Origin: Blastocatellia bacterium
Lineage (GTDB): Bacteria; Acidobacteriota; Blastocatellia; Chloracidobacteriales; Chloracidobacteriaceae
Reading direction: 5' to 3'
Assembly: GCA_019695185.1 (NCBI GenBank)
Contig: JAIBAN010000031.1
Location: 1-64,000, forward strand
DNA length: 64,000 bases
Made by a program: the position numbers and the translations under genes
Notes under the pieces: model-generated
The model's database searches: none
Seen by the model: the letters and a program-made list of their open reading frames with translations, nothing else
Told to the model about the DNA's origin: nothing
Part shown: positions 1 through 64,000 of the stretch, in pieces
Numbering within the stretch: the stretch's first letter is position 1
Layout: every line of letters starts with the position of its first letter

Positions 1-788
1 ATGGAAAAACGGAATCCGCTGTATTCGGTGTGAAATCCGCCGACCAGTTCCGATTCGGCTTCAGGCAGGTCAAACGGCGCCCGGTTGGTTTCGGCCACAG
101 CCGCAAAAAGGTACATCACAAACGCTGGTAACTGGAACAAAATCAGCCAGATGTTCAAATCCCGCTGGGCCTCCACCACGCCCTGGAGCGAAAGCGTCCG
201 GGTGAACATGAGGACGCCGATGATGGACAACCCCATGGCTGCTTCATAGCTCACCATTTGGGCAGCGGAACGGAGCGCTCCCAGCATGGAATATTTGCTC
301 CCGGAAGCCCAGCCCCCCAGAATCAGGCCCAATACCCCCACCGAAGAAACTGACAAAACCAACAGCAACCCGATATTGACATTGGTAATGCTGGCCCACA
401 GCGGTCCGTAGGGCAGCAGGGCCAGCACGGTCAGTGCCGCCGCCATGCTGATGATGGGAGCAACGGTAAAAACATCCTTGTCGGCTTCGGCGGGAATGAT
501 GTCTTCCTTGAGCAACAGTTTGATGCCGTCTGCCAAGGGTTGCAGCAATCCCATCGGCCCAACCCGGTTGGGTCCCACCCGAACCTGAATCCAGGCACTG
601 ATTTTGCGCTCGGCCAGCGTCAGATAGGCCACCACCGTGAGCACGACACCCAGCAGCACGGCCAGTTGAACCAACGGCCAGACGGCCAAATCAATCAGGG
701 TGCCTGAAAGATAGCGGGCCAGCAACTGCGTCAGCCATTCCGGTGCCAACCCCGCCCCAGTTACATTCCATGAAAGAAAATCATTCAT
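1..788 (-). CDS. nuoH: NADH-quinone oxidoreductase subunit H (partial)
   Basis: Membrane subunit of respiratory complex I, at the junction of the quinone site and the proton-pumping arm. The frame opens with ATG at 786-788 and reads MNDFLSWNVTG, then several hydrophobic segments. Family signatures visible are LAERKISAWIQVRVGPNRVG, the ADGIKLLLKEDIIP loop and AETNRAPFDLPEAESELVGG near the window edge. About 262 codons are present and the C-terminus lies outside the window. It follows nuoD by 76 bp on the same strand, so it is probably in one operon with nuoC and nuoD. nuoE, nuoF and nuoG do not lie between nuoD and nuoH as they do in the E. coli order. Confidence 0.95.
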   Translation of the reverse strand, partial: MNDFLSWNVTGAGLAPEWLTQLLARYLSGTLIDLAVWPLVQLAVLLGVVLTVVAYLTLAERKISAWIQVRVGPNRVGPMGLLQPLADGIKLLLKEDIIPAEADKDVFTVAPIISMAAALTVLALLPYGPLWASITNVNIGLLLVLSVSSVGVLGLILGGWASGSKYSMLGALRSAAQMVSYEAAMGLSIIGVLMFTRTLSLQGVVEAQRDLNIWLILFQLPAFVMYLFAAVAETNRAPFDLPEAESELVGGFHTEYSGFRFS

Positions 789-864
789 CGTTTTGAGGTG
801 AATTCTTTCCTCACCACTGAACCCATGGTGAAAAAATGTTCATAAATTCCGGCAATCGTTATGC

Positions 865-1998
865 TTATCGGTCAATTTCACCGAGCACAATATCCAATGA
901 ACCGATGATGGCCACGACATCCGCCACCAAAGACCCCACCGCCATTTTTTTGAGCGACTGCAAGTTGACAAAACACGCCGGGCGCATTCGCAACCGAACC
1001 GGCTTGGTCGTGCCGTCGGAGACCAAAAACAATCCTAATTCGCCTTTCGGGCTTTCCACCGAGTGATAAATTTCACCGGCTGGCGGTTTGATGACCTTGG
1101 CGACTTTGGCCATGACCGGCCCGTCAGGTAATTTTTCAAGCGCCTGAATGATAATCCGGCGGCTTTGGCGCATTTCCTCCATCCGGACCAGATAGCGGTC
1201 AAACGTGTCGCCGCTGTCACCCAGGGGAATATCAAACTTCAGATCGGCATAGCATTCATAGGGATGGGCTTTCCGCACATCAAAATCAACTCCGGAAGCC
1301 CTGAGCGGAGGTCCGGTCAACCCCAGGTCAATCGCATCCGCTCCGGAAATGATACCGACACCGACAGTCCGGCTGAGCCAGATGCGGTTTTCATTGAGCA
1401 TGGTTTCATATTCTTCCAGCCGTTTGGGGAAAATGTCCATCAGCGCCATCACCGCGCTTTTGAATTCCGGATACGCATCGTAACTCATGCCGCCAATGCG
1501 GAAGGCGTGACAGGTCAGGCGGGCTCCAAAAAAATCCTCGAAAATTTTCAAAATCTCTTCCCGCTCCCGAAACGACCACAGAAAAACCGTAAACGCCCCA
1601 ATATCAAGCGCATGAGTCGCCAGCCAGAGCAAATGGCTCGACAGCCGGTTGAGTTCCGTCAGAATCACCCGCAGGTATTGGGCACGGGGTGGAATTTCCA
1701 GGTTCATGGCCTTTTCGACCGTCTCCACATAGAGCAGCCCATTGGAAACAGCGGCAATGTAATCAAGCCGGTCAAAATACGGCGGAATCATGGGATAGAG
1801 CCGGTTTTCAAAGATTTTCTCCGCCCCTCGATGCAAATACCCCATATCACAATCGAGGTCGGTCACAATCTCCCCGTCAAGTTTGAGCACCACTCGCAGC
1901 ACGCCATGGGTACTGGGATGCTGCGGCCCCATGTTGAGCACCGTTTCACTGGCTTCGGTTTCGATTTCAGGACGTGATTGGATAAACGGACGGCTCAT
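865..1998 (-). CDS. nuoD: NADH-quinone oxidoreductase subunit D
   Basis: Peripheral-arm 49-kDa-type subunit that builds the quinone-binding pocket of complex I. It is 377 residues, within the usual 370-410. The hallmark [15 protein letters not shown] lies at about residues 22-36, followed by [16 protein letters not shown] and RIGGMSYD, and the chain ends [12 protein letters not shown] as in full-length homologues. The ATG is at 1996-1998. The usual Shine-Dalgarno position is occupied by the first unit of a 26-bp tandem repeat that begins 2 bp upstream of the start codon, so the translation signal is unusual. nuoC lies upstream, separated by this repeat element. Confidence 0.96.
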
Positions 1999-1999
1999 A

Positions 2000-2176
2000 C
2001 AGTTTTGAGTTCCGCCTTCAGGCGGCAGTTTTGAGTTCCGCCTTCAGGCGGCAGTTTTGAGTTCCGCCTTCAGGCGGCTAACAAGACAAAGGATGATTTT
2101 CTTTTTCCTTTTTTTCTTGAAAAAGGCCGCCTAAAGGCGGAACTCAGAACCGCCGCGTAAACGCGGAACTCAGAAC
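2000..2176. repeat. 26-bp tandem repeat with nested palindromes between nuoC and nuoD
   Basis: Three perfect copies of a 26-bp unit lie at 2000-2025, 2026-2051 and 2052-2077. Each contains the palindrome CCGCCTTCAGGCGG. A related array in opposite orientation lies at 2127-2176, with hairpins CCGCC-TAAA-GGCGG and CGCG-TAAA-CGCG each followed by AACTCAGAAC. The two arms can pair with each other, and each unit can also fold alone. The element fills nearly all of the nuoC-nuoD gap. It may act as a bidirectional hairpin, an attenuator or an mRNA-stability element; function is inferred only. Confidence 0.85.
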
Positions 2177-2180
2177 GAAA

Positions 2181-3131
2181 CTATTCAAATTTACCGGTCA
2201 GGTCTGCACCATGCGGAATTTCGAGGATGTTCAAATGGTCGGTCACCCATTGATTATCTTCATATTCCAGTTTGTATTCCTTGCGCAATGGATGGCCGAC
2301 CCAACCATCGGGCAGCAGAATCCGGCGCAAATCGGGATGGCCTTCAAAAGAAATCCCATACATGTCATAGACTTCGCGTTCCAGCCAATTGGCACTTCCC
2401 CACAGGTCGGTCACAGTCGGAACGGATTCGCCATCAGCCAAATCGGTTTTCACCCGCAGCCGCCGTGCTTCATCCACTGCATAAAGCTGGTAAATCACCT
2501 CGAACCCACGGTCAGGATAATGAACGGCGGTCAAATCGGTAATGAAATCAAAATCAGGGGTCGCCTCGTTTTTCAAAAAATGAAGTATCGCCCGCACGCC
2601 TGCCCGTGCGACCCGAACCACCTGCTGTTGGTTGATGAGGACGGCTTCCTTGATGACATCGGAAAATTTTTCCTTCAACCGGTCAATCAGAACGTCGCCG
2701 GTGATGGGAATGATGGCGGCGGCAGTATCTTTCTTGGGGGCGGGCTTGGGCTTCGGTTTTTCAACTTCAGCCGCTTTTTCCGGAGTTCCCGAACCAGCAC
2801 CCGACTCTGCCTTTTCAGTCGCGGCGCGGGCTGCTTTGGCAGCTTCGGCCTTTGCCTTGGCGGCTGCGATTTTGGCTGCCTTTTCAGCGTCTTTGTCGCC
2901 TGCCGACGGGTCTGAGGCCGATGGTTGGGGGTCTGGCTTTGGTCCGTCGCTGACACCTGGCTCTGCCGGTCCGGCACCATCTACTGGCTTCTCAGCAGCG
3001 GCACGAGCAGCTTTGGCGGCTTCGGCTTTTGCCTTGGCGGCTGCGATTTTGGCCGCTTTTTCAGCCTCTTTATCGCCTGCCGGCAGGTCTGAGGTCGGTG
3101 GCTGGGGGTCTGGTTTTGGTTCGTCGCCCAT
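2181..3131 (-). CDS. nuoC: NADH-quinone oxidoreductase subunit C with long Lys/Ala-rich N-terminal extension
   Basis: Complex I 30-kDa-type subunit. The conserved core starts near residue 143 (ITGDVLIDRLKEKF) and carries FDFITDLTAVHYPDRGFEV, NWLEREVYDMYGISFEGHPD and RRILLPDGWVGHPLRKEY. The first 135 residues are not part of the family. They form two tandem copies of a 59-residue unit (PKPDPQP..., then the coiled-coil-like KAAKIAAAKAKAEAAKAARAA) and a Pro/Lys linker. The duplication is also visible in the DNA near 2835-3100. The ATG at 3129-3131 has no clear Shine-Dalgarno sequence. No start was found immediately before the core, so I annotate the extension as translated. nuoA and nuoB are not adjacent upstream. 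Confidence 0.9.
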   Translation of the reverse strand: MGDEPKPDPQPPTSDLPAGDKEAEKAAKIAAAKAKAEAAKAARAAAEKPVDGAGPAEPGVSDGPKPDPQPSASDPSAGDKDAEKAAKIAAAKAKAEAAKAARAATEKAESGAGSGTPEKAAEVEKPKPKPAPKKDTAAAIIPITGDVLIDRLKEKFSDVIKEAVLINQQQVVRVARAGVRAILHFLKNEATPDFDFITDLTAVHYPDRGFEVIYQLYAVDEARRLRVKTDLADGESVPTVTDLWGSANWLEREVYDMYGISFEGHPDLRRILLPDGWVGHPLRKEYKLEYEDNQWVTDHLNILEIPHGADLTGKFE

Positions 3132-3286
3132 AAAAATTTAGGTTTGGAATCGGGCCTTACGGCCTGGGGTTTTCGGGAAAAACGAACAGGAACGAGAGCG
3201 GAAATACACTCTGTAAACTGGAAACCTTACAAACTGCTGGGAAATGTGCTGCTACTGTACACAAAAATCACGACGGGGGCTAGTAA

Positions 3287-3432
3287 GGTGACAGGGTGAC
3301 AAAGTGACAGGGTGACAGGGTGACGGGGTGACTCGTGCCCGTTCATATCCAGGTTTTCCTGAAATGGTATCAAATGAACGTATTCTATTATCGGAAAAAA
3401 GTCACCTCGTCACCCCGTCACCCGGTTACCTT
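3287..3432. repeat. Inverted pair of 8-bp tandem arrays (GGTGACAG type)
   Basis: Six units of GGTGACAG and variants lie at 3287-3334. Four units of the complement (GTCACCTC, GTCACCCC, GTCACCCG, GTTACCTT) lie at 3401-3432, with a 66-bp unique spacer between. The right arm overlaps the 3' end of the DoxX-like gene: the stop TGA of that gene (3418-3420) is the TGA of a repeat unit, and its last residues are read from the array. The element lies between the start of nuoC and the end of the DoxX-like gene. Confidence 0.9.
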
Positions 3433-3792
3433 GTCTTCCTTCGTGTGCCAATACGCCCACCAGATAAAAACAAACTGAAACGGTAACCGCAGCCAGAGGC
3501 CCCACATCGGCACATTTGTCCCGGCCCCGCCTGAAGTCAGGTGATATATATTGGCCGGATAGATGGCAATCAACAGTGCAATGACGCCCCAGGCGGCCCA
3601 CCGCCGAAGTGATGGAATCAGCAAAGCAAGCCCCAGCACCACTTCAGCCACCCCGCTCAAAAAAACCAACTCCGCGTGCCAGGGCAAGTAAGGGGGCATG
3701 ATTTTCAGGTAAAATTGCGGGTTCACAAAATGATTGATACCCGCCGCCGTATAAAACAACGCCATGACCCCCAAACTGATTCGTTTGAGCAT
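3418..3792 (-). CDS. DoxX-like small membrane protein
   Basis: A 124-residue protein of four predicted membrane helices. Recognisable features are FYTAAGINHFVNPQFYLKIM, SGVAEVVLGLALLIPSLRRW, LIAIYPANIYHL and the final FQFVFIWWAYW, the pattern of the DoxX/MauE-like family. Biochemical role is unknown; relatives are linked to redox or oxidative-stress processes. The ATG at 3790-3792 is 3 bp after the stop of the upstream phosphoesterase gene on the same strand, so the two are probably cotranscribed. The C-terminal residues EDKVTG and the stop codon come from an intergenic octamer array that has run into the gene end. Confidence 0.8.
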   Translation of the reverse strand: MLKRISLGVMALFYTAAGINHFVNPQFYLKIMPPYLPWHAELVFLSGVAEVVLGLALLIPSLRRWAAWGVIALLIAIYPANIYHLTSGGAGTNVPMWGLWLRLPFQFVFIWWAYWHTKEDKVTG

Positions 3793-3795
3793 CGC

Positions 3796-4728
3796 TTAAC
3801 GCTTTCCCGGTTTCGGACTGACACAGGTTCCAGTCCCGGAATCCCGAAATGATTGACCGGCCACGGGGATGAACTCCCAACTGTAGCTTTGTGCATTCAA
3901 GGTCAGTTTCAAAATTCCCCACGAGCGGTCGTTACGAACTTCACTATTGGCAGCAATCTTTTTGAACTGATACAACTGCGCCCCGCCGGTTCCCACCACA
4001 AATTCCCTGATACCGCGCGGATTGGGCCGCCCGTCGGCGTCCTGCGGGGCAAACCGCTCATAATCATGGTCATGCCCGCACAGCACCACATCCGCATCAA
4101 ACTCCATGAGCGTGCGCCAGATGTCCTGCATCAACAGACTGTTGCCGTGGGGTCCGGAACTGTACAAAGGGTGATGCCAATAGGCCAGAATATGCGGAAC
4201 TTTGCGTTTTTGCAGGTCATCGCGCAGCCAGCGTTCCTGCGCGGAACCGATGCGGGCATCAATGTTGCTGTTGAGCGAAACGATATGCCAGTTTCCCATT
4301 TCAAAACTGTAATAACCTCGCCCGGCAGGTCCGGCCATCGGACCAAAGTAGCCGAAATAAGGCGCGGCACCGGCTGAATAGTAATCATGATTGCCCGGAC
4401 TGGGCCGGGTATGGGTTTTGTGACGCCCCCAGGAAGGTTCGTAACACTGGGCAAACTCAATGGCCCGCCCGGTTCCATAAGCATTGTCGCCCAAAGTAAA
4501 AACAGCGCCCGGCCCGCCGTTCAGACTTTTCCAAACTGCGTCGAGTAAGAGCCCGGTCTGCTCGTCCCCTGGCGAGCGGCAATCGGCGATGTCCCCGGCC
4601 CCAAAAAAGACCGGAGCCTTCGGCGGAGCACTTGACTCAACTTTTGAAGATGCCCCAGTGAGAACCAAAAAGGTACAGACCACCAATAAAACAGACATCA
4701 GCGCCTGTTTTTGGGAAACTCGTTGCAT
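3796..4728 (-). CDS. Secreted calcineurin-like metallophosphoesterase
   Basis: A binuclear-metal phosphoesterase of the acid-phosphatase (purple-acid-phosphatase-like) branch. Motifs in order are GAGDIAD, TLGDNAYGTG, PGNHDYYS, YWHHPLYSSGPHG and CGHDHDYERFAP, which supply the Asp, Asn and His metal ligands. I chose the ATG at 4726-4728 because AGGAA lies 7 bp upstream and it opens a signal peptide (MQRVSQKQALMSVLLVVCTF). A longer frame to 4842 has no supporting signal. The product is 310 residues and probably periplasmic. The substrate cannot be told from sequence. It is followed after 3 bp by the DoxX-like gene. Confidence 0.88.
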   Translation of the reverse strand: MQRVSQKQALMSVLLVVCTFLVLTGASSKVESSAPPKAPVFFGAGDIADCRSPGDEQTGLLLDAVWKSLNGGPGAVFTLGDNAYGTGRAIEFAQCYEPSWGRHKTHTRPSPGNHDYYSAGAAPYFGYFGPMAGPAGRGYYSFEMGNWHIVSLNSNIDARIGSAQERWLRDDLQKRKVPHILAYWHHPLYSSGPHGNSLLMQDIWRTLMEFDADVVLCGHDHDYERFAPQDADGRPNPRGIREFVVGTGGAQLYQFKKIAANSEVRNDRSWGILKLTLNAQSYSWEFIPVAGQSFRDSGTGTCVSPKPGKR

Positions 4729-5079
4729 CAAAGAATTCCTGTTTGTTGGATGTGGAAATTGTGGGAGTGGTGCAGGCTGCCCCCTGCTGCCCCATAAAAC
4801 CACAAACGAATGCCGCACCGTCAAGCCAAAATGCACCGCCAATGGCTATTTATGATGTTTTCACAGTTTTTTTTCCAGATTCCGGAAAAACAGGGGCATC
4901 TTCGCCCAAACCCGCTGCATCACGGGCACGACCACCTTCAAATCAAGCACTTCAGCGACAAAGCGAAAAGATTTCCCAGGACCAGTGCCGGCTTGTTTGT
5001 GACGAAAACAAACCGGGAGAGCCGTGCGCTGCACCTGTGCAATCTTTTCGCGGTTTTTCCCTGGTGGCCAAGGAGCGCT
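4729..5079. other. Divergent intergenic region, no gene seen
   Basis: A 351-bp gap between the divergently transcribed phosphoesterase and glycine-zipper genes. It must hold both promoters. Open frames here are short and have no family features. I could not identify convincing -35/-10 pairs, a riboswitch or a terminator. Confidence 0.5.
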
Positions 5080-5679
5080 ATGAAAGTAACGACCAGATAC
5101 CTGATAATTGCATTGATGATGGGGCTGGGATTGTGGCCAGCCGGAGCCGTGGCGGCGTCCCGCCATCGGGATGTCCCGCAACCGGGCGAAATGCTCCAGG
5201 TCAAGCTGCTGTCACCACTGGGCACCAAGGAAAATCGGGAAGGCGACCGGTTTACAGTCCAGGTGCTTGAACCCGCTCAGTTCCGCGATGCCTTTATTGA
5301 GGGACATGTCGTTCATATCAGTCGGAGCGGACGGATTTCCGGGCGGGCGGAAATGGAACTGGCCTTTGATGTGCTGACACATACGGTTGGTCCTGACCAG
5401 CCACTCGCTGCGCAAATTGAAGGAGTCTCCCGCCGGGATGCCGAGGTGGACCCCGAAGGACGGGTCCGCAGTGCCAGCAACCAACGTCGGGATGTCATCA
5501 TTGCTGCCGGTGCAACCGGCATCGGAACCGCTGTCGGAGCTATCATCGGCGGCAGGAAAGGGGCGGCCATTGGTTCCGCCATTGGTGCAGCGGCGAGTGC
5601 CACCACCATCCTGGCCACCCGTGGTCCGGAACTTGATTTTCCCGCCGGAACCGAAATGACAATCCGCATTACAAGATAG
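5080..5679 (+). CDS. Secreted glycine-zipper protein of unknown function
   Basis: A 199-residue exported protein. The ATG at 5080 is preceded by AAGGAG at 5070-5075 and starts a signal peptide (MKVTTRYLIIALMMGLGLWP...AVAAS). The middle part, with VKLLSPLGTKENREGDRFTV, resembles beta-rich domains of secreted proteins. Residues about 143-180 form a glycine zipper: GATGIGTAVGAIIGGRKG followed by AAIGSAIGAAAS, a pattern that can insert in membranes or oligomerise. The chain ends with a beta-rich tail, FPAGTEMTIRITR. The stop TAG at 5677-5679 abuts a GGACTGA array, and the stop-containing string ACAAGATAG recurs 41 bp downstream. No enzymatic motif is seen. Confidence 0.75.
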   Translation: MKVTTRYLIIALMMGLGLWPAGAVAASRHRDVPQPGEMLQVKLLSPLGTKENREGDRFTVQVLEPAQFRDAFIEGHVVHISRSGRISGRAEMELAFDVLTHTVGPDQPLAAQIEGVSRRDAEVDPEGRVRSASNQRRDVIIAAGATGIGTAVGAIIGGRKGAAIGSAIGAAASATTILATRGPELDFPAGTEMTIRITR

Positions 5680-5879
5680 GACTGAGGACTAAGGACTGAG
5701 GACTGAGCAATACAAGATAGGACTGAGGACTGAGCAGCTTTTCCAGCAATTGATTATGCCCTGAATCTTTGGATTGTTTTGGCTTCATATGTACATCATC
5801 CGAGTTTTGGGATTTTTACTCAGTCCTCAGCCCTCAGTCCTCAATCCTGATTGCATTCCCAGTTCTTAGTCCTCAGTCC
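5679..5879. repeat. Inverted pair of GGACTGA heptamer arrays
   Basis: Left arm: GGACTGA-type units at 5679-5706 and again at 5720-5733. Right arm: TCAGTCC-type units at 5820-5847 and 5866-5879. The left arm starts on the last base of the upstream stop codon. The right arm lies about 90 bp before the M61 start. The spacer between the arms is unique sequence of about 86 bp. Confidence 0.9.
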
Positions 5880-5970
5880 TTGGAAATATTGCCCCCCACT
5901 CCCCCGTGGCGTATGCTTGAGCAATCCACCTCACATCTTTTCTGTCAGCTTGCTGCTTACGCATACGCCC

Positions 5971-7935
5971 ATGCCTGATTTTGCAAAATTCCACCTGGTT
6001 CGATCCGTTTCTGTTTGCCCCCAAAAATCTTTTGTCTCCCGGTTGGGGGTGTGGATTCCCCTGTTTCTCTGGCTGTTTTTGACTGGAACAACCACGACGC
6101 TGGCCCGCCCGGAACCAATGGCCACGGCGTATCGGGTTCTGGTGGACAAGCAGGGACAGAATTTTGCCCGTGTCGAAATGACCATAACCGGTGCGGAGCC
6201 ACGCCCGAACCTGGAAGTGGCGATTCCTGCCTGGACCCCCGGTTCTTACGAAATCCTGAATTACTCGCAATATTTGACCGAAATCGAAGCCTTTGGTGAC
6301 GACCAGAAACCCTGCAAGGTCCGTTGGGCAGACAAACAAACCTGGCGAATTGAGACGGCAGGCCACAAACGGCTGACCGTTCGGTATCGGGTCCATTGTA
6401 ACCGGCTGGCGGTTGATTCCAATTGGCTCGGCCCGCATTTTGGCCAATTGCAGGGGGCAGCCACGTTCCTTTATGTCGTCGGAGCACAAACCTGCCCCAG
6501 CACGGTGGAGTTTGTGCTCCCGCCCGATTGGGGTGTTTCCATGCCGCTGGCGGAACCAACCCCTAAAAAATTTGTGGCGACCGATTACGAAAGCCTGATT
6601 GATGCCCCAATAGTAGTCGGAGAATTTGTCAGACTGGATTTCCCAGTGCGGGGGGCAAAATTTACCATTCTCACCATACGCCATTCATCTGACGAAAAAG
6701 GATTGCAACAGGCCGTAACCAAGTTTGGCGAAGCCTATGCAGACCTGATGGGCGGGTTTCCGTTTGATCGCTACTGGTTTTATTTCATTCCCAACGAACA
6801 GCGCAACGGAGGAGGGATTTTTACCGAAGGGCTGGAACATTCCTGTTCCACCTTAATCAATTACGCTCCCACTGCCCTGATTGACAAACCAACCAGCATT
6901 GATTTTTTGATCGTGACGGCCCATGAGTTTTTTCATGCCTGGAACGTCAAGCGGATTCGCCCCAAGGAACTGGTCGGAGCCAGTTTGGCGCAGGAAGCCT
7001 ACACGCCCTCACTTTGGTTTGCCGAAGGAGTGACAGATTATTACGCCCTGCTGGGGCTGGTGCGGGCCCGACTCATCACGGTAGAGGATTTTGCCAACTA
7101 TCTGGAGCGCACTCTGGAAAACCTGGAAAACACCGAAGCCCGCCGGTTTGTCAGTCTGGAGGATGTTTCGGTTTCCACCTGGCTCACCGGCACGAGCAAC
7201 TATCAGGACGTTTCAGTGGATTACTATGGCAAGGGCGCTGTCATTGGGCTCCTGCTGGACATCGAAATCCGGACCCGCTCCGGCGGGGCTCATTCACTGG
7301 ATGACGTGATGCGCGCGCTTGCCCAACGTTTCCCGGAAAAAAGTGCCGGATACAGCCGCGAAGACCTGATTGCCGAAGTCAATCGTCAGGCGGGAGCGGA
7401 CCTGACGGATTTCTTCCGGCGGTACATTCAGGGAACCGATGCCCTGCCCTGCCGCGAGGCATTCGAAAAAATCGGTTTTCTGCTGCAATCCGATGCGGTT
7501 CAAACAACCTATCAAGGTTATGGTGTTCAGGAGGATGCACAAGGAGTTCATGTGTCCCTGGTGATTCCTGCCACACCAGCGGCTGAAGCCGGGTTTGCAG
7601 TCGGCGACACGATTCTCCGGGTCAATGCCCAGACCATTCATTCCATGGCTGATTTGGCCGAAGCCGGCAACTCGATGAAACCAGCCATCCCCGCCAAAGT
7701 CAGAATCAAACGCAAGAACGAGTTCAAAGTCCTGACCCTGATTCCAACCGGGCGCACCGAAACCCAGATTTTCCTGGAACTGGCCCCGCAACTCACCCAG
7801 GAACAGGCACAGTTACGGCAGGCAATTTTCCATCTGCCGGCAACTATGGTACAAAGGGCTGCACTGGAGGCGCATGTGGTCTGGTTGGCTGCCGCGGGCT
7901 TCAAACCCGTAGTGTCTTTGTGCGAACAGGGATAG
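5971..7935 (+). CDS. M61-family aminopeptidase with C-terminal PDZ domain
   Basis: A zinc metallopeptidase of the glycyl-aminopeptidase (M61) type, 654 residues. The start at 5971 gives a basic N-terminus and hydrophobic export segment (LGVWIPLFLWLFLTG). The beta-rich N-domain includes EVAIPAWTPGSYEILNYS. The catalytic helix is HEFFHAWNVKRIRP (HEXXH at residues 318-322), with the downstream zinc ligand in LWFAEGVTDYYALLGL. A PDZ domain follows near residues 510-595 (ATPAAEAGFAVGDTILRVN). The last 23 codons are read from inside the tRNA-Sec gene and the stop TAG at 7933-7935 lies in that tRNA's variable arm, so the extreme C-terminus is not a conserved part of the enzyme. Confidence 0.93.
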   Translation: MPDFAKFHLVRSVSVCPQKSFVSRLGVWIPLFLWLFLTGTTTTLARPEPMATAYRVLVDKQGQNFARVEMTITGAEPRPNLEVAIPAWTPGSYEILNYSQYLTEIEAFGDDQKPCKVRWADKQTWRIETAGHKRLTVRYRVHCNRLAVDSNWLGPHFGQLQGAATFLYVVGAQTCPSTVEFVLPPDWGVSMPLAEPTPKKFVATDYESLIDAPIVVGEFVRLDFPVRGAKFTILTIRHSSDEKGLQQAVTKFGEAYADLMGGFPFDRYWFYFIPNEQRNGGGIFTEGLEHSCSTLINYAPTALIDKPTSIDFLIVTAHEFFHAWNVKRIRPKELVGASLAQEAYTPSLWFAEGVTDYYALLGLVRARLITVEDFANYLERTLENLENTEARRFVSLEDVSVSTWLTGTSNYQDVSVDYYGKGAVIGLLLDIEIRTRSGGAHSLDDVMRALAQRFPEKSAGYSREDLIAEVNRQAGADLTDFFRRYIQGTDALPCREAFEKIGFLLQSDAVQTTYQGYGVQEDAQGVHVSLVIPATPAAEAGFAVGDTILRVNAQTIHSMADLAEAGNSMKPAIPAKVRIKRKNEFKVLTLIPTGRTETQIFLELAPQLTQEQAQLRQAIFHLPATMVQRAALEAHVVWLAAAGFKPVVSLCEQG

Positions 7936-7964
7936 GTGGGTTCGATTCCCACACGCCTCCGCCA
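7866..7964 (+). tRNA. selC: Selenocysteine tRNA (anticodon TCA)
   Basis: The acceptor arms GGAGGCG (7866-7872) and CGCCTCC (7954-7960) pair over 7 bp and are followed by G and an encoded CCA (7961-7964). The anticodon stem-loop CGGG-CTTCAAA-CCCG carries TCA, reading UGA. A long variable arm with a wobble-rich stem of about 9 bp (TGTCTTTGT with ACAGGGATA) and the T arm GTGGG-TTCGATT-CCCAC follow. Long variable arm plus TCA anticodon is diagnostic of tRNA-Sec. I could not draw a clean D stem, and an eighth acceptor pair would be a C-A mismatch. A run of T follows. No selA, selB or selD lies in the window. Confidence 0.92.
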
Positions 7965-7988
7965 GTTTTTTCCGGTTTGGGTTAAACA

Positions 7989-8900
7989 TCAAACCGGTCC
8001 CGACCCAAAAGTTTCCTGCCGGGCAGTTTCGGAAATGGCGACCACCGCCGGATGTTTGAGCTTACGCTCCACCGTAATGGCATAAAAACGTTCCCGGATT
8101 TCCGGAATCCGGTGCAGGATGCGGATTTGGTATTGCCTGAGCACTTCTTTCTCAATGATGCTGGGAATCGCAAAGAGCCCCGCCCCGGCCTGCCCGAACG
8201 TTTTCAGAGTGGCTGAATCTTCAAATTCCCCGACAATTCGTGGTTGAAGCTGCCGGGCAGCAAACCAGTTGTCCAGTGCTCGCCGCAAAACGGTTCCCTC
8301 CATCGGCAATAAAAACGGGGCCTGATTCAACGATTGCGGGAACGGCTCCCGATGTGCCTCAATTAAAGATGGAACCCCCACAAGCGTTACCCCGCATTCC
8401 CCCAATAAATGATGGTAGGCTTTGATTTTGCCCCCCGGAGTCAACGGCGTATCCGATAGCACCAGGTCCAGTTCATGGAGCGCCAGGTCAGCCAGGAGCC
8501 GCTCCTGCCGGTCCTCCCGGCAAATGATGTGTACCGCTTCGGGCAACCGCAAGGCTGGTTCCAATAGCCGATACACCACCAGTTTGGGGACCACATCCAC
8601 CACTCCCACCTGAAACTTGATGGGCCGTCCAACCGGTCGCCCTTTGGTGACCTGTAACAACTCATTGCCCAGTTTGAAAATCTCATCGGCATGGCGATAG
8701 ACCAGTCGGCCAAAATCAGTCAGGACAATTCCACGGCCTGACCGGGTGAACAGTTTCTGCCCCAGCGCCTCCTCCAAAGCCCGAATCTGACCACTCAGGG
8801 TTGGTTGGGCCAAGCGCAACTGCTCGCTTGCCCGAACAATGCTCCCTTCGCGTGCAACCACCCAGAAATACATTAAATGGTGATAGTTAAGCCAATTCAT
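7989..8900 (-). CDS. nhaR: LysR-type regulator of the NhaR group
   Basis: A 303-residue LysR-family DNA-binding protein. The N-terminal winged helix includes NYHHLMYFWVVAREGSIVRA, QPTLSGQIRALEEALGQKLF and RSGRGIVLTDFGRLVYRHAD. The effector domain has the NhaR-like HELDLVLSDTPL, GECGVTLVG and VGEFEDSATLKTFGQAGAG. E. coli NhaR controls a Na+/H+ antiporter and biofilm genes; no antiporter gene lies next to this one, so the target here is unknown. It is transcribed towards the tRNA-Sec gene and is divergent from an unknown gene across a 139-bp AT-rich gap. Confidence 0.87.
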   Translation of the reverse strand: MNWLNYHHLMYFWVVAREGSIVRASEQLRLAQPTLSGQIRALEEALGQKLFTRSGRGIVLTDFGRLVYRHADEIFKLGNELLQVTKGRPVGRPIKFQVGVVDVVPKLVVYRLLEPALRLPEAVHIICREDRQERLLADLALHELDLVLSDTPLTPGGKIKAYHHLLGECGVTLVGVPSLIEAHREPFPQSLNQAPFLLPMEGTVLRRALDNWFAARQLQPRIVGEFEDSATLKTFGQAGAGLFAIPSIIEKEVLRQYQIRILHRIPEIRERFYAITVERKLKHPAVVAISETARQETFGSGPV

Positions 8901-9039
8901 AAAACAGACAATAAATAGATTTTTTCAAACTGTCACGCTCAAATTTCCTTATTGTCGCAGAATCAAAGGCTCGGTATAAGCAAGGGGACGATTTCCCCAC
9001 CACGAAATCAATCAAGCGCAAAGGAGTATCTGGAGCAAA

Positions 9040-9603
9040 ATGAACGAATCACAAGACATATCTCACTCAACTTGTTCTCCGGCCCCGCCTGCGCCTGGGG
9101 TTATCGCCGAGCTGGCCCAACAAACCGGACTGCGGGACTCGGAAACCCTGCACCGGCTGGCAGCACTTGGGTTTACCGGAGAAACCCTGTGTCTGCTCCC
9201 CTTGCTTCCAGTGGTGCAGGTCGCCTGGGCAGCCGAGGGAATGAGCCTCCCGGAACAACGCTACATTTGCCATTTGGCCAGTTCCAAGCGTATTCCCCCT
9301 GACAGCCGCGCGTTTGAAAAACTGCTGACGTGGCTGGCCGTGCCGCCCACAACTGAGTTTTTCAGGGAAGTCATGGCCATTCTGCCGGTTCTGTTCAAAG
9401 TTCACCCTGACAGTCTGCGAAGGCTCAAAATTCATGAACTCATCCGGAACTGCACCCATGTGGCAGCCTTGACGAAGGAAGCCAGCGCCCGGCCCCGGAT
9501 TTATCAAACTGAACAACAGGTGCTGGAACAGATTGCAACTACCTTGCTGGGCAGTCTGGTCCAACCGGTATCCAAAGCGGAGAGCATGATTGCACCGCTT
9601 TGA
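9040..9603 (+). CDS. Protein of unknown function, mostly helical
   Basis: A 187-residue cytoplasmic protein with no signal peptide. The ATG at 9040 has GGAG at 9032-9035. The central part (GETLCLLPLLPVVQVAWAAE, then MSLPEQRYICHLASSKRIPP) is helical and reminds me weakly of TerB-like domains, which would suit its place just upstream of a TerC-family gene. I see no metal or catalytic motif that proves this. It is divergent from the NhaR-type regulator, which may control it. Confidence 0.6.
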   Translation: MNESQDISHSTCSPAPPAPGVIAELAQQTGLRDSETLHRLAALGFTGETLCLLPLLPVVQVAWAAEGMSLPEQRYICHLASSKRIPPDSRAFEKLLTWLAVPPTTEFFREVMAILPVLFKVHPDSLRRLKIHELIRNCTHVAALTKEASARPRIYQTEQQVLEQIATTLLGSLVQPVSKAESMIAPL

Positions 9604-9885
9604 CTTTCTGCCGAAAGGCAGGGCCAGGGAGTTCGAAACCGGTGGTACGTGGTAAAAAAACAAGCGCAACCTCAAGCACGGAAAACCCGGCGGGGGTTCC
9701 GGCTGGAGGGCAGGAAGCTCCCAACTCAGACCAGCTTCAAAATAACAGCGTTGCCACAAACCTGACCGGTTTCGAGTGACCTGGAAACAAACAACCAATC
9801 TGTTTTCCGCATAGATTGGACAATTCAATCAAGTGGTGCCTTCCCACCCCACCTGCTCAACGTCGTCAGGAACCCACAGCACACC

Positions 9886-10917
9886 ATGGATGTTTCATTG
9901 TTTCCCTTTAGCCAATACTGGTGGTTTTATCCCCTCTTCACTGGTTTTGTTCTGTTTTTGCTGGTGTTGGACCTGGGTATTTTCCATCGCACGCCGCATA
10001 AAGTAACCGTGCGGGAAGCTGCCACCTGGAGTGTGGTGTGGGTCAGTCTGGCGCTTTTGTTCAACCTGGGCCTGTATGGATATGCCCGTTGGGTGTTTGC
10101 CTCAAATCCACAACTGACGGCTTTGCCTGGATTTCACCCTGAAGCCGCTGCCCGTCAGGTCGGGATTGAATTTCTGACCGGTTATGTAATTGAGAAATCC
10201 CTTTCCATTGACAACCTGTTTGTGTTTATCGTGATTTTCGGCTTTTTTGCCGTTCCGGAAATTTATCAGCATCGCATCCTGTTTTATGGAATTGTCGGAG
10301 CGCTCTTGTTCCGAACCCTGTTTATTGCCGGAGGAGCCTGGCTCATGCAGTTTCACTGGATGATGTGGCTCTTTGGCGGTTTCTTAATCTTCACCGGAGT
10401 GAAAATGCTGATGGGGGTGGAACATGAAGTCAACCCGGAAAAAAACTGGCTGATTCGGCTCTTTCGCCGCTTGATTCCGGTGACTTCAACGCATGAAGGA
10501 AAACGGTTTTTTGTACGCCGGGCCGGCCGGTTGCACGCCACCCCCTTGTTTGTGACGCTGCTGTTTGTCGAGGCAACCGACATTATTTTCGCAGTTGACT
10601 CGGTGCCGGCCATCTTTGCCGTCACCCGCGAACCGTTGATTGTCTTTACTTCCAATATTTTTGCGATTCTGGGTTTACGGTCCCTGTATTTCCTGCTGGC
10701 GGGCATGGTCGGCAAATTCCACCTGCTCAAATACGGACTGGCAGCCGTGTTGATTTTTGTCGGATTGAAAATGACTTGGCTGAATAACTTTTTTGGCGGC
10801 AAATTTCCTATCGGATTGTCGCTGGCGATTATCGGCACCTTTCTTGCGCTGGCGGTGGCGCTCTCCTGGCTTTTTCCCAAACCGGCAGTGTCAACCGAAT
10901 CAGTTTCCTCCTGCTGA
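9886..10917 (+). CDS. alx: TerC/Alx-family integral membrane protein
   Basis: A 343-residue protein with about nine predicted membrane helices. Family features are LVLDLGIFHR near the N-terminus, the acidic membrane motif EKSLSIDNLFVFIVIFGFF, GGFLIFTGVKMLMG and FVEATDIIFAVDSVPAIFAV with its conserved Asp residues. This family exports manganese or calcium; E. coli Alx is pH- and Mn-responsive through a leader riboswitch. The 282-bp leader here does not show a recognisable yybP-ykoY motif. The exact ion cannot be read from the sequence. Confidence 0.9.
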   Translation: MDVSLFPFSQYWWFYPLFTGFVLFLLVLDLGIFHRTPHKVTVREAATWSVVWVSLALLFNLGLYGYARWVFASNPQLTALPGFHPEAAARQVGIEFLTGYVIEKSLSIDNLFVFIVIFGFFAVPEIYQHRILFYGIVGALLFRTLFIAGGAWLMQFHWMMWLFGGFLIFTGVKMLMGVEHEVNPEKNWLIRLFRRLIPVTSTHEGKRFFVRRAGRLHATPLFVTLLFVEATDIIFAVDSVPAIFAVTREPLIVFTSNIFAILGLRSLYFLLAGMVGKFHLLKYGLAAVLIFVGLKMTWLNNFFGGKFPIGLSLAIIGTFLALAVALSWLFPKPAVSTESVSSC

Positions 10918-11181
10918 GTTTCCTTCTTTTCCGCCCGCCCTGTAACGCGCACCACCTGCGCTGCCCTCTTGTTACATGCGCGTTACGGTTGCTTTCCGGC
11001 TTGCGTCACAGCACAATGTAACCCACAGTTGCGCACTTCATTTGTTACTCTTCATCCTGCAAAAATTCAGTCTGAACCAGCATCCGTTCCTGGGTGGTGC
11101 GCAAGATTGCCGGAGTTTTCCGTTGGAGGCACGGTTCGGTGGGTTTTTGCCACATCATTCCAAATTCAAGGAGCATTTTTT

Positions 11182-12120
11182 ATGTCAAGTCCTAAGGTCA
11201 GTGCCAAAAAGAAGCTCAAAATCGTAGGCGCGCCGATGGACCTCGGTGCCGACCGGCGTGGGGTTGATATGGGCCCTTCGGTCGTGCGGATTGCAGGACT
11301 CAGCGCGAAATTGCGGGCCATGGGATATGAAGTCGAAGACATCGGCAATGTGCCGGTTGACCTGGCCGAAACCCTGGCTGTCACCGACACCGACCGCCAT
11401 CATAAATATCTGGGCCAGGTGGCGAAATCGTCCGAGATTCTGGCCGAGCGGGTCGAAGGTATTCTGCATGATGACGCCCTTCCAATCATTCTGGGAGGTG
11501 ACCATTCGATTGCCGTTGGCAGTGTGGCCGGGATTGCCGCCCACTATCGCAAAAAAAATCAGCGCATCGGAATTATCTGGATTGACGCCCATGCCGACAT
11601 CAATACCCCGGAAACCTCGCCCTCAGGAAACATTCATGGCATGCCCTTAGCCTGCCTGCTGGGCATTGGCCCGAAGGAACTGGTTGAAATCGGCGGGTTT
11701 TCACCGAAAGTCCGCCCGGAAGATTGCGTGGTCATTGGTGCCCGACAGGTGGATGAAGGCGAACGCGAACTGGCCCGAAAATTGGGACTCTGTGTCTATA
11801 CCATGCGTGATATTGACGAAAAAGGCATGAGTCAGGTGATGGATGAAGCGATTTTGCATGCTTCGCGCTACACGGTCGGATTCCATGCCACATTTGATAT
11901 GGATTTTGTGGACCCCGATTATGCTCCCGGCGTGGGAACCCCCGTGCCCGGCGGCGGAACCTATCGGGAAAGCCATCTGGCGATGGAAAAAATGTTTGAT
12001 TCGGGGCGCATGCTTTCGGTGGAAATGGTCGAAATCAACGCCGTGCTTGATTCGTCCAACCGGACCGGCGAACTAGGCGCGGAACTGATTCTTTCCGCCC
12101 TCGGGAAAAAAATTATGTAG
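11182..12120 (+). CDS. rocF: Arginase
   Basis: Manganese enzyme that splits arginine to ornithine and urea. The chosen ATG at 11182 follows AAGGAG with 7-8 bp spacing; the longer open frame upstream has no family similarity. The product is 312 residues, the normal length. Manganese-site motifs are [26 protein letters not shown] and [21 protein letters not shown], with SGNIHGMP contributing substrate contacts and [12 protein letters not shown] near the end. The third motif distinguishes arginase-type members of the ureohydrolase family. It could work downstream of the cyanophycinase/isoaspartyl peptidase locus at 40-42 kb, which would release arginine. Confidence 0.92.
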
Positions 12121-12148
12121 CCGCTGGCAAACAAGTCCGTTCACAGCA

Positions 12149-12190
12149 AAATGGCTTGGCGAGAATGTTTACATTTCGGCCAAGCCATTT
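12149..12190. terminator. Bidirectional hairpin between arginase and CHAT genes
   Basis: A perfect 12-bp stem (AAATGGCTTGGC at 12149-12160, complement at 12179-12190) closes an 18-base loop between two convergent genes. A-rich and T-rich ends flank the stem on either strand. Confidence 0.7.
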
Positions 12191-12226
12191 GACATGTTGG
12201 TTCAGACCCGACCTGGAGCTTCCCTT

Positions 12227-15200
12227 TCAGCGATATTCTCCCTGCAAAATAAAAGGAGCCCAATAAAACGGCGAACTCCACTTGCCAGATTTCAACAATT
12301 CCAATTGCGCCGCCCGCAAGGCGGCTGCGGGAGGCTGCCCTTCCCTGAGCATTTTGCGGTACAGATTGGTCATCAAAGAGGCCGTGGCAGCATCATTGAC
12401 ACTCCACAGACTAACCACAATCCGCTTGGCCCCGGCGTACATAAAACCCCGCGTCAGTCCCACCAACCCTTCGCCTTTGACTTCCTTGCCGAGTCCGGTT
12501 TCACAGGCTGAAAGCACCACCAGTTCCGCCGGAAGATTGAGATTATATACTTCCATCCCACGCAAAAATCCGTTTTGGGGCTGACCATTCTCATCCATCA
12601 GGGAAAGCACCAAGGCCGACAGTTCAGGACGTTCGCTGTCCAAGAAGCCGTGCGTGGCAAAATGGAGATAGCGGTATTTCCCCAGGTCCGGGTTGATGGC
12701 GGTCGTCCGGCTGGCCGCGAAATCCAAAGCCTTCAGGCTCCGGGAGGGTTCCGTCAATTTGAGGATGACTTCGGCTTCCTGGCGGGTGGCGGGTATCCGT
12801 GGGATGCGAAAACCCAATTTGACCGGCTCATTCCCGGAGGCGCTTTCATCCCGTTCCAGCATCCGCCCCAGCATCATCTCCCCAGTCGCGCCCAGTGGCT
12901 GTGCTTCCGGTTTTGCAGCCGACGGCTGGCCTTCAGCTTTGGCGGACGGCGCTTTCAGCCGTTTATCATCTGCACCGCCAAAAACCGGGTCGGCCAGCAC
13001 CGCCAGCGTTTTTTCCGCCGGGATGCGTCCCGCAGTTTCCTTGCGCAGCACGGCCAGAGCCGATGCCGACGGCAGGCTGACCACATCGTGGTCCACAATC
13101 AGAGGCCTGGGGACTGAGGACTGAGGACTGAGTTGTTCCGGGCTTTGAACTTTGAGCTTTGAACCTTGAACCGGCGGTACCGGAAGTGCGCCGAAAGGGA
13201 TGTACTGAAGTGCCCCGTCCGCCGCCACCAGTAGCCGCTTGCGGCCCAGTTGCCCAGCCACCGGACCCAGAATCATCCGGCTCAGGGCGGCAGCAGACTG
13301 GGGAAAGTCCTTTTCAGCCTGGGTGATGCGGGCTTGGCGCTCCGCCAGGGTTTCCCCTCTGGGGTGTTGATTGCGGGCTGTCAACATGCCATAGACCTGC
13401 CGGGCCGCCTGCTCAATTTCTTTCCGTTGAGGCAAATCGTAGGTGTTGAATGTATCCGCCGTGACGGCGAACAGATGACTGCCCTCATCCCCCAAGGAGT
13501 ATTCCAAAAGCACCGTATCAGAGGCCAACACCTGTTGCTGAATTTCCTCCAAGGTAAGCGGCTGCGGCTGGGTGAGCGCTGCGTAACGAGGGCTGTTGCG
13601 GCGGATGTTGGCTTGCACCTGACGGTAGTCGTCGGTCAGGGCGTCAATTTCCTTCTTGGCGGCGGTTTCCTGTTCCTGGGTGTGTTTGCGGTTGAGGAGT
13701 TTGGTCAAATTCTCCAGTTTGGCGTTCAAACGATCTTTGAGACTGCGTTCCCGGTCCAGGAGTTGCGGGTCCGCCCCTTGGCGAATGTTGATTCGGCTTT
13801 CGTTGAGCAGTTCCAGCAGGCTGCGGGCACGAGCACTTTCACTGACTTGCAGGGCTTGTTTGTCGTATCCGACAGATGGATGTTCCCGGTGCATCCGCAA
13901 CAGCAAGTCAATATAAAACTCATAATAGCTCCGCACGGTGGCGAGGTACGAAGCCCGCAGTTCCTGGTCGGCGACACTGGAGCGAGCCTGTTCCGTCAGT
14001 TTCAAAGCTTCCTCGATCCGGTTTTTGGCTTCACTCAATGAACCCAAATCCATAAGTGTTTTGGCTGTATGGAAAAGTGTAATCGCTTCCGCGAACCGGT
14101 CGCCCACCGCACGTTCAAGCAACAGCGCCTGGGCGTAATAGTCCAACGCTTTTTGCTTTTCGCCCAACTCGTAATTCACTCTGCCGATATTGGTGAGCGT
14201 TATGGCTTCAACCCGCCGGTCGCCCACCGCACGTTCAAGCGGCAACGCCTGAACGAAATATTCCAACGCCTTTTGCTTTTCGCCCAACTCGTAATTCACT
14301 CTGCCAAGGTTGTTGAGCGTTATGGCTTCAAAACGCCGGTCACCCACCGCACGTTCGAGCGGCAACGCCTGGGCGAAATAGTTCAACGCTTTTTGCCTTT
14401 CGCCCAAAGCGAGGTAAACCATGCCGATGTTGTTGAGGATTCCAGCTTCCTTGGCCCGGTCGGCCATGGTTCGTTCAAGCGACAGTGCCTGAGCGTAATA
14501 ATCCAACGCTCTTTGCCTGTCACCCAAAGCGTCGTAAACCAGGCCCATGTTGTTGAGCGTTACGGCTTCCCCGCCCCGGTCACCCACCACACGTTCAAGC
14601 AGCAATGCCTGGGCGAAATAGTCCAACGCTTTCTGCCTTTCGCCCAAAGCCTCGTAAACCAGGCCGATGTTGTTGAGAATTCCAGCTTCCTTGGCCCGGT
14701 CACCCACGGTTCGTTCAAGCGACAGCGCCTGGGCGAAATAGTCCAACGCCTTTTGCTTTTCACCCAAAGCGTCGTAAACGAGGCCCATGTTGTTGAGCGT
14801 TATGGCTTCCCCATCCCGGTCACCCACAGCCTTCCGGAGCGGTAACGCCTGGGCGTAATACTCCAACGCCTTTTGCTTTTCGCCCAAAGCGTCATAAACG
14901 ATGCCGATGTTGGTGAGCGTTATGGCTTCCCCGTCCCGGTCACCCACGGCCTTCCGGAGCGGCAATGCCTGAGCGTAATACTCCAACGCCTTTTGCTTTT
15001 CGTCCAAAGCATTGTAAATAAAGCCGATATTATTGAGCGTCGCAGCTTCCCCGCTCCGGTCACCCACAGCCTTCCGGAGCGGTAACGCCTGGATGTAATG
15101 CTCTAACGCCTTTTGCTTTTCACCCAAAGCTTCGTAGGCCCTGCCGATGTCGTTGAGCGTCCGGCCTTCCCTGCCCCGGTCACCCAAGGCTCGAAAGAGC

Positions 15201-16192
15201 GGCAATGCCTGGGCATAGGACTCCAATGCTTTCTGTTTTTCGCCTAAAGCCTTGTATGCCACACCCATGCTGTTGAGCGTGTTGGCTGCTCCCGCCTGAT
15301 CTCCGACAGCTTTATAAAGCGGCAACGCCTGGGCATAGGATTCCAACGCTTTCTGGTTTTCGCCTAATGCCTTGTATGCCACACCCATGTTGTTGAGGGT
15401 GATGGCTTCCCCTAAACGATCCCCAACTGCTCTCCGAAGCGGCAACGCCTGGATGTGGTATTCCAGCGCTTTCTTGGTTTCACCCAGAGTATCCAAGATA
15501 TACCCGATATTGTTGAGCGTCTCGCCTTCCTTCTGCTTTTCGTCCAAAGCGCGCCAGAGGGGCAGACATTCCTGGTATTTCTCAATGGCCTTCAAATAGT
15601 TTACCCTTGAAGGCTGCACTCGCAGTTGCTCTCCTTCGGTAAAGATTTTGAGTATCGCAATGCGAGTCCGATCCTGTTCTGTGCTGGCCCTGACATCTTT
15701 CACCAAAGCCTCATATTTCCCCGGCTGGGCTTCTTTTTCCAACGAACCAACTTCCAGCCGGTAATTTCCCGCAGCTTCGGCTACCCAGAAGACCGGCTCC
15801 AGCCCTTGCGTTCCGTTGGGGCTGTCCACCTCCAAAAGCTGTTTCCCGTCAAGCCCGAACAACCGTACCACCACGTCAATGCCTTTTTGCTCCACCACGA
15901 CATGCAGATATTGGTTTGCCTGGAGTGTCAGCGTATAGGCATGGCTTTCGCCCCCCTTGAGTTCCCGCTCCACTGATTTCCCAACTTCAAAACCAGGGCC
16001 TTGAGCAGTCGGCGGGGCAACCGCATTTGATGGGTTCCCGCTGTTCTGCACTCGTGCGGATGCCTTGGCTGGAGCAGGCAGAGCCGGAGTCAAACCGCTC
16101 AAAACCAGCAGGAGCAAACATATCGCCTGCATTCGGTGCATTGGGTCGGAAGACCGGGAAAGACCTTGCTTGGCTATAGATTGATTGCACAT
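12227..16192 (-). CDS. Secreted TPR-CHAT caspase-like protease
   Basis: A 1321-residue protein taking the ATG at 16190-16192; a signal-peptide-like segment MQAICLLLLVLSGLTPALP follows. In order: a PPC-like beta domain (GESHAYTLTLQANQYLHVVV), 12 nearly identical 40-residue TPR units of the type ITLNNMGxVYxALGEKQKAL, two degenerate TPRs, a helical linker, and a C-terminal CHAT domain. The catalytic dyad is visible as HFATHGF (H1181) and VLSACETGLG (C1230), so it should be an active cysteine peptidase. The TPR part is a 120-bp DNA repeat (about 14100-15580). Residues around 1008-1028 are encoded by two heptamer arrays inserted in frame. No obvious substrate gene is adjacent. Confidence 0.9.
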   Translation of the reverse strand: MCNQSIAKQGLSRSSDPMHRMQAICLLLLVLSGLTPALPAPAKASARVQNSGNPSNAVAPPTAQGPGFEVGKSVERELKGGESHAYTLTLQANQYLHVVVEQKGIDVVVRLFGLDGKQLLEVDSPNGTQGLEPVFWVAEAAGNYRLEVGSLEKEAQPGKYEALVKDVRASTEQDRTRIAILKIFTEGEQLRVQPSRVNYLKAIEKYQECLPLWRALDEKQKEGETLNNIGYILDTLGETKKALEYHIQALPLRRAVGDRLGEAITLNNMGVAYKALGENQKALESYAQALPLYKAVGDQAGAANTLNSMGVAYKALGEKQKALESYAQALPLFRALGDRGREGRTLNDIGRAYEALGEKQKALEHYIQALPLRKAVGDRSGEAATLNNIGFIYNALDEKQKALEYYAQALPLRKAVGDRDGEAITLTNIGIVYDALGEKQKALEYYAQALPLRKAVGDRDGEAITLNNMGLVYDALGEKQKALDYFAQALSLERTVGDRAKEAGILNNIGLVYEALGERQKALDYFAQALLLERVVGDRGGEAVTLNNMGLVYDALGDRQRALDYYAQALSLERTMADRAKEAGILNNIGMVYLALGERQKALNYFAQALPLERAVGDRRFEAITLNNLGRVNYELGEKQKALEYFVQALPLERAVGDRRVEAITLTNIGRVNYELGEKQKALDYYAQALLLERAVGDRFAEAITLFHTAKTLMDLGSLSEAKNRIEEALKLTEQARSSVADQELRASYLATVRSYYEFYIDLLLRMHREHPSVGYDKQALQVSESARARSLLELLNESRINIRQGADPQLLDRERSLKDRLNAKLENLTKLLNRKHTQEQETAAKKEIDALTDDYRQVQANIRRNSPRYAALTQPQPLTLEEIQQQVLASDTVLLEYSLGDEGSHLFAVTADTFNTYDLPQRKEIEQAARQVYGMLTARNQHPRGETLAERQARITQAEKDFPQSAAALSRMILGPVAGQLGRKRLLVAADGALQYIPFGALPVPPVQGSKLKVQSPEQLSPQSSVPRPLIVDHDVVSLPSASALAVLRKETAGRIPAEKTLAVLADPVFGGADDKRLKAPSAKAEGQPSAAKPEAQPLGATGEMMLGRMLERDESASGNEPVKLGFRIPRIPATRQEAEVILKLTEPSRSLKALDFAASRTTAINPDLGKYRYLHFATHGFLDSERPELSALVLSLMDENGQPQNGFLRGMEVYNLNLPAELVVLSACETGLGKEVKGEGLVGLTRGFMYAGAKRIVVSLWSVNDAATASLMTNLYRKMLREGQPPAAALRAAQLELLKSGKWSSPFYWAPFILQGEYR
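13111..13170. repeat. Heptamer arrays inside the CHAT gene
   Basis: Three exact GGACTGA units (13111-13131), then after 11 bp four CTTTGAA-type units (13143-13170). They lie within the coding region in the linker before the CHAT domain and, read on the minus strand, encode GSKLKVQS and LSPQSSVP, low-complexity residues. The reading frame is kept open. The same GGACTGA unit builds several intergenic elements of this window. Confidence 0.88.
14100..15580 (-). repeat. 120-bp tandem repeat encoding TPR units
   Basis: About twelve copies of a 120-bp unit in phase with the reading frame, each encoding one 40-residue TPR of the CHAT protein. Conservation at the DNA level (for example repeated CGCCCAAAGC and AACGCCTGGGCG blocks every 120 bp) points to recent expansion or homogenisation by recombination. 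Confidence 0.9.
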
Positions 16193-16469
16193 GAGGAACT
16201 CTTCGGTGTTTGGATTCGTGAGGGCAACGTCCATCCGGCTTGGGGCCACTTGCGGCCACCCGCCCGACAGGAAAAAGAGTGAGCAGACACCGACAATTAT
16301 GCAGAAAGTGGTTGACAGGACAAGGAAGCAGGAAAAAACCGACTTCGGACCCTCCGCTGGCTCCGGCTGGCAAGCCGTGGGTTGTCTGTGATTGACTGCC
16401 TGACCACACGATTCTTCAAATTTGACGTTGATACCTTGAAAAGACAGGAAAAAATTTGTGGTACGAACC
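16193..16469. other. Divergent gap before an orphan terminator
   Basis: No protein gene is apparent between the CHAT start and the terminator at 16470. TTGACA occurs at about 16313 but without a convincing -10 partner. A small RNA ending at the 16470 terminator is possible but unproved. Confidence 0.4.
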
Positions 16470-16511
16470 AGCAGCCGGGTGTAGAGTTTCCCGGCTGCTT
16501 TCTCTTTTTCT
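16470..16511 (+). terminator. Intrinsic terminator upstream of the CBS gene
   Basis: A perfect 10-bp stem AGCAGCCGGG (16470-16479) with CCCGGCTGCT (16490-16499) and 10-base loop is followed by TTCTCTTTTTCTC. The pyrimidine tail makes it a plus-strand terminator, yet no plus-strand gene ends before it. It could end a leader or small RNA, or attenuate the CBS gene at 16607. Confidence 0.75.
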
Positions 16512-16606
16512 CATCAAACCCAAACTCCCAATTTCAATGCCACGGACCACCCAAACCGTGGTTGTTTTTCATCACGGAAACACTGTTTTCCGAGAAAGGC
16601 GGGGGA

Positions 16607-17035
16607 ATGAGAACCGTTAAGCACCTTCTGGAAGGGAAATCATCAAACACCTGGACCATCGACCCTTCGGCAACCGTCTTTGAAGCCCTCACCATGATGG
16701 CTCAAAAAGAGGTCGGGGCGTTGTGTGTGACGGAAAACGAAAAACTGGTGGGCATCCTCTCGGAACGCGACTATGCCCGCAAAGTCATTCTCAAAGGAAA
16801 AACGTCACGCGAAACCCTGGTCGGTGAAATCATGACTGGTGATGTCATCACCGTTCGTCCGGAGCAATCCATTGATGAATGTATGACGCTCATGACCGAT
16901 AAACGACTCCGGCACTTGCCGGTGGTCGTGGATGAAAAGCTGGTCGGTATTATTTCCATCGGCGATGTGGTCAAAGATGTTATTTCCGAGCAACAACACC
17001 ACATCAAACAGCTCGAAATGTACATTTCAGCCTGA
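16607..17035 (+). CDS. Tandem CBS-domain protein
   Basis: A 142-residue protein made of two CBS domains, residues about 8-65 and 75-135, which form a pair that usually binds adenine nucleotides or SAM as a regulatory sensor. Typical features are ATVFEALTMMAQKEVGALCV, LVGILSERDYARKVILKGK, DECMTLMTDKRLRHLPVVV and LVGIISIGDVVKDVI. The ATG at 16607 follows a purine-rich AAAGGCGGGGGA; the longer frame upstream crosses the terminator and is not credible. The target protein is unknown. It is convergent with the serine hydrolase. Confidence 0.9.
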   Translation: MRTVKHLLEGKSSNTWTIDPSATVFEALTMMAQKEVGALCVTENEKLVGILSERDYARKVILKGKTSRETLVGEIMTGDVITVRPEQSIDECMTLMTDKRLRHLPVVVDEKLVGIISIGDVVKDVISEQQHHIKQLEMYISA

Positions 17036-17057
17036 TTCTTTCAATCAATCCAAAAAC

Positions 17058-17086
17058 TGTCAGGGAGCTTTTAGTCCTCCCTGACA
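17058..17086. terminator. Hairpin between convergent CBS and serine hydrolase genes
   Basis: A 10-bp perfect stem, TGTCAGGGAG (17058-17067) with CTCCCTGACA (17077-17086), lies in the 97-bp gap between two gene ends. The T-tract is weak, so termination is probable rather than certain. Confidence 0.6.
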
Positions 17087-17132
17087 ACCCAACAGACGCT
17101 GACGCACGACGGTTCCGGCCTGAGATTGCCGC

Positions 17133-18572
17133 CTATGGCTTGCTCGGTTCTTTTCGCTCGGCCAGATGGTCTTCACCGCCATACCGCAGGTTGACCTTGA
17201 CTGCCCGGCCCGCTCCATCCAGTGTGAAAGTGACCTTGCCATCCCCCAGCGGAAAATAAAATTCGGTGGGAGAGAGCGGAATCAGCCCTGCCTTGAATTG
17301 GTCTTTGATTTCGGCGGTCAGATAGTCCGGGTCCTGACCAACCACCAGCAGTTTGCCCTGCGTGGTTTGATACTCACCCAGCAACTGTCCTGTCTGGGCT
17401 TCGGTAAGCTGCACCATTTTGCCCTGCACCGGCATATCATAGGGAGCCCCGAAGACAATCGCCGTGAGGTCGCGCATCACTGTTCTCAGGCGAACCCGTT
17501 CCAGATTTGACACGGCGATGATAGTTGTTTGGTCGTCCGGAAATTTCACAAAATCCGAAATGTAGCCCGGCAAAAAACCGTCGTGCCGCATCCGTTTCCG
17601 GTTAAATCCTTTCCCGACAAACCAGCCATAGCCATAACCATCCAAACCCGGAGTAAAAATTTCGGCCACCTCTGCCGCAGAAATGACTTTGCCGCCATCC
17701 ATGACCTGACTCCAGCGGTACAAATCATCCACCGTAGTGTAGAGGCCAGCATCCCCAGCCGGCGGAGTCAGCGCCAGTTGCGGCAGTTTTTTCAAATGAC
17801 CGGCGGTCAAAGAGAACCCTTCCAGAAGTTGGCCCCAGTCTTTGTCACCCAGTTTATGGGTATAGCCATTGGCCAAGTTCTTGGGAATGCGACCGGCCCC
17901 GAAAAATCCGGATTGGGTCATGCCGGCAGGTTTCAGAAGGGTTTCCGTGACATATTCCACAAAAGGCTTTCCGGCTGCCTTTTCGACCACCAGACTGAGC
18001 AGAATGTACCCTGTGTTGCTGTAATTAAATTTTTCTCCCGGTTTGAAATCCAGCGGCAGTTTGCGGGCATCCGCCATGATTTTCGCGGTTGCGCCGGGCT
18101 GTTTCATAAATTCCAGATAGGCGTCGGACCCTATGTCCAGTTTTTCCTCATAGTCGGGAATCCCCGAAGTGTGCCGCATGAGGTGCTGAATGGTAACGGG
18201 TTTCCAGGTTTCCGGGCATTCGGCCAGATAGGTACAAATCGAGTCTTCCAGTTTGAGTTTACCCTGGTCCCGCAACTTGAGTGCGGCTGCCGAGGTAACC
18301 ATTTTGGTCAATGAGGCGACTGCGTGGCGGGTTTCCGGGGTGTAGGGAATTTTCGCTTCCACATCGGCAAAACCATAGCCTCGCCGGAATAGAATCCGGC
18401 CTTTTTCGGCAATCAGCACGGCACCGCTGAAGCGCCCCAGTTCCGTCTGCCGGGCCAGGTACCGGTCAAGCGCGGCGGCCCGGTCAGTGGATTGGGCGGC
18501 AGTTGGAAAAGGTGCCCCCATGCAGAAGCAAAACAACAGGCACAAAAAAAGGGGCAAACGTTGCAAAGTCAT
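17133..18572 (-). CDS. Secreted serine hydrolase, class C beta-lactamase family
   Basis: A penicillin-binding-protein-like serine hydrolase, 479 residues. The ATG at 18570-18572 is preferred over a GTG at 18584 because AAAGGA would overlap the latter. The signal peptide is MTLQRLPLFLCLLFCFCM. Catalytic motifs are VASLTKM (SxxK), the Tyr motif FNYSNTGY (YxN) and MRHDGFLPGY in place of KTG. A beta-barrel-like C-terminal domain follows from about residue 370. Members include D-aminopeptidases, esterases and beta-lactamase-like enzymes; the substrate is not predictable here. Confidence 0.88.
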   Translation of the reverse strand: MTLQRLPLFLCLLFCFCMGAPFPTAAQSTDRAAALDRYLARQTELGRFSGAVLIAEKGRILFRRGYGFADVEAKIPYTPETRHAVASLTKMVTSAAALKLRDQGKLKLEDSICTYLAECPETWKPVTIQHLMRHTSGIPDYEEKLDIGSDAYLEFMKQPGATAKIMADARKLPLDFKPGEKFNYSNTGYILLSLVVEKAAGKPFVEYVTETLLKPAGMTQSGFFGAGRIPKNLANGYTHKLGDKDWGQLLEGFSLTAGHLKKLPQLALTPPAGDAGLYTTVDDLYRWSQVMDGGKVISAAEVAEIFTPGLDGYGYGWFVGKGFNRKRMRHDGFLPGYISDFVKFPDDQTTIIAVSNLERVRLRTVMRDLTAIVFGAPYDMPVQGKMVQLTEAQTGQLLGEYQTTQGKLLVVGQDPDYLTAEIKDQFKAGLIPLSPTEFYFPLGDGKVTFTLDGAGRAVKVNLRYGGEDHLAERKEPSKP

Positions 18573-18643
18573 ACCAAATGTCACGTCCTTTCACGATTGC
18601 AACAATCTATGGAGGATGGGAATGATTTGTCTGGGATGCACCT

Positions 18644-19075
18644 TTAACGTTGTTTCAGCGGCGAGGTTTCGGAGAATTCCGGTCGAGGCGTCTTGCGTTT
18701 TTTCTTCGGTTTGGGAACCGGAATCGAGCCCAGGCGGGCATCATTTTCGAGGACCAGTTCCAAAACGGCCAGCACTGTTTCCTCAAACATGGGGTGTGCT
18801 TCGGGCAGATAAAGCCATTTCGGCAGAATTGGGTGCGGATTCAGATGCGGAAACAGCTTTCGGACCACTGGCTGGTTTTCCCGTTCGGTGCAGACCATCA
18901 CGCCCTGCCAGGGTTCTTCGTTGCTGGCTGTGAGCACCAGCATGAGCCGCCCATGCAGATAGCAGGCGACACTGCCAAACATGGACCGCCGCACGAAAGA
19001 AGGATGCTCGCTCAACGATTCAATAACCCATTCGTAGCGGTGCCGGGCAGGGCTTTTTCCTTTGTGATGTTTCAT
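18644..19075 (-). CDS. Small TfoX/YjbR-like protein
   Basis: A 143-residue protein. RRSMFGSVACYLHGRLMLVL near residues 29-48 and LPKWLYLPEAHPMFEETVLAVLELV resemble the fold of TfoX N-terminal or YjbR-like domains, but this is a weak call by eye. The C-terminus is a Lys/Arg/Pro-rich tail (PKPKKKRKTPRP) that may bind nucleic acid. The start at 19073-19075 has only a poor ribosome site. It is divergent from the NarL-type regulator gene. Confidence 0.6.
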   Translation of the reverse strand: MKHHKGKSPARHRYEWVIESLSEHPSFVRRSMFGSVACYLHGRLMLVLTASNEEPWQGVMVCTERENQPVVRKLFPHLNPHPILPKWLYLPEAHPMFEETVLAVLELVLENDARLGSIPVPKPKKKRKTPRPEFSETSPLKQR

Positions 19076-19224
19076 TTCTCAGGTGTCATTTACGAACTGC
19101 CATTGGGGATTTTTGTGCCTTTTCGGTGCAGCATGATACATTTGCCAGGCACCGACACCAATTCCATTCTCCGGTTCGTCCTTTTGATGCTGTTTTCCCT
19201 TTGCCTGCGTATGTTGAATTCAAG

Positions 19225-19259
19225 CGGATGGCAAATGGCGAATGGCACATGGCACATGT
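19225..19259. repeat. CRMATGG heptamer array over the regulator start
   Basis: Five 7-bp units in a row: CGGATGG, CAAATGG, CGAATGG, CACATGG, CACATGT. The array ends 1 bp before the ATG of the response regulator at 19261. Because the unit is 7 bp and contains ATG, potential start codons occur in all three frames directly upstream of the true start. Confidence 0.85.
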
Positions 19260-19260
19260 T

Positions 19261-20019
19261 ATGTCAATTTTGATTGCTGAAGACAACGCCACCCAACGAC
19301 GCTACGTGCGTGAACTGCTGGAACGTGAATTTCCCACCCACGGCCCCATTCTTGAAACTGAAGACGGGACCCAAACCGTTGAACTGGCACTCAAACATCG
19401 CCCGGCCTTGTGTGTGCTTGACATTCAGATGCCGGGGCTTTCCGGGGTTAAAGCCGCGCGGGCCATCTGGCGCGATTTTCCCACCGCCCGGATTATTTTT
19501 TGGACCCAGTTTCCACACGAAATCTACATTACCGAAATCCGCAAAATGGTGAAGGCGGTCGAACCGCCGCCGGCCTACGGGTTTATTCACAAAAACAACC
19601 CTGAATCCCGGTTTCTGCGCTTTATTGCTGCCGTGCTCGAAGACGGGGCGGATATGATTGACCCGGCCTTCAAGGATTCGTTCAAGCAGCCGCTGCTGAC
19701 CGAATTCGAAGCCGAAGCGCTGTATTACCTTGCGTTGGGGCTCTCAAACTGGGCGATTGCCCGCAAATGCTCGCTGTCACTGCGAGGCGTCGAAAGCCGG
19801 TTGGCGACGCTCTATGAAAAACTGTTTGTGGCAAGTTCCGAGGGGACCGAATTTGAAGCCTATGACAAACTGGCCTACAACCTGCGGACACGGGCGTTTT
19901 TTGAAGCGCTCCGGCGGGGACTGATTAACAACGACGAATTGGAAAAGGCCAACAAGGACCTGGAAAGCTGGCTGGACCGGGACCGCAAACGATACCAGCG
20001 CGAACAGGGCGGAAAGTAA
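19261..20019 (+). CDS. NarL/LuxR-type response regulator
   Basis: A two-component response regulator, 252 residues. The receiver domain (1-130) has the acidic pair in ILIAEDN, phosphoacceptor D54 in VLDIQMPG, and a late KNN segment replacing the usual lysine context. The LuxR-type helix-turn-helix follows at about 145-200: LTEFEAEALYYLALGLSNWA then ARKCSLSLRGVESRL. A charged coiled C-terminal extension (LEKANKDLESWLDRDRKRYQ) is unusual. The start choice is uncertain because a heptamer array supplies several upstream ATGs. The propeller histidine kinase at 21315 is a plausible partner, since such kinases pair with NarL-type regulators. Confidence 0.88.
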   Translation: MSILIAEDNATQRRYVRELLEREFPTHGPILETEDGTQTVELALKHRPALCVLDIQMPGLSGVKAARAIWRDFPTARIIFWTQFPHEIYITEIRKMVKAVEPPPAYGFIHKNNPESRFLRFIAAVLEDGADMIDPAFKDSFKQPLLTEFEAEALYYLALGLSNWAIARKCSLSLRGVESRLATLYEKLFVASSEGTEFEAYDKLAYNLRTRAFFEALRRGLINNDELEKANKDLESWLDRDRKRYQREQGGK

Positions 20020-20020
20020 A

Positions 20021-20148
20021 TTCAGGGTTCAAGGTTCAGGGTTCAGGGTCTATAAGTTCTGGGAGTCTTGGGAGTCTTGGGAGTCTTGAAAATTATTCAT
20101 ACCCTGAACCCTGAACCCTGAACCCTGAACCCTGAACCCTGAACCCTG
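20021..20148. repeat. Inverted TTCAGGG/ACCCTGA arrays with internal 9-bp array
   Basis: Left arm: four TTCAGGG-type heptamers at 20021-20050. Middle: three exact GGGAGTCTT 9-mers at 20061-20087. Right arm: ACCCTGA repeated six and a half times at 20101-20148. The element fills the gap between two convergent genes (regulator and GNAT). The arms can form a long hairpin with the 9-mer array in the loop. Confidence 0.9.
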
Positions 20149-20153
20149 TTTTC

Positions 20154-21014
20154 TCAATACCCCACCGACGGCAGATAACACCCTTGGATTTCCTGATAGG
20201 CACCCATCGCCATTAAGGTCATGGGTTTGATGGCACGCATCCCGTGGCCTAAACACCAGCGGAACAGCGCTGCCTGCCGAACCGGCAACACAAACGACAG
20301 CATCCCGCAGGCTTTTGAGGCTCCGGCCAGCAACCATTGCATGGCTTCCGGAGTTTCGGCAGCTCCGTGATTGAGCGGCCAAAAATTGACTGCCGAAGCG
20401 TAGGCAATGATGCGTCCCTCCTGCAGCGCACAAAATGCCTGTCCCAACGGAGGCCGGTGGGCAAGCTCGTTGGTGCGGGGAAATCCCATCACTTTTTGAC
20501 AGAGCCGACCGCATTCCGCCACATCTGCGGCTGCCAGCGGGCGGACCTCGACCCCGGCGGGCAGGTCTTCGGTGATGGCCCCCTCAATGATGACCAGCGG
20601 TTCCTTCGCTTCAAAACCAAGCGAGGCATAGAGCGACAGCGAAGCCATATTAAAGGAGTCCTGGACCAGCCGGATGCCGGGTGCTCCGGTACCGCGCTCA
20701 ATCACCGCTTTCATCAACCTGCGACCCACTCCATGTGCCTGTTGACCGGGGGCAATGGTAATCGGGCCGACGCTGCGAATCGGGTCGGCTTCCAGTAAAA
20801 AATTTGACCCGACCAACATTCCATCCGATTCAGCCGCGATGCCAAATTGCAGGGGGTTGTTCACAAACAGATGGGCAACCTGGATGGCAACTTCAGCCGA
20901 AGGAAAATCAGGGCGGAAATTATGCTGGTCGGCAATGCCTTTGAAGGCTTCGTAAATGATGTGACCACAGGCTTCCAGGTCTGTGGCAGCAATTGGACGA
21001 AGTGTGACTGGCAT
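20154..21014 (-). CDS. GNAT-family N-acetyltransferase, two-domain
   Basis: An acetyl-CoA-dependent acetyltransferase, 286 residues, with two GNAT-like halves. The N-terminal half is clear: TLRPIAATDLEACGHIIYEA, then the acetyl-CoA loop VGPITIAPGQQAHGVGRRLM and FNMASLSLYASLGFEAKEP. The C-terminal half (EVRPLAAADVAECGRLCQKV onward) is more diverged. The ATG at 21012-21014 has AAGGAAA upstream. The acceptor substrate is unknown. It ends against the inverted heptamer element. Confidence 0.85.
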   Translation of the reverse strand: MPVTLRPIAATDLEACGHIIYEAFKGIADQHNFRPDFPSAEVAIQVAHLFVNNPLQFGIAAESDGMLVGSNFLLEADPIRSVGPITIAPGQQAHGVGRRLMKAVIERGTGAPGIRLVQDSFNMASLSLYASLGFEAKEPLVIIEGAITEDLPAGVEVRPLAAADVAECGRLCQKVMGFPRTNELAHRPPLGQAFCALQEGRIIAYASAVNFWPLNHGAAETPEAMQWLLAGASKACGMLSFVLPVRQAALFRWCLGHGMRAIKPMTLMAMGAYQEIQGCYLPSVGY

Positions 21015-21314
21015 GTGTGTTTCCTTATAAAAATGAAAGAGTTGGTGTGCTTTTTTTGCAGTTCAGTCAGGAAACGAAAGTCATCGGCACTTTGGTTTTG
21101 GCGAAAAATAAAAATTTCCGGAACCAGTCTGTTTCCCTTCTCAGACTTCCTGGCCTGCAACGCACCACCAGCAATAAAAACCGGCTCAGTCCTCAGTCCT
21201 CAGCCCTGTTTTCCCTCTGGATTGGTATTCCCACAAACAGGGTGGGAACCTGTTATAGTGGTGCGCAAACCGGCATCTCATTTCTAAGGGAAGGCAGGCA
21301 ACCGCAACGAATCC
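21015..21314. other. Divergent gap with a single TCAGTCC array
   Basis: Between the GNAT and histidine kinase starts. Three heptamers (TCAGTCC, TCAGTCC, TCAGCCC) lie at 21186-21206 with no matching left arm. TTATAGT at about 21253 could be a -10 box for the kinase but I see no good -35 at the right distance. Confidence 0.5.
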
Positions 21315-24300
21315 GTGGCAGCAAGGCATATCTTTTCCAAAACATCCAAAACCTTTTTCCGATGGGGTCTGCTGGGCTGGCTGCTATGGATGGCCCAGAG
21401 CGTTTGGGCCCAGGACGGAGCCCCGGCGCTCTTGCCGGCGCAAAACCTGCATCAATGGGGGGCCGTCACGCTCTTTCATGGCCTGCCATCCGACCATGTA
21501 CGCGCCATTGCTCAGGACAGCGACGGAGCCTTGTGGTTTGGCACCGACAGTGGTCTGGCCAAATATGACGGACGCCGGATTCAGAAAATTGTCGCTGATG
21601 GACTGCCTGCCAATCGGGTGAACGTGCTCATGCTTGACCGCCGTGGAACGCTCTGGATTGGGACGGACAGCGGCCTGGCCCGACTGGTGCAGGGGGAATT
21701 CAAAGCACTGACTGAAACTGCCGGATTTGCCATCACCGATATTGTCTGTGGTCAGGACGGTCAAGTGGCGGCAACCGGCTCCAAAGGAACGTTTTTTTCC
21801 ATTGCAGTTGACTCGACCGGCATTCCCGCCGTGCGCTCGATTGGCCCCAAAGACAATGCCTTCCTTAAAAACGATGGGGCTGATGCCAATCCAATCGGGT
21901 TGACCAGCCTGACATGGCTGGAAAATCGGTTCCTGCTGGGAACCCGCAGTCGCGGATTGCTGGAACTTTCCGGTTCCAGTGTGCGCGAAATTGTCAGTCG
22001 GCCCAGGGCCTTTTTTGTCCGTTCGGTTCTGGCGGGTCCAGACGGCAGTCTTTGGTTTGGGGCGGAAACCGGTCCTGACGGCAACGGCCTCTATGAAAGC
22101 CGCGATCTGCTGCATCCGCAAAAACTCCCCTTGGCAACCGGCACCGTTTCGGCCCTCTGCCTGGACCAGCGTGGGCGGCTCTGGGTCGGAACCACTTCCG
22201 CCGGGGTTTTTTGCCTGGAGGAGGGCCGGGAACGGCGGCATATTACGTTTGAAAACAGTTCCGGCGGACTTCGCTCAAATACCGTCCACACGGTTTTCAC
22301 TGACCGCGAAGGCGTCATCTGGTTCGGCACCGACCGGGGAGCCTGTCGCTATGACCCGCAAAGCCCCAGGGTTGAGGCCGTTTCGGGTGACCCCGAAAGC
22401 AATTTTGTCCGGGTTTTGTTTCGTTCGTCGGATGAACGCCTCTGGTGCGGCACCAATCGCGGTCTGTTTGTCCGCGACCCGGAAACCGCCTACTGGTTTG
22501 AAATCGAAGCCTTGCGCGGAAAAGTGATTCATTCCCTGACCGAAGACGGCTCCCACCGTCTTTTGGCCGGGACTGCCAACGGGTTGCTGGCTGCCGAATT
22601 GCGCAGCATCGGCAATGCCGGGCAGTTTCTCCGGCTGGAACGGAGCGGCGAAGGGCTGACGGCAAATGACAGCATCCGGGCCATGTGCGATTTTCAAAAT
22701 GTGACCTACGTGGCCAGTTTCGGTCACGGCGTGGAACGGCTGGAGGGAACCACCCGAACTCTGATTTGGCCTGGACCGCAGGATGACCCCAAATTACGGA
22801 ACGTGCTCAGCCTGCACAACGACGGGAACCGCAAACTTTGGATTGGCACGGCTGAAGCCGGTGTCTTTTCCTTTGACGGCACAACCGTGCGCCCGGAAAC
22901 CAGCTTGCCGGCCCTTAGCGGCAGTGCCATCTGGGATTTCGAGGGAAAAAGCCCCGAGGGGCTCTGGATTGCCACCAGCCGGGGGCTCTATACCCTGCAG
23001 GGAGACAAACTTACTGCCACGCTTGACGGCAACGATGTGCGGGCGCTGGCTCCGGCAGAGACAACCGACGGAGTATGGTGCGCCACGGCAGGCAATGGCG
23101 TGGTGAAATTGGTGCTCAATCATCCGGCGGGCACAGTTCTGACCCGGCTCGACACGGAACATGGGCTTCCCTCGGAAAGTGTTTTTTCCCTGCTCCAGTA
23201 CCCTTTGCCCAATGGCACCAGCCAGTTGTGGCTGGGGACCAACCGGGGTGCGGTCGCCTATGAGCCGGGCCGCATGGCACCGGGCCTGGTGGCCGCCAGG
23301 GTCTTTGGTCACCGCCTTTTCGGGGCTGAGGAACTGCGCTCCCGCATCAATCTGGAATATCCCCAAAACAGTTTGGTGCTGGACGTGACCGCCCTCAGCA
23401 GCCGGACATTTCCTGAACAGTTTCAATATGCCTTTACCCTCCGCACTGGTCAGGGCAGCGTCATCCGGCAGCGGATTTCACGTGATTCCCAGTTTTTGAT
23501 GGAAAACCTGCGTCCGGGCGTGTATCGCATCGAAGCAGTCGCGTTTACCAATGACCTGACGCCTTCCGCTCCGGTTTCCTTCGAATTTTCCGTGGCGGGT
23601 GCGCCCTTTCCCTGGACCACCACCGCCCTTTCGGTCCTGCTGGTGTTTGCACTGGTGGCGTTATGGTGGGGTTATCAGCAAAACCGGAAAATTGCCCGCA
23701 CCAATATTGCGCTGGCCTCAGCCAACGCCCAACTGGCCGAAACCCGGCTGCTGCTGGCGCAGGAAACGGAAAACGAACGCCGTCGGATTGCCCGTGATTT
23801 GCACGACCAGACGCTGGCCGATTTGCGCCGCCTGCTGTTGCTCTCAGACCAGTTGCCCTCCGGGCTTTCCGCTCGTGACCGCGATTTCATTACACCTTCG
23901 GCGTTTCGCACTGAAATCGAATCCATCTCCACTGAAATCCGCCGGATTTGCGAGGATTTAAGCCCTTCGGTGCTGGCCAATATCGGAATTACCGCCGCCC
24001 TCAAATGGGCGCTCTCCGACGCCGTGGCCCATTTGCCACCGGAAGAACGGTTTGAATGCGAATTCCATTGCGCCGACGACATCGAAGACCGGCTCCGGTT
24101 TGACGCCGGGATGGAAATCCAGTTGTACCGGATTGTCCAGGAAACCCTCAATAACGTTTGCAAGCATGCCGCTGCCCGCAAAGTCAGCCTGCGGGTGGAC
24201 ATTGTTGCTGCGGAACTGGTGATTTCAATTGAGGATGACGGGCGCGGATTTGACCTGCTCAGTCAAAGAGTGACGAGCGGACGCGGCTTGAGTAATATCC

Positions 24301-24392
24301 GTTCACGGGCAAGTTTGATTGACGCCGAAGTAATCTGGGAAAACCGTCCTGGCGGTGGCACGGCTTTTACCTTGCGCAAGGCACTGGCGTAA
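21315..24392 (+). CDS. Sensor histidine kinase with two-component beta-propeller sensor
   Basis: A 1025-residue membrane sensor kinase. The GTG start at 21315 begins an export signal (WGLLGWLLWMAQSVWAQDG). The periplasmic part is a propeller of repeated blades ending in LWFGTDSGLAKYDG or LWIGTDSGLARL, then a Y_Y_Y-type beta domain (FPEQFQYAFTLRTGQGSV). One membrane helix lies near residue 775. The cytoplasmic HisKA_3 motif is RRRIARDLHDQTLADLRRLL (H830), and the ATPase domain has ETLNNVCKHAAA, EDDGRGFD and GRGLSNIRSRA. The ligand is unknown; relatives in Bacteroidetes sense polysaccharide fragments. Confidence 0.93.
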   Translation: MAARHIFSKTSKTFFRWGLLGWLLWMAQSVWAQDGAPALLPAQNLHQWGAVTLFHGLPSDHVRAIAQDSDGALWFGTDSGLAKYDGRRIQKIVADGLPANRVNVLMLDRRGTLWIGTDSGLARLVQGEFKALTETAGFAITDIVCGQDGQVAATGSKGTFFSIAVDSTGIPAVRSIGPKDNAFLKNDGADANPIGLTSLTWLENRFLLGTRSRGLLELSGSSVREIVSRPRAFFVRSVLAGPDGSLWFGAETGPDGNGLYESRDLLHPQKLPLATGTVSALCLDQRGRLWVGTTSAGVFCLEEGRERRHITFENSSGGLRSNTVHTVFTDREGVIWFGTDRGACRYDPQSPRVEAVSGDPESNFVRVLFRSSDERLWCGTNRGLFVRDPETAYWFEIEALRGKVIHSLTEDGSHRLLAGTANGLLAAELRSIGNAGQFLRLERSGEGLTANDSIRAMCDFQNVTYVASFGHGVERLEGTTRTLIWPGPQDDPKLRNVLSLHNDGNRKLWIGTAEAGVFSFDGTTVRPETSLPALSGSAIWDFEGKSPEGLWIATSRGLYTLQGDKLTATLDGNDVRALAPAETTDGVWCATAGNGVVKLVLNHPAGTVLTRLDTEHGLPSESVFSLLQYPLPNGTSQLWLGTNRGAVAYEPGRMAPGLVAARVFGHRLFGAEELRSRINLEYPQNSLVLDVTALSSRTFPEQFQYAFTLRTGQGSVIRQRISRDSQFLMENLRPGVYRIEAVAFTNDLTPSAPVSFEFSVAGAPFPWTTTALSVLLVFALVALWWGYQQNRKIARTNIALASANAQLAETRLLLAQETENERRRIARDLHDQTLADLRRLLLLSDQLPSGLSARDRDFITPSAFRTEIESISTEIRRICEDLSPSVLANIGITAALKWALSDAVAHLPPEERFECEFHCADDIEDRLRFDAGMEIQLYRIVQETLNNVCKHAAARKVSLRVDIVAAELVISIEDDGRGFDLLSQRVTSGRGLSNIRSRASLIDAEVIWENRPGGGTAFTLRKALA

Positions 24393-24596
24393 CTGTTTCC
24401 AAGCTCCGATTGAGGGACTTGGCCAAGACCATCAAAACGGGGGTAAATTTAGGGTAAAAATTCTTCCAAGGAATGATTGGGCAACAAAAAGACAAGAAAT
24501 TTCCTGTAAACGTGTATCCCTGTTCAGAGCAGAAGCGAATGACCTGGCATCCTGACACAAAATCCAAACCGGAGAAGGCTTGGTCTGACAATTCCT

Positions 24597-26969
24597 ATGC
24601 GCAATTTGGCTGAAGAAGACAGTTTGGTTGACCAATCAGTGGGCACCATTGATTTGGACCGGAACGAGGCCCGGCGCAAAAAAGAGGAACGTGCCCGGCT
24701 CTTCAACATCCGGTCCATTCCGCTTCTGCGGGCACTGGGTTTTTCCTTTGTGGCCATGTTTATCGCCCTGCACAACACGTTTGTGCTGGGCGAGTTTGCT
24801 CTCCGCTCGTTTGTACTGATGACGGCTATTTTTGCGATTTATGTCATCGGTTCCTGGCTGACACTCCATTTCTTCTACGCCAAAGTCAAACGGATTGATT
24901 TGGGTGTGCTGTTTCTGACGGTTGACATTGTGCTCTGGACGGTCGGAATTTATTTTTCCGGCGGTCCCAGGAGCCTGCTCTTGTTCTTTTTGGTCATCCG
25001 GGCGGCTGACCAGGCCAATACCAGCTTTCGGCGGGTCTTGTTTTACACCCATTTTTCCGTAGCCTGTTACCTGACAATGTTGCTCTATGTCCAGTTTGTA
25101 GACCACGGTTCTTTTTCCTGGGCAGCAGAAGGAACCAAATTCATCATTCTTTATGGCAGCTATATTTACGGCGCATTTACCGCCAAGGAAGCTGAACACC
25201 TCCGGACCCGTACCACCGCCGCCATCCATCTGGCCCGCAAATCAATTTTGCAACTCAGGGAACAATCCCAGCAATTGGCCGAAGCCAAATTGAAAGCCGA
25301 AGACGCCAGCCATGCCAAAAGCGAATTTCTGGCCAATATGAGCCATGAAATCCGCACGCCGATGAATGCCGTGATTGGCATGACGGGCCTGTTGTTGGAT
25401 ACCCATCTCAACTCGGAGCAACGCGAATGCGCCGAAACCGTGCGCAGCTCCGGCGAAGCCCTGCTAACCATCATCAACGACATTCTCGACTTTTCCAAAA
25501 TCGAGGCGGGCAAGCTGGAACTGGAAACAATTGAGTTCAACCTGCGCCAGACGCTCGAAGAAACCGTCGAACTGCTGGCCGAATCAGCCCATAACAAAGG
25601 ATTGGAAATCACCTATGTGATTGACGAAAACATCCCGGTTTTCGTCAGCGGCGACCCTGGCCGGCTCCGGCAGGTTCTGACCAATCTGATTGGTAATGCC
25701 ATCAAGTTTACCGTCAAAGGTGAAATTGTGGTCCGTGCCGCCCTGGAAAACCAGTTTACGACTGAGTATTGGGATGCGGAAATGACGTTTAGCCTGACCC
25801 CGGAAAGAAGCACCAAACTGGCTGCCGCACCGCCGCCCAACGGAATTGAAATCTGCTTTTCGGTGACCGACACGGGCATCGGAATTGCGCCGGAAATGCG
25901 GACCCGGTTGTTTCAGTCTTTCACCCAGGCAGACGGCTCGACCACCCGCAAATACGGCGGGACCGGACTCGGACTGACCATTTCCAAGCAACTGGCGGAA
26001 CTCATGGGAGGCCGCATTGGCATTGAAAGTGAAGAAGGTGTTGGCAGTACGTTTTGGTTTACGGTTTCACTGGTTCCCGGTCAGCAATCAGTTGAAAAGA
26101 ACAGACGCTTCACCGTCGGGAACAATCTGCGGGCGCTGATTGTGGACGACAATGAAACCAGTTGTGAAGCACTCCAGCTCTACCTACGGAATTTCGGCTT
26201 GGTTGGCATTCAACTGACCAGCCCCGCCCAAGCCCGGCGGGTGATTGCCGATATGAAGGAACAGGGGCAAACCATTCACCTCATGCTGGTTGACCTGACT
26301 CTTCCGGAACTGGACGGCATCAGTTTTATCGAAAGCCTCAAGTCGGACCCGTTTTTTGCCTCGACCCGTTTTCTGCTGCTTTCCCCGCTGGGCAACCGCA
26401 CGGTTCTTGAATCAGCCACCAAAGCCGGAATTGACCTCTGTTTGAACAAACCAGTCCGGCAATCACAACTCTATAACGGTTTGAAAAGCGTCATCAGAAC
26501 CGAGGAACGCTCCGAACCCAAACTGTTGACGCATACCGGACGGTTTGCCCCCATGGTTCCCCTCAAATTGCCGGATGCCGCTCCGGAAGTGCATCCCCGC
26601 CGCATTTTGGTGGCCGAAGACAATATCGTGAATCAGAAAGTCACCGTGCGGATTCTGGAAAAGAAAGGTTTCCGGGTGGATGTCGTGGCCAACGGACTGG
26701 AAGCCGTCAAAGCAGTGGCCTCGATTCCCTATGATTTGGTCCTGATGGATTGCCAAATGCCGGAAATGGACGGATTTGAAGCCACGCTCACGATTCGCAA
26801 AAACCAGGACCAACGCCCCAAAGTCCCGATTGTGGCCTTGACCGCCAATGCCACCCAGGACGACCAGGAACGTTGTTTTGCCGTAGGCATGGACGATTAT
26901 CTTTCAAAACCGGTGACCCCGGAAAAACTGAGTTCGGTCCTTGAGCGCTGGCTCTCGCAAAAAGTATGA
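24597..26969 (+). CDS. Hybrid histidine kinase with two receiver domains
   Basis: A 790-residue hybrid sensor kinase. The N-terminus carries about six membrane helices (residues 45-200) with no separate periplasmic domain, followed by a coiled coil. The HisKA box is [20 protein letters not shown] (H250). The ATPase domain has [16 protein letters not shown] and [13 protein letters not shown]. Receiver 1 ([10 protein letters not shown]566 in [12 protein letters not shown]) and receiver 2 ([12 protein letters not shown]718 in [16 protein letters not shown]) both keep the key residues. No Hpt domain is attached. It lies 204 bp after the propeller kinase and precedes a phosphatase gene by 55 bp. 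Confidence 0.93.
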
Positions 26970-27024
26970 GGCTGGTACCATTGGTTCTATTTACCCTGTG
27001 CGGTGCGTAACCCGCCGACTGGTC

Positions 27025-27528
27025 ATGTTCAATTCCCATCTGCCACCGCTTGAAAGAATCATCTGGGGAACCCAGATAGGGTTGCTTGTGGTTGGACGGG
27101 CCGAACTTCGGACCCTCTCACCCTTGGTTCCCTTCGTGGTTATTTCCATCACCGACCCGGACAAACCGGATGCCGAAATCATTCCATCGGATTTTCTGAA
27201 CGGTGTCCTGCGGCTGAAATTTGATGATGCCGAAGGAACCGAAATCGGCCACCCGGCTCATATCCTGATGAGCATGCAGGATGCCCATCTGGTCTTGGCT
27301 TTTGTGGAATCCCATCTGGCTGCTGTTCAGCTTATCGTCTGCCAGTGCGAAGCCGGGGTCAGCCGTTCGGCAGGCGTGGCGGCGGCCTTGGCGAACATCC
27401 TGCACGGCGAAGACCAATTTTTCTTTGACCATTACTGGCCCAATCGGCTGGTGTACCGCTTGCTGGTCACACAAGGCGGCTTCCTGCACACAAAAAAATG
27501 CGAGCCTGAACAGACAGGCTCGCGTTGA
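27025..27528 (+). CDS. Dual-specificity/tyrosine phosphatase-like protein
   Basis: A 167-residue small protein with the CX5R phosphatase signature CEAGVSRS near residue 110, preceded by LIVCQ and followed by the helix AGVAAALANIL. A possible acid/base Asp is not certain. The size suits a minimal Cys-based phosphatase of the DSP type. The ATG at 27025 lacks a clear Shine-Dalgarno sequence. It lies 55 bp after the hybrid kinase on the same strand, so it may share its transcript. The 3' end of the coding region contains the terminator of the gene on the other strand. Confidence 0.72.
   Translation: MFNSHLPPLERIIWGTQIGLLVVGRAELRTLSPLVPFVVISITDPDKPDAEIIPSDFLNGVLRLKFDDAEGTEIGHPAHILMSMQDAHLVLAFVESHLAAVQLIVCQCEAGVSRSAGVAAALANILHGEDQFFFDHYWPNRLVYRLLVTQGGFLHTKKCEPEQTGSR
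27492..27523 (-). terminator. Terminator of the dockerin-propeller gene, inside the phosphatase gene
   Basis: On the minus strand GCGAGCCTG-TCTGTT-CAGGCTCGC forms a perfect 9-bp stem with 6-base loop (27500-27523), followed by ATTTTTTT. This is a canonical intrinsic terminator 42 bp after the propeller stop. It overlaps the last codons of the convergent phosphatase gene, shaping its Glu-Gln-Thr-Gly C-terminus. Confidence 0.85.
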
Positions 27529-27565
27529 GCAGCAGACACAGAAAAGCAACCAGTGGGATTTTACT

Positions 27566-30055
27566 TCAGAACGTGGCCTGACCGTTGAGCACCGCCCGCA
27601 GCAACGTGAAATCGGTCGCGGTTACCTGCCCGTTGCCCCGGCTGCCATTGGGGTTGGCCGGATAGACATCCGCCGCCAGCATCTGGCGCGGGGTCGGTGT
27701 GAATTGAAAGAGCGTCAGGCCGCGTGCCAGTGCGGCATCCGCTGTGGTGACGGCACCGTCGCCTGAAATATCTCCCCACAACGCAAACTCCGGGAACGAC
27801 GCGTTCGGATTGCTTGGGTCAATCAATTGGGCGGGCAGTTTTTCAGTGGTGAGTTCCGTATCCAACCCAATCCGGACGGTCAGATAGCCGTTGACATTTG
27901 AGGATGAACCGCTGGCCGAAGGCGGCACCACCGCCCGCAATTCGGTGGGGCTGACAACGGTGACCTGCGGAGAAGCAATCCGGGCACCACCACCGAAAAA
28001 GACCTGAGTGACACCCGACACAAAGCCGCTGCCGTAAACCGAGATGGTTTTGCCACTCGTGGAAGCCAAAGGATAGAACCGCAAGGCCGGAACGGGAGCC
28101 GGTGCCTGATTGTCCACCACCGTAATCAGGTCTGAATAGACATCGCTCACATAGAGACGGTTCGTCACCTCGTTTAACGTCAAGTCGAGCGGCAGGCCAT
28201 CCAGCTTCAAGGATTCCAGAATACTGTTATTGCTCAAATCAATGACGGTCAGCAAGCCAGGGGAATCAAGTAAAAACAGCCGGTTGGTGCGTGGGTTGAC
28301 AGCCAAACGATAGGGGAGCGATTTTAATCCTGAAATGTTCCCGATTTTGGTTTGAGAATTCAGGTCAATCACCTGAATCACCGGTTGACCGCTGACCAAT
28401 CCTTTGACTAATGCCCGGTTGGTTTGGGAGTTGATGACAAAATCCGTATCCCCGCACGGAAAATCGAGAGAAAACCCAGGGAGGAGGCTATTGGTGTTGC
28501 CGTCCACCACTGTGACCGTAGCGGAGGCATATCCCGGACAGTAGACCCGATTGGTACTCAGGTTGACAACCGGGCGATTGGAGGGAGGAATCGAGAGGGT
28601 TGCCACAGTTTGGAGAGTGACCGTGTCCAGCACCTGCAACCCACCGTTCGTGCTCGTGAAATAGGCCCGATGAAGGTTGGAATTGACGGCTATCGACTTG
28701 TCCACAAGCGGAAGCACAGCAATCAAACTGTCGGTCAGGCAGTCAAAGACATAATAACTATTGGTGTTTGTGGTGCTGTACCCTTGGACAAACAACCGGT
28801 TGGCAGAGCGGTCAAGCGCAATTTCCCTGTTGAAAAAAAGCACTCCGGAAGGAAACGGAATTTTGCGAATCCGTTGATTGGTCCCTGTATCAAAGACCTG
28901 AATCCCGTCATAGTTCGTCGCAACATAGAGTTTTTCCAATCCAGGATGGACCTCAACCAATCTCTGGCCTGAATACGAAAGGACCTGCCCCCGGCCAACA
29001 AACGGGGTTCGGTCAACCGCCAGCAAAAACGGGACTCCTGCAATCAAGATTTTATTGACACCGGGCAGCACACCAATTGGAAGAAAGGAAGAAATGTCCG
29101 AATTCGGGGGGAACTGAATCTGTACTTGCTGCTGATTTCCAGCTTCGTCCGCCACATAGATGACGTCGGGCGTAGAGGAATAAATGACCTTGCCTGAAAT
29201 GGGGTCAAGACAGCCCGAAAGCAGGTCCTGAGGCGTAAATTGGTTCACAATCACATAGGTCGTGGGGTTAATGATTCTAATTCCGTTGAAGTCGTGGCCT
29301 CGATTCCAGATTACGAGGTTTCCGGTAACCGGATTGAAATCCATTCCCTGAAAGTTCAAAAAACCGTTTGGCGGTTCAATCCGGGCCAGCACTTTGGTTG
29401 CTTCCCCATCCAGTACAGCCAAAGTGGCACTACTGCTCAAAAGGAATACCCGATTGGTTTGAGGATGGACGGCTATCGGAATCACACGCCCCCGGAATTC
29501 AGGAATGTAAATCAATCCCAATGATTCGTAAGACACCTGCCGCCTGACGGAATCTGTCGTTGCGTCTATCAGATACAGGGAAGTATGGGCTTGCACATAT
29601 ACCGTGTTGGTTGCTTCATTGACGGCAATTCCTGAACCCTCCACACTCAGCGTCAATGTCTGCACAAGGGCAAGGCTTTGGGCATCAAGCACACGAATTT
29701 TGTTGCGGGCCAGCACATACAATTTGCGGAGTGATTTATGGAGGCACATGTTTTGAGGTTCCGGCCCTACATACTGGGAGGCCACCCCCGCATGAGTGAT
29801 TCCATCAACACTGGCAACCATGCCCGAAGTGTAACTGAGAAGATAAACCCGATTCGTCGTCGGGTCCGTGACCATATTCCACGGGTCCGTCTGACCCAAT
29901 CCAATGTTCAACTGCCCGGTGATGGCGGTTTTGGAAGCCTGCGGTAGAACGTTACCCGAAGTTGAATCGGCTGAAACAAGAGCGGTGATTGATAAAACGA
30001 TGATGCCTGCCAAAAAACAAAAGACAAAGCAGTTCGGCATTCGATGGTCTTTCAT
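27566..30055 (-). CDS. Secreted YVTN-propeller protein with IPT/TIG and dockerin-like domains
   Basis: A 829-residue exported protein. The ATG at 30053-30055 follows AGGAGG (30061-30067 region) with ideal spacing, and a signal peptide (FVFCFLAGIIVLSITALVSA) follows. Residues about 50-640 are repeated propeller blades of the type NPVTNRVYVxD...TVVDGNTN (YVTN family). Residues about 655-745 form an IPT/TIG domain (GKTISVYGSGFVSGVTQVFF). The C-terminus is a dockerin-like pair of calcium loops, GDISGDGAVTTADAALARGL and GNGQVTATDFTLLRAVLNG. No cohesin is seen in the window. Role is probably surface binding; substrate unknown. Confidence 0.85.
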   Translation of the reverse strand: MKDHRMPNCFVFCFLAGIIVLSITALVSADSTSGNVLPQASKTAITGQLNIGLGQTDPWNMVTDPTTNRVYLLSYTSGMVASVDGITHAGVASQYVGPEPQNMCLHKSLRKLYVLARNKIRVLDAQSLALVQTLTLSVEGSGIAVNEATNTVYVQAHTSLYLIDATTDSVRRQVSYESLGLIYIPEFRGRVIPIAVHPQTNRVFLLSSSATLAVLDGEATKVLARIEPPNGFLNFQGMDFNPVTGNLVIWNRGHDFNGIRIINPTTYVIVNQFTPQDLLSGCLDPISGKVIYSSTPDVIYVADEAGNQQQVQIQFPPNSDISSFLPIGVLPGVNKILIAGVPFLLAVDRTPFVGRGQVLSYSGQRLVEVHPGLEKLYVATNYDGIQVFDTGTNQRIRKIPFPSGVLFFNREIALDRSANRLFVQGYSTTNTNSYYVFDCLTDSLIAVLPLVDKSIAVNSNLHRAYFTSTNGGLQVLDTVTLQTVATLSIPPSNRPVVNLSTNRVYCPGYASATVTVVDGNTNSLLPGFSLDFPCGDTDFVINSQTNRALVKGLVSGQPVIQVIDLNSQTKIGNISGLKSLPYRLAVNPRTNRLFLLDSPGLLTVIDLSNNSILESLKLDGLPLDLTLNEVTNRLYVSDVYSDLITVVDNQAPAPVPALRFYPLASTSGKTISVYGSGFVSGVTQVFFGGGARIASPQVTVVSPTELRAVVPPSASGSSSNVNGYLTVRIGLDTELTTEKLPAQLIDPSNPNASFPEFALWGDISGDGAVTTADAALARGLTLFQFTPTPRQMLAADVYPANPNGSRGNGQVTATDFTLLRAVLNGQATF

Positions 30056-30508
30056 TGAAATCCTCCTGGGGTTCACTCAAAAACGACAAAGGGTTCCTGA
30101 GTAAAAAATGGGCCGTTCTGGATGTGCGAACCCGCTGGAATCAGCGGAACTGGAGCTGCCTTAATTGGAAAATGTGTTGCCAACATAACAGGCAACTTGT
30201 GTGCCACTCGTCGACAGAAGCAGACAAACGACGGCAGGCTTCTTAAATCGCCTGATTTGGCGCGGAAAATTGCAAGTCGTCGAAAAATCAAGCGGGAGTG
30301 GTTATCACTGGAATGTGGCTTGAATTCCTATCCAAAGAGAGAGTTCGACTATCCGAATGGATAGGCACCCGGCAGAAAAAACCAAAGTGCGGCAGGTGGG
30401 GAAGTCGGCTGAACCACCAAAATCAGTTGCCATTTGGCAGCCGGTTTGCTTCATTTTGCATGGTGTTCTCACACGCCCAAATTCCAATTACCAACCTGAC
30501 GAAAACCC
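30056..30508. other. Divergent gap, no gene seen
   Basis: A 453-bp region between two genes for secreted proteins (propeller protein and sedolisin). Short frames here show no family features. It should hold both promoters but I could not identify them with confidence. No heptamer array is present. Confidence 0.5.
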
Positions 30509-32857
30509 ATGATGAAAGCTCGTTTCGGATTTGTTTTTTTCCTTGCGGCTCTGCTTGCACCCAGCCTGCCGTTTGTTGCTTCACACGCTCAGGACACCAC
30601 TCAAAAACCAGTCACACGTTTCCGGGTGGCTGGCGGCGTTCCGCATCCGACCTATTGGCAAAAAAAGATGGCTCGTGTGCAAAGTGCGACAAGGCTGAAC
30701 CTGATGACACTGGTGCTCGAACCCCGTAACTGGACGGATTTGCAAAACCTGCTGGAGGCCCAGCAAAACCCGGCCTCGCCCCAATTTCATCAATGGCTGA
30801 CTCCGGAAGAATTCGGAGCCCGGTTTGGCCGCACCGAAGCCGAATATGCGCAACTGACCGACTGGCTGACTGCACAGGGGTTGCAGGTCACCAATCAATG
30901 GCCCAACCGGTTGCAACTGACGTTTGCAGGACCTGCCGCTGCGGTTGAACAGGCCTTTGCAGTGGAGATGAATTACTATCAGGTTGGGTCGGAAACGGCT
31001 TATGCGGCTGACCGGACACCATCACTGCCCCAGGAAATCGTCCCGCTCGTGCGCGGGGTTTCGGGACTGCATGCATTCAGCCGGTTCCATCCGGCGGCGA
31101 AACTGGCTCCAGCCGCTCCGGGAAATTTAATCGGACCGGCGGATATTGCCACCGCCTACAACCTCAAAGGGTTGCTGGCTGCCGGAGTGGACGGCACCGG
31201 AGCGGATATTGCCATTGCCTCGCGGTGCGATTTCAATGTGTCGGATGTGACGGCGTTTCGCAGCCGTTTCAACCTCCCGGCCAAAGACCCTGTCAAACTG
31301 TTTCCGTTTGGCCCGCAACCGAACCGGGGTGGGGTTGAGGAAGTCGAAGTTGTGCTTGATTGCGAGCTTTCCGGCGGAACCGCCCCTGATGCAACGGTTC
31401 GCGTCATGATTGCGCCGGACATTGATTTTTCCATTCAGGCGGCAGTGAACACGCTTCCTTCAACCAGAGTCATCAGCGTCAGTTTTGGTGGCTGTGAACG
31501 GGTCAATACCAAAGCGGATGCCGACTTTTTTGAATTCCTCTATGCCCAGGCAGCCGCCCAGGGGCAAACCGTCTTTGTTTCGTCAGGGGACGATGGTGTT
31601 TCGGATTGTGTGCGGCTCGACGGCTCGACGGCTCCAGGGGTCAATATTCTTTGCACTCAGACCAATGTGGTGGGAGTGGGCGGTACCAACCTGGATGCCA
31701 AATTTGATTCCAGTTCGAACGCCACTGGCTACGGTGGGGAAACCGCCTGGTCCGGCAGCGGCGGCGGCGACAGCATTTATTTTACCAAACCCAGCTATCA
31801 GGTCGGCCTGGGTGTTCCCGACAATCCGGCACGCAATGTGCCCGACGTGGCGTTGCTGGCTGGCAGCCCGCCCTTTGCCATCACAATTCGCGGCAATCCC
31901 AGCGCAGTGTCGGGAACCAGTTGCTCGACTCCGGTTTGGGCCGGTTTCTGTTCGCTTTTGAACGAAGGTAAACAGGCTAAGGGTTTGGGCAACATTAACC
32001 CGGCCCTCTATCGCCTGGGCGATGCGCAGGCACGCGGCACCGGTCCCAAAGTGTTTAATGATGTGACAACCGGCAATAACAGCCGGGGCAGCGTGCAGGG
32101 GTTCAATGCGCAACCGGGTTATGACCGGGTGACCGGGTGGGGCTCGTTCAACGGGGAAGAGTTCGTCAAGAATTTCGGCTTTATGCCCAATGCCGATGTT
32201 GCGGCCCCAACCGTGACCGTTTTGGCACCGCAGGGAGGCGAAAAAGTGACGCTCGGACAACCCTTCACCATCCGCTGGATGTCAAGCGACAACACGGCCA
32301 TTGTCCGGCATGATGTTCTGCTTTCGGACGACAGCGGGGTTAATTTCAATTACACCCTGGCAGTCGGGCTGCCGGCGACAGCCCGCGAATTCATCTGGAA
32401 TTCCCCCAAAACCCTCAACGAATACGCCGAACTGAAAGACACCACCAAAGCCCGGATTGCGGTGCGGGCAATTGATGCCGCCTTCAACAGCGGAACCGGT
32501 GTCACCACTGCCGATTTTACGCTGGCCGGGAGCGACTCCCAGCCGCCGACGGTGCGGGTCATGGCCCCCAATGGCGGCGAAAAACTCAAAGGCGGACAAT
32601 CGTTTACCATCACCTGGACCTCATCCGATGCGGCTGGCGTGATTAAACAGGACATTCTGCTTTCAAGCGACGAAGGCAAAACGTTCCCCACCACGATTGC
32701 CACCGGGCTGGTTGGTTCGGTGCAATCGTTTGCCTATAGCGTGCCTCCGACTCTGAAAACCAAGACCGCCCGAATTCGGGTAACCGCAACCGATTCGGCT
32801 GGAAACGTCGGGCAGGACGACAGCGACAAAAACTTCATCATCAAAAAGAAGAAGTAA
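30509..32857 (+). CDS. Sedolisin (S53) protease with two C-terminal beta repeats
   Basis: A secreted acid-type serine-carboxyl protease, 782 residues. Signal peptide (FVFFLAALLAPSLPFVASHA) and pro-kumamolisin prodomain (SPQFHQWLTPEEFGARFG, PNRLQLTFAG) come first. The catalytic domain has the Glu/Asp pair in EVVLDCE, TVFVSSGDDGVSD and the serine in SGTSCSTPVWAGF (S471), then YDRVTGWGSFN. Two related 100-residue beta domains follow, each starting with PTVxVxAPxGGEK and containing a DxLLSxDxG motif. The chain ends in KKKK. The start lacks a visible Shine-Dalgarno sequence. Confidence 0.93.
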   Translation: MMKARFGFVFFLAALLAPSLPFVASHAQDTTQKPVTRFRVAGGVPHPTYWQKKMARVQSATRLNLMTLVLEPRNWTDLQNLLEAQQNPASPQFHQWLTPEEFGARFGRTEAEYAQLTDWLTAQGLQVTNQWPNRLQLTFAGPAAAVEQAFAVEMNYYQVGSETAYAADRTPSLPQEIVPLVRGVSGLHAFSRFHPAAKLAPAAPGNLIGPADIATAYNLKGLLAAGVDGTGADIAIASRCDFNVSDVTAFRSRFNLPAKDPVKLFPFGPQPNRGGVEEVEVVLDCELSGGTAPDATVRVMIAPDIDFSIQAAVNTLPSTRVISVSFGGCERVNTKADADFFEFLYAQAAAQGQTVFVSSGDDGVSDCVRLDGSTAPGVNILCTQTNVVGVGGTNLDAKFDSSSNATGYGGETAWSGSGGGDSIYFTKPSYQVGLGVPDNPARNVPDVALLAGSPPFAITIRGNPSAVSGTSCSTPVWAGFCSLLNEGKQAKGLGNINPALYRLGDAQARGTGPKVFNDVTTGNNSRGSVQGFNAQPGYDRVTGWGSFNGEEFVKNFGFMPNADVAAPTVTVLAPQGGEKVTLGQPFTIRWMSSDNTAIVRHDVLLSDDSGVNFNYTLAVGLPATAREFIWNSPKTLNEYAELKDTTKARIAVRAIDAAFNSGTGVTTADFTLAGSDSQPPTVRVMAPNGGEKLKGGQSFTITWTSSDAAGVIKQDILLSSDEGKTFPTTIATGLVGSVQSFAYSVPPTLKTKTARIRVTATDSAGNVGQDDSDKNFIIKKKK

Positions 32858-32952
32858 CGTTCTCCAACCAGGTCTTTCTTTTTCCAGGTGGTGGCTCTTT
32901 CGGACTGCCACCTGGTTTGTTTTTGAAATGGAATTTTGGCTTGACGGAAAGC

Positions 32953-32970
32953 CTACCTTCTGGCAGGTTG
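32953..32970. promoter_or_regulatory. Probable TetR operator 1
   Basis: CTACCT-N6-AGGTTG, an imperfect inverted repeat 5 bp before the TetR start codon. It matches the site before the next gene in both half-sites and 6-bp spacing, with one base different. The position suggests autoregulation. Confidence 0.7.
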
Positions 32971-32975
32971 GCAAT

Positions 32976-33554
32976 ATGAATGACAAAGATACCCGTACCC
33001 GCATTCTTGATGTGGCCCAGGATTTGATCCAACGGCTGGGCGTCAACGCCATGAGCTATCAGCATATCAGCGATGCGGTGGGAATTCGCAAAGCCAGTAT
33101 TCATCACCATTTCCCAGCCAAAGAGGATTTGGTGCAGGCACTGGTCGAACGCTACAACGGATTCTTTCTGGAAGTGGTGGACGGAATTCTGGCCAGCGAG
33201 GCCGACGCCCCAACCAAACTGGCACGCTACATCGGGCTGTTTGAAGCAACCCTTTCGGAAAGCCAAGGCGATAAAGTCTGTCTCTGTGCCATGCTTGGTG
33301 CCGAATTGACCACGCTCGGTTCTGCTTCGGCGGCTTCCGTCCGGCGATTCTTTGCGGAAAACGAAGACCGGCTGATTGTCATTTTGGAACAGGGCCGGCA
33401 GGAAGGCTCCATTCGCTTTGCCGGAGACCCGCGCCATATTGCCCGCATGATTGTGTCACTGTTGGAAGGTGCCATGCTGGTTTCCCGCACAACCGGCGGA
33501 CTTCCCTATCTGGTTTCCGTGCGGGATGGGCTTTTGGACTTGCTCGTCCATTAA
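32976..33554 (+). CDS. TetR-family transcriptional regulator
   Basis: A 192-residue repressor-type regulator. The N-terminal helix-turn-helix is clear: TRTRILDVAQDLIQRLGVNA, MSYQHISDAVGIRKASIHHH and FPAKEDLVQALVERY. The C-terminal ligand domain contains the Cys motif VCLCAMLGAE, common in an AcrR/TetR subgroup that regulates oxidoreductases. The ATG at 32976 overlaps the operator region. The oxidoreductase gene 55 bp downstream carries a matching operator, so it is the likely target. Confidence 0.92.
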   Translation: MNDKDTRTRILDVAQDLIQRLGVNAMSYQHISDAVGIRKASIHHHFPAKEDLVQALVERYNGFFLEVVDGILASEADAPTKLARYIGLFEATLSESQGDKVCLCAMLGAELTTLGSASAASVRRFFAENEDRLIVILEQGRQEGSIRFAGDPRHIARMIVSLLEGAMLVSRTTGGLPYLVSVRDGLLDLLVH

Positions 33555-33573
33555 ATTTTTTTCATACATAAAC

Positions 33574-33591
33574 CTACCTTTCAGTAGGTAG
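33574..33591. promoter_or_regulatory. Probable TetR operator 2
   Basis: CTACCT-N6-AGGTAG, a perfect 6-bp inverted repeat, 19 bp before the oxidoreductase start and just upstream of its AAAGGAG ribosome site. The shared sequence with operator 1 supports control of both genes by the same TetR protein. Confidence 0.75.
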
Positions 33592-33609
33592 AAAAAAGGA
33601 GTTTCACCT

Positions 33610-34296
33610 ATGACCCACATTGGAATTTTAGGAACCGGACGCATGGGCATTCGGCTGGCCAAAATGCTTGCTTTGGTTGGCAACGAAGTGGTGCTGGCAT
33701 CCCGCACCACAGAACGTGCCCGGCATATTGCGGCTGAACTGAATGTACCTTCCCTGAGGGGTGGCACTTACGCAGAAGCCCTGGAGGCACCGGTGGTCAT
33801 TCCCTCGATTTTTGTGCGGGATGGCCTCCTCAACGACCTCAACGACTGGCGTAAATCGTTGAAAGGAAAAGTGCTGATTGACATCACCAACCCGTTTAAC
33901 GACGACTATACGGACTTCATTCTGCCGTGGGACACCAGCAGCGCCGAGCAGATTCAGAACCTGTTGCCGGAAACCAATGTGGTTGGGGCATTTAAGAATG
34001 TCTGGTGGGAAGTCTTTGACCGACCCGATTTTGCTGGTCGCCGGAGCGATGTCTTTGTGGTCAGCGATACACAGGCAGCCAAGGCGGTCTTTTTCAAAAT
34101 CGTGGAAGGAACACCGTTCCGGTATGTTGATGCCGGACGGCTGGCTAACGCCCGCACGATTGAACGCATGACGCTGCTCAGTGGTGAAATCGGCCAGCGG
34201 ATGGGCTTTTTTCCTCGCATGAACTACAGCTTGTTGGGTGAATCCTGGACGGTGGGAAAAGGAAATGCCGGAATTGACGCCCTCGTGGCTCGCTGA
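33610..34296 (+). CDS. NADPH-dependent F420 reductase-like oxidoreductase
   Basis: A 228-residue single-domain Rossmann protein. HIGILGTGRMGIRLAKMLA is the dinucleotide-binding loop and SRTTERA follows strand 2, favouring NADP. KVLIDITNPFNDDY and TNVVGAFKNVWWEVF match the F420-oxidoreductase family pattern. The true cofactor partner may be other than F420, as many bacteria with this family lack it. The ATG at 33610 has a good AAAGGAG. It probably forms a two-gene unit with the TetR regulator. Confidence 0.85.
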   Translation: MTHIGILGTGRMGIRLAKMLALVGNEVVLASRTTERARHIAAELNVPSLRGGTYAEALEAPVVIPSIFVRDGLLNDLNDWRKSLKGKVLIDITNPFNDDYTDFILPWDTSSAEQIQNLLPETNVVGAFKNVWWEVFDRPDFAGRRSDVFVVSDTQAAKAVFFKIVEGTPFRYVDAGRLANARTIERMTLLSGEIGQRMGFFPRMNYSLLGESWTVGKGNAGIDALVAR

Positions 34297-34306
34297 AGCA
34301 AAACGA

Positions 34307-34336
34307 GAACCGGGAATGGTCGTTCGTTCCCGGTTC
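34307..34336. terminator. Bidirectional hairpin between oxidoreductase and RpiR genes
   Basis: A perfect 10-bp stem, GAACCGGGAA (34307-34316) and TTCCCGGTTC (34327-34336), lies in the 42-bp gap between convergent genes. T-tracts are short. Confidence 0.65.
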
Positions 34337-34338
34337 AT

Positions 34339-35184
34339 TCAGGAGCCGTAGAAATGCTCCAGCTTTTGCAGAATCCGTTCGTTTTCGCGCACCAATTGCT
34401 TGTGGTTGCGCAAGCCCACTTCGGTGGCAATGGCGTTGATGACCACGGCAAAAGCCGCGAACGAATTCGTAAAAAGCAGGTTGTCGTTGCAGATAAACAA
34501 CTTGTATTCAGCCATCAAAGCCATTGGGGAGGTGGGTTTGTCGGTAATGCTGAGAATGGGAATCTGTTCCCGGCGGGCCAGTTCGGCATATTGTAACGTC
34601 GTGCGTGAGTAAGGCGGGAAAGAAAACCCAATCACCAAATCCTGCGGCTGAAGGCGCAGGATTTTTTCCTCGATGGGTGTCACCTCGGCATCCGAGGAAA
34701 TGGCATCCACGCCAACCTGCTGGAGCAAATATGAAGTCAGCCGCGCCAACGAAGCCGAAAGCCCAACGCCAATCACCAGCACCCGGCGCACCCGGCACAG
34801 ACAATCAACAATTGCCCGGAAATCGTCCGGCTGAATCCGTCCGATGGTCTGGTTGATGTTATCCACGTCCTGTTTGGCAACCCGCGTCAGGGTATCTTCC
34901 TGTCCGCGTTGACCGGCAGCCAGTTTGAAGCGTTCTTCGGGTTTGAGTTCTTCCCGCAAGTCCCGCAGCAAATCGCTTTTCAGGTCGGGATACCCTGCAT
35001 AACCAAGCATCTGGGAAAACCGAACCACCGTTGCGTTGCTGACACCCAGCCGCGCGCCCAGGGCAGCACTCGACAAAATGGGAACTTCAGTCGGGGATTG
35101 CAGCATAAAATCGGCAATCCGACGGAAATTGTCCGTCAATTGATCATAACGAGCCAGAATGCGGGTGCGAAGGAGTTGGTCCAT
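34339..35184 (-). CDS. RpiR/MurR-family transcriptional regulator
   Basis: A 281-residue regulator with an N-terminal RpiR-type helix-turn-helix (ILSSAALGARLGVSNATVVR, FSQMLGYAGYPDLKSDL) and a C-terminal SIS domain (VRRVLVIGVGLSASLARLTS, DLVIGFSFPPYSRTTLQYAE, ILSITDKPTSPMA) that normally binds a phosphosugar or other ligand. It lies next to the TonB receptor, YfcC transporter and cyanophycinase, so it may control them. The ATG at 35182-35184 has no Shine-Dalgarno site; the TCAGTCC arm of the flanking repeat ends 8 bp upstream of it. Confidence 0.9.
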   Translation of the reverse strand: MDQLLRTRILARYDQLTDNFRRIADFMLQSPTEVPILSSAALGARLGVSNATVVRFSQMLGYAGYPDLKSDLLRDLREELKPEERFKLAAGQRGQEDTLTRVAKQDVDNINQTIGRIQPDDFRAIVDCLCRVRRVLVIGVGLSASLARLTSYLLQQVGVDAISSDAEVTPIEEKILRLQPQDLVIGFSFPPYSRTTLQYAELARREQIPILSITDKPTSPMALMAEYKLFICNDNLLFTNSFAAFAVVINAIATEVGLRNHKQLVRENERILQKLEHFYGS

Positions 35185-35192
35185 ATTTTTTA

Positions 35193-35382
35193 GGACTGAG
35201 GACTGAGGACTGAGGACTGAGGACTGAGGTAAATATTCAAATTTTCGGGCTGTTTTGATTGAAAGGCCGTTAGGTTTTCAATTTTGATACTCACTGGGCT
35301 CAATTGGAAAATCACTCAGTCCTCAGTCCTCAGTCCTCAGTCCTCAGTCCTCAGTCCTGGGTTATCCCTCAGTCCTCAGTCC
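35193..35382. repeat. Inverted GGACTGA arrays
   Basis: Five exact GGACTGA units at 35193-35227 and, inverted, six TCAGTCC units at 35316-35357 plus two more at 35369-35382. The spacer is 88 bp. The element connects the start of the RpiR gene to the stop of the TonB receptor gene (stop TAA at 35384-35386, 1 bp from the array). Confidence 0.93.
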
Positions 35383-35383
35383 T

Positions 35384-38300
35384 TTAGAATGTCAGTTTCA
35401 GTGCAAATTGAATCCGGCGCGGGCCACCCGAAGCCAGCGGGTTCCCCCGGTCTGCGGTGTCGCCCAGGCTGCCGAAAGAGCTGCCGAAGAGGTCGCCACG
35501 CGGTTGGGCAAACTGCGGATGATTTGCGATATTGAAGAACTCAGTGCGGAACTGCAAGCGCATCCGTTCGGTCAGTTGGGTGTTTTTCGTCACCGAAAAA
35601 TCAACAATGCTGAATCCCGGAGCCGTCAGCAGGTTTCGCCCGGCATTGCCAAACGTCCCGAATTTCGGCTCGGCAAACACCCGGTTCAGGATGGATTTGT
35701 CAAGCGGCTGGCCGGGCCGGAATTTAATCAGGCTCAGGTCACCGATGACGTTGGGCCGGTCGTTGAATTCCAGAAAGCCCGACACATCGTCACCGTAGAA
35801 AATATCCACCGGGCGACCGGTCTGGAAATTCATAATGGTGTTGACTGCCCAGCCCGTGCCCAGCACTTTGGGCAGGAACTTCAGGTTTGGAATTTCATAG
35901 GAAATGCTGCCGGTCAAGCGATGGCGCACGTCAAAATCCGAACGGGCGCGCTCGGCGGCGAGGTTGCGCGAGTTTTGCGGGTTCACCGGACGATTACTGG
36001 AGGCCGCATCAAGTGACTTGCCAAACGTGTAACCGACCAGCGTTGAAAATCCACGGGTGTTGCGTTGCGTAAAAGTCACCTGCAAGGAATTATAGTTGGA
36101 ATTCCCCGCCGAGGTCAGGAAGTTTACATATTGATAGAGCGGGTCACCGGCCTTATTGACAAACTTGTTGTCAAACGGGCGGATTTCGTTTTTCGGGTCA
36201 AAGACCTGGTTGATGTCCTGTAACTGATAGAGCTTCGTACCGTGGCTGCCGACGTAACCGACTTCGAGCACGCCGTTTTTCCACAATTGCTGTTGCACGT
36301 TCAAACTGTAGTTTTGCGAATAGGGCGTGCGGATGTTTTCGTCAATGCCCAGCACATCCAGGAAACTGGTTGGAATCGCAAAGCTCGTGAAGAGCGGGGT
36401 CCCGGACTGCCATTTGATGGCCGAACCGCGCGGGCGAATCACATAGCTTTTGACATTGCCGGTTGGGTTGAAATTCAGCCCCAGTGTCGGGGTGATGGCG
36501 TTGAGGTTGCCGTTTTGGCCAATGAAGGCGGAAAGTGCCGGCGGGTCGTAAAACAGCCCCCAACTGGCCCGAATGACCGTCCGCCCTTTGCCGTTGACAT
36601 CCCAAGCCAGTCCGACGCGCGGAGCAAAGTTGTTGTTGTCGCGGTTGTAGGGTTTTTCCACCCCGGTGCCTACCTGGACCAGTCCCCGGTCCGGATAGAA
36701 ATTGGCGAGCAGATTGTTGGCTTCGTTGATAACGCCGAAAAACTCGTAGCGCACCCCGTAATTCAACGTCACATGCGGATGGATTTTGAATTCATCCTGA
36801 ACAAACAGGCCGAATGATTTTTGTGAAACTTCGCGCAGAGTGCTGCCGGTCAAAACCGCTCCCCGGTCCACTTTTCCGGCCAGGAAGTCCGCCAGACTGC
36901 GGAACCGGAACTCGCCCCGCGCCGCCTGGTCACGGGTGTTGACCGCCCGGTCAAACCGGTATTCACCGCCGAATTTGAGATTGTGGCGGCCTTTGGTCCA
37001 TGACACGTTGTCAATGAACGAATAGGTTTCGCTGGGGTCGGACGTGAGATTGGTCGAACGTCCGCCCAGAATGTCAAATCCCGTGATGCGGATGCGCGGA
37101 AACCCAAACCGGGTCGGGTCGGTGACGCCCGTATTGAGGCCGAAATCAGCCGGATTGACATCCCGGTCAATCGGGGCAATTACCTGAAACAGGCGCGTGT
37201 AGCCAAAGCGGAACTCGTTGACCAGCGTCGGTTTGAGTACAGTCGTGTAGCTGACACCCGCCAACTGCGAACGCTGGTTGTTGCCCGACACATATTCCGG
37301 ACGAAGGTAAAAGTTGTCCAACTCGGTCTGGTTCGTGTTGCCCAGAATGTAGCGCCCGTTAAGCGTGTTACGGCTGTTGATGGTGTAATCCAGCTTGATG
37401 ATGTAGTTGTCAATATCACTAAAGGTCGGAATGTTGACCGTGGCCTGATTCCGACTGTTGCCCGCCGGAAAGAGTGAAAGAATTTTGGCGCTCAGGGGAT
37501 TGATGCCACCCTGTTTCGGCGCAGCGGCGGAAATTGCGGCGGCACCGGGCGAATTGACCATGTAGCTTTCGCTCTGGCGCACCCGCTGCCCTTCATAGTT
37601 GCCAAAGAAAAACAGCTTGTCTTTGACAATTGGGCCTCCGAACGTAAACCCGAACTGGTTCATCCGCAAGGGGTTTTTCGGCTGATTGGCCGTGTTGAAA
37701 AAGGCGCGGGCATCAAGCTTGTCGTTGCGGAAAAATTCATAGAGCGAGCCATGAAATTCATTTGTCCCGGATTTGAGTGCAACGTTGACCACGCCCCCGG
37801 CCTTGTTGCCGTATTGTGCGCCCGGATTACTGGAGGTTGTGAATTCCTGCACCGCATCCACCGGCAGAAAACCGCCGGTTTTGATGTTGACGCCTTCCTG
37901 TCCCTGCGCCACCGTACCTGAGTAATTATCGTTGTTGCTGATTCCGTCAATCTGGTAATTGTTTGAGGTGTTGCGCTGGCCGTTGACATTGGTCGTGCCA
38001 AAGCCGCCGCCCGGACGCCGCTGAAACCCCGGACGCAAACTGAGCAAATCCTGGAAATCACGGCCATTCAGCGGCAGTTCGAGCAGTTGTTTATTGTCGA
38101 GCGTGCCACCGTTCTCGGTGGTGGTTGTGTTGACCAGCGGCGTGCCGCCCTGCACGGTGACAATTTCACCCACGGCACCCGGCTCCAGGGTCAGATTGGC
38201 CTGGGTGTCACGGGCAATATTGATTTCAACCGTCAAGGTGCCCCGCTTGAACCCCTGGGCTTCAGTTTCAATTTTGTAGGTTCCGGGCGGCAGTTCGACA

Positions 38301-38548
38301 ATTGTGAAATCGCCTGATTCATTTGTTGTAATGGTCCGCACCAGATTGGTTTGCAAATTTGTGGCGGTGATGGTGACACCTCCCAACACCGCGCCTTGTG
38401 TGTCGGTAATGGTACCAACCAGGCGGCCACGGGCGGTTTGCGCTCCGCTTGTAACAGTCATTACAAAACCCAGCAGCAACGCCAGGGCGGCCTGTGTGCC
38501 CCAGGTGGTCATGCGTTTGATGGCTGCAAAAGTAGCAAGGTAAAACAT
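35384..38548 (-). CDS. TonB-dependent receptor with carboxypeptidase-regulatory-like domain
   Basis: An outer-membrane receptor, 1054 residues. The ATG at 38546-38548 follows GGGGAG; the longer frame to 38695 reads through a heptamer array and is rejected. After the signal peptide (TQAALALLLGFVMTVTSGAQ) comes a CarboxypepD_reg-like domain (GTITDTQGAVLGGVTITATN), a plug domain (LPLNGRDFQDLLSLRPG, DGISNND) and a large barrel ending in the outer-membrane signal FALKLTF. This architecture is abundant in Acidobacteriota. Located between an RpiR regulator and a YfcC/cyanophycinase pair, it may import peptides such as cyanophycin fragments (inference). Confidence 0.92.
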   Translation of the reverse strand: MFYLATFAAIKRMTTWGTQAALALLLGFVMTVTSGAQTARGRLVGTITDTQGAVLGGVTITATNLQTNLVRTITTNESGDFTIVELPPGTYKIETEAQGFKRGTLTVEINIARDTQANLTLEPGAVGEIVTVQGGTPLVNTTTTENGGTLDNKQLLELPLNGRDFQDLLSLRPGFQRRPGGGFGTTNVNGQRNTSNNYQIDGISNNDNYSGTVAQGQEGVNIKTGGFLPVDAVQEFTTSSNPGAQYGNKAGGVVNVALKSGTNEFHGSLYEFFRNDKLDARAFFNTANQPKNPLRMNQFGFTFGGPIVKDKLFFFGNYEGQRVRQSESYMVNSPGAAAISAAAPKQGGINPLSAKILSLFPAGNSRNQATVNIPTFSDIDNYIIKLDYTINSRNTLNGRYILGNTNQTELDNFYLRPEYVSGNNQRSQLAGVSYTTVLKPTLVNEFRFGYTRLFQVIAPIDRDVNPADFGLNTGVTDPTRFGFPRIRITGFDILGGRSTNLTSDPSETYSFIDNVSWTKGRHNLKFGGEYRFDRAVNTRDQAARGEFRFRSLADFLAGKVDRGAVLTGSTLREVSQKSFGLFVQDEFKIHPHVTLNYGVRYEFFGVINEANNLLANFYPDRGLVQVGTGVEKPYNRDNNNFAPRVGLAWDVNGKGRTVIRASWGLFYDPPALSAFIGQNGNLNAITPTLGLNFNPTGNVKSYVIRPRGSAIKWQSGTPLFTSFAIPTSFLDVLGIDENIRTPYSQNYSLNVQQQLWKNGVLEVGYVGSHGTKLYQLQDINQVFDPKNEIRPFDNKFVNKAGDPLYQYVNFLTSAGNSNYNSLQVTFTQRNTRGFSTLVGYTFGKSLDAASSNRPVNPQNSRNLAAERARSDFDVRHRLTGSISYEIPNLKFLPKVLGTGWAVNTIMNFQTGRPVDIFYGDDVSGFLEFNDRPNVIGDLSLIKFRPGQPLDKSILNRVFAEPKFGTFGNAGRNLLTAPGFSIVDFSVTKNTQLTERMRLQFRTEFFNIANHPQFAQPRGDLFGSSFGSLGDTADRGNPLASGGPRRIQFALKLTF

Positions 38549-38579
38549 ACGGTTTGGTCTCCCCAAAGCTTTCAGGTAA

Positions 38580-38614
38580 TTGAGAATTGAGAATTGAGAA
38601 TTGAGAATTGAGAA
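38580..38614. repeat. Single TTGAGAA heptamer array
   Basis: Five exact TTGAGAA units, 32 bp upstream of the TonB receptor start. In the sense of that gene the array reads TTCTCAA, the same arm type that precedes other start codons in the window. No opposing arm is found before the YfcC stop. Confidence 0.88.
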
Positions 38615-38730
38615 TGAGGGGAAAGCAATTTCCTGTTTTGAAGACAAAGAACCCCCTTCTCCTGGGCATTTTTGCCGGAGTTTCGCAACACTCAAGACTC
38701 AGGGTACATCTGGATTGGAAGGTGAGCCGG

Positions 38731-40113
38731 CTACGGCCACTTGGTCAAAACCGGCCAGACGAGCAAGGCTGCCCCCACCAGAGCCAGAATAACCTGCAAC
38801 GGCCACATGAACTTAAACCAGTCTTTCCAGGGAATTTTTGCGAGCGATAAAACGCTCATCGTGACACCCGAAGTCGGAACCACGAGCGTGGTAAAGCCTT
38901 CGCCAAATTGGAAGGCCAGCACCGACGTCTGGCGGGTTACCCCAACCAGGTCGGAAAGCGGTCCCATCAACGGCATTGTCAGGGCTGCGTGCCCGCTTCC
39001 TGATGGAACCAGCAGATTGAGCAGGGTTTGCACCAGAAACTGCATTTCAGCAGCAATCAAAGGTGAACCCGAACCAATCAACGAAGAGAGGTAGTACAAA
39101 ATTGTGTCGAGGATATGGCCGTCCTGAGCCACCACCAGAATGCTCCGCGAAAGTCCAACAACAATGGCGGCTCCGGCGATGTCTTTCACTCCGGCGATAT
39201 AGGTTTCGGCAATTTCATTGGCGGTCAGTTTGCCGAAAACACCCACCAGAATACCGGTTCCCAGAAAAATCGCGGCCATTTCCGGAATGTACCAGTGATA
39301 TTTGACCACACCGAAAATCAGCAGCGTCAGCGCTGCCAGAAAGGTCACCAACACCAACAGGTGCATGGTCTGAAATTCGGTGGCCGGTTCTGTCTGCGCC
39401 TGCTCGTGTCGCCGCAATTGGTCAATTTCATAAACCGGACTGAGGTGCGGGTTGCGTTTGACCCGCCGGGCGTACCACATCACATAACTGATGCCGACCG
39501 TCACAATCACGCAGTAACAGACCGTCCGATAGCCAATGCCCGAAAACAGCTTCAGTTCGCAAATTCCCTGGGCAATGCCGACCGTGAATGGATTGAGCAT
39601 GGCTCCGGCAAACCCCAAACCGGCACCGACAAAACACATGCTGACGCCCACAATCGAGTCGTACCCCAACGCCAGTGCCAGTGGGATAAACACCAGCACA
39701 AAGGGAATGGTTTCCTCACTCATTCCAATGATTGCTCCGCCCAGCGAAAAAACCAGCATCACAATCGGTATCAGCAATTCAGACCGGTGTTTGAGCCTTT
39801 GCACGACTTTATAAATGCTCACATCAATCGTGCCGGTTTTGGCCAGAACCGCAAAAGCCCCCCCAATAAAGAAAATAAAGCTGATGATGCCGACAGTCTG
39901 CTTGATTCCCTCCACCGGAGCCATGAGCACCTGAACGTGCTGCGGATTTTGGGGTACCGGGTGAAACGAGCCGGCCACGACAATGGTGTGCCCTTCCTTG
40001 TCTTTGGAGCGCTCAAACTCACCCGCCGGTAAAATCCAGGTGCCAATGGCCGTGACCAGCAAAACTGAGAAAATCAGTACGTAGGTATTGGGAAAACCAA
40101 AAAACCGCTTCAT
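38731..40113 (-). CDS. YfcC-family amino-acid/peptide transporter
   Basis: A 460-residue inner-membrane transporter of about 11-12 helices in the YfcC/DcuC-related group. Visible features are GTWILPAGEFER near the N-terminus, ISFIFFIGGAFAVLAKTGTI, GMSEETIPFVLVFIPLALAL, the pore-like LLNLLVPSGSGHAALTMPLM and EGFTTLVVPTSGVTMSVLSL. YfcC proteins are predicted transporters of basic amino acids or C4-type substrates. It precedes the TonB gene and follows the cyanophycinase by 18 bp, so one transcript is likely; beta-Asp-Arg dipeptide is an attractive substrate. Confidence 0.88.
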   Translation of the reverse strand: MKRFFGFPNTYVLIFSVLLVTAIGTWILPAGEFERSKDKEGHTIVVAGSFHPVPQNPQHVQVLMAPVEGIKQTVGIISFIFFIGGAFAVLAKTGTIDVSIYKVVQRLKHRSELLIPIVMLVFSLGGAIIGMSEETIPFVLVFIPLALALGYDSIVGVSMCFVGAGLGFAGAMLNPFTVGIAQGICELKLFSGIGYRTVCYCVIVTVGISYVMWYARRVKRNPHLSPVYEIDQLRRHEQAQTEPATEFQTMHLLVLVTFLAALTLLIFGVVKYHWYIPEMAAIFLGTGILVGVFGKLTANEIAETYIAGVKDIAGAAIVVGLSRSILVVAQDGHILDTILYYLSSLIGSGSPLIAAEMQFLVQTLLNLLVPSGSGHAALTMPLMGPLSDLVGVTRQTSVLAFQFGEGFTTLVVPTSGVTMSVLSLAKIPWKDWFKFMWPLQVILALVGAALLVWPVLTKWP

Positions 40114-40131
40114 GGTCGTCTTGTCCTCCGG

Positions 40132-40959
40132 TCATTTCTTTGGAATAGGCTTGCGCTTCAGCAAATCAAACGCAGTGCCTGATTTGACCAGAAAGACCCG
40201 GAGGCTGTCACGTTGCGGCGTGGCTTCCACTATCATGACTTGCGTGGCCCCGACGACTTCGGCAAACCGATTGTCTGTCACCAGCAAAGCCGTATCTTCA
40301 TCAATCCCAATCCCCAAATGGTCCGGATGCCTGGCCACCAGCCCAAACAGCCGGTTTTCCCGCTGCCGTTTGATAAAATGCTGGTCAAGAATGACTCTCG
40401 GCAATAATCCCAAACCGGGCCGGGTCACCACTTTTTCACCATCAATCACGGTGAAATCACCCTCACCCGTAATCATCACCGGAGACATCACGGCAGTTCC
40501 AGCGCTTGTTCCGCCAAAAACCACTCCCGCCCGGTATCGCTCCTGTAACATCTGAAGCAAAGCCGAATCGGCCAGCACATCCATAATCCGCGCCTGGTCG
40601 CCCCCGGTAAAAAACACACCCGTTGCCTGCTGCACTTGTGTTACAAAGCGGCTTTTATCAACGGAATTGCCCATCTGAGCCGCCACCGGGGCGACTTCGA
40701 TGGAAGCCGGATGAAAAGCAGCCAAATCCTTGGACAAGGCTGCCGCGCTTTCCTGCGGTTCACCGCTGGCCCAGGGGATGACCAGCAGGCGGGCCTTGGC
40801 ACCGCCAGCCCATTCAACAAAACGGGTCATGGCGGCGGCATCCCGTTCTCCGCCACCGACCAGCACCAATCGGGTGCGGGTGGCTGCCCCGACATCCGGC
40901 AGGCAAAAAAGCACCATCAAACAGGTGCAAATGATGGCAAACGTCCGCTGATGTCGCAT
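40132..40959 (-). CDS. cphB: Secreted cyanophycinase-like S51 peptidase
   Basis: A serine exopeptidase of the cyanophycinase group, about 275 residues. The start at 40957-40959 opens a signal peptide (TFAIICTCLMVLFCLPDVGA); an ATG 18 bp upstream is possible. Characteristic segments are FFTGGDQARIMD, the nucleophile elbow GGTSAGTAVMS, ILDQHFIKRQRENRLF and GIGIDEDTALLV, which together separate cyanophycinase from plain dipeptidase E. The enzyme should cleave cyanophycin to beta-Asp-Arg outside the cytoplasm. It is divergent from an isoaspartyl peptidase across a 193-bp AT-rich region. Confidence 0.88.
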   Translation of the reverse strand: MRHQRTFAIICTCLMVLFCLPDVGAATRTRLVLVGGGERDAAAMTRFVEWAGGAKARLLVIPWASGEPQESAAALSKDLAAFHPASIEVAPVAAQMGNSVDKSRFVTQVQQATGVFFTGGDQARIMDVLADSALLQMLQERYRAGVVFGGTSAGTAVMSPVMITGEGDFTVIDGEKVVTRPGLGLLPRVILDQHFIKRQRENRLFGLVARHPDHLGIGIDEDTALLVTDNRFAEVVGATQVMIVEATPQRDSLRVFLVKSGTAFDLLKRKPIPKK

Positions 40960-41073
40960 AAGGCACACATCCCACAAGTGCTGGAGACTGTCCAGTTATT
41001 CAGATTTTTGAAATTTTGGATTCAGGGAAGGAAACAAAATCTTGAATTACTTATTACGTCAAGTTAATATAAC

Positions 41074-41087
41074 GTAACAATTGTTAC
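41074..41087. promoter_or_regulatory. Perfect 14-bp palindrome in divergent promoter region
   Basis: GTAACAATTGTTAC is its own reverse complement. It lies between the divergent cyanophycinase and isoaspartyl peptidase genes in an AT-rich stretch that also holds ATAACGTAAC. It is a likely operator, perhaps for the RpiR regulator of this locus. Confidence 0.6.
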
Positions 41088-41152
41088 AAGTATAAAATCT
41101 TTTGAACCAGTGTCAAGAGTTTTCTTGAGAAGCCATCGGAGGAATGAAATTT

Positions 41153-42028
41153 ATGAAACCAGTTCTGATTGTGCATGGAGGATGCGGCACCCCTCCACCG
41201 GGAGAGGAAACGCCCCGTATGGAAGCCTGTGAGCGGGCTGCGGATGCGGGTTGGGAAGTGTTACGGCGGGGAGGGAGCGCCCTGGCTGCGGTTGAAGCCG
41301 CCGTCTGTCAATTGGAAGACGAGCCTTTGCTCAATGCCGGAACCGGCAGCTACCTCCAGGCAGACGGGGTCGCCCGCATGGATGCAAGCCTGATGACCGG
41401 CGATGGACGCGCCGGGTCAGTGACCCAGGTGCCTGGGCTGAAAAACCCCATCCAGCTTGCCCGCTACGTGCTGGAACAGGATGCCCACGTTATGTTGTGT
41501 GGGCCGGAAGCCCTTCAATTGGGCCTTCGCCTGGGATTGGAACAGGCGGTGGTTGCGACACCGGGCAAGATTGATTACTGGCAAAAACATTTGACCGAAC
41601 ACAATCTGCGGCTGGATTACGCCAAAATGGCCGAAGAGTGGAAAAACGAGAATCCCCGGCTGGGCACGGTGGGTTGTGTGGCCCTGGATAATGAAGGCCG
41701 TTTGGCGGCGGGGACTTCAACCGGCGGGACCGGGCAATGCTATCCGGGACGAATTGGCGATACGCCGATTATTGGAGCCGGAACCTATTGCACATCCTTG
41801 GTGGGCTGCTCCATGACCGGCGTTGGCGAACGGATTATGGTCTTGCTTTCGGCCAAAAGGCTGGCTGATTTGGTCAGCGACGGCAAAACACTCACCGAAG
41901 CCGGTCACATCGTCATGCGCGAAATCGAAGGCTTGCGCAGCTTTGGTGGTTTGATTGCCATTGACGCCAACGGCAATGTTCTGGAGTTGTACAACACATC
42001 CTACATGTCAGCCGCTCGCCGAAGCTAA
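41153..42028 (+). CDS. iaaA: Isoaspartyl peptidase/L-asparaginase (Ntn-hydrolase)
   Basis: A plant-type asparaginase, 291 residues, that self-cleaves to alpha and beta subunits. The motif NPRLGTVGCVALD carries the Thr nucleophile (start of the beta chain), followed by AAGTSTGGTGQCYPGRIGD and SMTGVGERIM. Upstream are VHGGCGT and LNAGTGSYL. The ATG at 41153 is preferred: GGAGG is 10 bp upstream, while the ATG at 41144 is only 1-2 bp from it. The enzyme hydrolyses beta-aspartyl dipeptides such as beta-Asp-Arg, which fits the divergent cyanophycinase. Confidence 0.9.
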   Translation: MKPVLIVHGGCGTPPPGEETPRMEACERAADAGWEVLRRGGSALAAVEAAVCQLEDEPLLNAGTGSYLQADGVARMDASLMTGDGRAGSVTQVPGLKNPIQLARYVLEQDAHVMLCGPEALQLGLRLGLEQAVVATPGKIDYWQKHLTEHNLRLDYAKMAEEWKNENPRLGTVGCVALDNEGRLAAGTSTGGTGQCYPGRIGDTPIIGAGTYCTSLVGCSMTGVGERIMVLLSAKRLADLVSDGKTLTEAGHIVMREIEGLRSFGGLIAIDANGNVLELYNTSYMSAARRS

Positions 42029-42035
42029 AAAAACA

Positions 42036-42179
42036 GTCTAGGGAGTCTAGGGAGTCTTGGGAGTCTTGGGAGTCAAAATCCTCAGAAGTCGGAGGTCGGA
42101 AGTCGAAAGTCAGAAGTCAATCGGTTTCCGACTCCCAAGACTCCCAAGACTCCCAAGACTCCCAAGACTCCCTAGACTC
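42036..42179. repeat. Inverted 9-bp arrays with a heptamer array in the loop
   Basis: Left arm: GTCTAGGGA twice and GTCTTGGGA twice (42036-42074). Right arm: GACTCCCAA four times, GACTCCCTA and GACTC (42130-42179). The TAG variants lie at the outer ends of both arms, so the arms match in detail. The loop contains five RAAGTCR-type heptamers (42085-42119). It follows the isoaspartyl peptidase stop by 8 bp. Confidence 0.93.
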
Positions 42180-42327
42180 TCAGGTTCCCTGACTTGACTC
42201 CACTGGCAAAATCTGAAAAAAGGCATCACCTGATTGCCACGGGCGGGCTCTTCCGGTCAGGAAGCATCCTCATCGAGTTGGTCGCATCCAAGGTGGCAAA
42301 TCGCACAGTAAGAAAGGTGATGTGTTT

Positions 42328-42828
42328 ATGTTTCGCAAGTTTTTGTGGGTGGCCATGACGGGTGTACTGGTTTTGGCCGTCACTCAAATGGAGGTGGCTG
42401 AAGCGTCCAACCGTCCGCGCCACAAGTCCAAAACGGTCAAACAACGTACCAAATCCGAAAAGAACTCGACATCGGTTGAAATTGAATACTGGAATTCGAT
42501 CAAAAGCAGCCAAAACCCAAAAGATTTCGAAGCCTATCTGGCTGATTTTCCCAAAGGACATTTCCGGCGGTTGGCTGAAAACAAACTTGATGAACTGGCA
42601 CCTCCGGCACCTCCGGTGGTTACCCCTCCGCCTTCGGCCCGAAATGAGGAGCTTGATTCCTGGAACACCATCAAAAACAGCACTGACCCGGAAAGTTTTC
42701 GGGCCTTCCTGCAAAAATACCCCAATGGCATGTGCGCGCTTTTAGCCAAAAGCCGTTTGAAAAAATTGACGGAAAAACCAGGTTCAACCCCGGTCATTCG
42801 CAGCCTGCCAGCCGGACAGACGCACTGA
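42328..42828 (+). CDS. Small exported protein with two WxxI...FxxYLxxFPxG repeats
   Basis: A 166-residue protein. The ATG at 42328 has AAAGGTGA upstream (a GTG at 42322 is possible) and opens a signal peptide (KFLWVAMTGVLVLAVTQMEV). A basic linker is followed by two related 40-residue units: YWNSIKSSQNPKDFEAYLAD then FPKGHFRRLAENKL; and SWNTIKNSTDPESFRAFLQK then YPNGMCALLAKSRL, joined by a Pro-rich linker. Such units occur in Acidobacteriota and proteobacterial caspase-like or signalling proteins. Function is unknown. The stop TGA lies 2 bp before a TTGAGAA array. Confidence 0.75.
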   Translation: MFRKFLWVAMTGVLVLAVTQMEVAEASNRPRHKSKTVKQRTKSEKNSTSVEIEYWNSIKSSQNPKDFEAYLADFPKGHFRRLAENKLDELAPPAPPVVTPPPSARNEELDSWNTIKNSTDPESFRAFLQKYPNGMCALLAKSRLKKLTEKPGSTPVIRSLPAGQTH

Positions 42829-42830
42829 AA

Positions 42831-42986
42831 TTGAGAATTGAGAATTGAGAATTGAGAATTGAAGTGCTTCCTGTTTCCACCAACTAGACTTATAACCTAA
42901 GTCCAGGCTCCAATCCGTTTTCCTCAATTCTCAATTCTCAATTCTCAATTCTCAATTCTCAATTCTCAATTCTCAATTCTCAATTC
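42831..42986. repeat. Inverted TTGAGAA arrays
   Basis: Four TTGAGAA units at 42831-42858 (plus a partial unit) and nine exact inverted TCAATTC units at 42924-42986. The arms are in the usual chirality but unequal in length. The left arm starts 3 bp after a stop codon. Confidence 0.93.
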
Positions 42987-43239
42987 CCTCACTGCCACCA
43001 ACCGTGTCACCCAACTGACACACCCGCACAGCAATTCCCCTGAGTTTCATCCTTCTCTGGATTTTCCTCGCAGCCCTCATTCAGACTTTTCCCAATAACA
43101 GCAGCCTGATTCAGTGCCGGATGAGTCCTGGTTCAACCAAACCTGGGTCTGGCACGGCGTTTGTTGTCTTTTCTCAAGACCTTTTGTTCCACAACCAATC
43201 CCGCGAAAAGAAAACCGATTGATTCGAGGTACTCATATT
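42987..43239. other. Gap before CheY-like gene, no gene seen
   Basis: No conserved frame or structure beyond the repeat element is visible. It presumably contains the promoter for the response regulator at 43240. Confidence 0.5.
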
Positions 43240-43659
43240 ATGACGACAGCCTCTCGTCGCAAGATTTTGTGTGTTGATGACGAACCGTCCATGCTTGAAA
43301 TGATGCAAACCATCATTGAAGTGAGTGGATATGCTTATGCGGCGGCTGCCAACGGACCCGATGCACTGCAAAAGATTTTGGACGAACGCCCTGACTTGGT
43401 GATTTTGGATTATATGATGCCCGGCATGTCAGGGGCAGAGGTGTTTCGCACCCTGCGCAATGACCCGCAGTATTCCAGGGTTCGGGAGACGCCGGTCCTC
43501 CTACTGACCGCCAAAAGCGACAATGCCGAAGAACAGCGTCAACTGCTGAACGAAGGCATTGTCGGTTATCTGCCCAAACCCTTTCAGTTCCTCTATTTGT
43601 TAACAATTGTTGACGATGTGCTGAAAACCGCTAAAGTACCAGACCAGATGGCTTCGTAA
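43240..43659 (+). CDS. Single-domain CheY-like response regulator
   Basis: A 139-residue stand-alone receiver. CVDDEPSMLEMM holds the acidic pair, D57 in VILDYMMPGMSG is the phosphoacceptor, LLTAKSDN has the Thr switch and LPKPFQF the conserved Lys. No output domain follows. The ATG at 43240 has GAGGT about 10 bp upstream; a longer frame starting at 43114 has no family features. The cognate kinase is not evident nearby. Confidence 0.93.
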   Translation: MTTASRRKILCVDDEPSMLEMMQTIIEVSGYAYAAAANGPDALQKILDERPDLVILDYMMPGMSGAEVFRTLRNDPQYSRVRETPVLLLTAKSDNAEEQRQLLNEGIVGYLPKPFQFLYLLTIVDDVLKTAKVPDQMAS

Positions 43660-43678
43660 GGCGTCTTATCCCAAAATC

Positions 43679-43770
43679 CAGGGTTTTAGGGTTCAGGGTT
43701 CAGGGTTTTTGAAGATGGATTCTGTCAGATTTCACTTTGAACCCCTAGACCCTAGACCCTAGACCCTAGA
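43679..43770. repeat. Inverted GGGTTCA/CCCTAGA arrays
   Basis: Left: GGGTTCA-type units at 43679-43710. Right: CCCTAGA four times at 43743-43770, then CTCTGAACCC. The arms are related but more diverged than in other elements. It lies between the CheY-like gene and the cytochrome-barrel gene. Confidence 0.8.
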
Positions 43771-43801
43771 CTCTGAACCCTTCTTACAAAGCGGAAACAA
43801 T

Positions 43802-45064
43802 ATGAAACAAACAACAAGTGTGCTCAAGCTGGTAGTGGTGTGTCTGGCAGTTTCAGCAGTGGCCTTACTGGTCTCCGGCAAGGCACTGGCCCGTCCCGAA
43901 TATTTACGAATTTATGCGGCTGACCCCTTTGCCAAGGCCGAATTCAAGCGCAGTTGTGCAACCTGTCATGAATCGGCTGAAGGCGGCGGTCCGCGCAATG
44001 CCTTTGGCAAGGCGTTTGAAGCAGCCGGTTTCAAAATTACACCTGAGTTGCGGACCAAATTCCCGGACCGGTTTCTGCAACCTGAACCTCCCAAAGTTTC
44101 CTTGATTGATAATAATCCCAACCGGATTTCCATTGAGGTCAACGGACGCCGCTACGTGGTTGACACCACCAGCAAAACCATGACGGACGAGCTTTCAGGA
44201 CAGGTTTCAAGTCTGACATCTGGCGAAACCGCTCCGCCAACGGGAACCACAACTCCGCCGCAAACCGATGTGGCAGCGGTTCCGTCTGAGCCAAAAATCC
44301 TACGCCCGTTGGATGACAAATATATCAGCCTGCCCACCGGGCGGGCTATCAAGCGCAATGCGTTGTTTGTGAATTTCAGCCATCGTTTCACCTTCAACGA
44401 AGACCGGGGCATTTCCGGGCTGTTTGGGTTTGACGGTTTCTCAACATCTTCGTTTGGATTGGTTTATGGCATTACCGACCGGATTCATGTCGGGTTTAAC
44501 CGGTCACCTGCCACCATCGGACGTCCGATTGAATTTTTTGGGGGATTTCAGATTTCAGACCAATTGAAAGGCGCTCCGGTCTCGGCTCAAGTGCGGGTTG
44601 GGGTTGAAGCCAGCAACAACTTCACGCAAAACTATGTAACCAGCATTTCGGGCACGGTGGGACGGAGTTTTGGGTCACGGGTGCATTTGGCATTGACCCC
44701 GACTCTTTCCTTAGACAATCGTCCGTTGCTGTCTCAGCGACCGGTACCGGAACTGCCCGGAAAAACCACTTTTGCCATTGGTGCCGGTGCAGCCATCCGG
44801 TTTCGCCCAAGTCTGGCCTTTATTATTGAAGCCAATCAACGCACCCACGGGTTATTGGGAGCCCACCGCCCGGCCTTTGGGTTTGGCATTCAAAAAGTGA
44901 CCCGTGACGGCAAACATGCTTTTGCCCTGACCTTTAACAACAGTCCCGGTTTTACCACTGCCCAGCGGTCCGGAACCAGAGCCAACCTGTTTGGCACGGA
45001 ATCATTGGATGATACCTTCCGGGGCCTGTCCATTGGATTCAACATCACCCGCCGCCTGTTTTAG
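43802..45064 (+). CDS. Outer-membrane beta-barrel with N-terminal monohaem cytochrome segment
   Basis: A 420-residue exported protein. After the signal peptide (VVVCLAVSAVALLVSGKALA) a CXXCH haem-binding motif, SCATCHESAEGGG, lies near residue 55 with a plausible distal region FGKAFEAAGFKITPEL. A Pro/Thr linker follows at about 140-165. From residue 190 the sequence alternates in barrel strands (NALFVNFSHRFTFNE, SSFGLVYGITDRIHVGFNRS) like the DUF5777 family and ends in an aromatic residue (TRRLF), the barrel-assembly signal. It may be an electron-transfer barrel or a cytochrome-tethered porin; this is inference. Confidence 0.8.
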   Translation: MKQTTSVLKLVVVCLAVSAVALLVSGKALARPEYLRIYAADPFAKAEFKRSCATCHESAEGGGPRNAFGKAFEAAGFKITPELRTKFPDRFLQPEPPKVSLIDNNPNRISIEVNGRRYVVDTTSKTMTDELSGQVSSLTSGETAPPTGTTTPPQTDVAAVPSEPKILRPLDDKYISLPTGRAIKRNALFVNFSHRFTFNEDRGISGLFGFDGFSTSSFGLVYGITDRIHVGFNRSPATIGRPIEFFGGFQISDQLKGAPVSAQVRVGVEASNNFTQNYVTSISGTVGRSFGSRVHLALTPTLSLDNRPLLSQRPVPELPGKTTFAIGAGAAIRFRPSLAFIIEANQRTHGLLGAHRPAFGFGIQKVTRDGKHAFALTFNNSPGFTTAQRSGTRANLFGTESLDDTFRGLSIGFNITRRLF

Positions 45065-45089
45065 CCAGCCAGCGGTTCCCAGGGAAAAA

Positions 45090-45128
45090 ACAGCCGGAAG
45101 GTTTGGCCACTCCAAACTTTCCGGCTGT
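45090..45128. terminator. Long bidirectional terminator
   Basis: A 17-bp stem (45090-45106 with 45112-45128, one G-T pair) and 5-base loop between convergent genes. On the minus strand it is followed by TTTTTTCCC, a good U-tract for the DnaJ-like gene; plus-strand termination is likely too. Confidence 0.85.
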
Positions 45129-45151
45129 GTGTTATTGGTTTGGTTGAAAAC

Positions 45152-46759
45152 TCACTTTTTGAACAGTTTCCCCAAAAACCCCCCCTCGCTGTTCTGGCTG
45201 CGAATGCTTTCCAGCCCGCGAATGGCTGATTGCAGGTTGTTGTCGAGTTTCAACGCCTCTTCAAACTCTTTTTCCGCTTGGCGGGGCATTCCGGCCCGTA
45301 AATAAAGTTGCCCCAGATTGGACCGGCACACGGCATTGAACGGGTCGAGTTCAATCGCTTTGCGGAGCACCGGTTCTGCCTCTTTCATGGTTTTCGGAAC
45401 CATGGAAAGCGCGGTTCCCAATAACAAGTGATACCGGCTTTGGGTCGAGTTTAATTTGACGACTTCGCGCATGGTGTGAATCACATACTGGTAATCCTTT
45501 GAAATATAACGGTTGCGGGCTTCGAGGTACATGGCCTCGGCACGTTGCTCGCGCTGGGCGGCAGTCTCTCCGGCGACAGGACGTGCGCCATAGGGAGTTC
45601 CCAACGGACCGGTGACTCCGGAAGAGCCCGCTGGAGCGCTTGAAATATTTGGACTCGATGTGGTTGGAGCACTGGGAGGTGGAGGAACCGGTTTCGCCGG
45701 TGTGTGCTGGCGCAATGTTTCATAACAGTTGGTCAGGCGGCTGAAAATCTGCTCCACCTCCTGCCGGACTTCACGCGCCGCCCCCTGGTGCCGGTCCGGG
45801 TGGAAATCCTTGGCCAACGCATAATAGGCATCCCGGATTTCCTCGCGGGTGGACTGGCGGGTGACTCCCAGAATTTCATAAGGGTCCTGCGTTACAGCCA
45901 ATCGCGCACGAACCTTGTTCAGCATTTCCGCGACCCGGACTTCGCCGGTTTTGGCCGCGGCCTGGGCCACTTTCGGAGGGACAATCGGCTGGGCCTGGGC
46001 GGCCTGTTCATACAGCTTTTTGGGGATTTGCAGTTTACCGGTTTTGCTGTTGATTTCCGGTGCGCCAAACCGCTCCAAAACCCCGGAGGAAATCAACCCG
46101 TACAAGGCCCGCAACACCGTGTCAGGAGTGCTTTTGACCATTGTCATCACTTTGAGAATGTTCATCGGCTCCGTCACGATTTCGATGACCTGGCGTTCCA
46201 AAGGCTTCAACGAAAGCGTTTGCAGCCGCAACAACGGATTGGTGGTAGGGCCAATCAACCGGTTCAAATCGCCCAGGCCACGTTGAATCACATCAAAGTC
46301 CTGAATCCGCCGGACTCCTTCCAGAATAATGCTGGCGGTGGACAAATCCAGGCGCAAATCATCCGGCACGCTCTTTTCCTGATGGATGAATTCATAATGT
46401 CCGGCAGTCCAGTCAAACACGGAATAGATAATGTCTAAAATCTGAAACGTGACATTCATCAATAAATCCTGCTCGGAGCAAATGCCCAACTCAACCAATA
46501 TCCGGCCAAACCGCTTTCCCCGTGTCATCATGGCGGAAGCCCGGTCAAAATCCTCCTGACTGAGCATCCCATGCCGTATCATGGTTTCGCCGATACGGTC
46601 GGACTTGGCATTGCTGGAGGCAAAGACAATTGCTCCAAGCTCAAAATAAACGGATTTTCGTTGCCCACTCTGAGTAAGTTTGAGTTCACCGCTGGCGCGA
46701 TTGGTATAAATCCGGCGCAATACGTCAGGTAAACCGTCTTTGGTCAAATCCCCTTCCAT
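45152..46759 (-). CDS. DUF4388-J-domain-TPR protein
   Basis: A 535-residue cytoplasmic protein with three parts. Residues 1-130 are a DUF4388 (PatA-like) domain (LPDVLRRIYTNRASGELKLT, SVYFELGAIVFASS, GRILVELGICSEQDLL). A J domain follows near 295-350: DPYEILGVTRQSTREEIRDA and AKDFHPDRHQ with the essential HPD. A Pro/Ser linker leads to C-terminal TPRs (EAMYLEARNRYISKDYQYVI, LRAGMPRQAEKEFEEALKLD). The HPD predicts DnaK stimulation, while DUF4388 suggests a signalling link. Partner genes are not adjacent. Confidence 0.87.
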   Translation of the reverse strand: MEGDLTKDGLPDVLRRIYTNRASGELKLTQSGQRKSVYFELGAIVFASSNAKSDRIGETMIRHGMLSQEDFDRASAMMTRGKRFGRILVELGICSEQDLLMNVTFQILDIIYSVFDWTAGHYEFIHQEKSVPDDLRLDLSTASIILEGVRRIQDFDVIQRGLGDLNRLIGPTTNPLLRLQTLSLKPLERQVIEIVTEPMNILKVMTMVKSTPDTVLRALYGLISSGVLERFGAPEINSKTGKLQIPKKLYEQAAQAQPIVPPKVAQAAAKTGEVRVAEMLNKVRARLAVTQDPYEILGVTRQSTREEIRDAYYALAKDFHPDRHQGAAREVRQEVEQIFSRLTNCYETLRQHTPAKPVPPPPSAPTTSSPNISSAPAGSSGVTGPLGTPYGARPVAGETAAQREQRAEAMYLEARNRYISKDYQYVIHTMREVVKLNSTQSRYHLLLGTALSMVPKTMKEAEPVLRKAIELDPFNAVCRSNLGQLYLRAGMPRQAEKEFEEALKLDNNLQSAIRGLESIRSQNSEGGFLGKLFKK

Positions 46760-47021
46760 GCTTCACCTGCTCCTTTCCCGTCAAAATCCGGCATTTAGCG
46801 TTCTTCAATCAATCCTTCCTTGTCACAACAGGCATTCTCAATCACCTGTTCCAATCCCCTGTCCGGACTTCATTCTCACAACGGCAAACCCAACCTTCAC
46901 AGGCACCAGGAAGGTGAGAGCAAGCCGAATTCTGTAATTTTAAACGTTGAGGGGAGGTTCCGGAAAATCAGTTTGCTTACGATAGCAGGCAGGTGAAAAC
47001 AAGGGAAGAGATTCATCAACA
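46760..47021. other. Upstream region of the DUF4388-J gene, no gene seen
   Basis: Part of a 404-bp gap. Only short non-conserved frames occur. It should contain the minus-strand promoter. The rest of the gap is the GGACTGA element at 47022-47147. Confidence 0.5.
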
Positions 47022-47147
47022 GGACTGAGGACCAGCCAGGACTGAGGACTGAGGACTAAGGACTGAGGACTGAGTTTTCAAAAGAAATGCAGTTGCCGCA
47101 AAAGATTCCCTTGCAATTGCTTTTTCTCAGTCCTCAGTCCTCAGTCC
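47022..47147. repeat. Inverted GGACTGA arrays
   Basis: Left: GGACTGA at 47022-47028, a degenerate stretch, then five units at 47039-47073 (one GGACTAA). Right: three TCAGTCC at 47127-47147. It precedes the nitrilase stop (47164) by 16 bp, in the usual stop-proximal position. Confidence 0.9.
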
Positions 47148-47163
47148 TCATCACTTAAAAAAG

Positions 47164-48099
47164 TTATCCGCTAAACTCCACCGCTTCCAGGCGTTTGCGA
47201 TTGACGTGCAGGGTCAATACATCAGGACGGGAGTAATGTCCGGCGGGGTCAAAGTTTTGCCGCTCCTGCCGGACCAGTGCCATATCCACGTCGGCAAAGG
47301 CAAAACCTTCTTCTCCATCAGGAACCGAGGCCAAAACCATTCCGGTTGGTGACACAATCCGGCTGCCGCCAGTACAATATTCATCGCCTGTTGCCAGGAG
47401 TTCTTCACCGAGCGGGAAATCAGCGGGAATATCGCTGGCTTTCAGAATCCCACTGGCTGAGAGAACAAAAACCCGCCCTTCGAGGGCAATAAACCGGCTG
47501 ATGTCAGTGGTCAACCTGGAACTGCCGGGCCAGACTGCCACATGAATTTCTTCACCCTGGGCATAGAGCGACTGACGTGCCATCGGCATCCAGTTTTCCC
47601 AACAGTTCAACCCGCCCACACGGGTTCCGTTAAAACGATGCACCCGCAGACCATGACCGTCACCGGTCCCCCAGACAAGGCGTTCCTCATAGGTTGGCAC
47701 GAGTTTGCGATGCAGGCTGACCAACCCATGTTCGGGATGAAACATGGCCAGCGAGCAATAAATCGTCCCGCTGCCGTTGCCTTCACCCCGTTCGGCCATG
47801 CCCATACATAGAAAAACCCGGAAATCTCTGGACGCATCCGCCAGTTGCTTCATTTCCGGGCTGCTTTTTTCGACCGCATTTTCCAGGTAATGTTGATAGG
47901 CCCGTTTCTGCTGTGCATTGTCAAAAGCTGCTCCGTTGGTTCGCGCCACCCAGACCGGATACCCCGGCAGAAAGGTTTCCGGAAAAACCAGGAGCCCGGC
48001 TCCCCGCCGGGCTCCGGCTTCAATCAGGCGCAATGCTTTTTCGATAGTGGCCCGCTTATCTAAAAAAACAGGAGCGGCTTGGACAACAGCAACACGCAT
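47164..48099 (-). CDS. Nitrilase (carbon-nitrogen hydrolase)
   Basis: A 311-residue nitrilase-type enzyme converting a nitrile to acid and ammonia. The catalytic Glu-Lys-Cys triad is visible in [34 protein letters not shown] and [20 protein letters not shown]; the last motif matches aliphatic and aryl nitrilases rather than amidases. The ATG at 48097-48099 has GGAGG at 48109-48113, an ideal distance. The open frame upstream continues without a stop into a nitroreductase, but I treat these as two genes with a frameshift between them. The two were probably translationally coupled. Confidence 0.88.
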
Positions 48100-48100
48100 G

Positions 48101-48783
48101 TCAAAAGACCTCCAGAATCTCCGCCAGGGGTTTTTTGGAAATATCAGCACCCGTGCCTCAGCGGCTGGATACCCAACGGGAATCAGCACATAAGGCTTCT
48201 CATTTTTGGGTCGTTTCAATATTTCCGATAAAAAGCGCATAGGGTTGGGTGTGTGGGTCAGAGTTGCCAGTCCGGCAGCGTGAAGTGCCGCCAGGAGGAA
48301 TCCAACAGCGATTCCGACAGATTCATTGACATAATAATGTTTGACATGGCGCTCCGGTTCACCTTCACGTTCCGGTGGCAACAACCCATAGTCAATCTTG
48401 AAAACCACAATGAGATAAGGAGCTATTTCCAAAAACTCCTTGTGCCAGTCAGTTCCAAGCGGGGCCAACGCCTGGAGCCAGTCGTCCGGAAACCGATTGC
48501 CATAGTTTTCGCGTTCCTCAGCCTCGGCGGCCAACCGGATGCGATGTTTGATGTCAGGGTCCTGGACCACAACAAAATGCCAGGGCTGCTGGTTTGCTCC
48601 GGATGGTGCCCGCGAAGCGGTCAGAATGGCAGTTTCAATCAATTCGAAAGGAACCGGTTCGGGCGAGAAATCACGCACTGTCCGGCGTTTCTGCATGCAC
48701 TGGGAAAAAGCCTCGATGGCCGCTTGCTGCGCTTCGAATGATTTCCGTTCGAATTCAAGCGGTAAAAAATTGTACTCAGTCAT
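48101..48783 (-). pseudogene. Nitroreductase-family protein, single-base frameshift near C-terminus
   Basis: An FMN-dependent nitroreductase-fold protein of about 227 residues. Start at 48781-48783. Family motifs: [75 protein letters not shown]. After ARV (about 48148) the current frame runs on into the nitrilase. Adding one base there restores the normal ending [15 protein letters not shown] and a TGA at 48101-48103, just before the nitrilase ATG. This is therefore a one-base deletion, real or a sequencing error, rather than a true fusion. If real, the flavin-binding core remains intact. Confidence 0.82.
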
Positions 48784-48967
48784 ATTTTGAGGAAATGCGC
48801 TTCCTTCAGGATAGAGAATGGAAGAATGCCTGACAGCAGGAATGTTTCCTGCCCTCTGCACCTGCACCAATCAAAAACACGAGACACCCACAAAATATTC
48901 AGGAAAAAGCCACGCTTCCCACTGTGCCGGAAAGTTCTTGCGAATTTATTGCAACCAATTCGGGCAA

Positions 48968-49057
48968 GTCTTGGGAGTCTTGGGAGTCTCGGAAGTCAAG
49001 GAACTTTTGTCACTTTGTAACCTTGTCACCTTGTCACAGCTTTGACTCCCAAGACTT
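48968..49057. repeat. Composite array: 9-bp left arm, 8-bp and 9-bp right part
   Basis: GTCTTGGGA units at 48968-48997, then GTCACCTT-type octamers at 49009-49040, then GACTCCCAAGACTTG at 49044-49057, which complements the first arm. It lies between the nitroreductase start and the recombinase stop. The octamers match the family at 3401-3432. Confidence 0.85.
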
Positions 49058-49063
49058 GAATGG

Positions 49064-49981
49064 TCACGCTTTGGGGTGGGCCTTGTCGTAGACCTCAATC
49101 AGTTTGTCCTGGGAAACGTGGGTGTATTGCTGAGTGGTGGACAGCCGGGCATGGCCCAATAACTCCTGAATCGAACGCAAATCGGCCCCGGCGTTGAGCA
49201 GGTGCGTAGCAAACGAATGGCGCAGGCTGTGCGGGCTGATGTGATGAATGTCGGAACATTCCTTGATGTATTTGTCAATCATGCGCCCGACGGAGCGGGT
49301 CGTGATACGGGTTCCCTGATAGTTGTAAAAAACAGCCAGCGGGTCGCGCTCGGCTTCCGGGGCATGGAGCAAAAAAGTGCCCCGCACCCCCAGATACAAC
49401 TCCATGGCCTTGCGGGCATGTTCGCCAAACGGCACGATTCGTTCCTTGCGCCCTTTGCCCCGCACCCGCACCGACCTGTTTTCAAAATCAATGTCGTTCA
49501 AATTCATGCCCACCAGTTCCGAAACCCGCACGCCGGTGCCATACAGCATTTCCAGGATGGCCCGGTCACGTTTGCCCAGCGGTGTTTCGAGGTCGGGCAT
49601 TTCAATGAAGCGGATGGCTTCTTCAATGGTGAGGTAATTGGGCAGTTTTTTCTCCAGCCGGGGTGAAGTCACCAACCGGGCCGGATTGAGGTCAAGAATC
49701 CCTTCCCGGCACATAAACTTGAAAAAGGTCCGAAGGGTGGCCAGTTTCCGGGCAATCGAGGTTTTTTTCTTTTTCAGGCCGTAAAGTGAAGCCATCCATT
49801 CCCGGATGGTAATGTTGTCAATGTCACGAATTTCAATGTCGCGCCGGTTGTTATGCTCGTCAGGCGGACAGAGATGGTTGTAAAACTGCTCCAAATCGCT
49901 CATGTAGTTCCGCAACGTATGCTCCGACACATTGCGTTCATACATAAGATGCTTTTTGAAATCGTCGAAATAACGTTCCAT
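49064..49981 (-). CDS. xerC: XerC-type tyrosine recombinase
   Basis: A 305-residue site-specific recombinase. The N-terminal SAM-like domain has [20 protein letters not shown]. Catalytic residues are R in [16 protein letters not shown] in [14 protein letters not shown], HxxR in [16 protein letters not shown] in [11 protein letters not shown] and the nucleophile Y in YTHVS. The size and close match to the XerC/D pattern favour a chromosome-dimer-resolution enzyme over a phage integrase. The ATG at 49979-49981 is chosen because upstream frame is antisense of the CHAD gene and repeats. No dif site was recognised. Confidence 0.9.
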
Positions 49982-49993
49982 AGCAAACAAGGT

Positions 49994-50164
49994 CCAGGGT
50001 TTAGGGTTCAGAGTTTGGAATGCAACCTTGAAAACAAACAGGTGCAGATTATCGGACGACAGTTTTACCCCAAGCCTTTCCCGTTGACAACACACCACGC
50101 CAAAAAACTTAATTTGTGATATACCCTGAACCCTGAACCCTGAACCCTGAACCCTGAACCCTGA
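49994..50164. repeat. Heptamer element between xerC and CHAD genes
   Basis: A weak left arm (AGGGTTTAGGGTTCAGAG, 49994-50015) and six exact ACCCTGA units at 50123-50164. The right arm ends 2 bp before the CHAD start codon. The genes are divergent. Confidence 0.85.
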
Positions 50165-50166
50165 AC

Positions 50167-51081
50167 ATGGCACGCCCCTACGAAATCCCCGGTCTGACCC
50201 CGGATATGTACCTGGCAGAAGCCGCCCATCGAGTCCTGCTGACCCGGTTTGAGCAAATGGCTGAATATCGGCTCCTGGTCCTGGCCGACACAGATATTGA
50301 AAACCTGCATGACATGCGGGTCGCTTCACGTCGCCTGCGGGCCGCCTGGCGCTGTTTTGATGGTGTTTTTGCCGGGCGGCGCATTCGCCGGTTCCAACGC
50401 GAAGCCCGTCAAATCACCTGCGTCCTGGGTGAAGTCCGCGACCTGGATGTGCTTGGCAAAGCAATTGCCAAAGTTGCTCACAAGGCTCCGCCTGCATTGC
50501 ATGACGGATTTGACAGCCTGCTCGATTTTATTGCGATTGTTCGGCAGCATGCCTTTGAACCGCTGGAGGAAACGCTGTCAACCTGGGACCCAGGGATTTT
50601 TCTGGATGAGTTTCCCGCCCTTGAGCCCCGCCCTTTCGCCTACCAAGTCCGTTTGGTCGAACAGACACAACTGGTTTTGACGGAATTGACCGACAATTTT
50701 TTGGCTTGGCACCAGACGCTGGAAGACCCAACCGCCATCGAATCACATCATGCCATGCGGATTGCCGGGAAACGGCTCCGTTATGCCCTCGAAATCTTTG
50801 GCTGTGCGGTTGCCGACAGTGACCAACTCATCCATACCTTGCAGAATTTTCAGGAAAACCTGGGCGATTTGCATGACGCCGATGTCATGCTGGCTTTGCT
50901 GGAACGGCGATACCATGTCTGTCTTCCAATCGAACATGCCATGCTGGAATGGCTGCTGGAACATTATCGCCTGCGCCGGTTGCAGTATTACGAAGACACC
51001 CGCCACAGTTGGCATCAGGCTGTGGTTGACGGTTTTGTTGAACAATTACAATTTCTTGAGAGGACTGAGGACTTTTTTTAG
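50167..51081 (+). CDS. CHAD-domain protein
   Basis: A 304-residue protein consisting almost entirely of one CHAD domain, a helical bundle with conserved basic residues that binds polyphosphate. Signature segments are [53 protein letters not shown] and [18 protein letters not shown]. No CYTH or polyphosphate kinase is adjacent. There is no Shine-Dalgarno sequence; the ACCCTGA array abuts the ATG. The last residues, ERTEDFF, are encoded by the following GGACTGA array, whose frame ends in TAG. Confidence 0.88.
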
Positions 51082-51293
51082 CGATGAGGACTCAGGACTG
51101 AGGACTTTTTTAGCGATGAGGACTCAGGACTGAGGACTTTTTTTAGCGATGAGGACTCAGGACTGAGGACTGAGGAAATTTACTTCCACGGATGAAATTA
51201 CAAGGTACACGTGGTATTTTGATTCACAACAACTCAGTCCTCAGTCCTCAGTCCTGATACAACCCTCAGTCCTCAGTCCTCAGTCCTCAGTCC
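51058..51293. repeat. Compound GGACTGA element with a 32-33-bp higher-order repeat
   Basis: The left part is a nested repeat: GGACTGA units joined with ACTTTTTTTAGCGAT recur as a 32-33-bp block three times (51058-51150) and end in pure heptamers. The right arm holds TCAGTCC at 51234-51254 and 51266-51293. It starts within the CHAD coding end and finishes 17 bp before the OppD start. Confidence 0.9.
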
Positions 51294-51310
51294 TCATCAC
51301 TTGAATAAAT

Positions 51311-52285
51311 ATGAGCCTGCTTGAAGTTACCAATCTCCAAACCCATTTTTTTTCCCGTGAAGGGGTTGTTCCAGCCGTCGATGATGTCAGTTTTTCGCTT
51401 GGGCAGGGGCAGGCACTGGGACTGGTCGGAGAATCCGGTTCCGGCAAATCCGTCACGGCTCTTTCCATTCTGGGACTGGTTGGCGGGACCGGAAAAGTTG
51501 TCGGTGGGTCGATTACCTATGCCGGGCGGGAAATCACCAAACTTTCTGAAGATGAAAAACGGCGGCTGCGCGGGTCGGAAATTGCCATGATTTTCCAGGA
51601 CCCAATGACCTCGTTGAATCCGGTTTTTACAGTGGGCGAACAGATTGCCGAGGCTATTCGCACACACAGGACCGTTTCCAAACGCGAAGCCTGGAATCAG
51701 GCGGTTGAGGCGCTCAAATCCGTTTCCATTCCCGACCCCACTCGTCGGGCCGGAGACTATCCCCACCAGATGTCGGGCGGTATGCGCCAACGGGCCATGA
51801 TTGCCATGGCGCTTAGTTGCAACCCCAAAGTGCTGATTGCCGACGAACCGACCACGGCACTTGATGTGACGATTCAGGCGCAGATTCTGGCTTTGCTCCG
51901 TCAGTTGCGGGAAGAACGTGACCTGGCGCTGCTTTTGATTACCCATGACCTGGGTGTGGTGGCGGAAACGGTGGACCGGGTTGCAGTGATGTATGCCGGA
52001 AAAATTGTGGAAGATGCCCCGGTTCAGGCATTGTTTCAAAACCCACAGCATCCCTACACCCAAGGGTTGCTTGCCAGCGTGCCCCGTCTCGGTCAATCGC
52101 AACAGACCCGTCTGACGACCATCGAGGGCGTGGTTCCCAAACTGACCGCCCTGCCGCCGGGCTGTGCCTTTGCCCCCCGCTGCCGGGAAGCCGAGCCAAC
52201 CTGCCGCGAAGCTGCAATCCCAATGGTGACACTGACGGAAAATCCACCTCATCTGGTGCGCTGTGTGCGACGGTCCGCTGATTAG
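51311..52285 (+). CDS. Oligopeptide/dipeptide ABC transporter ATP-binding protein (OppD/DppD type)
   Basis: A 324-residue ABC ATPase. Walker A is GESGSGKSV, the Q-loop [13 protein letters not shown], signature [17 protein letters not shown], Walker [13 protein letters not shown] and the switch His in LITHDLGVV. The C-terminal oligopeptide-transporter extension [12 protein letters not shown] is followed by a Cys cluster ([20 protein letters not shown], later RCV). Normally paired with OppF and permeases, but none is in the window, so it is an orphan or works with distant subunits. Confidence 0.92.
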
Positions 52286-52320
52286 TCAATCGTGAATGGC
52301 TGTTTGATGTTTGGCGACTT

Positions 52321-52347
52321 TTCACCATTCACCATTCACCATTCACC
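52321..52347. repeat. TTCACCA heptamer array between convergent genes
   Basis: Three exact TTCACCA units and a fourth partial one between the OppD and GspF-like stops. A degenerate complement (CGTGAATGG) lies at about 52289-52297. Confidence 0.8.
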
Positions 52348-52362
52348 CGCTGTGGTTTAGGT

Positions 52363-53346
52363 TTATGGATTCGCCATTTTGCCAATATTATTGTAGTAAC
52401 CGGCAAAGACACTGATGACAATAAAGGCAATATACAATGCCACCAACAGGTAGATGGCAATCGGCAGGAAAAACAGAAACGAGTTGATGACCTTGTCAGC
52501 TTCGTCCTCATAAAGCCGGGCCGTTTGCTCCAGCATTTTATCCAGCTCGCCGGTTTTCTCCCCCAAGGCAATAATCTGCACAAACTCACCGGGAAACACC
52601 CGCGCCGCCATAAAACCATCGGTTAGGGTGCCGCCTTCGTGCAAATAGGTGTCCACCACTCGTGACCGTTCCTCCAGATATGTGTTCCCAAAGGACTTGA
52701 GCGCCAGTCGCAGACTCCGGCGCAACTCCACTCCGCCGCCATAGAGCATGGCAAAGCTGCGGGCAAACCGGGCCAGTGCCAGTTTGCGCAAATTTTTCCC
52801 CAACACCGGGACCTCCAGTTTAATCTGGTCCAGCGCACGCAAAAGAACAGTTCCGGAAAGCTTGTAGATGCCAAACAGCACCGCAAACAACACCAGGAAG
52901 GGAACGGATGTGGAGAAAACCTCTGCCAGATACTCGGTAAACGTGCCAGTCACCCAAATGTAGAGTTTGGGCAGAAACAAAGCTGCAACAAACAAAAAAG
53001 CCGGATAGAGCAGTGCCAATACCAGTTTTTTCCGCTGTCCGTATTCTTTTTCGAACATGTCCGCCAGAAGTGCCAGATTCCGGGGCAACGTCCCGTTTTC
53101 CTCGCCAATTGTAATCAGCGCCACCTGCAACTCGGAAAAAACAGCGGGATGGGCTGCAAAAGCGGAACCCAGGGTGCGCCCTGCCAGTACCTGTTGATGA
53201 ATCTGTGCAGCGGCTGTCTTGATACCGCTGTCGTTGGATTGAGCCGCAGCAAAGGGAACAGCTTCCGTCGGGGGGATGCCTGACTTGTAAAGTTGTCCGA
53301 GTTGCTGGTAGAAGAGTGAGAGTTCGCGGGTTCGAAAGAGTGCCAT
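52363..53346 (-). CDS. Type II secretion/pilus GspF-like inner-membrane protein
   Basis: A 327-residue protein with two T2SSF domains (about 1-120 and 190-310). Features are FYQQLGQLYKSGIPPTEAVP, the conserved ALITIGEENGTLPRNLALLA and its counterpart QIIALGEKTGELDKMLEQTA, and three membrane helices including LLYPAFLFVAALFLP and the C-terminal IYLLVALYIAFIVISVFAGY. It would be the platform protein of a type II secretion or type IV pilus machine, yet no ATPase or pilin gene is adjacent. No Shine-Dalgarno is visible: a TCAGTCC arm lies just before the start. Confidence 0.87.
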   Translation of the reverse strand: MALFRTRELSLFYQQLGQLYKSGIPPTEAVPFAAAQSNDSGIKTAAAQIHQQVLAGRTLGSAFAAHPAVFSELQVALITIGEENGTLPRNLALLADMFEKEYGQRKKLVLALLYPAFLFVAALFLPKLYIWVTGTFTEYLAEVFSTSVPFLVLFAVLFGIYKLSGTVLLRALDQIKLEVPVLGKNLRKLALARFARSFAMLYGGGVELRRSLRLALKSFGNTYLEERSRVVDTYLHEGGTLTDGFMAARVFPGEFVQIIALGEKTGELDKMLEQTARLYEDEADKVINSFLFFLPIAIYLLVALYIAFIVISVFAGYYNNIGKMANP

Positions 53347-53355
53347 ATTTTTTAA

Positions 53356-53486
53356 GGACTGAGGACTGAGGACTGAGGACTGAGGACTGAGGACTTTTCA
53401 ACCAGATGGAGGTTTTTGCAATTCAAGTTGGAGAGTCAATCAAGATTTTTCTCAGTCCTCAGTCCTCAGTCCTCAGTCCTCAGTCC
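53356..53486. repeat. Inverted GGACTGA arrays between divergent genes
   Basis: Five GGACTGA units plus GGACTTT at 53356-53397 and five TCAGTCC units at 53452-53486, 54 bp apart. Both flanking start codons (GspF-like and BrkB) face outward, so each gene sees a TCAGTCC arm upstream. Confidence 0.93.
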
Positions 53487-53518
53487 TTTATTCAACCAAC
53501 AAACGCCCGACCTGTATT

Positions 53519-54424
53519 ATGGTTCCATTCCCTACAATTCGAAAACTGGTTTGGAACACCGTGCTTGAAACCTTTAACACGGGATGTATTGGCTATGCCA
53601 AAGAAGCGGCCTATTCCCTGGTGCTTTCCTTTTTCCCGATGTTGATTTTTGCCACAGCGCTGTTTGCCGTGCTGGGGCAAAATTACATGGGTGAAATCGT
53701 GGAAACCCTGCAACGGATTCTGCCTGCCGGAAGCCGCTCCATGGTGTGCAATTATCTCACCGAATTTTTCAAAAACCAGCCTCCCCGTGGATTATTGTTG
53801 TTTTCTTTTCTGGCCACGATTTTTCCGGCTGCGGGACTGATGGCGACCTTCACCAAAGCCTTTGACCATATTTACTCAAGCAAGGAACAGCGCGGGTTTT
53901 GGCAGGAACAACTGGTGGTGTACCTGTTGGTACTGGCCCTTGGGCTTCCGATTTTGATTGCCACCATTGCCACCGCCATGGGGACACTCCTGGAAAAAGT
54001 GATTATTCGGTGGATGGGTGACCGCCCCATTTTCGGAACTGCCTGGATTTTGGGACGGTGGGCCATTATCTGGCTGACTGTCCTGCTGATTGCCATGCTG
54101 CTCTACCATCTGGCACCAAGCCGGACTCCCGCCTGGCGGCATATCATTCCGGGAGCAGTCCTGGCCTCGGTCATGTGGATTTTGCTGACTATCGGCTTTG
54201 GAGCTTATGTTGCCAACTATGCCTCGTATGACCGGGTGTACGGCAGCCTGGGAGCCGGGATTGTGTTGCTGGTCTGGATGTATTTTACTTCGCTGGCGCT
54301 CATGATTGGCGCTGTCTTCAATCGTCAATGCGAGTTGCTGCTTTCGCCGCTCGCTCCGTTCCAGCCCGATGCGGAGGTGTCAAAGCCGACTTCGGGCAAC
54401 CTGCCAAAAACTGAAAAATTATGA
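53519..54424 (+). CDS. YihY/BrkB-family membrane protein
   Basis: A 301-residue inner-membrane protein with six helices. Family features: AKEAAYSLVLSFFPMLIFA at the N-terminus, FLATIFPAAGLMATFTKAFD, FWQEQLVVYLLVLALGLPIL, HIIPGAVLASVMWILLTIGF and SLGAGIVLLVWMYFTSLALM. The family is widespread, has no agreed function, and was once misannotated as RNase BN. The stop overlaps the next start (ATGA at 54421-54424), so it is translationally coupled to the Nudix-MBL gene. Confidence 0.9.
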   Translation: MVPFPTIRKLVWNTVLETFNTGCIGYAKEAAYSLVLSFFPMLIFATALFAVLGQNYMGEIVETLQRILPAGSRSMVCNYLTEFFKNQPPRGLLLFSFLATIFPAAGLMATFTKAFDHIYSSKEQRGFWQEQLVVYLLVLALGLPILIATIATAMGTLLEKVIIRWMGDRPIFGTAWILGRWAIIWLTVLLIAMLLYHLAPSRTPAWRHIIPGAVLASVMWILLTIGFGAYVANYASYDRVYGSLGAGIVLLVWMYFTSLALMIGAVFNRQCELLLSPLAPFQPDAEVSKPTSGNLPKTEKL

Positions 54425-55941
54425 CTGTTGCGACCCCCAAAGAAGCCGCCTGTGTCGTCCTGATGCGGCAGAACCACCAGCACGAATGGGAATTTTTCTG
54501 GGCCCGCCGTTCCGACAAAATGCCGTTTATGAGCGGCTATCATGCGTTTCCCGGTGGCCGGATGGATGAGGAAGACCTGGAAATCCAGGTGGAAAACGCC
54601 CTGGAAAACCAGTCCGGGCTGTGCGCCTGCGTTATCCGCGAAGCATTTGAAGAAGCCGCTGTGTTGCTCTCGCCCGACGCTGGAAAAGTTCCCGCCGCAG
54701 AACGGCTGGCAGCCCGTGCCGCCATGATGCGCCGGGAATTGACCTTTGCCGAATTCATTCAGCGGCATGGCATCCGCCTGGATGCCAACCTGCTCGTTCC
54801 GGGCGGGAGATGGGTCACGCCGCCCTATGCTGCCCGCCGCTTTGACACGTATTTTTACGTGGCGGAAATTCCGGGCGACCAGGAACCCGAACTCTGGACG
54901 GACGAACTGGAACAGGGCACCTGGACCACCGGTCAGGCGGCAGTCAAATCCTGGGAAGCCATTGACGTGATTCTTGCTCCTCCGACCTTGCACGTGATTC
55001 GAGGCGTGCGGGACTGGGCCGGCAGCGATGCTGGAAACAACCGGAACTGGGAAAAACTGACCGCCATCCTGCTTGATGCCCCCTCAGCCAACGGAAAACC
55101 GGTGGAATCCATTGAAATCCGGTCCGGAGTGGTTGGCTTTCCCGTCAAAACCCCAACGCTTCCCCCAGCCACCCATACCAACTGCTACCTTGTTGGCGAA
55201 CAGGAACTGGTGGTGATTGACCCGGCTTCGCCTTACGAAGAGGAACAGCTTCGGCTGGACGAGCATCTTGACTGGCTCCAGCGGAATCGGGGCGTGCGGG
55301 TGCGTGAAATCCTCCTCACCCATCATCACCCGGACCATGTGGCCGGAGTCGCTCATGCTCAGAAAAAATGGGGCGTGCCAGTGGCAGCCCATCCGGAAAC
55401 GGCCCGGCTGTTGGCGGGCAAAATCACGGTTGACCGGCATGTGCTGGATGGCGACGTGATTGAACTCCCAGGTGACCCCGGCTGGCGGCTGCATTGTATT
55501 TTTACCCCTGGGCATGCCCCCGGCCATCTGTGTTTTTATGAAGAAGGAACCCGCGCACTGATTACCGGCGATATGATTGTTGGATTGGGGTCCGTGCTCA
55601 TCAATCCGCCTGAAGGAAACATGCGTGAGTACCTTGATTCCCTTCGCAAACTGGCTGGATTTGAATCGGTGGCAATTTTGGGCGGTCACGGGCAGGCGCT
55701 CACCCATCCGCAAAAACATATCGCGGCTTACATCAAGCACCGCCTGGAACGGGAAGCCAATATCATCAAAGCCCTGGAAACCGGAGCCCGGACGGTTCCC
55801 GAAATCGTCAAAATCGTCTATGCCGACACGCCTCCGGCGGCGCATCCGCTGGCGGAACGTTCAGTTTTGGCACATTTGGAAAAATTAGGGGCAGAAAACA
55901 GGGCGCAACAGTTGCCGGGCAACGAATGGCAACTGGTTTAA
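54421..55941 (+). CDS. Nudix hydrolase fused to metallo-beta-lactamase domain
   Basis: A 506-residue two-enzyme protein. The N-terminal part (1-235) is a Nudix domain whose box is split by an insert of about 18 residues: FPGGRMDEED then CVIREAFEEAAVLL, as in NUDT19-type CoA/nucleotide pyrophosphatases. The C-terminal part (250-506) is an MBL domain of the LACTB2 type with LLTHHHPDHVAGVAHA (zinc ligands), TPGHAPGHLCFY, ITGDMIV and LGGHGQAL, plus a winged-helix tail (EIVKIVYADTPPAAHPLAER). The ATG overlaps the BrkB stop. The role could be housecleaning of CoA or nucleotide derivatives; substrate unproved. Confidence 0.88.
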   Translation: MTVATPKEAACVVLMRQNHQHEWEFFWARRSDKMPFMSGYHAFPGGRMDEEDLEIQVENALENQSGLCACVIREAFEEAAVLLSPDAGKVPAAERLAARAAMMRRELTFAEFIQRHGIRLDANLLVPGGRWVTPPYAARRFDTYFYVAEIPGDQEPELWTDELEQGTWTTGQAAVKSWEAIDVILAPPTLHVIRGVRDWAGSDAGNNRNWEKLTAILLDAPSANGKPVESIEIRSGVVGFPVKTPTLPPATHTNCYLVGEQELVVIDPASPYEEEQLRLDEHLDWLQRNRGVRVREILLTHHHPDHVAGVAHAQKKWGVPVAAHPETARLLAGKITVDRHVLDGDVIELPGDPGWRLHCIFTPGHAPGHLCFYEEGTRALITGDMIVGLGSVLINPPEGNMREYLDSLRKLAGFESVAILGGHGQALTHPQKHIAAYIKHRLEREANIIKALETGARTVPEIVKIVYADTPPAAHPLAERSVLAHLEKLGAENRAQQLPGNEWQLV

Positions 55942-55989
55942 GACTCGACGACGTTTTCGGATGTGAAAAGAGGAAAGCCTTTCGCGGCA

Positions 55990-56748
55990 TTACCCGGCTT
56001 CGGGTGGCAATACGTCCCCTGCGGTCACTGGTTCAACCTGACCGCTGGGCAATCGCACCAGCAACGCCCCGTCCGCCCGGAGTCCCTGCGTTATACCCGC
56101 CACAATGTGTTTGCCTGTATTGATTTGGACGGTTTTGCCGGTGGCGTAACTGGAAAGCTGTTCCCATTCCTTCGTGACCTGCTGTGGGGTTTGCACAAAA
56201 ACCCCATAGACAGTTTCCAGTTCGGCCAGAAAAGCATGGCTGACTGCTTCTTTCGTGACAGGCAAATCAGGAGCTTCCAGTTTGAGTGAAGTCGGGGGAA
56301 ACATCAGCCCCGGTGGAAATGTTTGCTGAAACAGGTTAATTCCCACTCCCAGCACCAGATACGACAACTTCCCTTCGGCAAAACCGGCTTCCGTCAAAAT
56401 GCCACATACTTTTTTGCCATTGAGCAAAACATCATTGGGCCATTTGATGTCAAGGCTGAGTGCGGGCCTGCCCTCTGACATCCGGTGCAACGCCCGCACC
56501 ACCGTCACCGCCCCCAACAAAGCCGTCAGTGGCAGGTGCTCCACGGCCACATTCGGACGCAACAGAACCGAAAGGTACAGACCTTCACCCGGAGGCGAAA
56601 CCCAGGTCCGGTCATAACGCCCACGCCCGGCGGTTTGCTCGGCGGCAATCAGGCACAAGCCTTCAGACGCACCCGCCGCAGCTCTTTTTTTAAGTTCGGT
56701 ATTGGTGGAGGGGATGGTTTCGAAATGTTCAATTTGGAAAGTCAGCAT
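55990..56748 (-). CDS. birA: Biotin-[acetyl-CoA-carboxylase] ligase
   Basis: A 252-residue monofunctional biotin protein ligase; the N-terminal DNA-binding domain of E. coli BirA is absent. Motifs: ETIPSTNTELKKRAAAG, the biotinyl-AMP loop AEQTAGRGRYDRTWVSPPGE, SLDIKWPNDVLLNGKKVCGI and LVLGVGINL. A small C-terminal SH3-like domain follows (GKTVQINTGKHIVAGI). It should attach biotin to carboxylase carrier proteins. The start at 56746-56748 has no Shine-Dalgarno and follows a TCAGTCC arm. Confidence 0.94.
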   Translation of the reverse strand: MLTFQIEHFETIPSTNTELKKRAAAGASEGLCLIAAEQTAGRGRYDRTWVSPPGEGLYLSVLLRPNVAVEHLPLTALLGAVTVVRALHRMSEGRPALSLDIKWPNDVLLNGKKVCGILTEAGFAEGKLSYLVLGVGINLFQQTFPPGLMFPPTSLKLEAPDLPVTKEAVSHAFLAELETVYGVFVQTPQQVTKEWEQLSSYATGKTVQINTGKHIVAGITQGLRADGALLVRLPSGQVEPVTAGDVLPPEAG

Positions 56749-56756
56749 ATCTTTAG

Positions 56757-56938
56757 CACTGAGGACAAAATGAGGACTGAGGACAAAATGAGGACTGAGG
56801 ACTGAGGACTGAGGACTGAGTTTGATTTGACTTTCATCATTCTCCTGATTTCTGCGACCTTTTTCTCAGTCCTCAGTCCTCAGTCCTGGTTTTTTCAGCA
56901 GTCCTCAGTCCTCAGTCCTCATTTTGTCCTCAGTTCTG
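56757..56938. repeat. Inverted GGACTGA arrays, higher-order
   Basis: Left: GGACTGA units separated twice by GGACAAAATGA (56757-56820). Right: TCAGTCC units from 56866, interrupted by a Tx6 stretch, then TCATTTTGTCC and TCAGTTC (to 56938). The GGACAAAATGA variant occurs at the outer end of both arms, so the arms match in detail, as mirror images. Confidence 0.92.
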
Positions 56939-56940
56939 AT

Positions 56941-57354
56941 TCAGAGTTGTCCTTTTTGCACAAACTCGACATAGCGGTTGGTGGCGTCAAGTGTGGCCCG
57001 CACGCTGCCCCCCAAAAAATCCGAATCATTGGCGTTGATACGACAGGACCCAAAAAGCTGCACCCGGTTGCCGCTGTGTTCCAAACGGACCAGCAACACA
57101 ATCAAATCACGGCCAAAGGCAGTGGTTCGCTCAAATTCCTCCAGTGTGCAGCGGATTTTGCTGTCAGTGAATGCTTCAATAATTTCAAGTGTGGCCGTGG
57201 CGGCCAAACCAAGCGGTGCATCGCCGGCAGCGGCTCCTTCCCGCTGTGCGACAAACACGCGTCCATCATGTGAACATTGAACTGAAACCCGGCACGTTCC
57301 ATCCTTGACGGGTTCCTGTTTTACTTCGTCAAAGCGCAAACGGATGGAGGTCAT
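56941..57354 (-). CDS. Protein of unknown function
   Basis: A 137-residue protein without signal peptide or membrane segment. Compositional pattern suggests an alpha/beta domain (LAATATLEIIEAFTDSKIRC, GRDLIVLLVRLEHSG, VRATLDATNRYVEFV). I do not recognise a family. It lies between BirA and NadC on the same strand, each separated by an inverted heptamer element; its own stop TGA is close to a degenerate repeat unit. The start at 57352-57354 is plausible but without clear ribosome site. Confidence 0.65.
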   Translation of the reverse strand: MTSIRLRFDEVKQEPVKDGTCRVSVQCSHDGRVFVAQREGAAAGDAPLGLAATATLEIIEAFTDSKIRCTLEEFERTTAFGRDLIVLLVRLEHSGNRVQLFGSCRINANDSDFLGGSVRATLDATNRYVEFVQKGQL

Positions 57355-57362
57355 AGGCTTAA

Positions 57363-57490
57363 TTGAGAATTGAGAATTGAGAATTGAGAATTGAGAATTG
57401 AGAATTGAAGGAAAGCTGTTGGCAAGCCTGAAAAGAGAATAATCTGACTTGCAACCAAAAAAATAATTCTCAATTCTCCATTCTCAATTG
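57363..57490. repeat. Inverted TTGAGAA arrays
   Basis: Six TTGAGAA units at 57363-57404 and about three inverted units with one variant (TCCATTC) at 57466-57490. The right arm lies 3 bp from the nadC stop. Confidence 0.9.
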
Positions 57491-57493
57491 AAA

Positions 57494-58354
57494 TCAGGCT
57501 GCGGTCATTTTCAAACTGATGTCGGCAGCGGCCGGAGAATGGGTCAAGGCCCCTACCGAAATCAAATCAACACCGGCTTCGGCGTAACCACGCACGGTTT
57601 CAAGCGAAACGGAACCCGAAGCCTCGGTCAGGGTACGGCGTCCGGCAGGTTCCTCGGCCCGAATCAAGGTAACGGCTTCCCGAACCTTTTCCGGGGTCAT
57701 ATTGTCCAGCAAAACGACATCGGCTCCTACCTTCACCGCATCTTTCACCTGCTCCAGCGTGGCGGCCTCCACCTCGATTTTCAGCAGATGGGAACCGGTT
57801 TCGCGTGCCCGCTTGACAGCGATGGCCAATCCTCCGGCCAGGGCAATATGGTTGTCTTTGATGAGCAACCCATCGTCGAGGCCAAACCGGTGGTTGCGCC
57901 CGCCCCCCATCTTGACGGCGTACTTATCAAAAATTCTGAGTCCCGGCGCGGTTTTGCGGGTATCCACAATCTGGGCTCCGGTCCCCTCAACCGCTTTGAC
58001 ATAGCGCCGGGTCAAGGTGGCAATCCCGCTCATTCGTTGCAACAGGTTGAGCGCCACGCGTTCACCTGCGAGCAAAACATGGGCCGGACCCTCAATGCGG
58101 GCGATTTCGGTTCCAGCGGCAATGGTATCGCCGTCAAAATAAAAAGCTTCCAGTTGTAATTCCGGGTCCAGCCATTGAAAGACCAGTTCGGCAACTTCCA
58201 GACCAGCCAGGACAATCCCGGATTTGGCGAGAAACTTTCCACGTGCATAAATATCCGGCGCGACCGTGGTTTGGGTGGTGACATCGCCCCGGCCAATGTC
58301 TTCTTCCAGGTAGGTGGCGACAAGGTTTTGAATGATATTGAGATCAAGACGCAT
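57494..58354 (-). CDS. nadC: Nicotinate-nucleotide pyrophosphorylase (carboxylating)
   Basis: Quinolinate phosphoribosyltransferase of NAD synthesis, 286 residues. Motifs: EEDIGRGDVTTQTTV, ALNLLQRMSGIATLTRRYV, VDTRKTAPGLRIFDKYAVKM, GGGRNHRFGLDDGLLIKDNH and the phosphate-binding end LTEASGSVSLETVRGYAEAG then DLISVGALTHS. The ATG at 58352-58354 matches family N-termini; an in-frame extension to 58471 is read from the heptamer array (FSILNSQFSILNS) and rejected. nadA and nadB are not in the window. Confidence 0.95.
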   Translation of the reverse strand: MRLDLNIIQNLVATYLEEDIGRGDVTTQTTVAPDIYARGKFLAKSGIVLAGLEVAELVFQWLDPELQLEAFYFDGDTIAAGTEIARIEGPAHVLLAGERVALNLLQRMSGIATLTRRYVKAVEGTGAQIVDTRKTAPGLRIFDKYAVKMGGGRNHRFGLDDGLLIKDNHIALAGGLAIAVKRARETGSHLLKIEVEAATLEQVKDAVKVGADVVLLDNMTPEKVREAVTLIRAEEPAGRRTLTEASGSVSLETVRGYAEAGVDLISVGALTHSPAAADISLKMTAA

Positions 58355-58371
58355 GATTTTTGGGTTCAGTG

Positions 58372-58512
58372 AGAATTGAGAATTGAGAATTGAGAATTGA
58401 GAATTGAGAATTGAGAAACTGAAATTCCATTTTGACAAGAAACCTGACTTGGCAAGAGTGGTATTTCTCACTCATAGGATTCTCAATTCTCAATTCTCAA
58501 TTCTTCATTGAC
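58372..58512. repeat. Inverted TTGAGAA arrays
   Basis: Left: GAGAATTGAG-type units, six heptamers (58372-58418). Right: about three TCAATTC units at 58490-58512. The element lies between the nadC start and the trxA terminator. The rest of the 305-bp gap (58513-58591) shows nothing I can name. Confidence 0.9.
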
Positions 58513-58591
58513 AAAGTACCACATCCATTCAAAACGAGGCACGTTGAAAACTATGGATTCCCCGCTGATTGTGATGAAAACAAACACAACA

Positions 58592-58629
58592 ACAGCCCGC
58601 TACCGGTGAAAATACCAGTAACGGGCTGT
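58592..58629 (-). terminator. Hairpin downstream of trxA
   Basis: ACAGCCCG (58592-58599) pairs with CGGGCTGT (58622-58629), with further internal TAC-GTA pairing. It lies 31 bp after the trxA stop on the minus strand. The tail TTGTTGTGTTTG is only moderately T-rich. Confidence 0.65.
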
Positions 58630-58659
58630 CTTGAAACCAAAAGATTTCAGCCGAATGGA

Positions 58660-58983
58660 TTACATGTACTTGTCAATCATCCGGGCAATGTTTTCTTTGG
58701 CGGTGGCACCGACGATGCGTTCTTTTTCCCCACCGTCCTTGAACAGAATCAAAGTCGGGATTCCTTTGATTCCAAACTTGGCCGATGTGGCGCTGTTTTC
58801 GTCCACATTGAGTTTGCCAATCACCGCACGCCCTTCGTAATCATTTGCCAGGGCTTCGATGGTTGGAGACAACATGCGGCACGGAGCGCACCAGGCGGCC
58901 CAGCAATCAACCAACACCGGTTGGCCGGTGCTCACCACTTTCTCGAAATTGCCGTCCGTGATTTCTACGACATTCCCACTCAT
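58660..58983 (-). CDS. trxA: Thioredoxin
   Basis: A 107-residue thioredoxin. The active site WCAPC lies in VDCWAAWCAPCRMLSPTIEA (a slight variant of WCGPC), followed by VDENSATSAKFGIKGIPTLI with the cis-Pro and the C-terminal helix. It reduces protein disulphides in the cytoplasm. The ATG at 58981-58983 has AAAGGCAGGA upstream. A hairpin terminator follows, so it is probably monocistronic. Confidence 0.96.
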   Translation of the reverse strand: MSGNVVEITDGNFEKVVSTGQPVLVDCWAAWCAPCRMLSPTIEALANDYEGRAVIGKLNVDENSATSAKFGIKGIPTLILFKDGGEKERIVGATAKENIARMIDKYM

Positions 58984-59260
58984 TGTTTCATCCTGCCTTT
59001 CTTCAAGGTTTATCGCTATCAGCTTTCAACCGATTGTCGACTGTTTATAAAATAAAGTTTAAGAGCTGGTTTCCCACCCACATTTTGATGAGGAATTGGC
59101 TTCCTATGAAATTCCGAAAAGTCCGGGGTTGTTCCCGCCGGGCGGCACAAAATGACAAAACCATGCAAAAATCAGCTTTTCGTCGGTTTGTGTCGGAAGC
59201 GCAAGAATCTACAACGGAGCGAAATGAAAAACAACCATTCCTGGAAAGACGCGCCGCCTT

Positions 59261-60478
59261 TCAGGCTTTTCCCATCCGTTCCTGGTACTGACGGCTTTTT
59301 TCCAGAACGATTCGGGCGCTTTCAGTCATGGGAGTTTCAGGCCCGAAAATCGTCATATCCAGATTCAACTCACTGCGGGCCTCCTCCAAAGCCACCCGCG
59401 CTTCATCCCAACCGGGGCCGCCCCGCCGGATGACAATCGGAAAAGCTGGCCGAACCGCCCGCAAGCCGTCAATAAACCCTTGCATGGTGATGTCAACCCT
59501 GGTGTTGTTGGCGACAGCCCCCACGTGCCAGCAAGCCGTCAGGCCGGGTTTGGAAAGCACCACCTTGGTCAGCTTTTCGACTTTTTCCGCCGGTGGATTG
59601 CCACCATATTCCGTATAATTGGCCGGACGCCCGCCGTAACTGATGAGCGCGTCCATATTGGTGATCGAACCGCCGCCACCGGCACTCATCATGGCAATGT
59701 CGCCGTCCAGTTCGATATATTTTCCGGCCACACCACGATAATCGTTTTGGTCAATCAGACGGGCCTGCAATTCCCGTTCGGTCAAAGGACGCCCCAGACC
59801 GCCGCGCGGCGGATAGTTGAAATCCCGATGACGGGTCATGGCGTCACCATCCAGAATCACCACTGCATCTGCGGCAAACAGATTTCCCTTGCGGGTTTCA
59901 ATCACCGGATTGATTTCCAACAACCGTACATCGTTTTCCCGGAAACAACGGTAGGCTCGCACCAGGAAGTCTGCCATTTTGCGCATCCGGTCCTCGCGGA
60001 AACCGGCTTCGGCGGCAATTTCGCGGGCTTTCCATTCCTGCAACCCAAAAAGCGAGTCAATCGGATGGATAAACATCTGGTCAGGGTGCTGCGCCGCCAG
60101 TTCCTCCACATCCACACCCCCCATCCGGCTGATGATGACGACCGGGGCACGATGGCGTCCGTCAAAAGTGATGGAAAGATAGAACTCGTTGACAACCTCC
60201 AGTTTTTGCTCAACCAGCACGCCCACCACTTCCGTCTCGCGGATGGTCGAATTGAGCAGGAGTTCCACCGCCAGTTCCGCGCCTTCGGTCGTTTTGCAAA
60301 ACCGAATGCCGCCCGCCTTGCCGCGTTTTCCGGCCAACACCTGGGCTTTGACCGCCACCTCGCCGTACTCCTCGACAAAGGATTCAAGGTTTCCCGGCGC
60401 ATTCATCAAAATCGCATCCGGCACGCGAATGCCATACTTTTTGAGCAGTGATTTGCCTTCGTATTCGTAGAGGTTCAT
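59261..60478 (-). CDS. ATP-citrate lyase/succinyl-CoA synthetase beta-like subunit
   Basis: A 405-residue ATP-grasp acyl-CoA synthetase subunit. The N-terminus MNLYEYEGKSLLKKYGIRVP and AVKAQVLAGKRGKAGGIRFC match SucC. The C-terminal part differs from SucC: CWHVGAVANNTRVDITMQGF, FPIVIRRGGPGWDEA and MTIFGPETPMTESARIVL resemble the citrate-binding region of ATP-citrate lyase. No sucD or aclA partner is in the window. It may make acetyl-CoA from citrate or be a divergent succinyl-CoA synthetase. An extension to 60544 is array-encoded and rejected; no Shine-Dalgarno is visible at 60478. Confidence 0.78.
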   Translation of the reverse strand: MNLYEYEGKSLLKKYGIRVPDAILMNAPGNLESFVEEYGEVAVKAQVLAGKRGKAGGIRFCKTTEGAELAVELLLNSTIRETEVVGVLVEQKLEVVNEFYLSITFDGRHRAPVVIISRMGGVDVEELAAQHPDQMFIHPIDSLFGLQEWKAREIAAEAGFREDRMRKMADFLVRAYRCFRENDVRLLEINPVIETRKGNLFAADAVVILDGDAMTRHRDFNYPPRGGLGRPLTERELQARLIDQNDYRGVAGKYIELDGDIAMMSAGGGGSITNMDALISYGGRPANYTEYGGNPPAEKVEKLTKVVLSKPGLTACWHVGAVANNTRVDITMQGFIDGLRAVRPAFPIVIRRGGPGWDEARVALEEARSELNLDMTIFGPETPMTESARIVLEKSRQYQERMGKA

Positions 60479-60500
60479 ATCGTTGAGAGAGGTTTGAATG

Positions 60501-60626
60501 TTGAGTTTTGAGTTTTGAGTTTTGAGTTTTGAGTTTGAATTCACAGGTACAAAGCAATCCGTTACCTGCTCAAAATTTATTCCGTTGCTTCACTCAAAAC
60601 TCAAAATTCAAAACTCAAAACTCCAA
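60501..60626. repeat. Inverted TTGAGTT arrays, overlapping the end of dapB
   Basis: Five TTGAGTT units at 60501-60535 and five inverted ACTCAAA-type units at 60592-60626. The right arm overlaps the dapB coding end: its stop TGA (60615-60617) is the TGA of a repeat unit. Confidence 0.93.
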
Positions 60627-61415
60627 AATTGAATCGAGTCCACGGACCAGCCCCACCAGTCCGCTCACTTTGCGCGCCGCCAGCAAGGTTCCTCCCACAT
60701 ACGGGTCGGTGGCATTGATGGAATCATGCCGAATGGTCAGTTTTTCGCCCGGCGTTCCCAAAATCACTTCGCAGGAGGACGAAAAACCCGGCAATCGCAC
60801 TGAATGAATCTGGCTTCCGTTGACGGTTCCGCCGCGACATTCGCGCAAGCCCTGGGTCTCGGCAATCGGGTGCTGCACGTGCGGCTCACGCACCTGCGCC
60901 AGCCGAAAAGCCAGTTCCCGCGCGGTTCCGCTGGGGGCGTCAGGTTTGCCGGGACCGCTGTACTCGATGATTTCCCAGGCCGGAACGAATTTTGCCGCCA
61001 GCAGGGCAAAGCGCTGCATCAACACCGCAGTGATGGCGAAATTTCCGGCTGCCAGCACGCCAATTTTGGCGGCTTGTGCCCGTTCGTCAATTTCGGCGTA
61101 ATCCTCATTGGTCAGCCCCGAAGTCCCGATGACGACATGCACTCCCCGGTCAATCGCCTCCAGCGTGTGGCGCTTCACAACATCAGGTTTGGTGTAATCA
61201 ATCAGAACGTGGGTGGGCGCAGCCAGTGCTTCGGCGGCGGTTTCACTGACGGTGAGTTGAAGTTCGGGAATTCCCAAAACCGTTCCCAGGTTTTGTCCCT
61301 TGAAGGTGCGTGATACAGCCCCGACCAGTTCCAGGTCATCCGATTTCCGAATGGCGGCTACCAGCCCGCGCCCGACATTGCCGGTGGCTCCGGCCACACA
61401 AAGTTTGAGTTTCAT
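60615..61415 (-). CDS. dapB: 4-hydroxy-tetrahydrodipicolinate reductase
   Basis: NAD(P)H-dependent enzyme of lysine and diaminopimelate synthesis, 266 residues. Motifs: KLCVAGATGNVGRGLVAAI (nucleotide loop), VLIDYTKPDVVKRHTLEAID, VVIGTSGLT, AGNFAITAVLMQRFALLAAK, the catalytic-type EIIEYSGPGKPDAPSGTARE and the C-terminal VRLPGFSSSCEVILGTPGE. The ATG at 61413-61415 lies 7 bp after the S9 peptidase stop, with AGGA inside the end of that gene. The last codons and stop are supplied by a TTGAGTT array. Confidence 0.94.
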   Translation of the reverse strand: MKLKLCVAGATGNVGRGLVAAIRKSDDLELVGAVSRTFKGQNLGTVLGIPELQLTVSETAAEALAAPTHVLIDYTKPDVVKRHTLEAIDRGVHVVIGTSGLTNEDYAEIDERAQAAKIGVLAAGNFAITAVLMQRFALLAAKFVPAWEIIEYSGPGKPDAPSGTARELAFRLAQVREPHVQHPIAETQGLRECRGGTVNGSQIHSVRLPGFSSSCEVILGTPGEKLTIRHDSINATDPYVGGTLLAARKVSGLVGLVRGLDSILEF

Positions 61416-61422
61416 TGCGGTT

Positions 61423-63504
61423 TCATTCCTGTTTGTCGGTTGGAAACGGCTCATCGAGCAGGTAGTGATTGAGCCAGGCCATTTCCGCCCGGATTTTTGT
61501 CTTTTTATGGGAAGGTTTGCGAAAGAGATGGCCCTCTCCCGGAAAGACCAGTAATTCCGCCGGGACCCCCAGCCGCACCAACGTGCGATAGAGTTCCTGT
61601 GATTGGCCGAGCGGAACGCGTCGGTCGGCTCCGCCTGCCACAATCAAAGTTGGAGTCCGGATGGCGGCAGCTTTCGAGGCAGCGGATTCCTCCCAGTAGT
61701 TTTTCAGGTCTTCCCACGGGGCTTTCCCCAGGTTGCGGACATCGTTCTGAATAAAATTGTCAGCCGTGCCAAAGTAGGAAATGTCATTCCAAATCCCGGC
61801 CCCGGAGCAGGCAACTTTGAAACGGTTGGTGCGGGTCACCAGACAGTTGGTCATCAGTCCGCCGTAGCTGTAGCCCATCACCCCCAGCCGGTTGGAATCA
61901 GCCCAACCGGACGATACCAGAAAATCAACCCCCGTCATCACATCCGCTGCCGGGCGCGAGCAGGAATAACCTTCCAGGGCATTCAGAAATTTATCCCCTT
62001 GCCCGATGCCGCCGCGATAGTTCGGCTCCAACACCAGATACCCGGACGAAGCCAGCAGTGCCGGATAGTACAAAGCCGAAGAGGTATCAAGCGTGATGGA
62101 TTCCGTGCGGAGCGACCAGGGACCACCGTGAATATCCACCACCAGCGGCAGATTTTTGTTTCCCCGTTTGCCCGGTGGCCAGTACAGCACGCCTTCAATC
62201 GTATCGCCTTCGCCATTGGGCCAGGAAATCACCTGGGTTTCCGGCATCGGAATCTGTTTCAGGTCGGCGTTGAATTCGGTCATTTGTACCGGAGCCGAAC
62301 GCTTTTCCAGGCCCTGCATGACAAAGAGTTCCTGAAATGAAGTCTGGTCGGCCCTGACAAAAGCGGTGGTCTGGCCGTCCTTGGAGGTTGAAACCAATGA
62401 AATTTTCCCCCGCGTGCTACTTACCGAACTGGTTTGATGAAGATTTGGCATCACTTGATAGAGATTGACGGCAGTGGAAAGCGCCCCGCACACAAGCAAC
62501 TTTTGATTGGGCAGCGGGGTGAACTCCATGACTCCGCCTGAAAAATCAGAAGTCACAAATTCCAGTTGGCCGTCCGTCAGAGCAATTTTAACCAGCCGTG
62601 GCTGGGTGTAGGTGGTTCGTTTGGCTGTAAAATCCCCGATGGTGGTGGCATACAGCGCCCCATCCGCTCCCCATTTGAGACTGCCCTCAAGCACGAAATT
62701 TTTCGTCACCTGACGCGCTTTGGATTTCCCCTCCAGCGAAAGCAAAAACACCTCTGTTTCCTGCCAGCCCAAGGTTCCAAACGTATCACTCCCAGTGGTG
62801 ACACAGGCCACCCGTTTTCCTTCCGGAGCCAGCGCAAATTCGCTGACCAGAGCCTCGACCGAGGCCAGTTCCTTGGCGCTGGGCTGGGAAAAATCCTTGC
62901 TTGCAATCCGGTAAAAGGTGGTTTGAAATTGCTGCGGACTGTACCGCTGCACATCACCATAAAAATCCCGTAACTGCTGTTCGCGGCGGGCACCCTCCGA
63001 TTGCCGGGAGCAAAACACAATCCCGCTCCCGTCCGGCAGCCACTCATAATCACCCACTCCGTTTTTGGATTCAGACACCAACTGCGGCTCGCCGCCTTTC
63101 ATGTCGAAAACAAAGAGTTGCTGCCCGGCGGCAGGCTTGCGGGTTGAGAGACAGGCCAGGAAGCGCCCGTCCGCTGACCATTGCAGATTGGAATAACTGG
63201 CATCCTCAGAGGTCAACCGCCGGATTTCCTTCCTGGTGCCGTCGGCCTCCAGGTCTATTTTCCACAAAGCGACCTCTTCCGCATCTTTGGTGAAATTGTC
63301 TTTCACCGTGGCAACGACAACATGGCGGCCATTGGGCGAAACCGCTACTTCGCGGAAACAGGTCTGTTCCAGGAAAGCCTGCACGTCATAACTGTTTCGC
63401 GCTTCGGCTGCGACCGGTTGGAGGCTCGGTTTTCCACCCCAGCCACAGACCATCAACCCACACACCAGAACAAGTCCAATCATCCGATTCCGTAATTTGT
63501 GCAT
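61423..63504 (-). CDS. Secreted S9-family prolyl oligopeptidase-like peptidase
   Basis: A 693-residue serine peptidase. The ATG at 63502-63504 follows AAGGA by 8 bp and starts a signal peptide (NRMIGLVLVCGLMVCGWGG). Residues about 45-400 are a beta-propeller (SNLQWSADGRFLACLSTRKP). The catalytic alpha/beta-hydrolase domain has PLVVDIHGGPWSL, the nucleophile in VMGYSYGGLMTNCL, GGADRRVPLGQSQE (Asp) and FPGEGHLFRK (His). It would trim small peptides in the periplasm. It precedes dapB with 7 bp spacing. Confidence 0.93.
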   Translation of the reverse strand: MHKLRNRMIGLVLVCGLMVCGWGGKPSLQPVAAEARNSYDVQAFLEQTCFREVAVSPNGRHVVVATVKDNFTKDAEEVALWKIDLEADGTRKEIRRLTSEDASYSNLQWSADGRFLACLSTRKPAAGQQLFVFDMKGGEPQLVSESKNGVGDYEWLPDGSGIVFCSRQSEGARREQQLRDFYGDVQRYSPQQFQTTFYRIASKDFSQPSAKELASVEALVSEFALAPEGKRVACVTTGSDTFGTLGWQETEVFLLSLEGKSKARQVTKNFVLEGSLKWGADGALYATTIGDFTAKRTTYTQPRLVKIALTDGQLEFVTSDFSGGVMEFTPLPNQKLLVCGALSTAVNLYQVMPNLHQTSSVSSTRGKISLVSTSKDGQTTAFVRADQTSFQELFVMQGLEKRSAPVQMTEFNADLKQIPMPETQVISWPNGEGDTIEGVLYWPPGKRGNKNLPLVVDIHGGPWSLRTESITLDTSSALYYPALLASSGYLVLEPNYRGGIGQGDKFLNALEGYSCSRPAADVMTGVDFLVSSGWADSNRLGVMGYSYGGLMTNCLVTRTNRFKVACSGAGIWNDISYFGTADNFIQNDVRNLGKAPWEDLKNYWEESAASKAAAIRTPTLIVAGGADRRVPLGQSQELYRTLVRLGVPAELLVFPGEGHLFRKPSHKKTKIRAEMAWLNHYLLDEPFPTDKQE

Positions 63505-63515
63505 GCCCACAATCC

Positions 63516-64000
63516 TTATTTGAGAAAAAGCACATCACTTCCGATGGTGAAAAACAAAATCACACTGACAAAAGCGTTGGTGGTGAAGAAAGCGGCATTC
63601 ATCCGCGAGAGGTCCGTCGGTTTCACCAGACTGTGCTGATAGACCAGCAGTCCGGCGGTGGCAATCACGCCGAGCAGTCCCAGAAGGTGCAGATTTGCCA
63701 GATAAAAGAACACCACCAGCACCGTAAACATCAAAGCGTGCAGGACCCGCGCCAACCGGAGCGCCCCCACAACACCCAGCCGTTTGGGAATCGAGTGCAG
63801 TTCCGGATGGTCCCGGTCAAATTCATAATCCTGGCAGGCATACATCACGTCAAAACCGGAAGTCCAGAGCAGCACCGCCAGCGAGAGCAGCACCGGCAGG
63901 GTGGCAAATTTCCCCTGCACGGCAATCCAGGCCGCCGTGGGCGAAATGGCCAGACACCAGCCAAGCACAAAATGCGAGAACGAGGTGAACCGCTTGGTCA
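63516..64000 (-). CDS. UbiA-family polyprenyltransferase (partial, 5' end outside window)
   Basis: An integral membrane prenyltransferase of quinone synthesis. The visible part covers the C-terminal two-thirds: [20 protein letters not shown] at the window edge, then the second Asp-rich motif region [20 protein letters not shown] followed by IPKRLG, and further helices. This pattern fits the 4-hydroxybenzoate polyprenyltransferase/MqnP group acting in ubiquinone or futalosine menaquinone synthesis; the branch cannot be decided from this fragment. The N-terminal part is missing because of the window edge. It is upstream of the S9 gene by 11 bp. Confidence 0.88.

Follow-up and report, generated by a model that had tools for sequence, protein, structure and literature searches.

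Five clustered genes in the window (the whole stretch of 64,000 nucleotides analyzed here, contig C171 of the 8.33-Mb Blastocatellia genome G000) probably form an operon for scavenging cyanophycin, or a very similar beta-linked aspartate polymer, in a bacterium that does not produce it. In the proposed pathway, an exported S51 cyanophycinase would release beta-Asp-Arg from cyanophycin outside the cytoplasm, a TonB-type receptor would carry polymer fragments or the dipeptide across the outer membrane, and a YfcC-family carrier would take the dipeptide across the inner membrane. An IaaA-type peptidase would then split it to aspartate and arginine in the cytoplasm, and an RpiR-family regulator would probably repress the divergent S51 and IaaA promoters via a palindrome at the S51 promoter. 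Cyanophycin utilization loci have already been published, and the window locus is a well-supported further case; our addition is the widely conserved pairing of S51 and YfcC genes with exchangeable dipeptidases. Cyanophycin is a nitrogen store of other bacteria and the enzymes of its degradation are known, and the S51-YfcC pairing provides a testable candidate for import.

An open reading frame check of the window recovered the five genes where an earlier note on this DNA had placed them, with the RpiR, receptor, transporter and S51 genes grouped on one strand and the IaaA-type gene divergent from them (Table 1). The S51 and YfcC genes are spaced by 18 bp, and about 200 bp separate the YfcC gene from the likely start of the receptor gene (ATG at 38512 or 38461, close to the signal sequence) and likewise the receptor gene from the RpiR gene. 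The window thus contains the clustered cyanophycinase, isoaspartyl dipeptidase and transporter that characterize a cyanophycin utilization locus. The arginase which the earlier note had connected with the arginine released is a real arginase by its model score, but it lies 29 kb from the locus with no linkage seen and was ruled out as a member.

Table 1 Features of the locus and the distant arginase, with positions in the window.
Feature	Position	Strand	Basis
RpiR-family regulator (HTH_6 + SIS)	34339-35184	-	Pfam
TonB-type outer-membrane beta-barrel receptor, CarboxypepD_reg domain	35384-38695	-	Pfam
YfcC/DcuC-family inner-membrane transporter	38731-40113	-	Pfam DcuC; NCBIfam YfcC model
Exported S51 cyanophycinase (predicted)	40132-40959	-	TIGR02069, residues, AF2
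Palindrome, possible RpiR operator	41073-41088	no strand	Counterpart at same place in G009
Sigma-70-like promoter reading into S51	41089-41116	-	Consensus match; identical in G009
IaaA-type Ntn isoaspartyl peptidase, cytoplasmic	41144-42028	+	Asparaginase_2
Arginase	10969-12120	+	Arginase model 302 bits, cut-off 227.6

The S51 protein passes the TIGR02069 cyanophycinase model (185.2 bits; curated cut-off 126.6), and its score on the PepE model (46 bits) stays under the cut-off of 156. It starts with ATG (alternative TTG at 40977), and its N-terminus contains a signal-peptide-like hydrophobic stretch, read from the sequence; the inspected relatives of the same clade have such an N-terminus as well. 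Residues reported as critical for CphB activity are Gln101, Asp172, Gln173, Arg178, Arg180 and Arg183 (list quoted in PMC3235067). Alignment of the active site, a check proposed in the earlier note, showed that Q101, S132, D172, Q173, H174, R178, R180 and R183 of Synechocystis CphB are all kept in the window protein, and the catalytic Ser132, His174 and Glu correspond to S152, H194 and E221 in the ATG-start protein. The full set, with the catalytic residues, is kept by 23 of 26 aligned proteins. It discriminates in part: L073, a more remote S51 protein from this class, lacks most of it, including the Arg set. The AF2 model (pLDDT 94.4) was closest in the structure search to CphB in complex with a cyanophycin dimer (7uqw/3en0, TM 0.80/0.83), and PepE and other S51 folds reached a TM of ≤0.65 by query; one solved relative bears the name ‘pseudo-CphB’. 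The proposed secreted cyanophycinase is thus borne out by its model score, residues and signal-peptide-like N-terminus, its activity being a prediction from these features. A further exported S51 group in the class (L058, L061, L063, L060 and relatives) carries Asp in place of Arg183, and L058, L061 and L063 additionally have GGGRQ instead of GGDQ.

With CphB of Synechocystis PCC6803 (3en0, 7uqw) the window protein shares the S51 fold, the catalytic Ser-His-Glu and the polymer-binding residues. However, CphB is intracellular, whereas the window protein carries a predicted signal peptide, is ~30% identical to CphB, and matches positions 1-218 of the 250 in the cyanophycinase model only, leaving the last 32 unmatched. 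CphA-linked CphB proteins score ~280 bits on this model versus 185 bits for the window protein. Because of this lower score and the partial match, a related beta-aspartyl polymer is a possible substrate. CphE of Pseudomonas (PMC3235067) is likewise an exported cyanophycinase, but comprises ~420 aa and has Thr for Gln173, whereas the window protein has 275 aa and keeps the Gln.

In a quick S51 tree with SH-aLRT support, which includes long and probably badly trimmed rows (L104, L091 and L109) and was relied on for the main groups only, the CphA-linked CphB proteins formed a clade apart from that of the window protein. No cyanophycin synthetase was found over the cut-off in G000, which is 99.7% complete (best CphA-model match E 7e-17), and scavenging therefore fits this genome better than storage; cyanophycin storage was ruled out on this ground and by the separate position of the CphA-linked CphB clade. 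G000 encodes a second S51 protein (L074 9323-11311 on contig C122), a 663-aa open frame with a signal peptide and a C-terminal extension. It is CphE-like, with a DTH motif and the Arg set kept, and shows GIEQ in place of the GIDE of cyanophycinases, which puts Gln at the position of the catalytic Glu.

Many genomes of family f6, which includes the Pyrinomonadaceae, carry an exported S51 gene of the window clade and lack the cassette partners. The Pyrinomonadaceae members of this clade are solitary, with neither YfcC nor dipeptidase beside them, which indicates that S51 also works outside the cassette context and counts against the scavenging reading. Their neighbors (a lipid A acyltransferase, a fatty acid desaturase, a kinase and others) were considered as partners and rejected, none being related to cyanophycin. 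In many f6 genomes (L035-L053, L068, L069) a separate CphB-CphA pair exists in addition to the exported S51 gene, sometimes with two CphB genes in tandem. As the tree separates them, the exported and intracellular cyanophycinases of f6 are distinct lineages, and since these genomes carry both gene sets, the class holds probable makers as well as probable scavengers of cyanophycin.

The divergent gene encodes an IaaA-type protein (Asparaginase_2 PF01112, 265 bits) that carries the Thr nucleophile and the TSTGG and GRIGD motifs, and its T175 (the nucleophile position), T193, R203 and D206 align with the solved isoaspartyl peptidase 4o0c. We filed it as an IaaA-type relative rather than an equivalog because its score on NF007589, the E. 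coli IaaA equivalog model, was 167.8 bits against a cut-off of 567. No signal peptide was seen in the window IaaA, and the dipeptide must therefore reach the cytoplasm. In the phylum sample the protein belongs to a discrete clade of seven genomes scoring 425-659 bits, after which scores fall to 193. The IaaA gene is divergent from an exported S51 gene in four of these genomes (the window, G009, G013 and G360), and no S51 gene was found near it in the other three. G000 has a second, ordinary IaaA on contig C111. An IadA of its own was rejected as the dipeptidase, no IadA over the cut-off being present in G000.

Conservation of the neighborhood, the second check proposed in the earlier note, was evident at two levels, with all five genes in G009 and the S51-YfcC pair in 36 Acidobacteriota genomes. 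In G009 (locus L054), from another genus of the same family, the order and orientation of all five genes match those of the window, with protein identities to it of 59% for S51, 71% for the receptor, 77% for IaaA, 78% for RpiR and 81% for YfcC; S51 is hence the least conserved protein of the cluster between G000 and G009 (59% vs 71-81%), a further point against the scavenging reading. No other window-like genes were found in the flanks within the 20-kb G009 stretch, and the recurrence of the same five genes amid unrelated flanks indicates that the arrangement is not due to chance. G013 retains only the divergent S51-IaaA pair.

Linkage was surveyed over 396 Acidobacteriota genomes by comparing where the window YfcC and the S51 alignment gave matches. 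S51 and YfcC genes were ≤10 kb apart in 36 genomes of 12 families, whereas ~0.4 linked genomes would be expected with random placement among the genomes listing both. When YfcC matches were contrasted by score band, 32 of the 64 with ≥370 bits were linked to S51, compared with 4 of 60 below 370 bits. A YfcC gene was nearby at 18 of 80 S51 loci in a GTDB scan, in which some loci belong to genomes of the phylum sample, and at least four further phyla have the pair as well (Bacteroidota, Ignavibacteriota, Calditrichota and Elusimicrobiota). S51 and YfcC stay together while the adjoining dipeptidase changes: the pair is accompanied by IaaA in the window and G009, by IadA in Holophagaceae and others (L121 IadA: 508.6 bits on the TIGR01975 isoaspartyl dipeptidase model, cut-off 331), and by an M20 PepT-like peptidase in Ignavibacteria, Calditrichota, Elusimicrobia and some Acidobacteriota. 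This M20 peptidase may represent a third kind of beta-aspartyl dipeptidase, unrelated to the other two. In several phyla its gene directly precedes the S51-YfcC pair (L118 322-1434, L116, L136, L099).

The transporter, whose place in the cassette the earlier note had marked as inference, thereby proved to be one half of the gene pair that is conserved most widely within the cassette. As the pair is kept across the exchange of dipeptidases, the most straightforward interpretation is that YfcC transports the S51 product which the dipeptidase consumes, and the cassette YfcC is likely an importer of beta-Asp-Arg, as judged from its genomic context. For the S51-linked branch of YfcC-like DcuC proteins as a whole, which spans at least five phyla and interchangeable dipeptidases, we favor the same function with somewhat more confidence than doubt. 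If true, this reading would give a substrate to a family named only by resemblance and would complete the scavenging pathway. No paper joining a cyanophycinase with YfcC was found in the open-access literature searched, and the link may be new. The open-access literature likewise yielded no paper naming an importer of the released dipeptide in scavenging cells.

The protein itself matches DcuC PF03606 over positions 1-457 of 461 (377.6 bits, above the gathering cut-off) and reaches 407.5 bits on the NCBIfam YfcC model NF008611; because the cut-off of 500 of the latter was missed, we regard it as a YfcC-like member of the DcuC family and not as a YfcC equivalog. The family labels differ, NCBIfam naming a ‘putative basic amino acid antiporter’ and Pfam a C4-dicarboxylate carrier. 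No solved structure related to it by sequence was detectable. AF2 predicts an ion-transporter superfamily fold for the protein (pLDDT 83.9), with YdaH and MtrF of the AbgT family as the best Foldseek hits and ArsB and INDY carriers also scoring high. It has this fold in common with the AbgT transporters, but their solved structures, like all others, could not be related to it by sequence. The AbgT family is named for the import of a dipeptide-like compound. The shared fold in the model leaves the substrate of YfcC unspecified.

It is possible, though we consider it unlikely, that YfcC exchanges or exports a product such as arginine, ornithine or a C4-dicarboxylate, with the dipeptide entering by another route or being split before import. 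Such a function would be compatible with scavenging and would differ in the transport step only. The NCBIfam and Pfam names speak for it, as do the dicarboxylate carriers among the fold relatives; against it, the window IaaA lacks a signal peptide and so needs the dipeptide inside the cell, and YfcC is the sole inner-membrane carrier in the cluster, remains linked to S51 through the change of dipeptidase, and has its best structural hits in a family whose name refers to dipeptide-like import. Clearly less probable is a general salvage of isoaspartyl peptides, in which S51 and IaaA would recycle beta-aspartyl peptides of damaged protein or a related polymer instead of cyanophycin. The divergence of the window S51 from CphA-linked CphB and the solved relative called ‘pseudo-CphB’ agree with such a role, and IaaA and IadA are described as promiscuous even within cyanophycin clusters (PMC10206079). 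However, the polymer-binding residues of CphB are all kept in S51, its modeled fold is closest to CphB in its complex with the cyanophycin dimer, and an exported S51 together with an outer-membrane receptor is better suited to a polymer outside the cell than to damaged protein within it.

It is very improbable that the five genes owe their proximity to history alone and lack a common pathway. The ~200-bp gaps preceding the receptor and RpiR genes, and the occurrence of S51 and IaaA alone elsewhere, would suit such an origin, but they are outweighed by the order kept in G009 amid unrelated flanks, by the phylum-wide S51-YfcC linkage far above chance, and by the recurrence of RpiR and receptor genes next to S51-YfcC in unrelated groups. 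RpiR and a TonB-type receptor recur at many of the S51-YfcC loci (L102, L108, L116, L118, L136, L205 and L206).

The receptor matches OMP_b-brl_4 (PF25183, 663.6 bits), TonB_dep_Rec_b-barrel (PF00593, 39.5 bits) and CarboxypepD_reg (66.9 bits), with Plug PF07715 below the cut-off (20.1 vs 23.9 bits). Its description as a ‘dedicated’ receptor held in part: the synteny is conserved, but the family has dozens of copies in G000, so that synteny is what the term rests on. The OMP_b-brl_4 family is strongly expanded, the matching stretches numbering 58 in G000 and 63 in G009, often with several of them in a single gene.

Phosphosugars are the usual ligands of RpiR proteins, which makes such a regulator unexpected in a peptide pathway. 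The window protein has HTH_6 (65.6 bits) and SIS (56.9 bits) domains in Pfam and is the probable regulator of the cassette. The S51/IaaA intergenic region contains a promoter for S51 (TTGACA-16-TATACT; 11 of 12 consensus matches), of which the hexamers and spacing are identical in G009. Just downstream of the -10 hexamer lies the palindrome GTAAC-AATT-GTTAC (41074-41087), and its counterpart at the same place in G009 reads GTAAT-GTTC-ATTAC (L054 10608-10621), with both arms changed and the symmetry kept. The pattern CGTAAYNNNNRTTACAAG occurs once per genome in G000 and G009, both times at the S51 promoter; since these two sites served to define it, its uniqueness is weak evidence and its position the stronger. 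The palindrome may, judging from its sequence and location, be the operator of RpiR. A second palindrome copy at 38451-38464 was dismissed as chance, lying within the N-terminal coding region of the receptor and being absent from G009.

The reaction sequence from cyanophycinase via beta-Asp-Arg to isoaspartyl dipeptidase is established biochemistry, as the earlier note had stated and as PMC10206079 describes. According to that paper (Sharon and Schmeing 2023), 45 of 52 genomes that have cyanophycinase and isoaspartyl dipeptidase but lack cphA1 carry the two genes in a cluster, frequently together with amino acid transporters; where the dipeptidase is IaaA, the clustered share is 94%. These clusters share with the window the cyanophycinase-IaaA pairing and the lack of cphA1, but YfcC, RpiR and an outer-membrane receptor are not named in the portion available. 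The same source credits the term ‘cyanophycin utilization locus’ to Ben Hania et al. 2017, whose locus, as described there, resembles the window in its clustered cyanophycinase, isoaspartyl dipeptidase and transporter and in serving environmental scavenging. It differs in having IadA in place of IaaA, and the conserved set of the window adds the TonB-type receptor and RpiR. Within the same phylum, the marine Ca. Sulfomarinibacter has exported cyanophycinases and no synthetase, with an isoaspartyl dipeptidase in one MAG, but the accessible part of that report (PMC8528874) does not describe a linked transporter, receptor or regulator. S51 with YfcC, often accompanied by RpiR and the receptor, could serve as a genomic signature for recognizing cyanophycin scavengers in the uncultured bacteria of soils and sediments.

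Tandem repeats occupy or adjoin the gaps of the locus (35192-35229, 35315-35383, 38578-38615 and 42035-42074), with units of 7 bp (AGGACTG; CTCAGTC; AATTGAG) and 9 bp (AGTCTAGGG). The two arrays between the receptor and RpiR genes are mutually inverted. Short repeats are also found in the cassette gaps of G009, but they are different ones.
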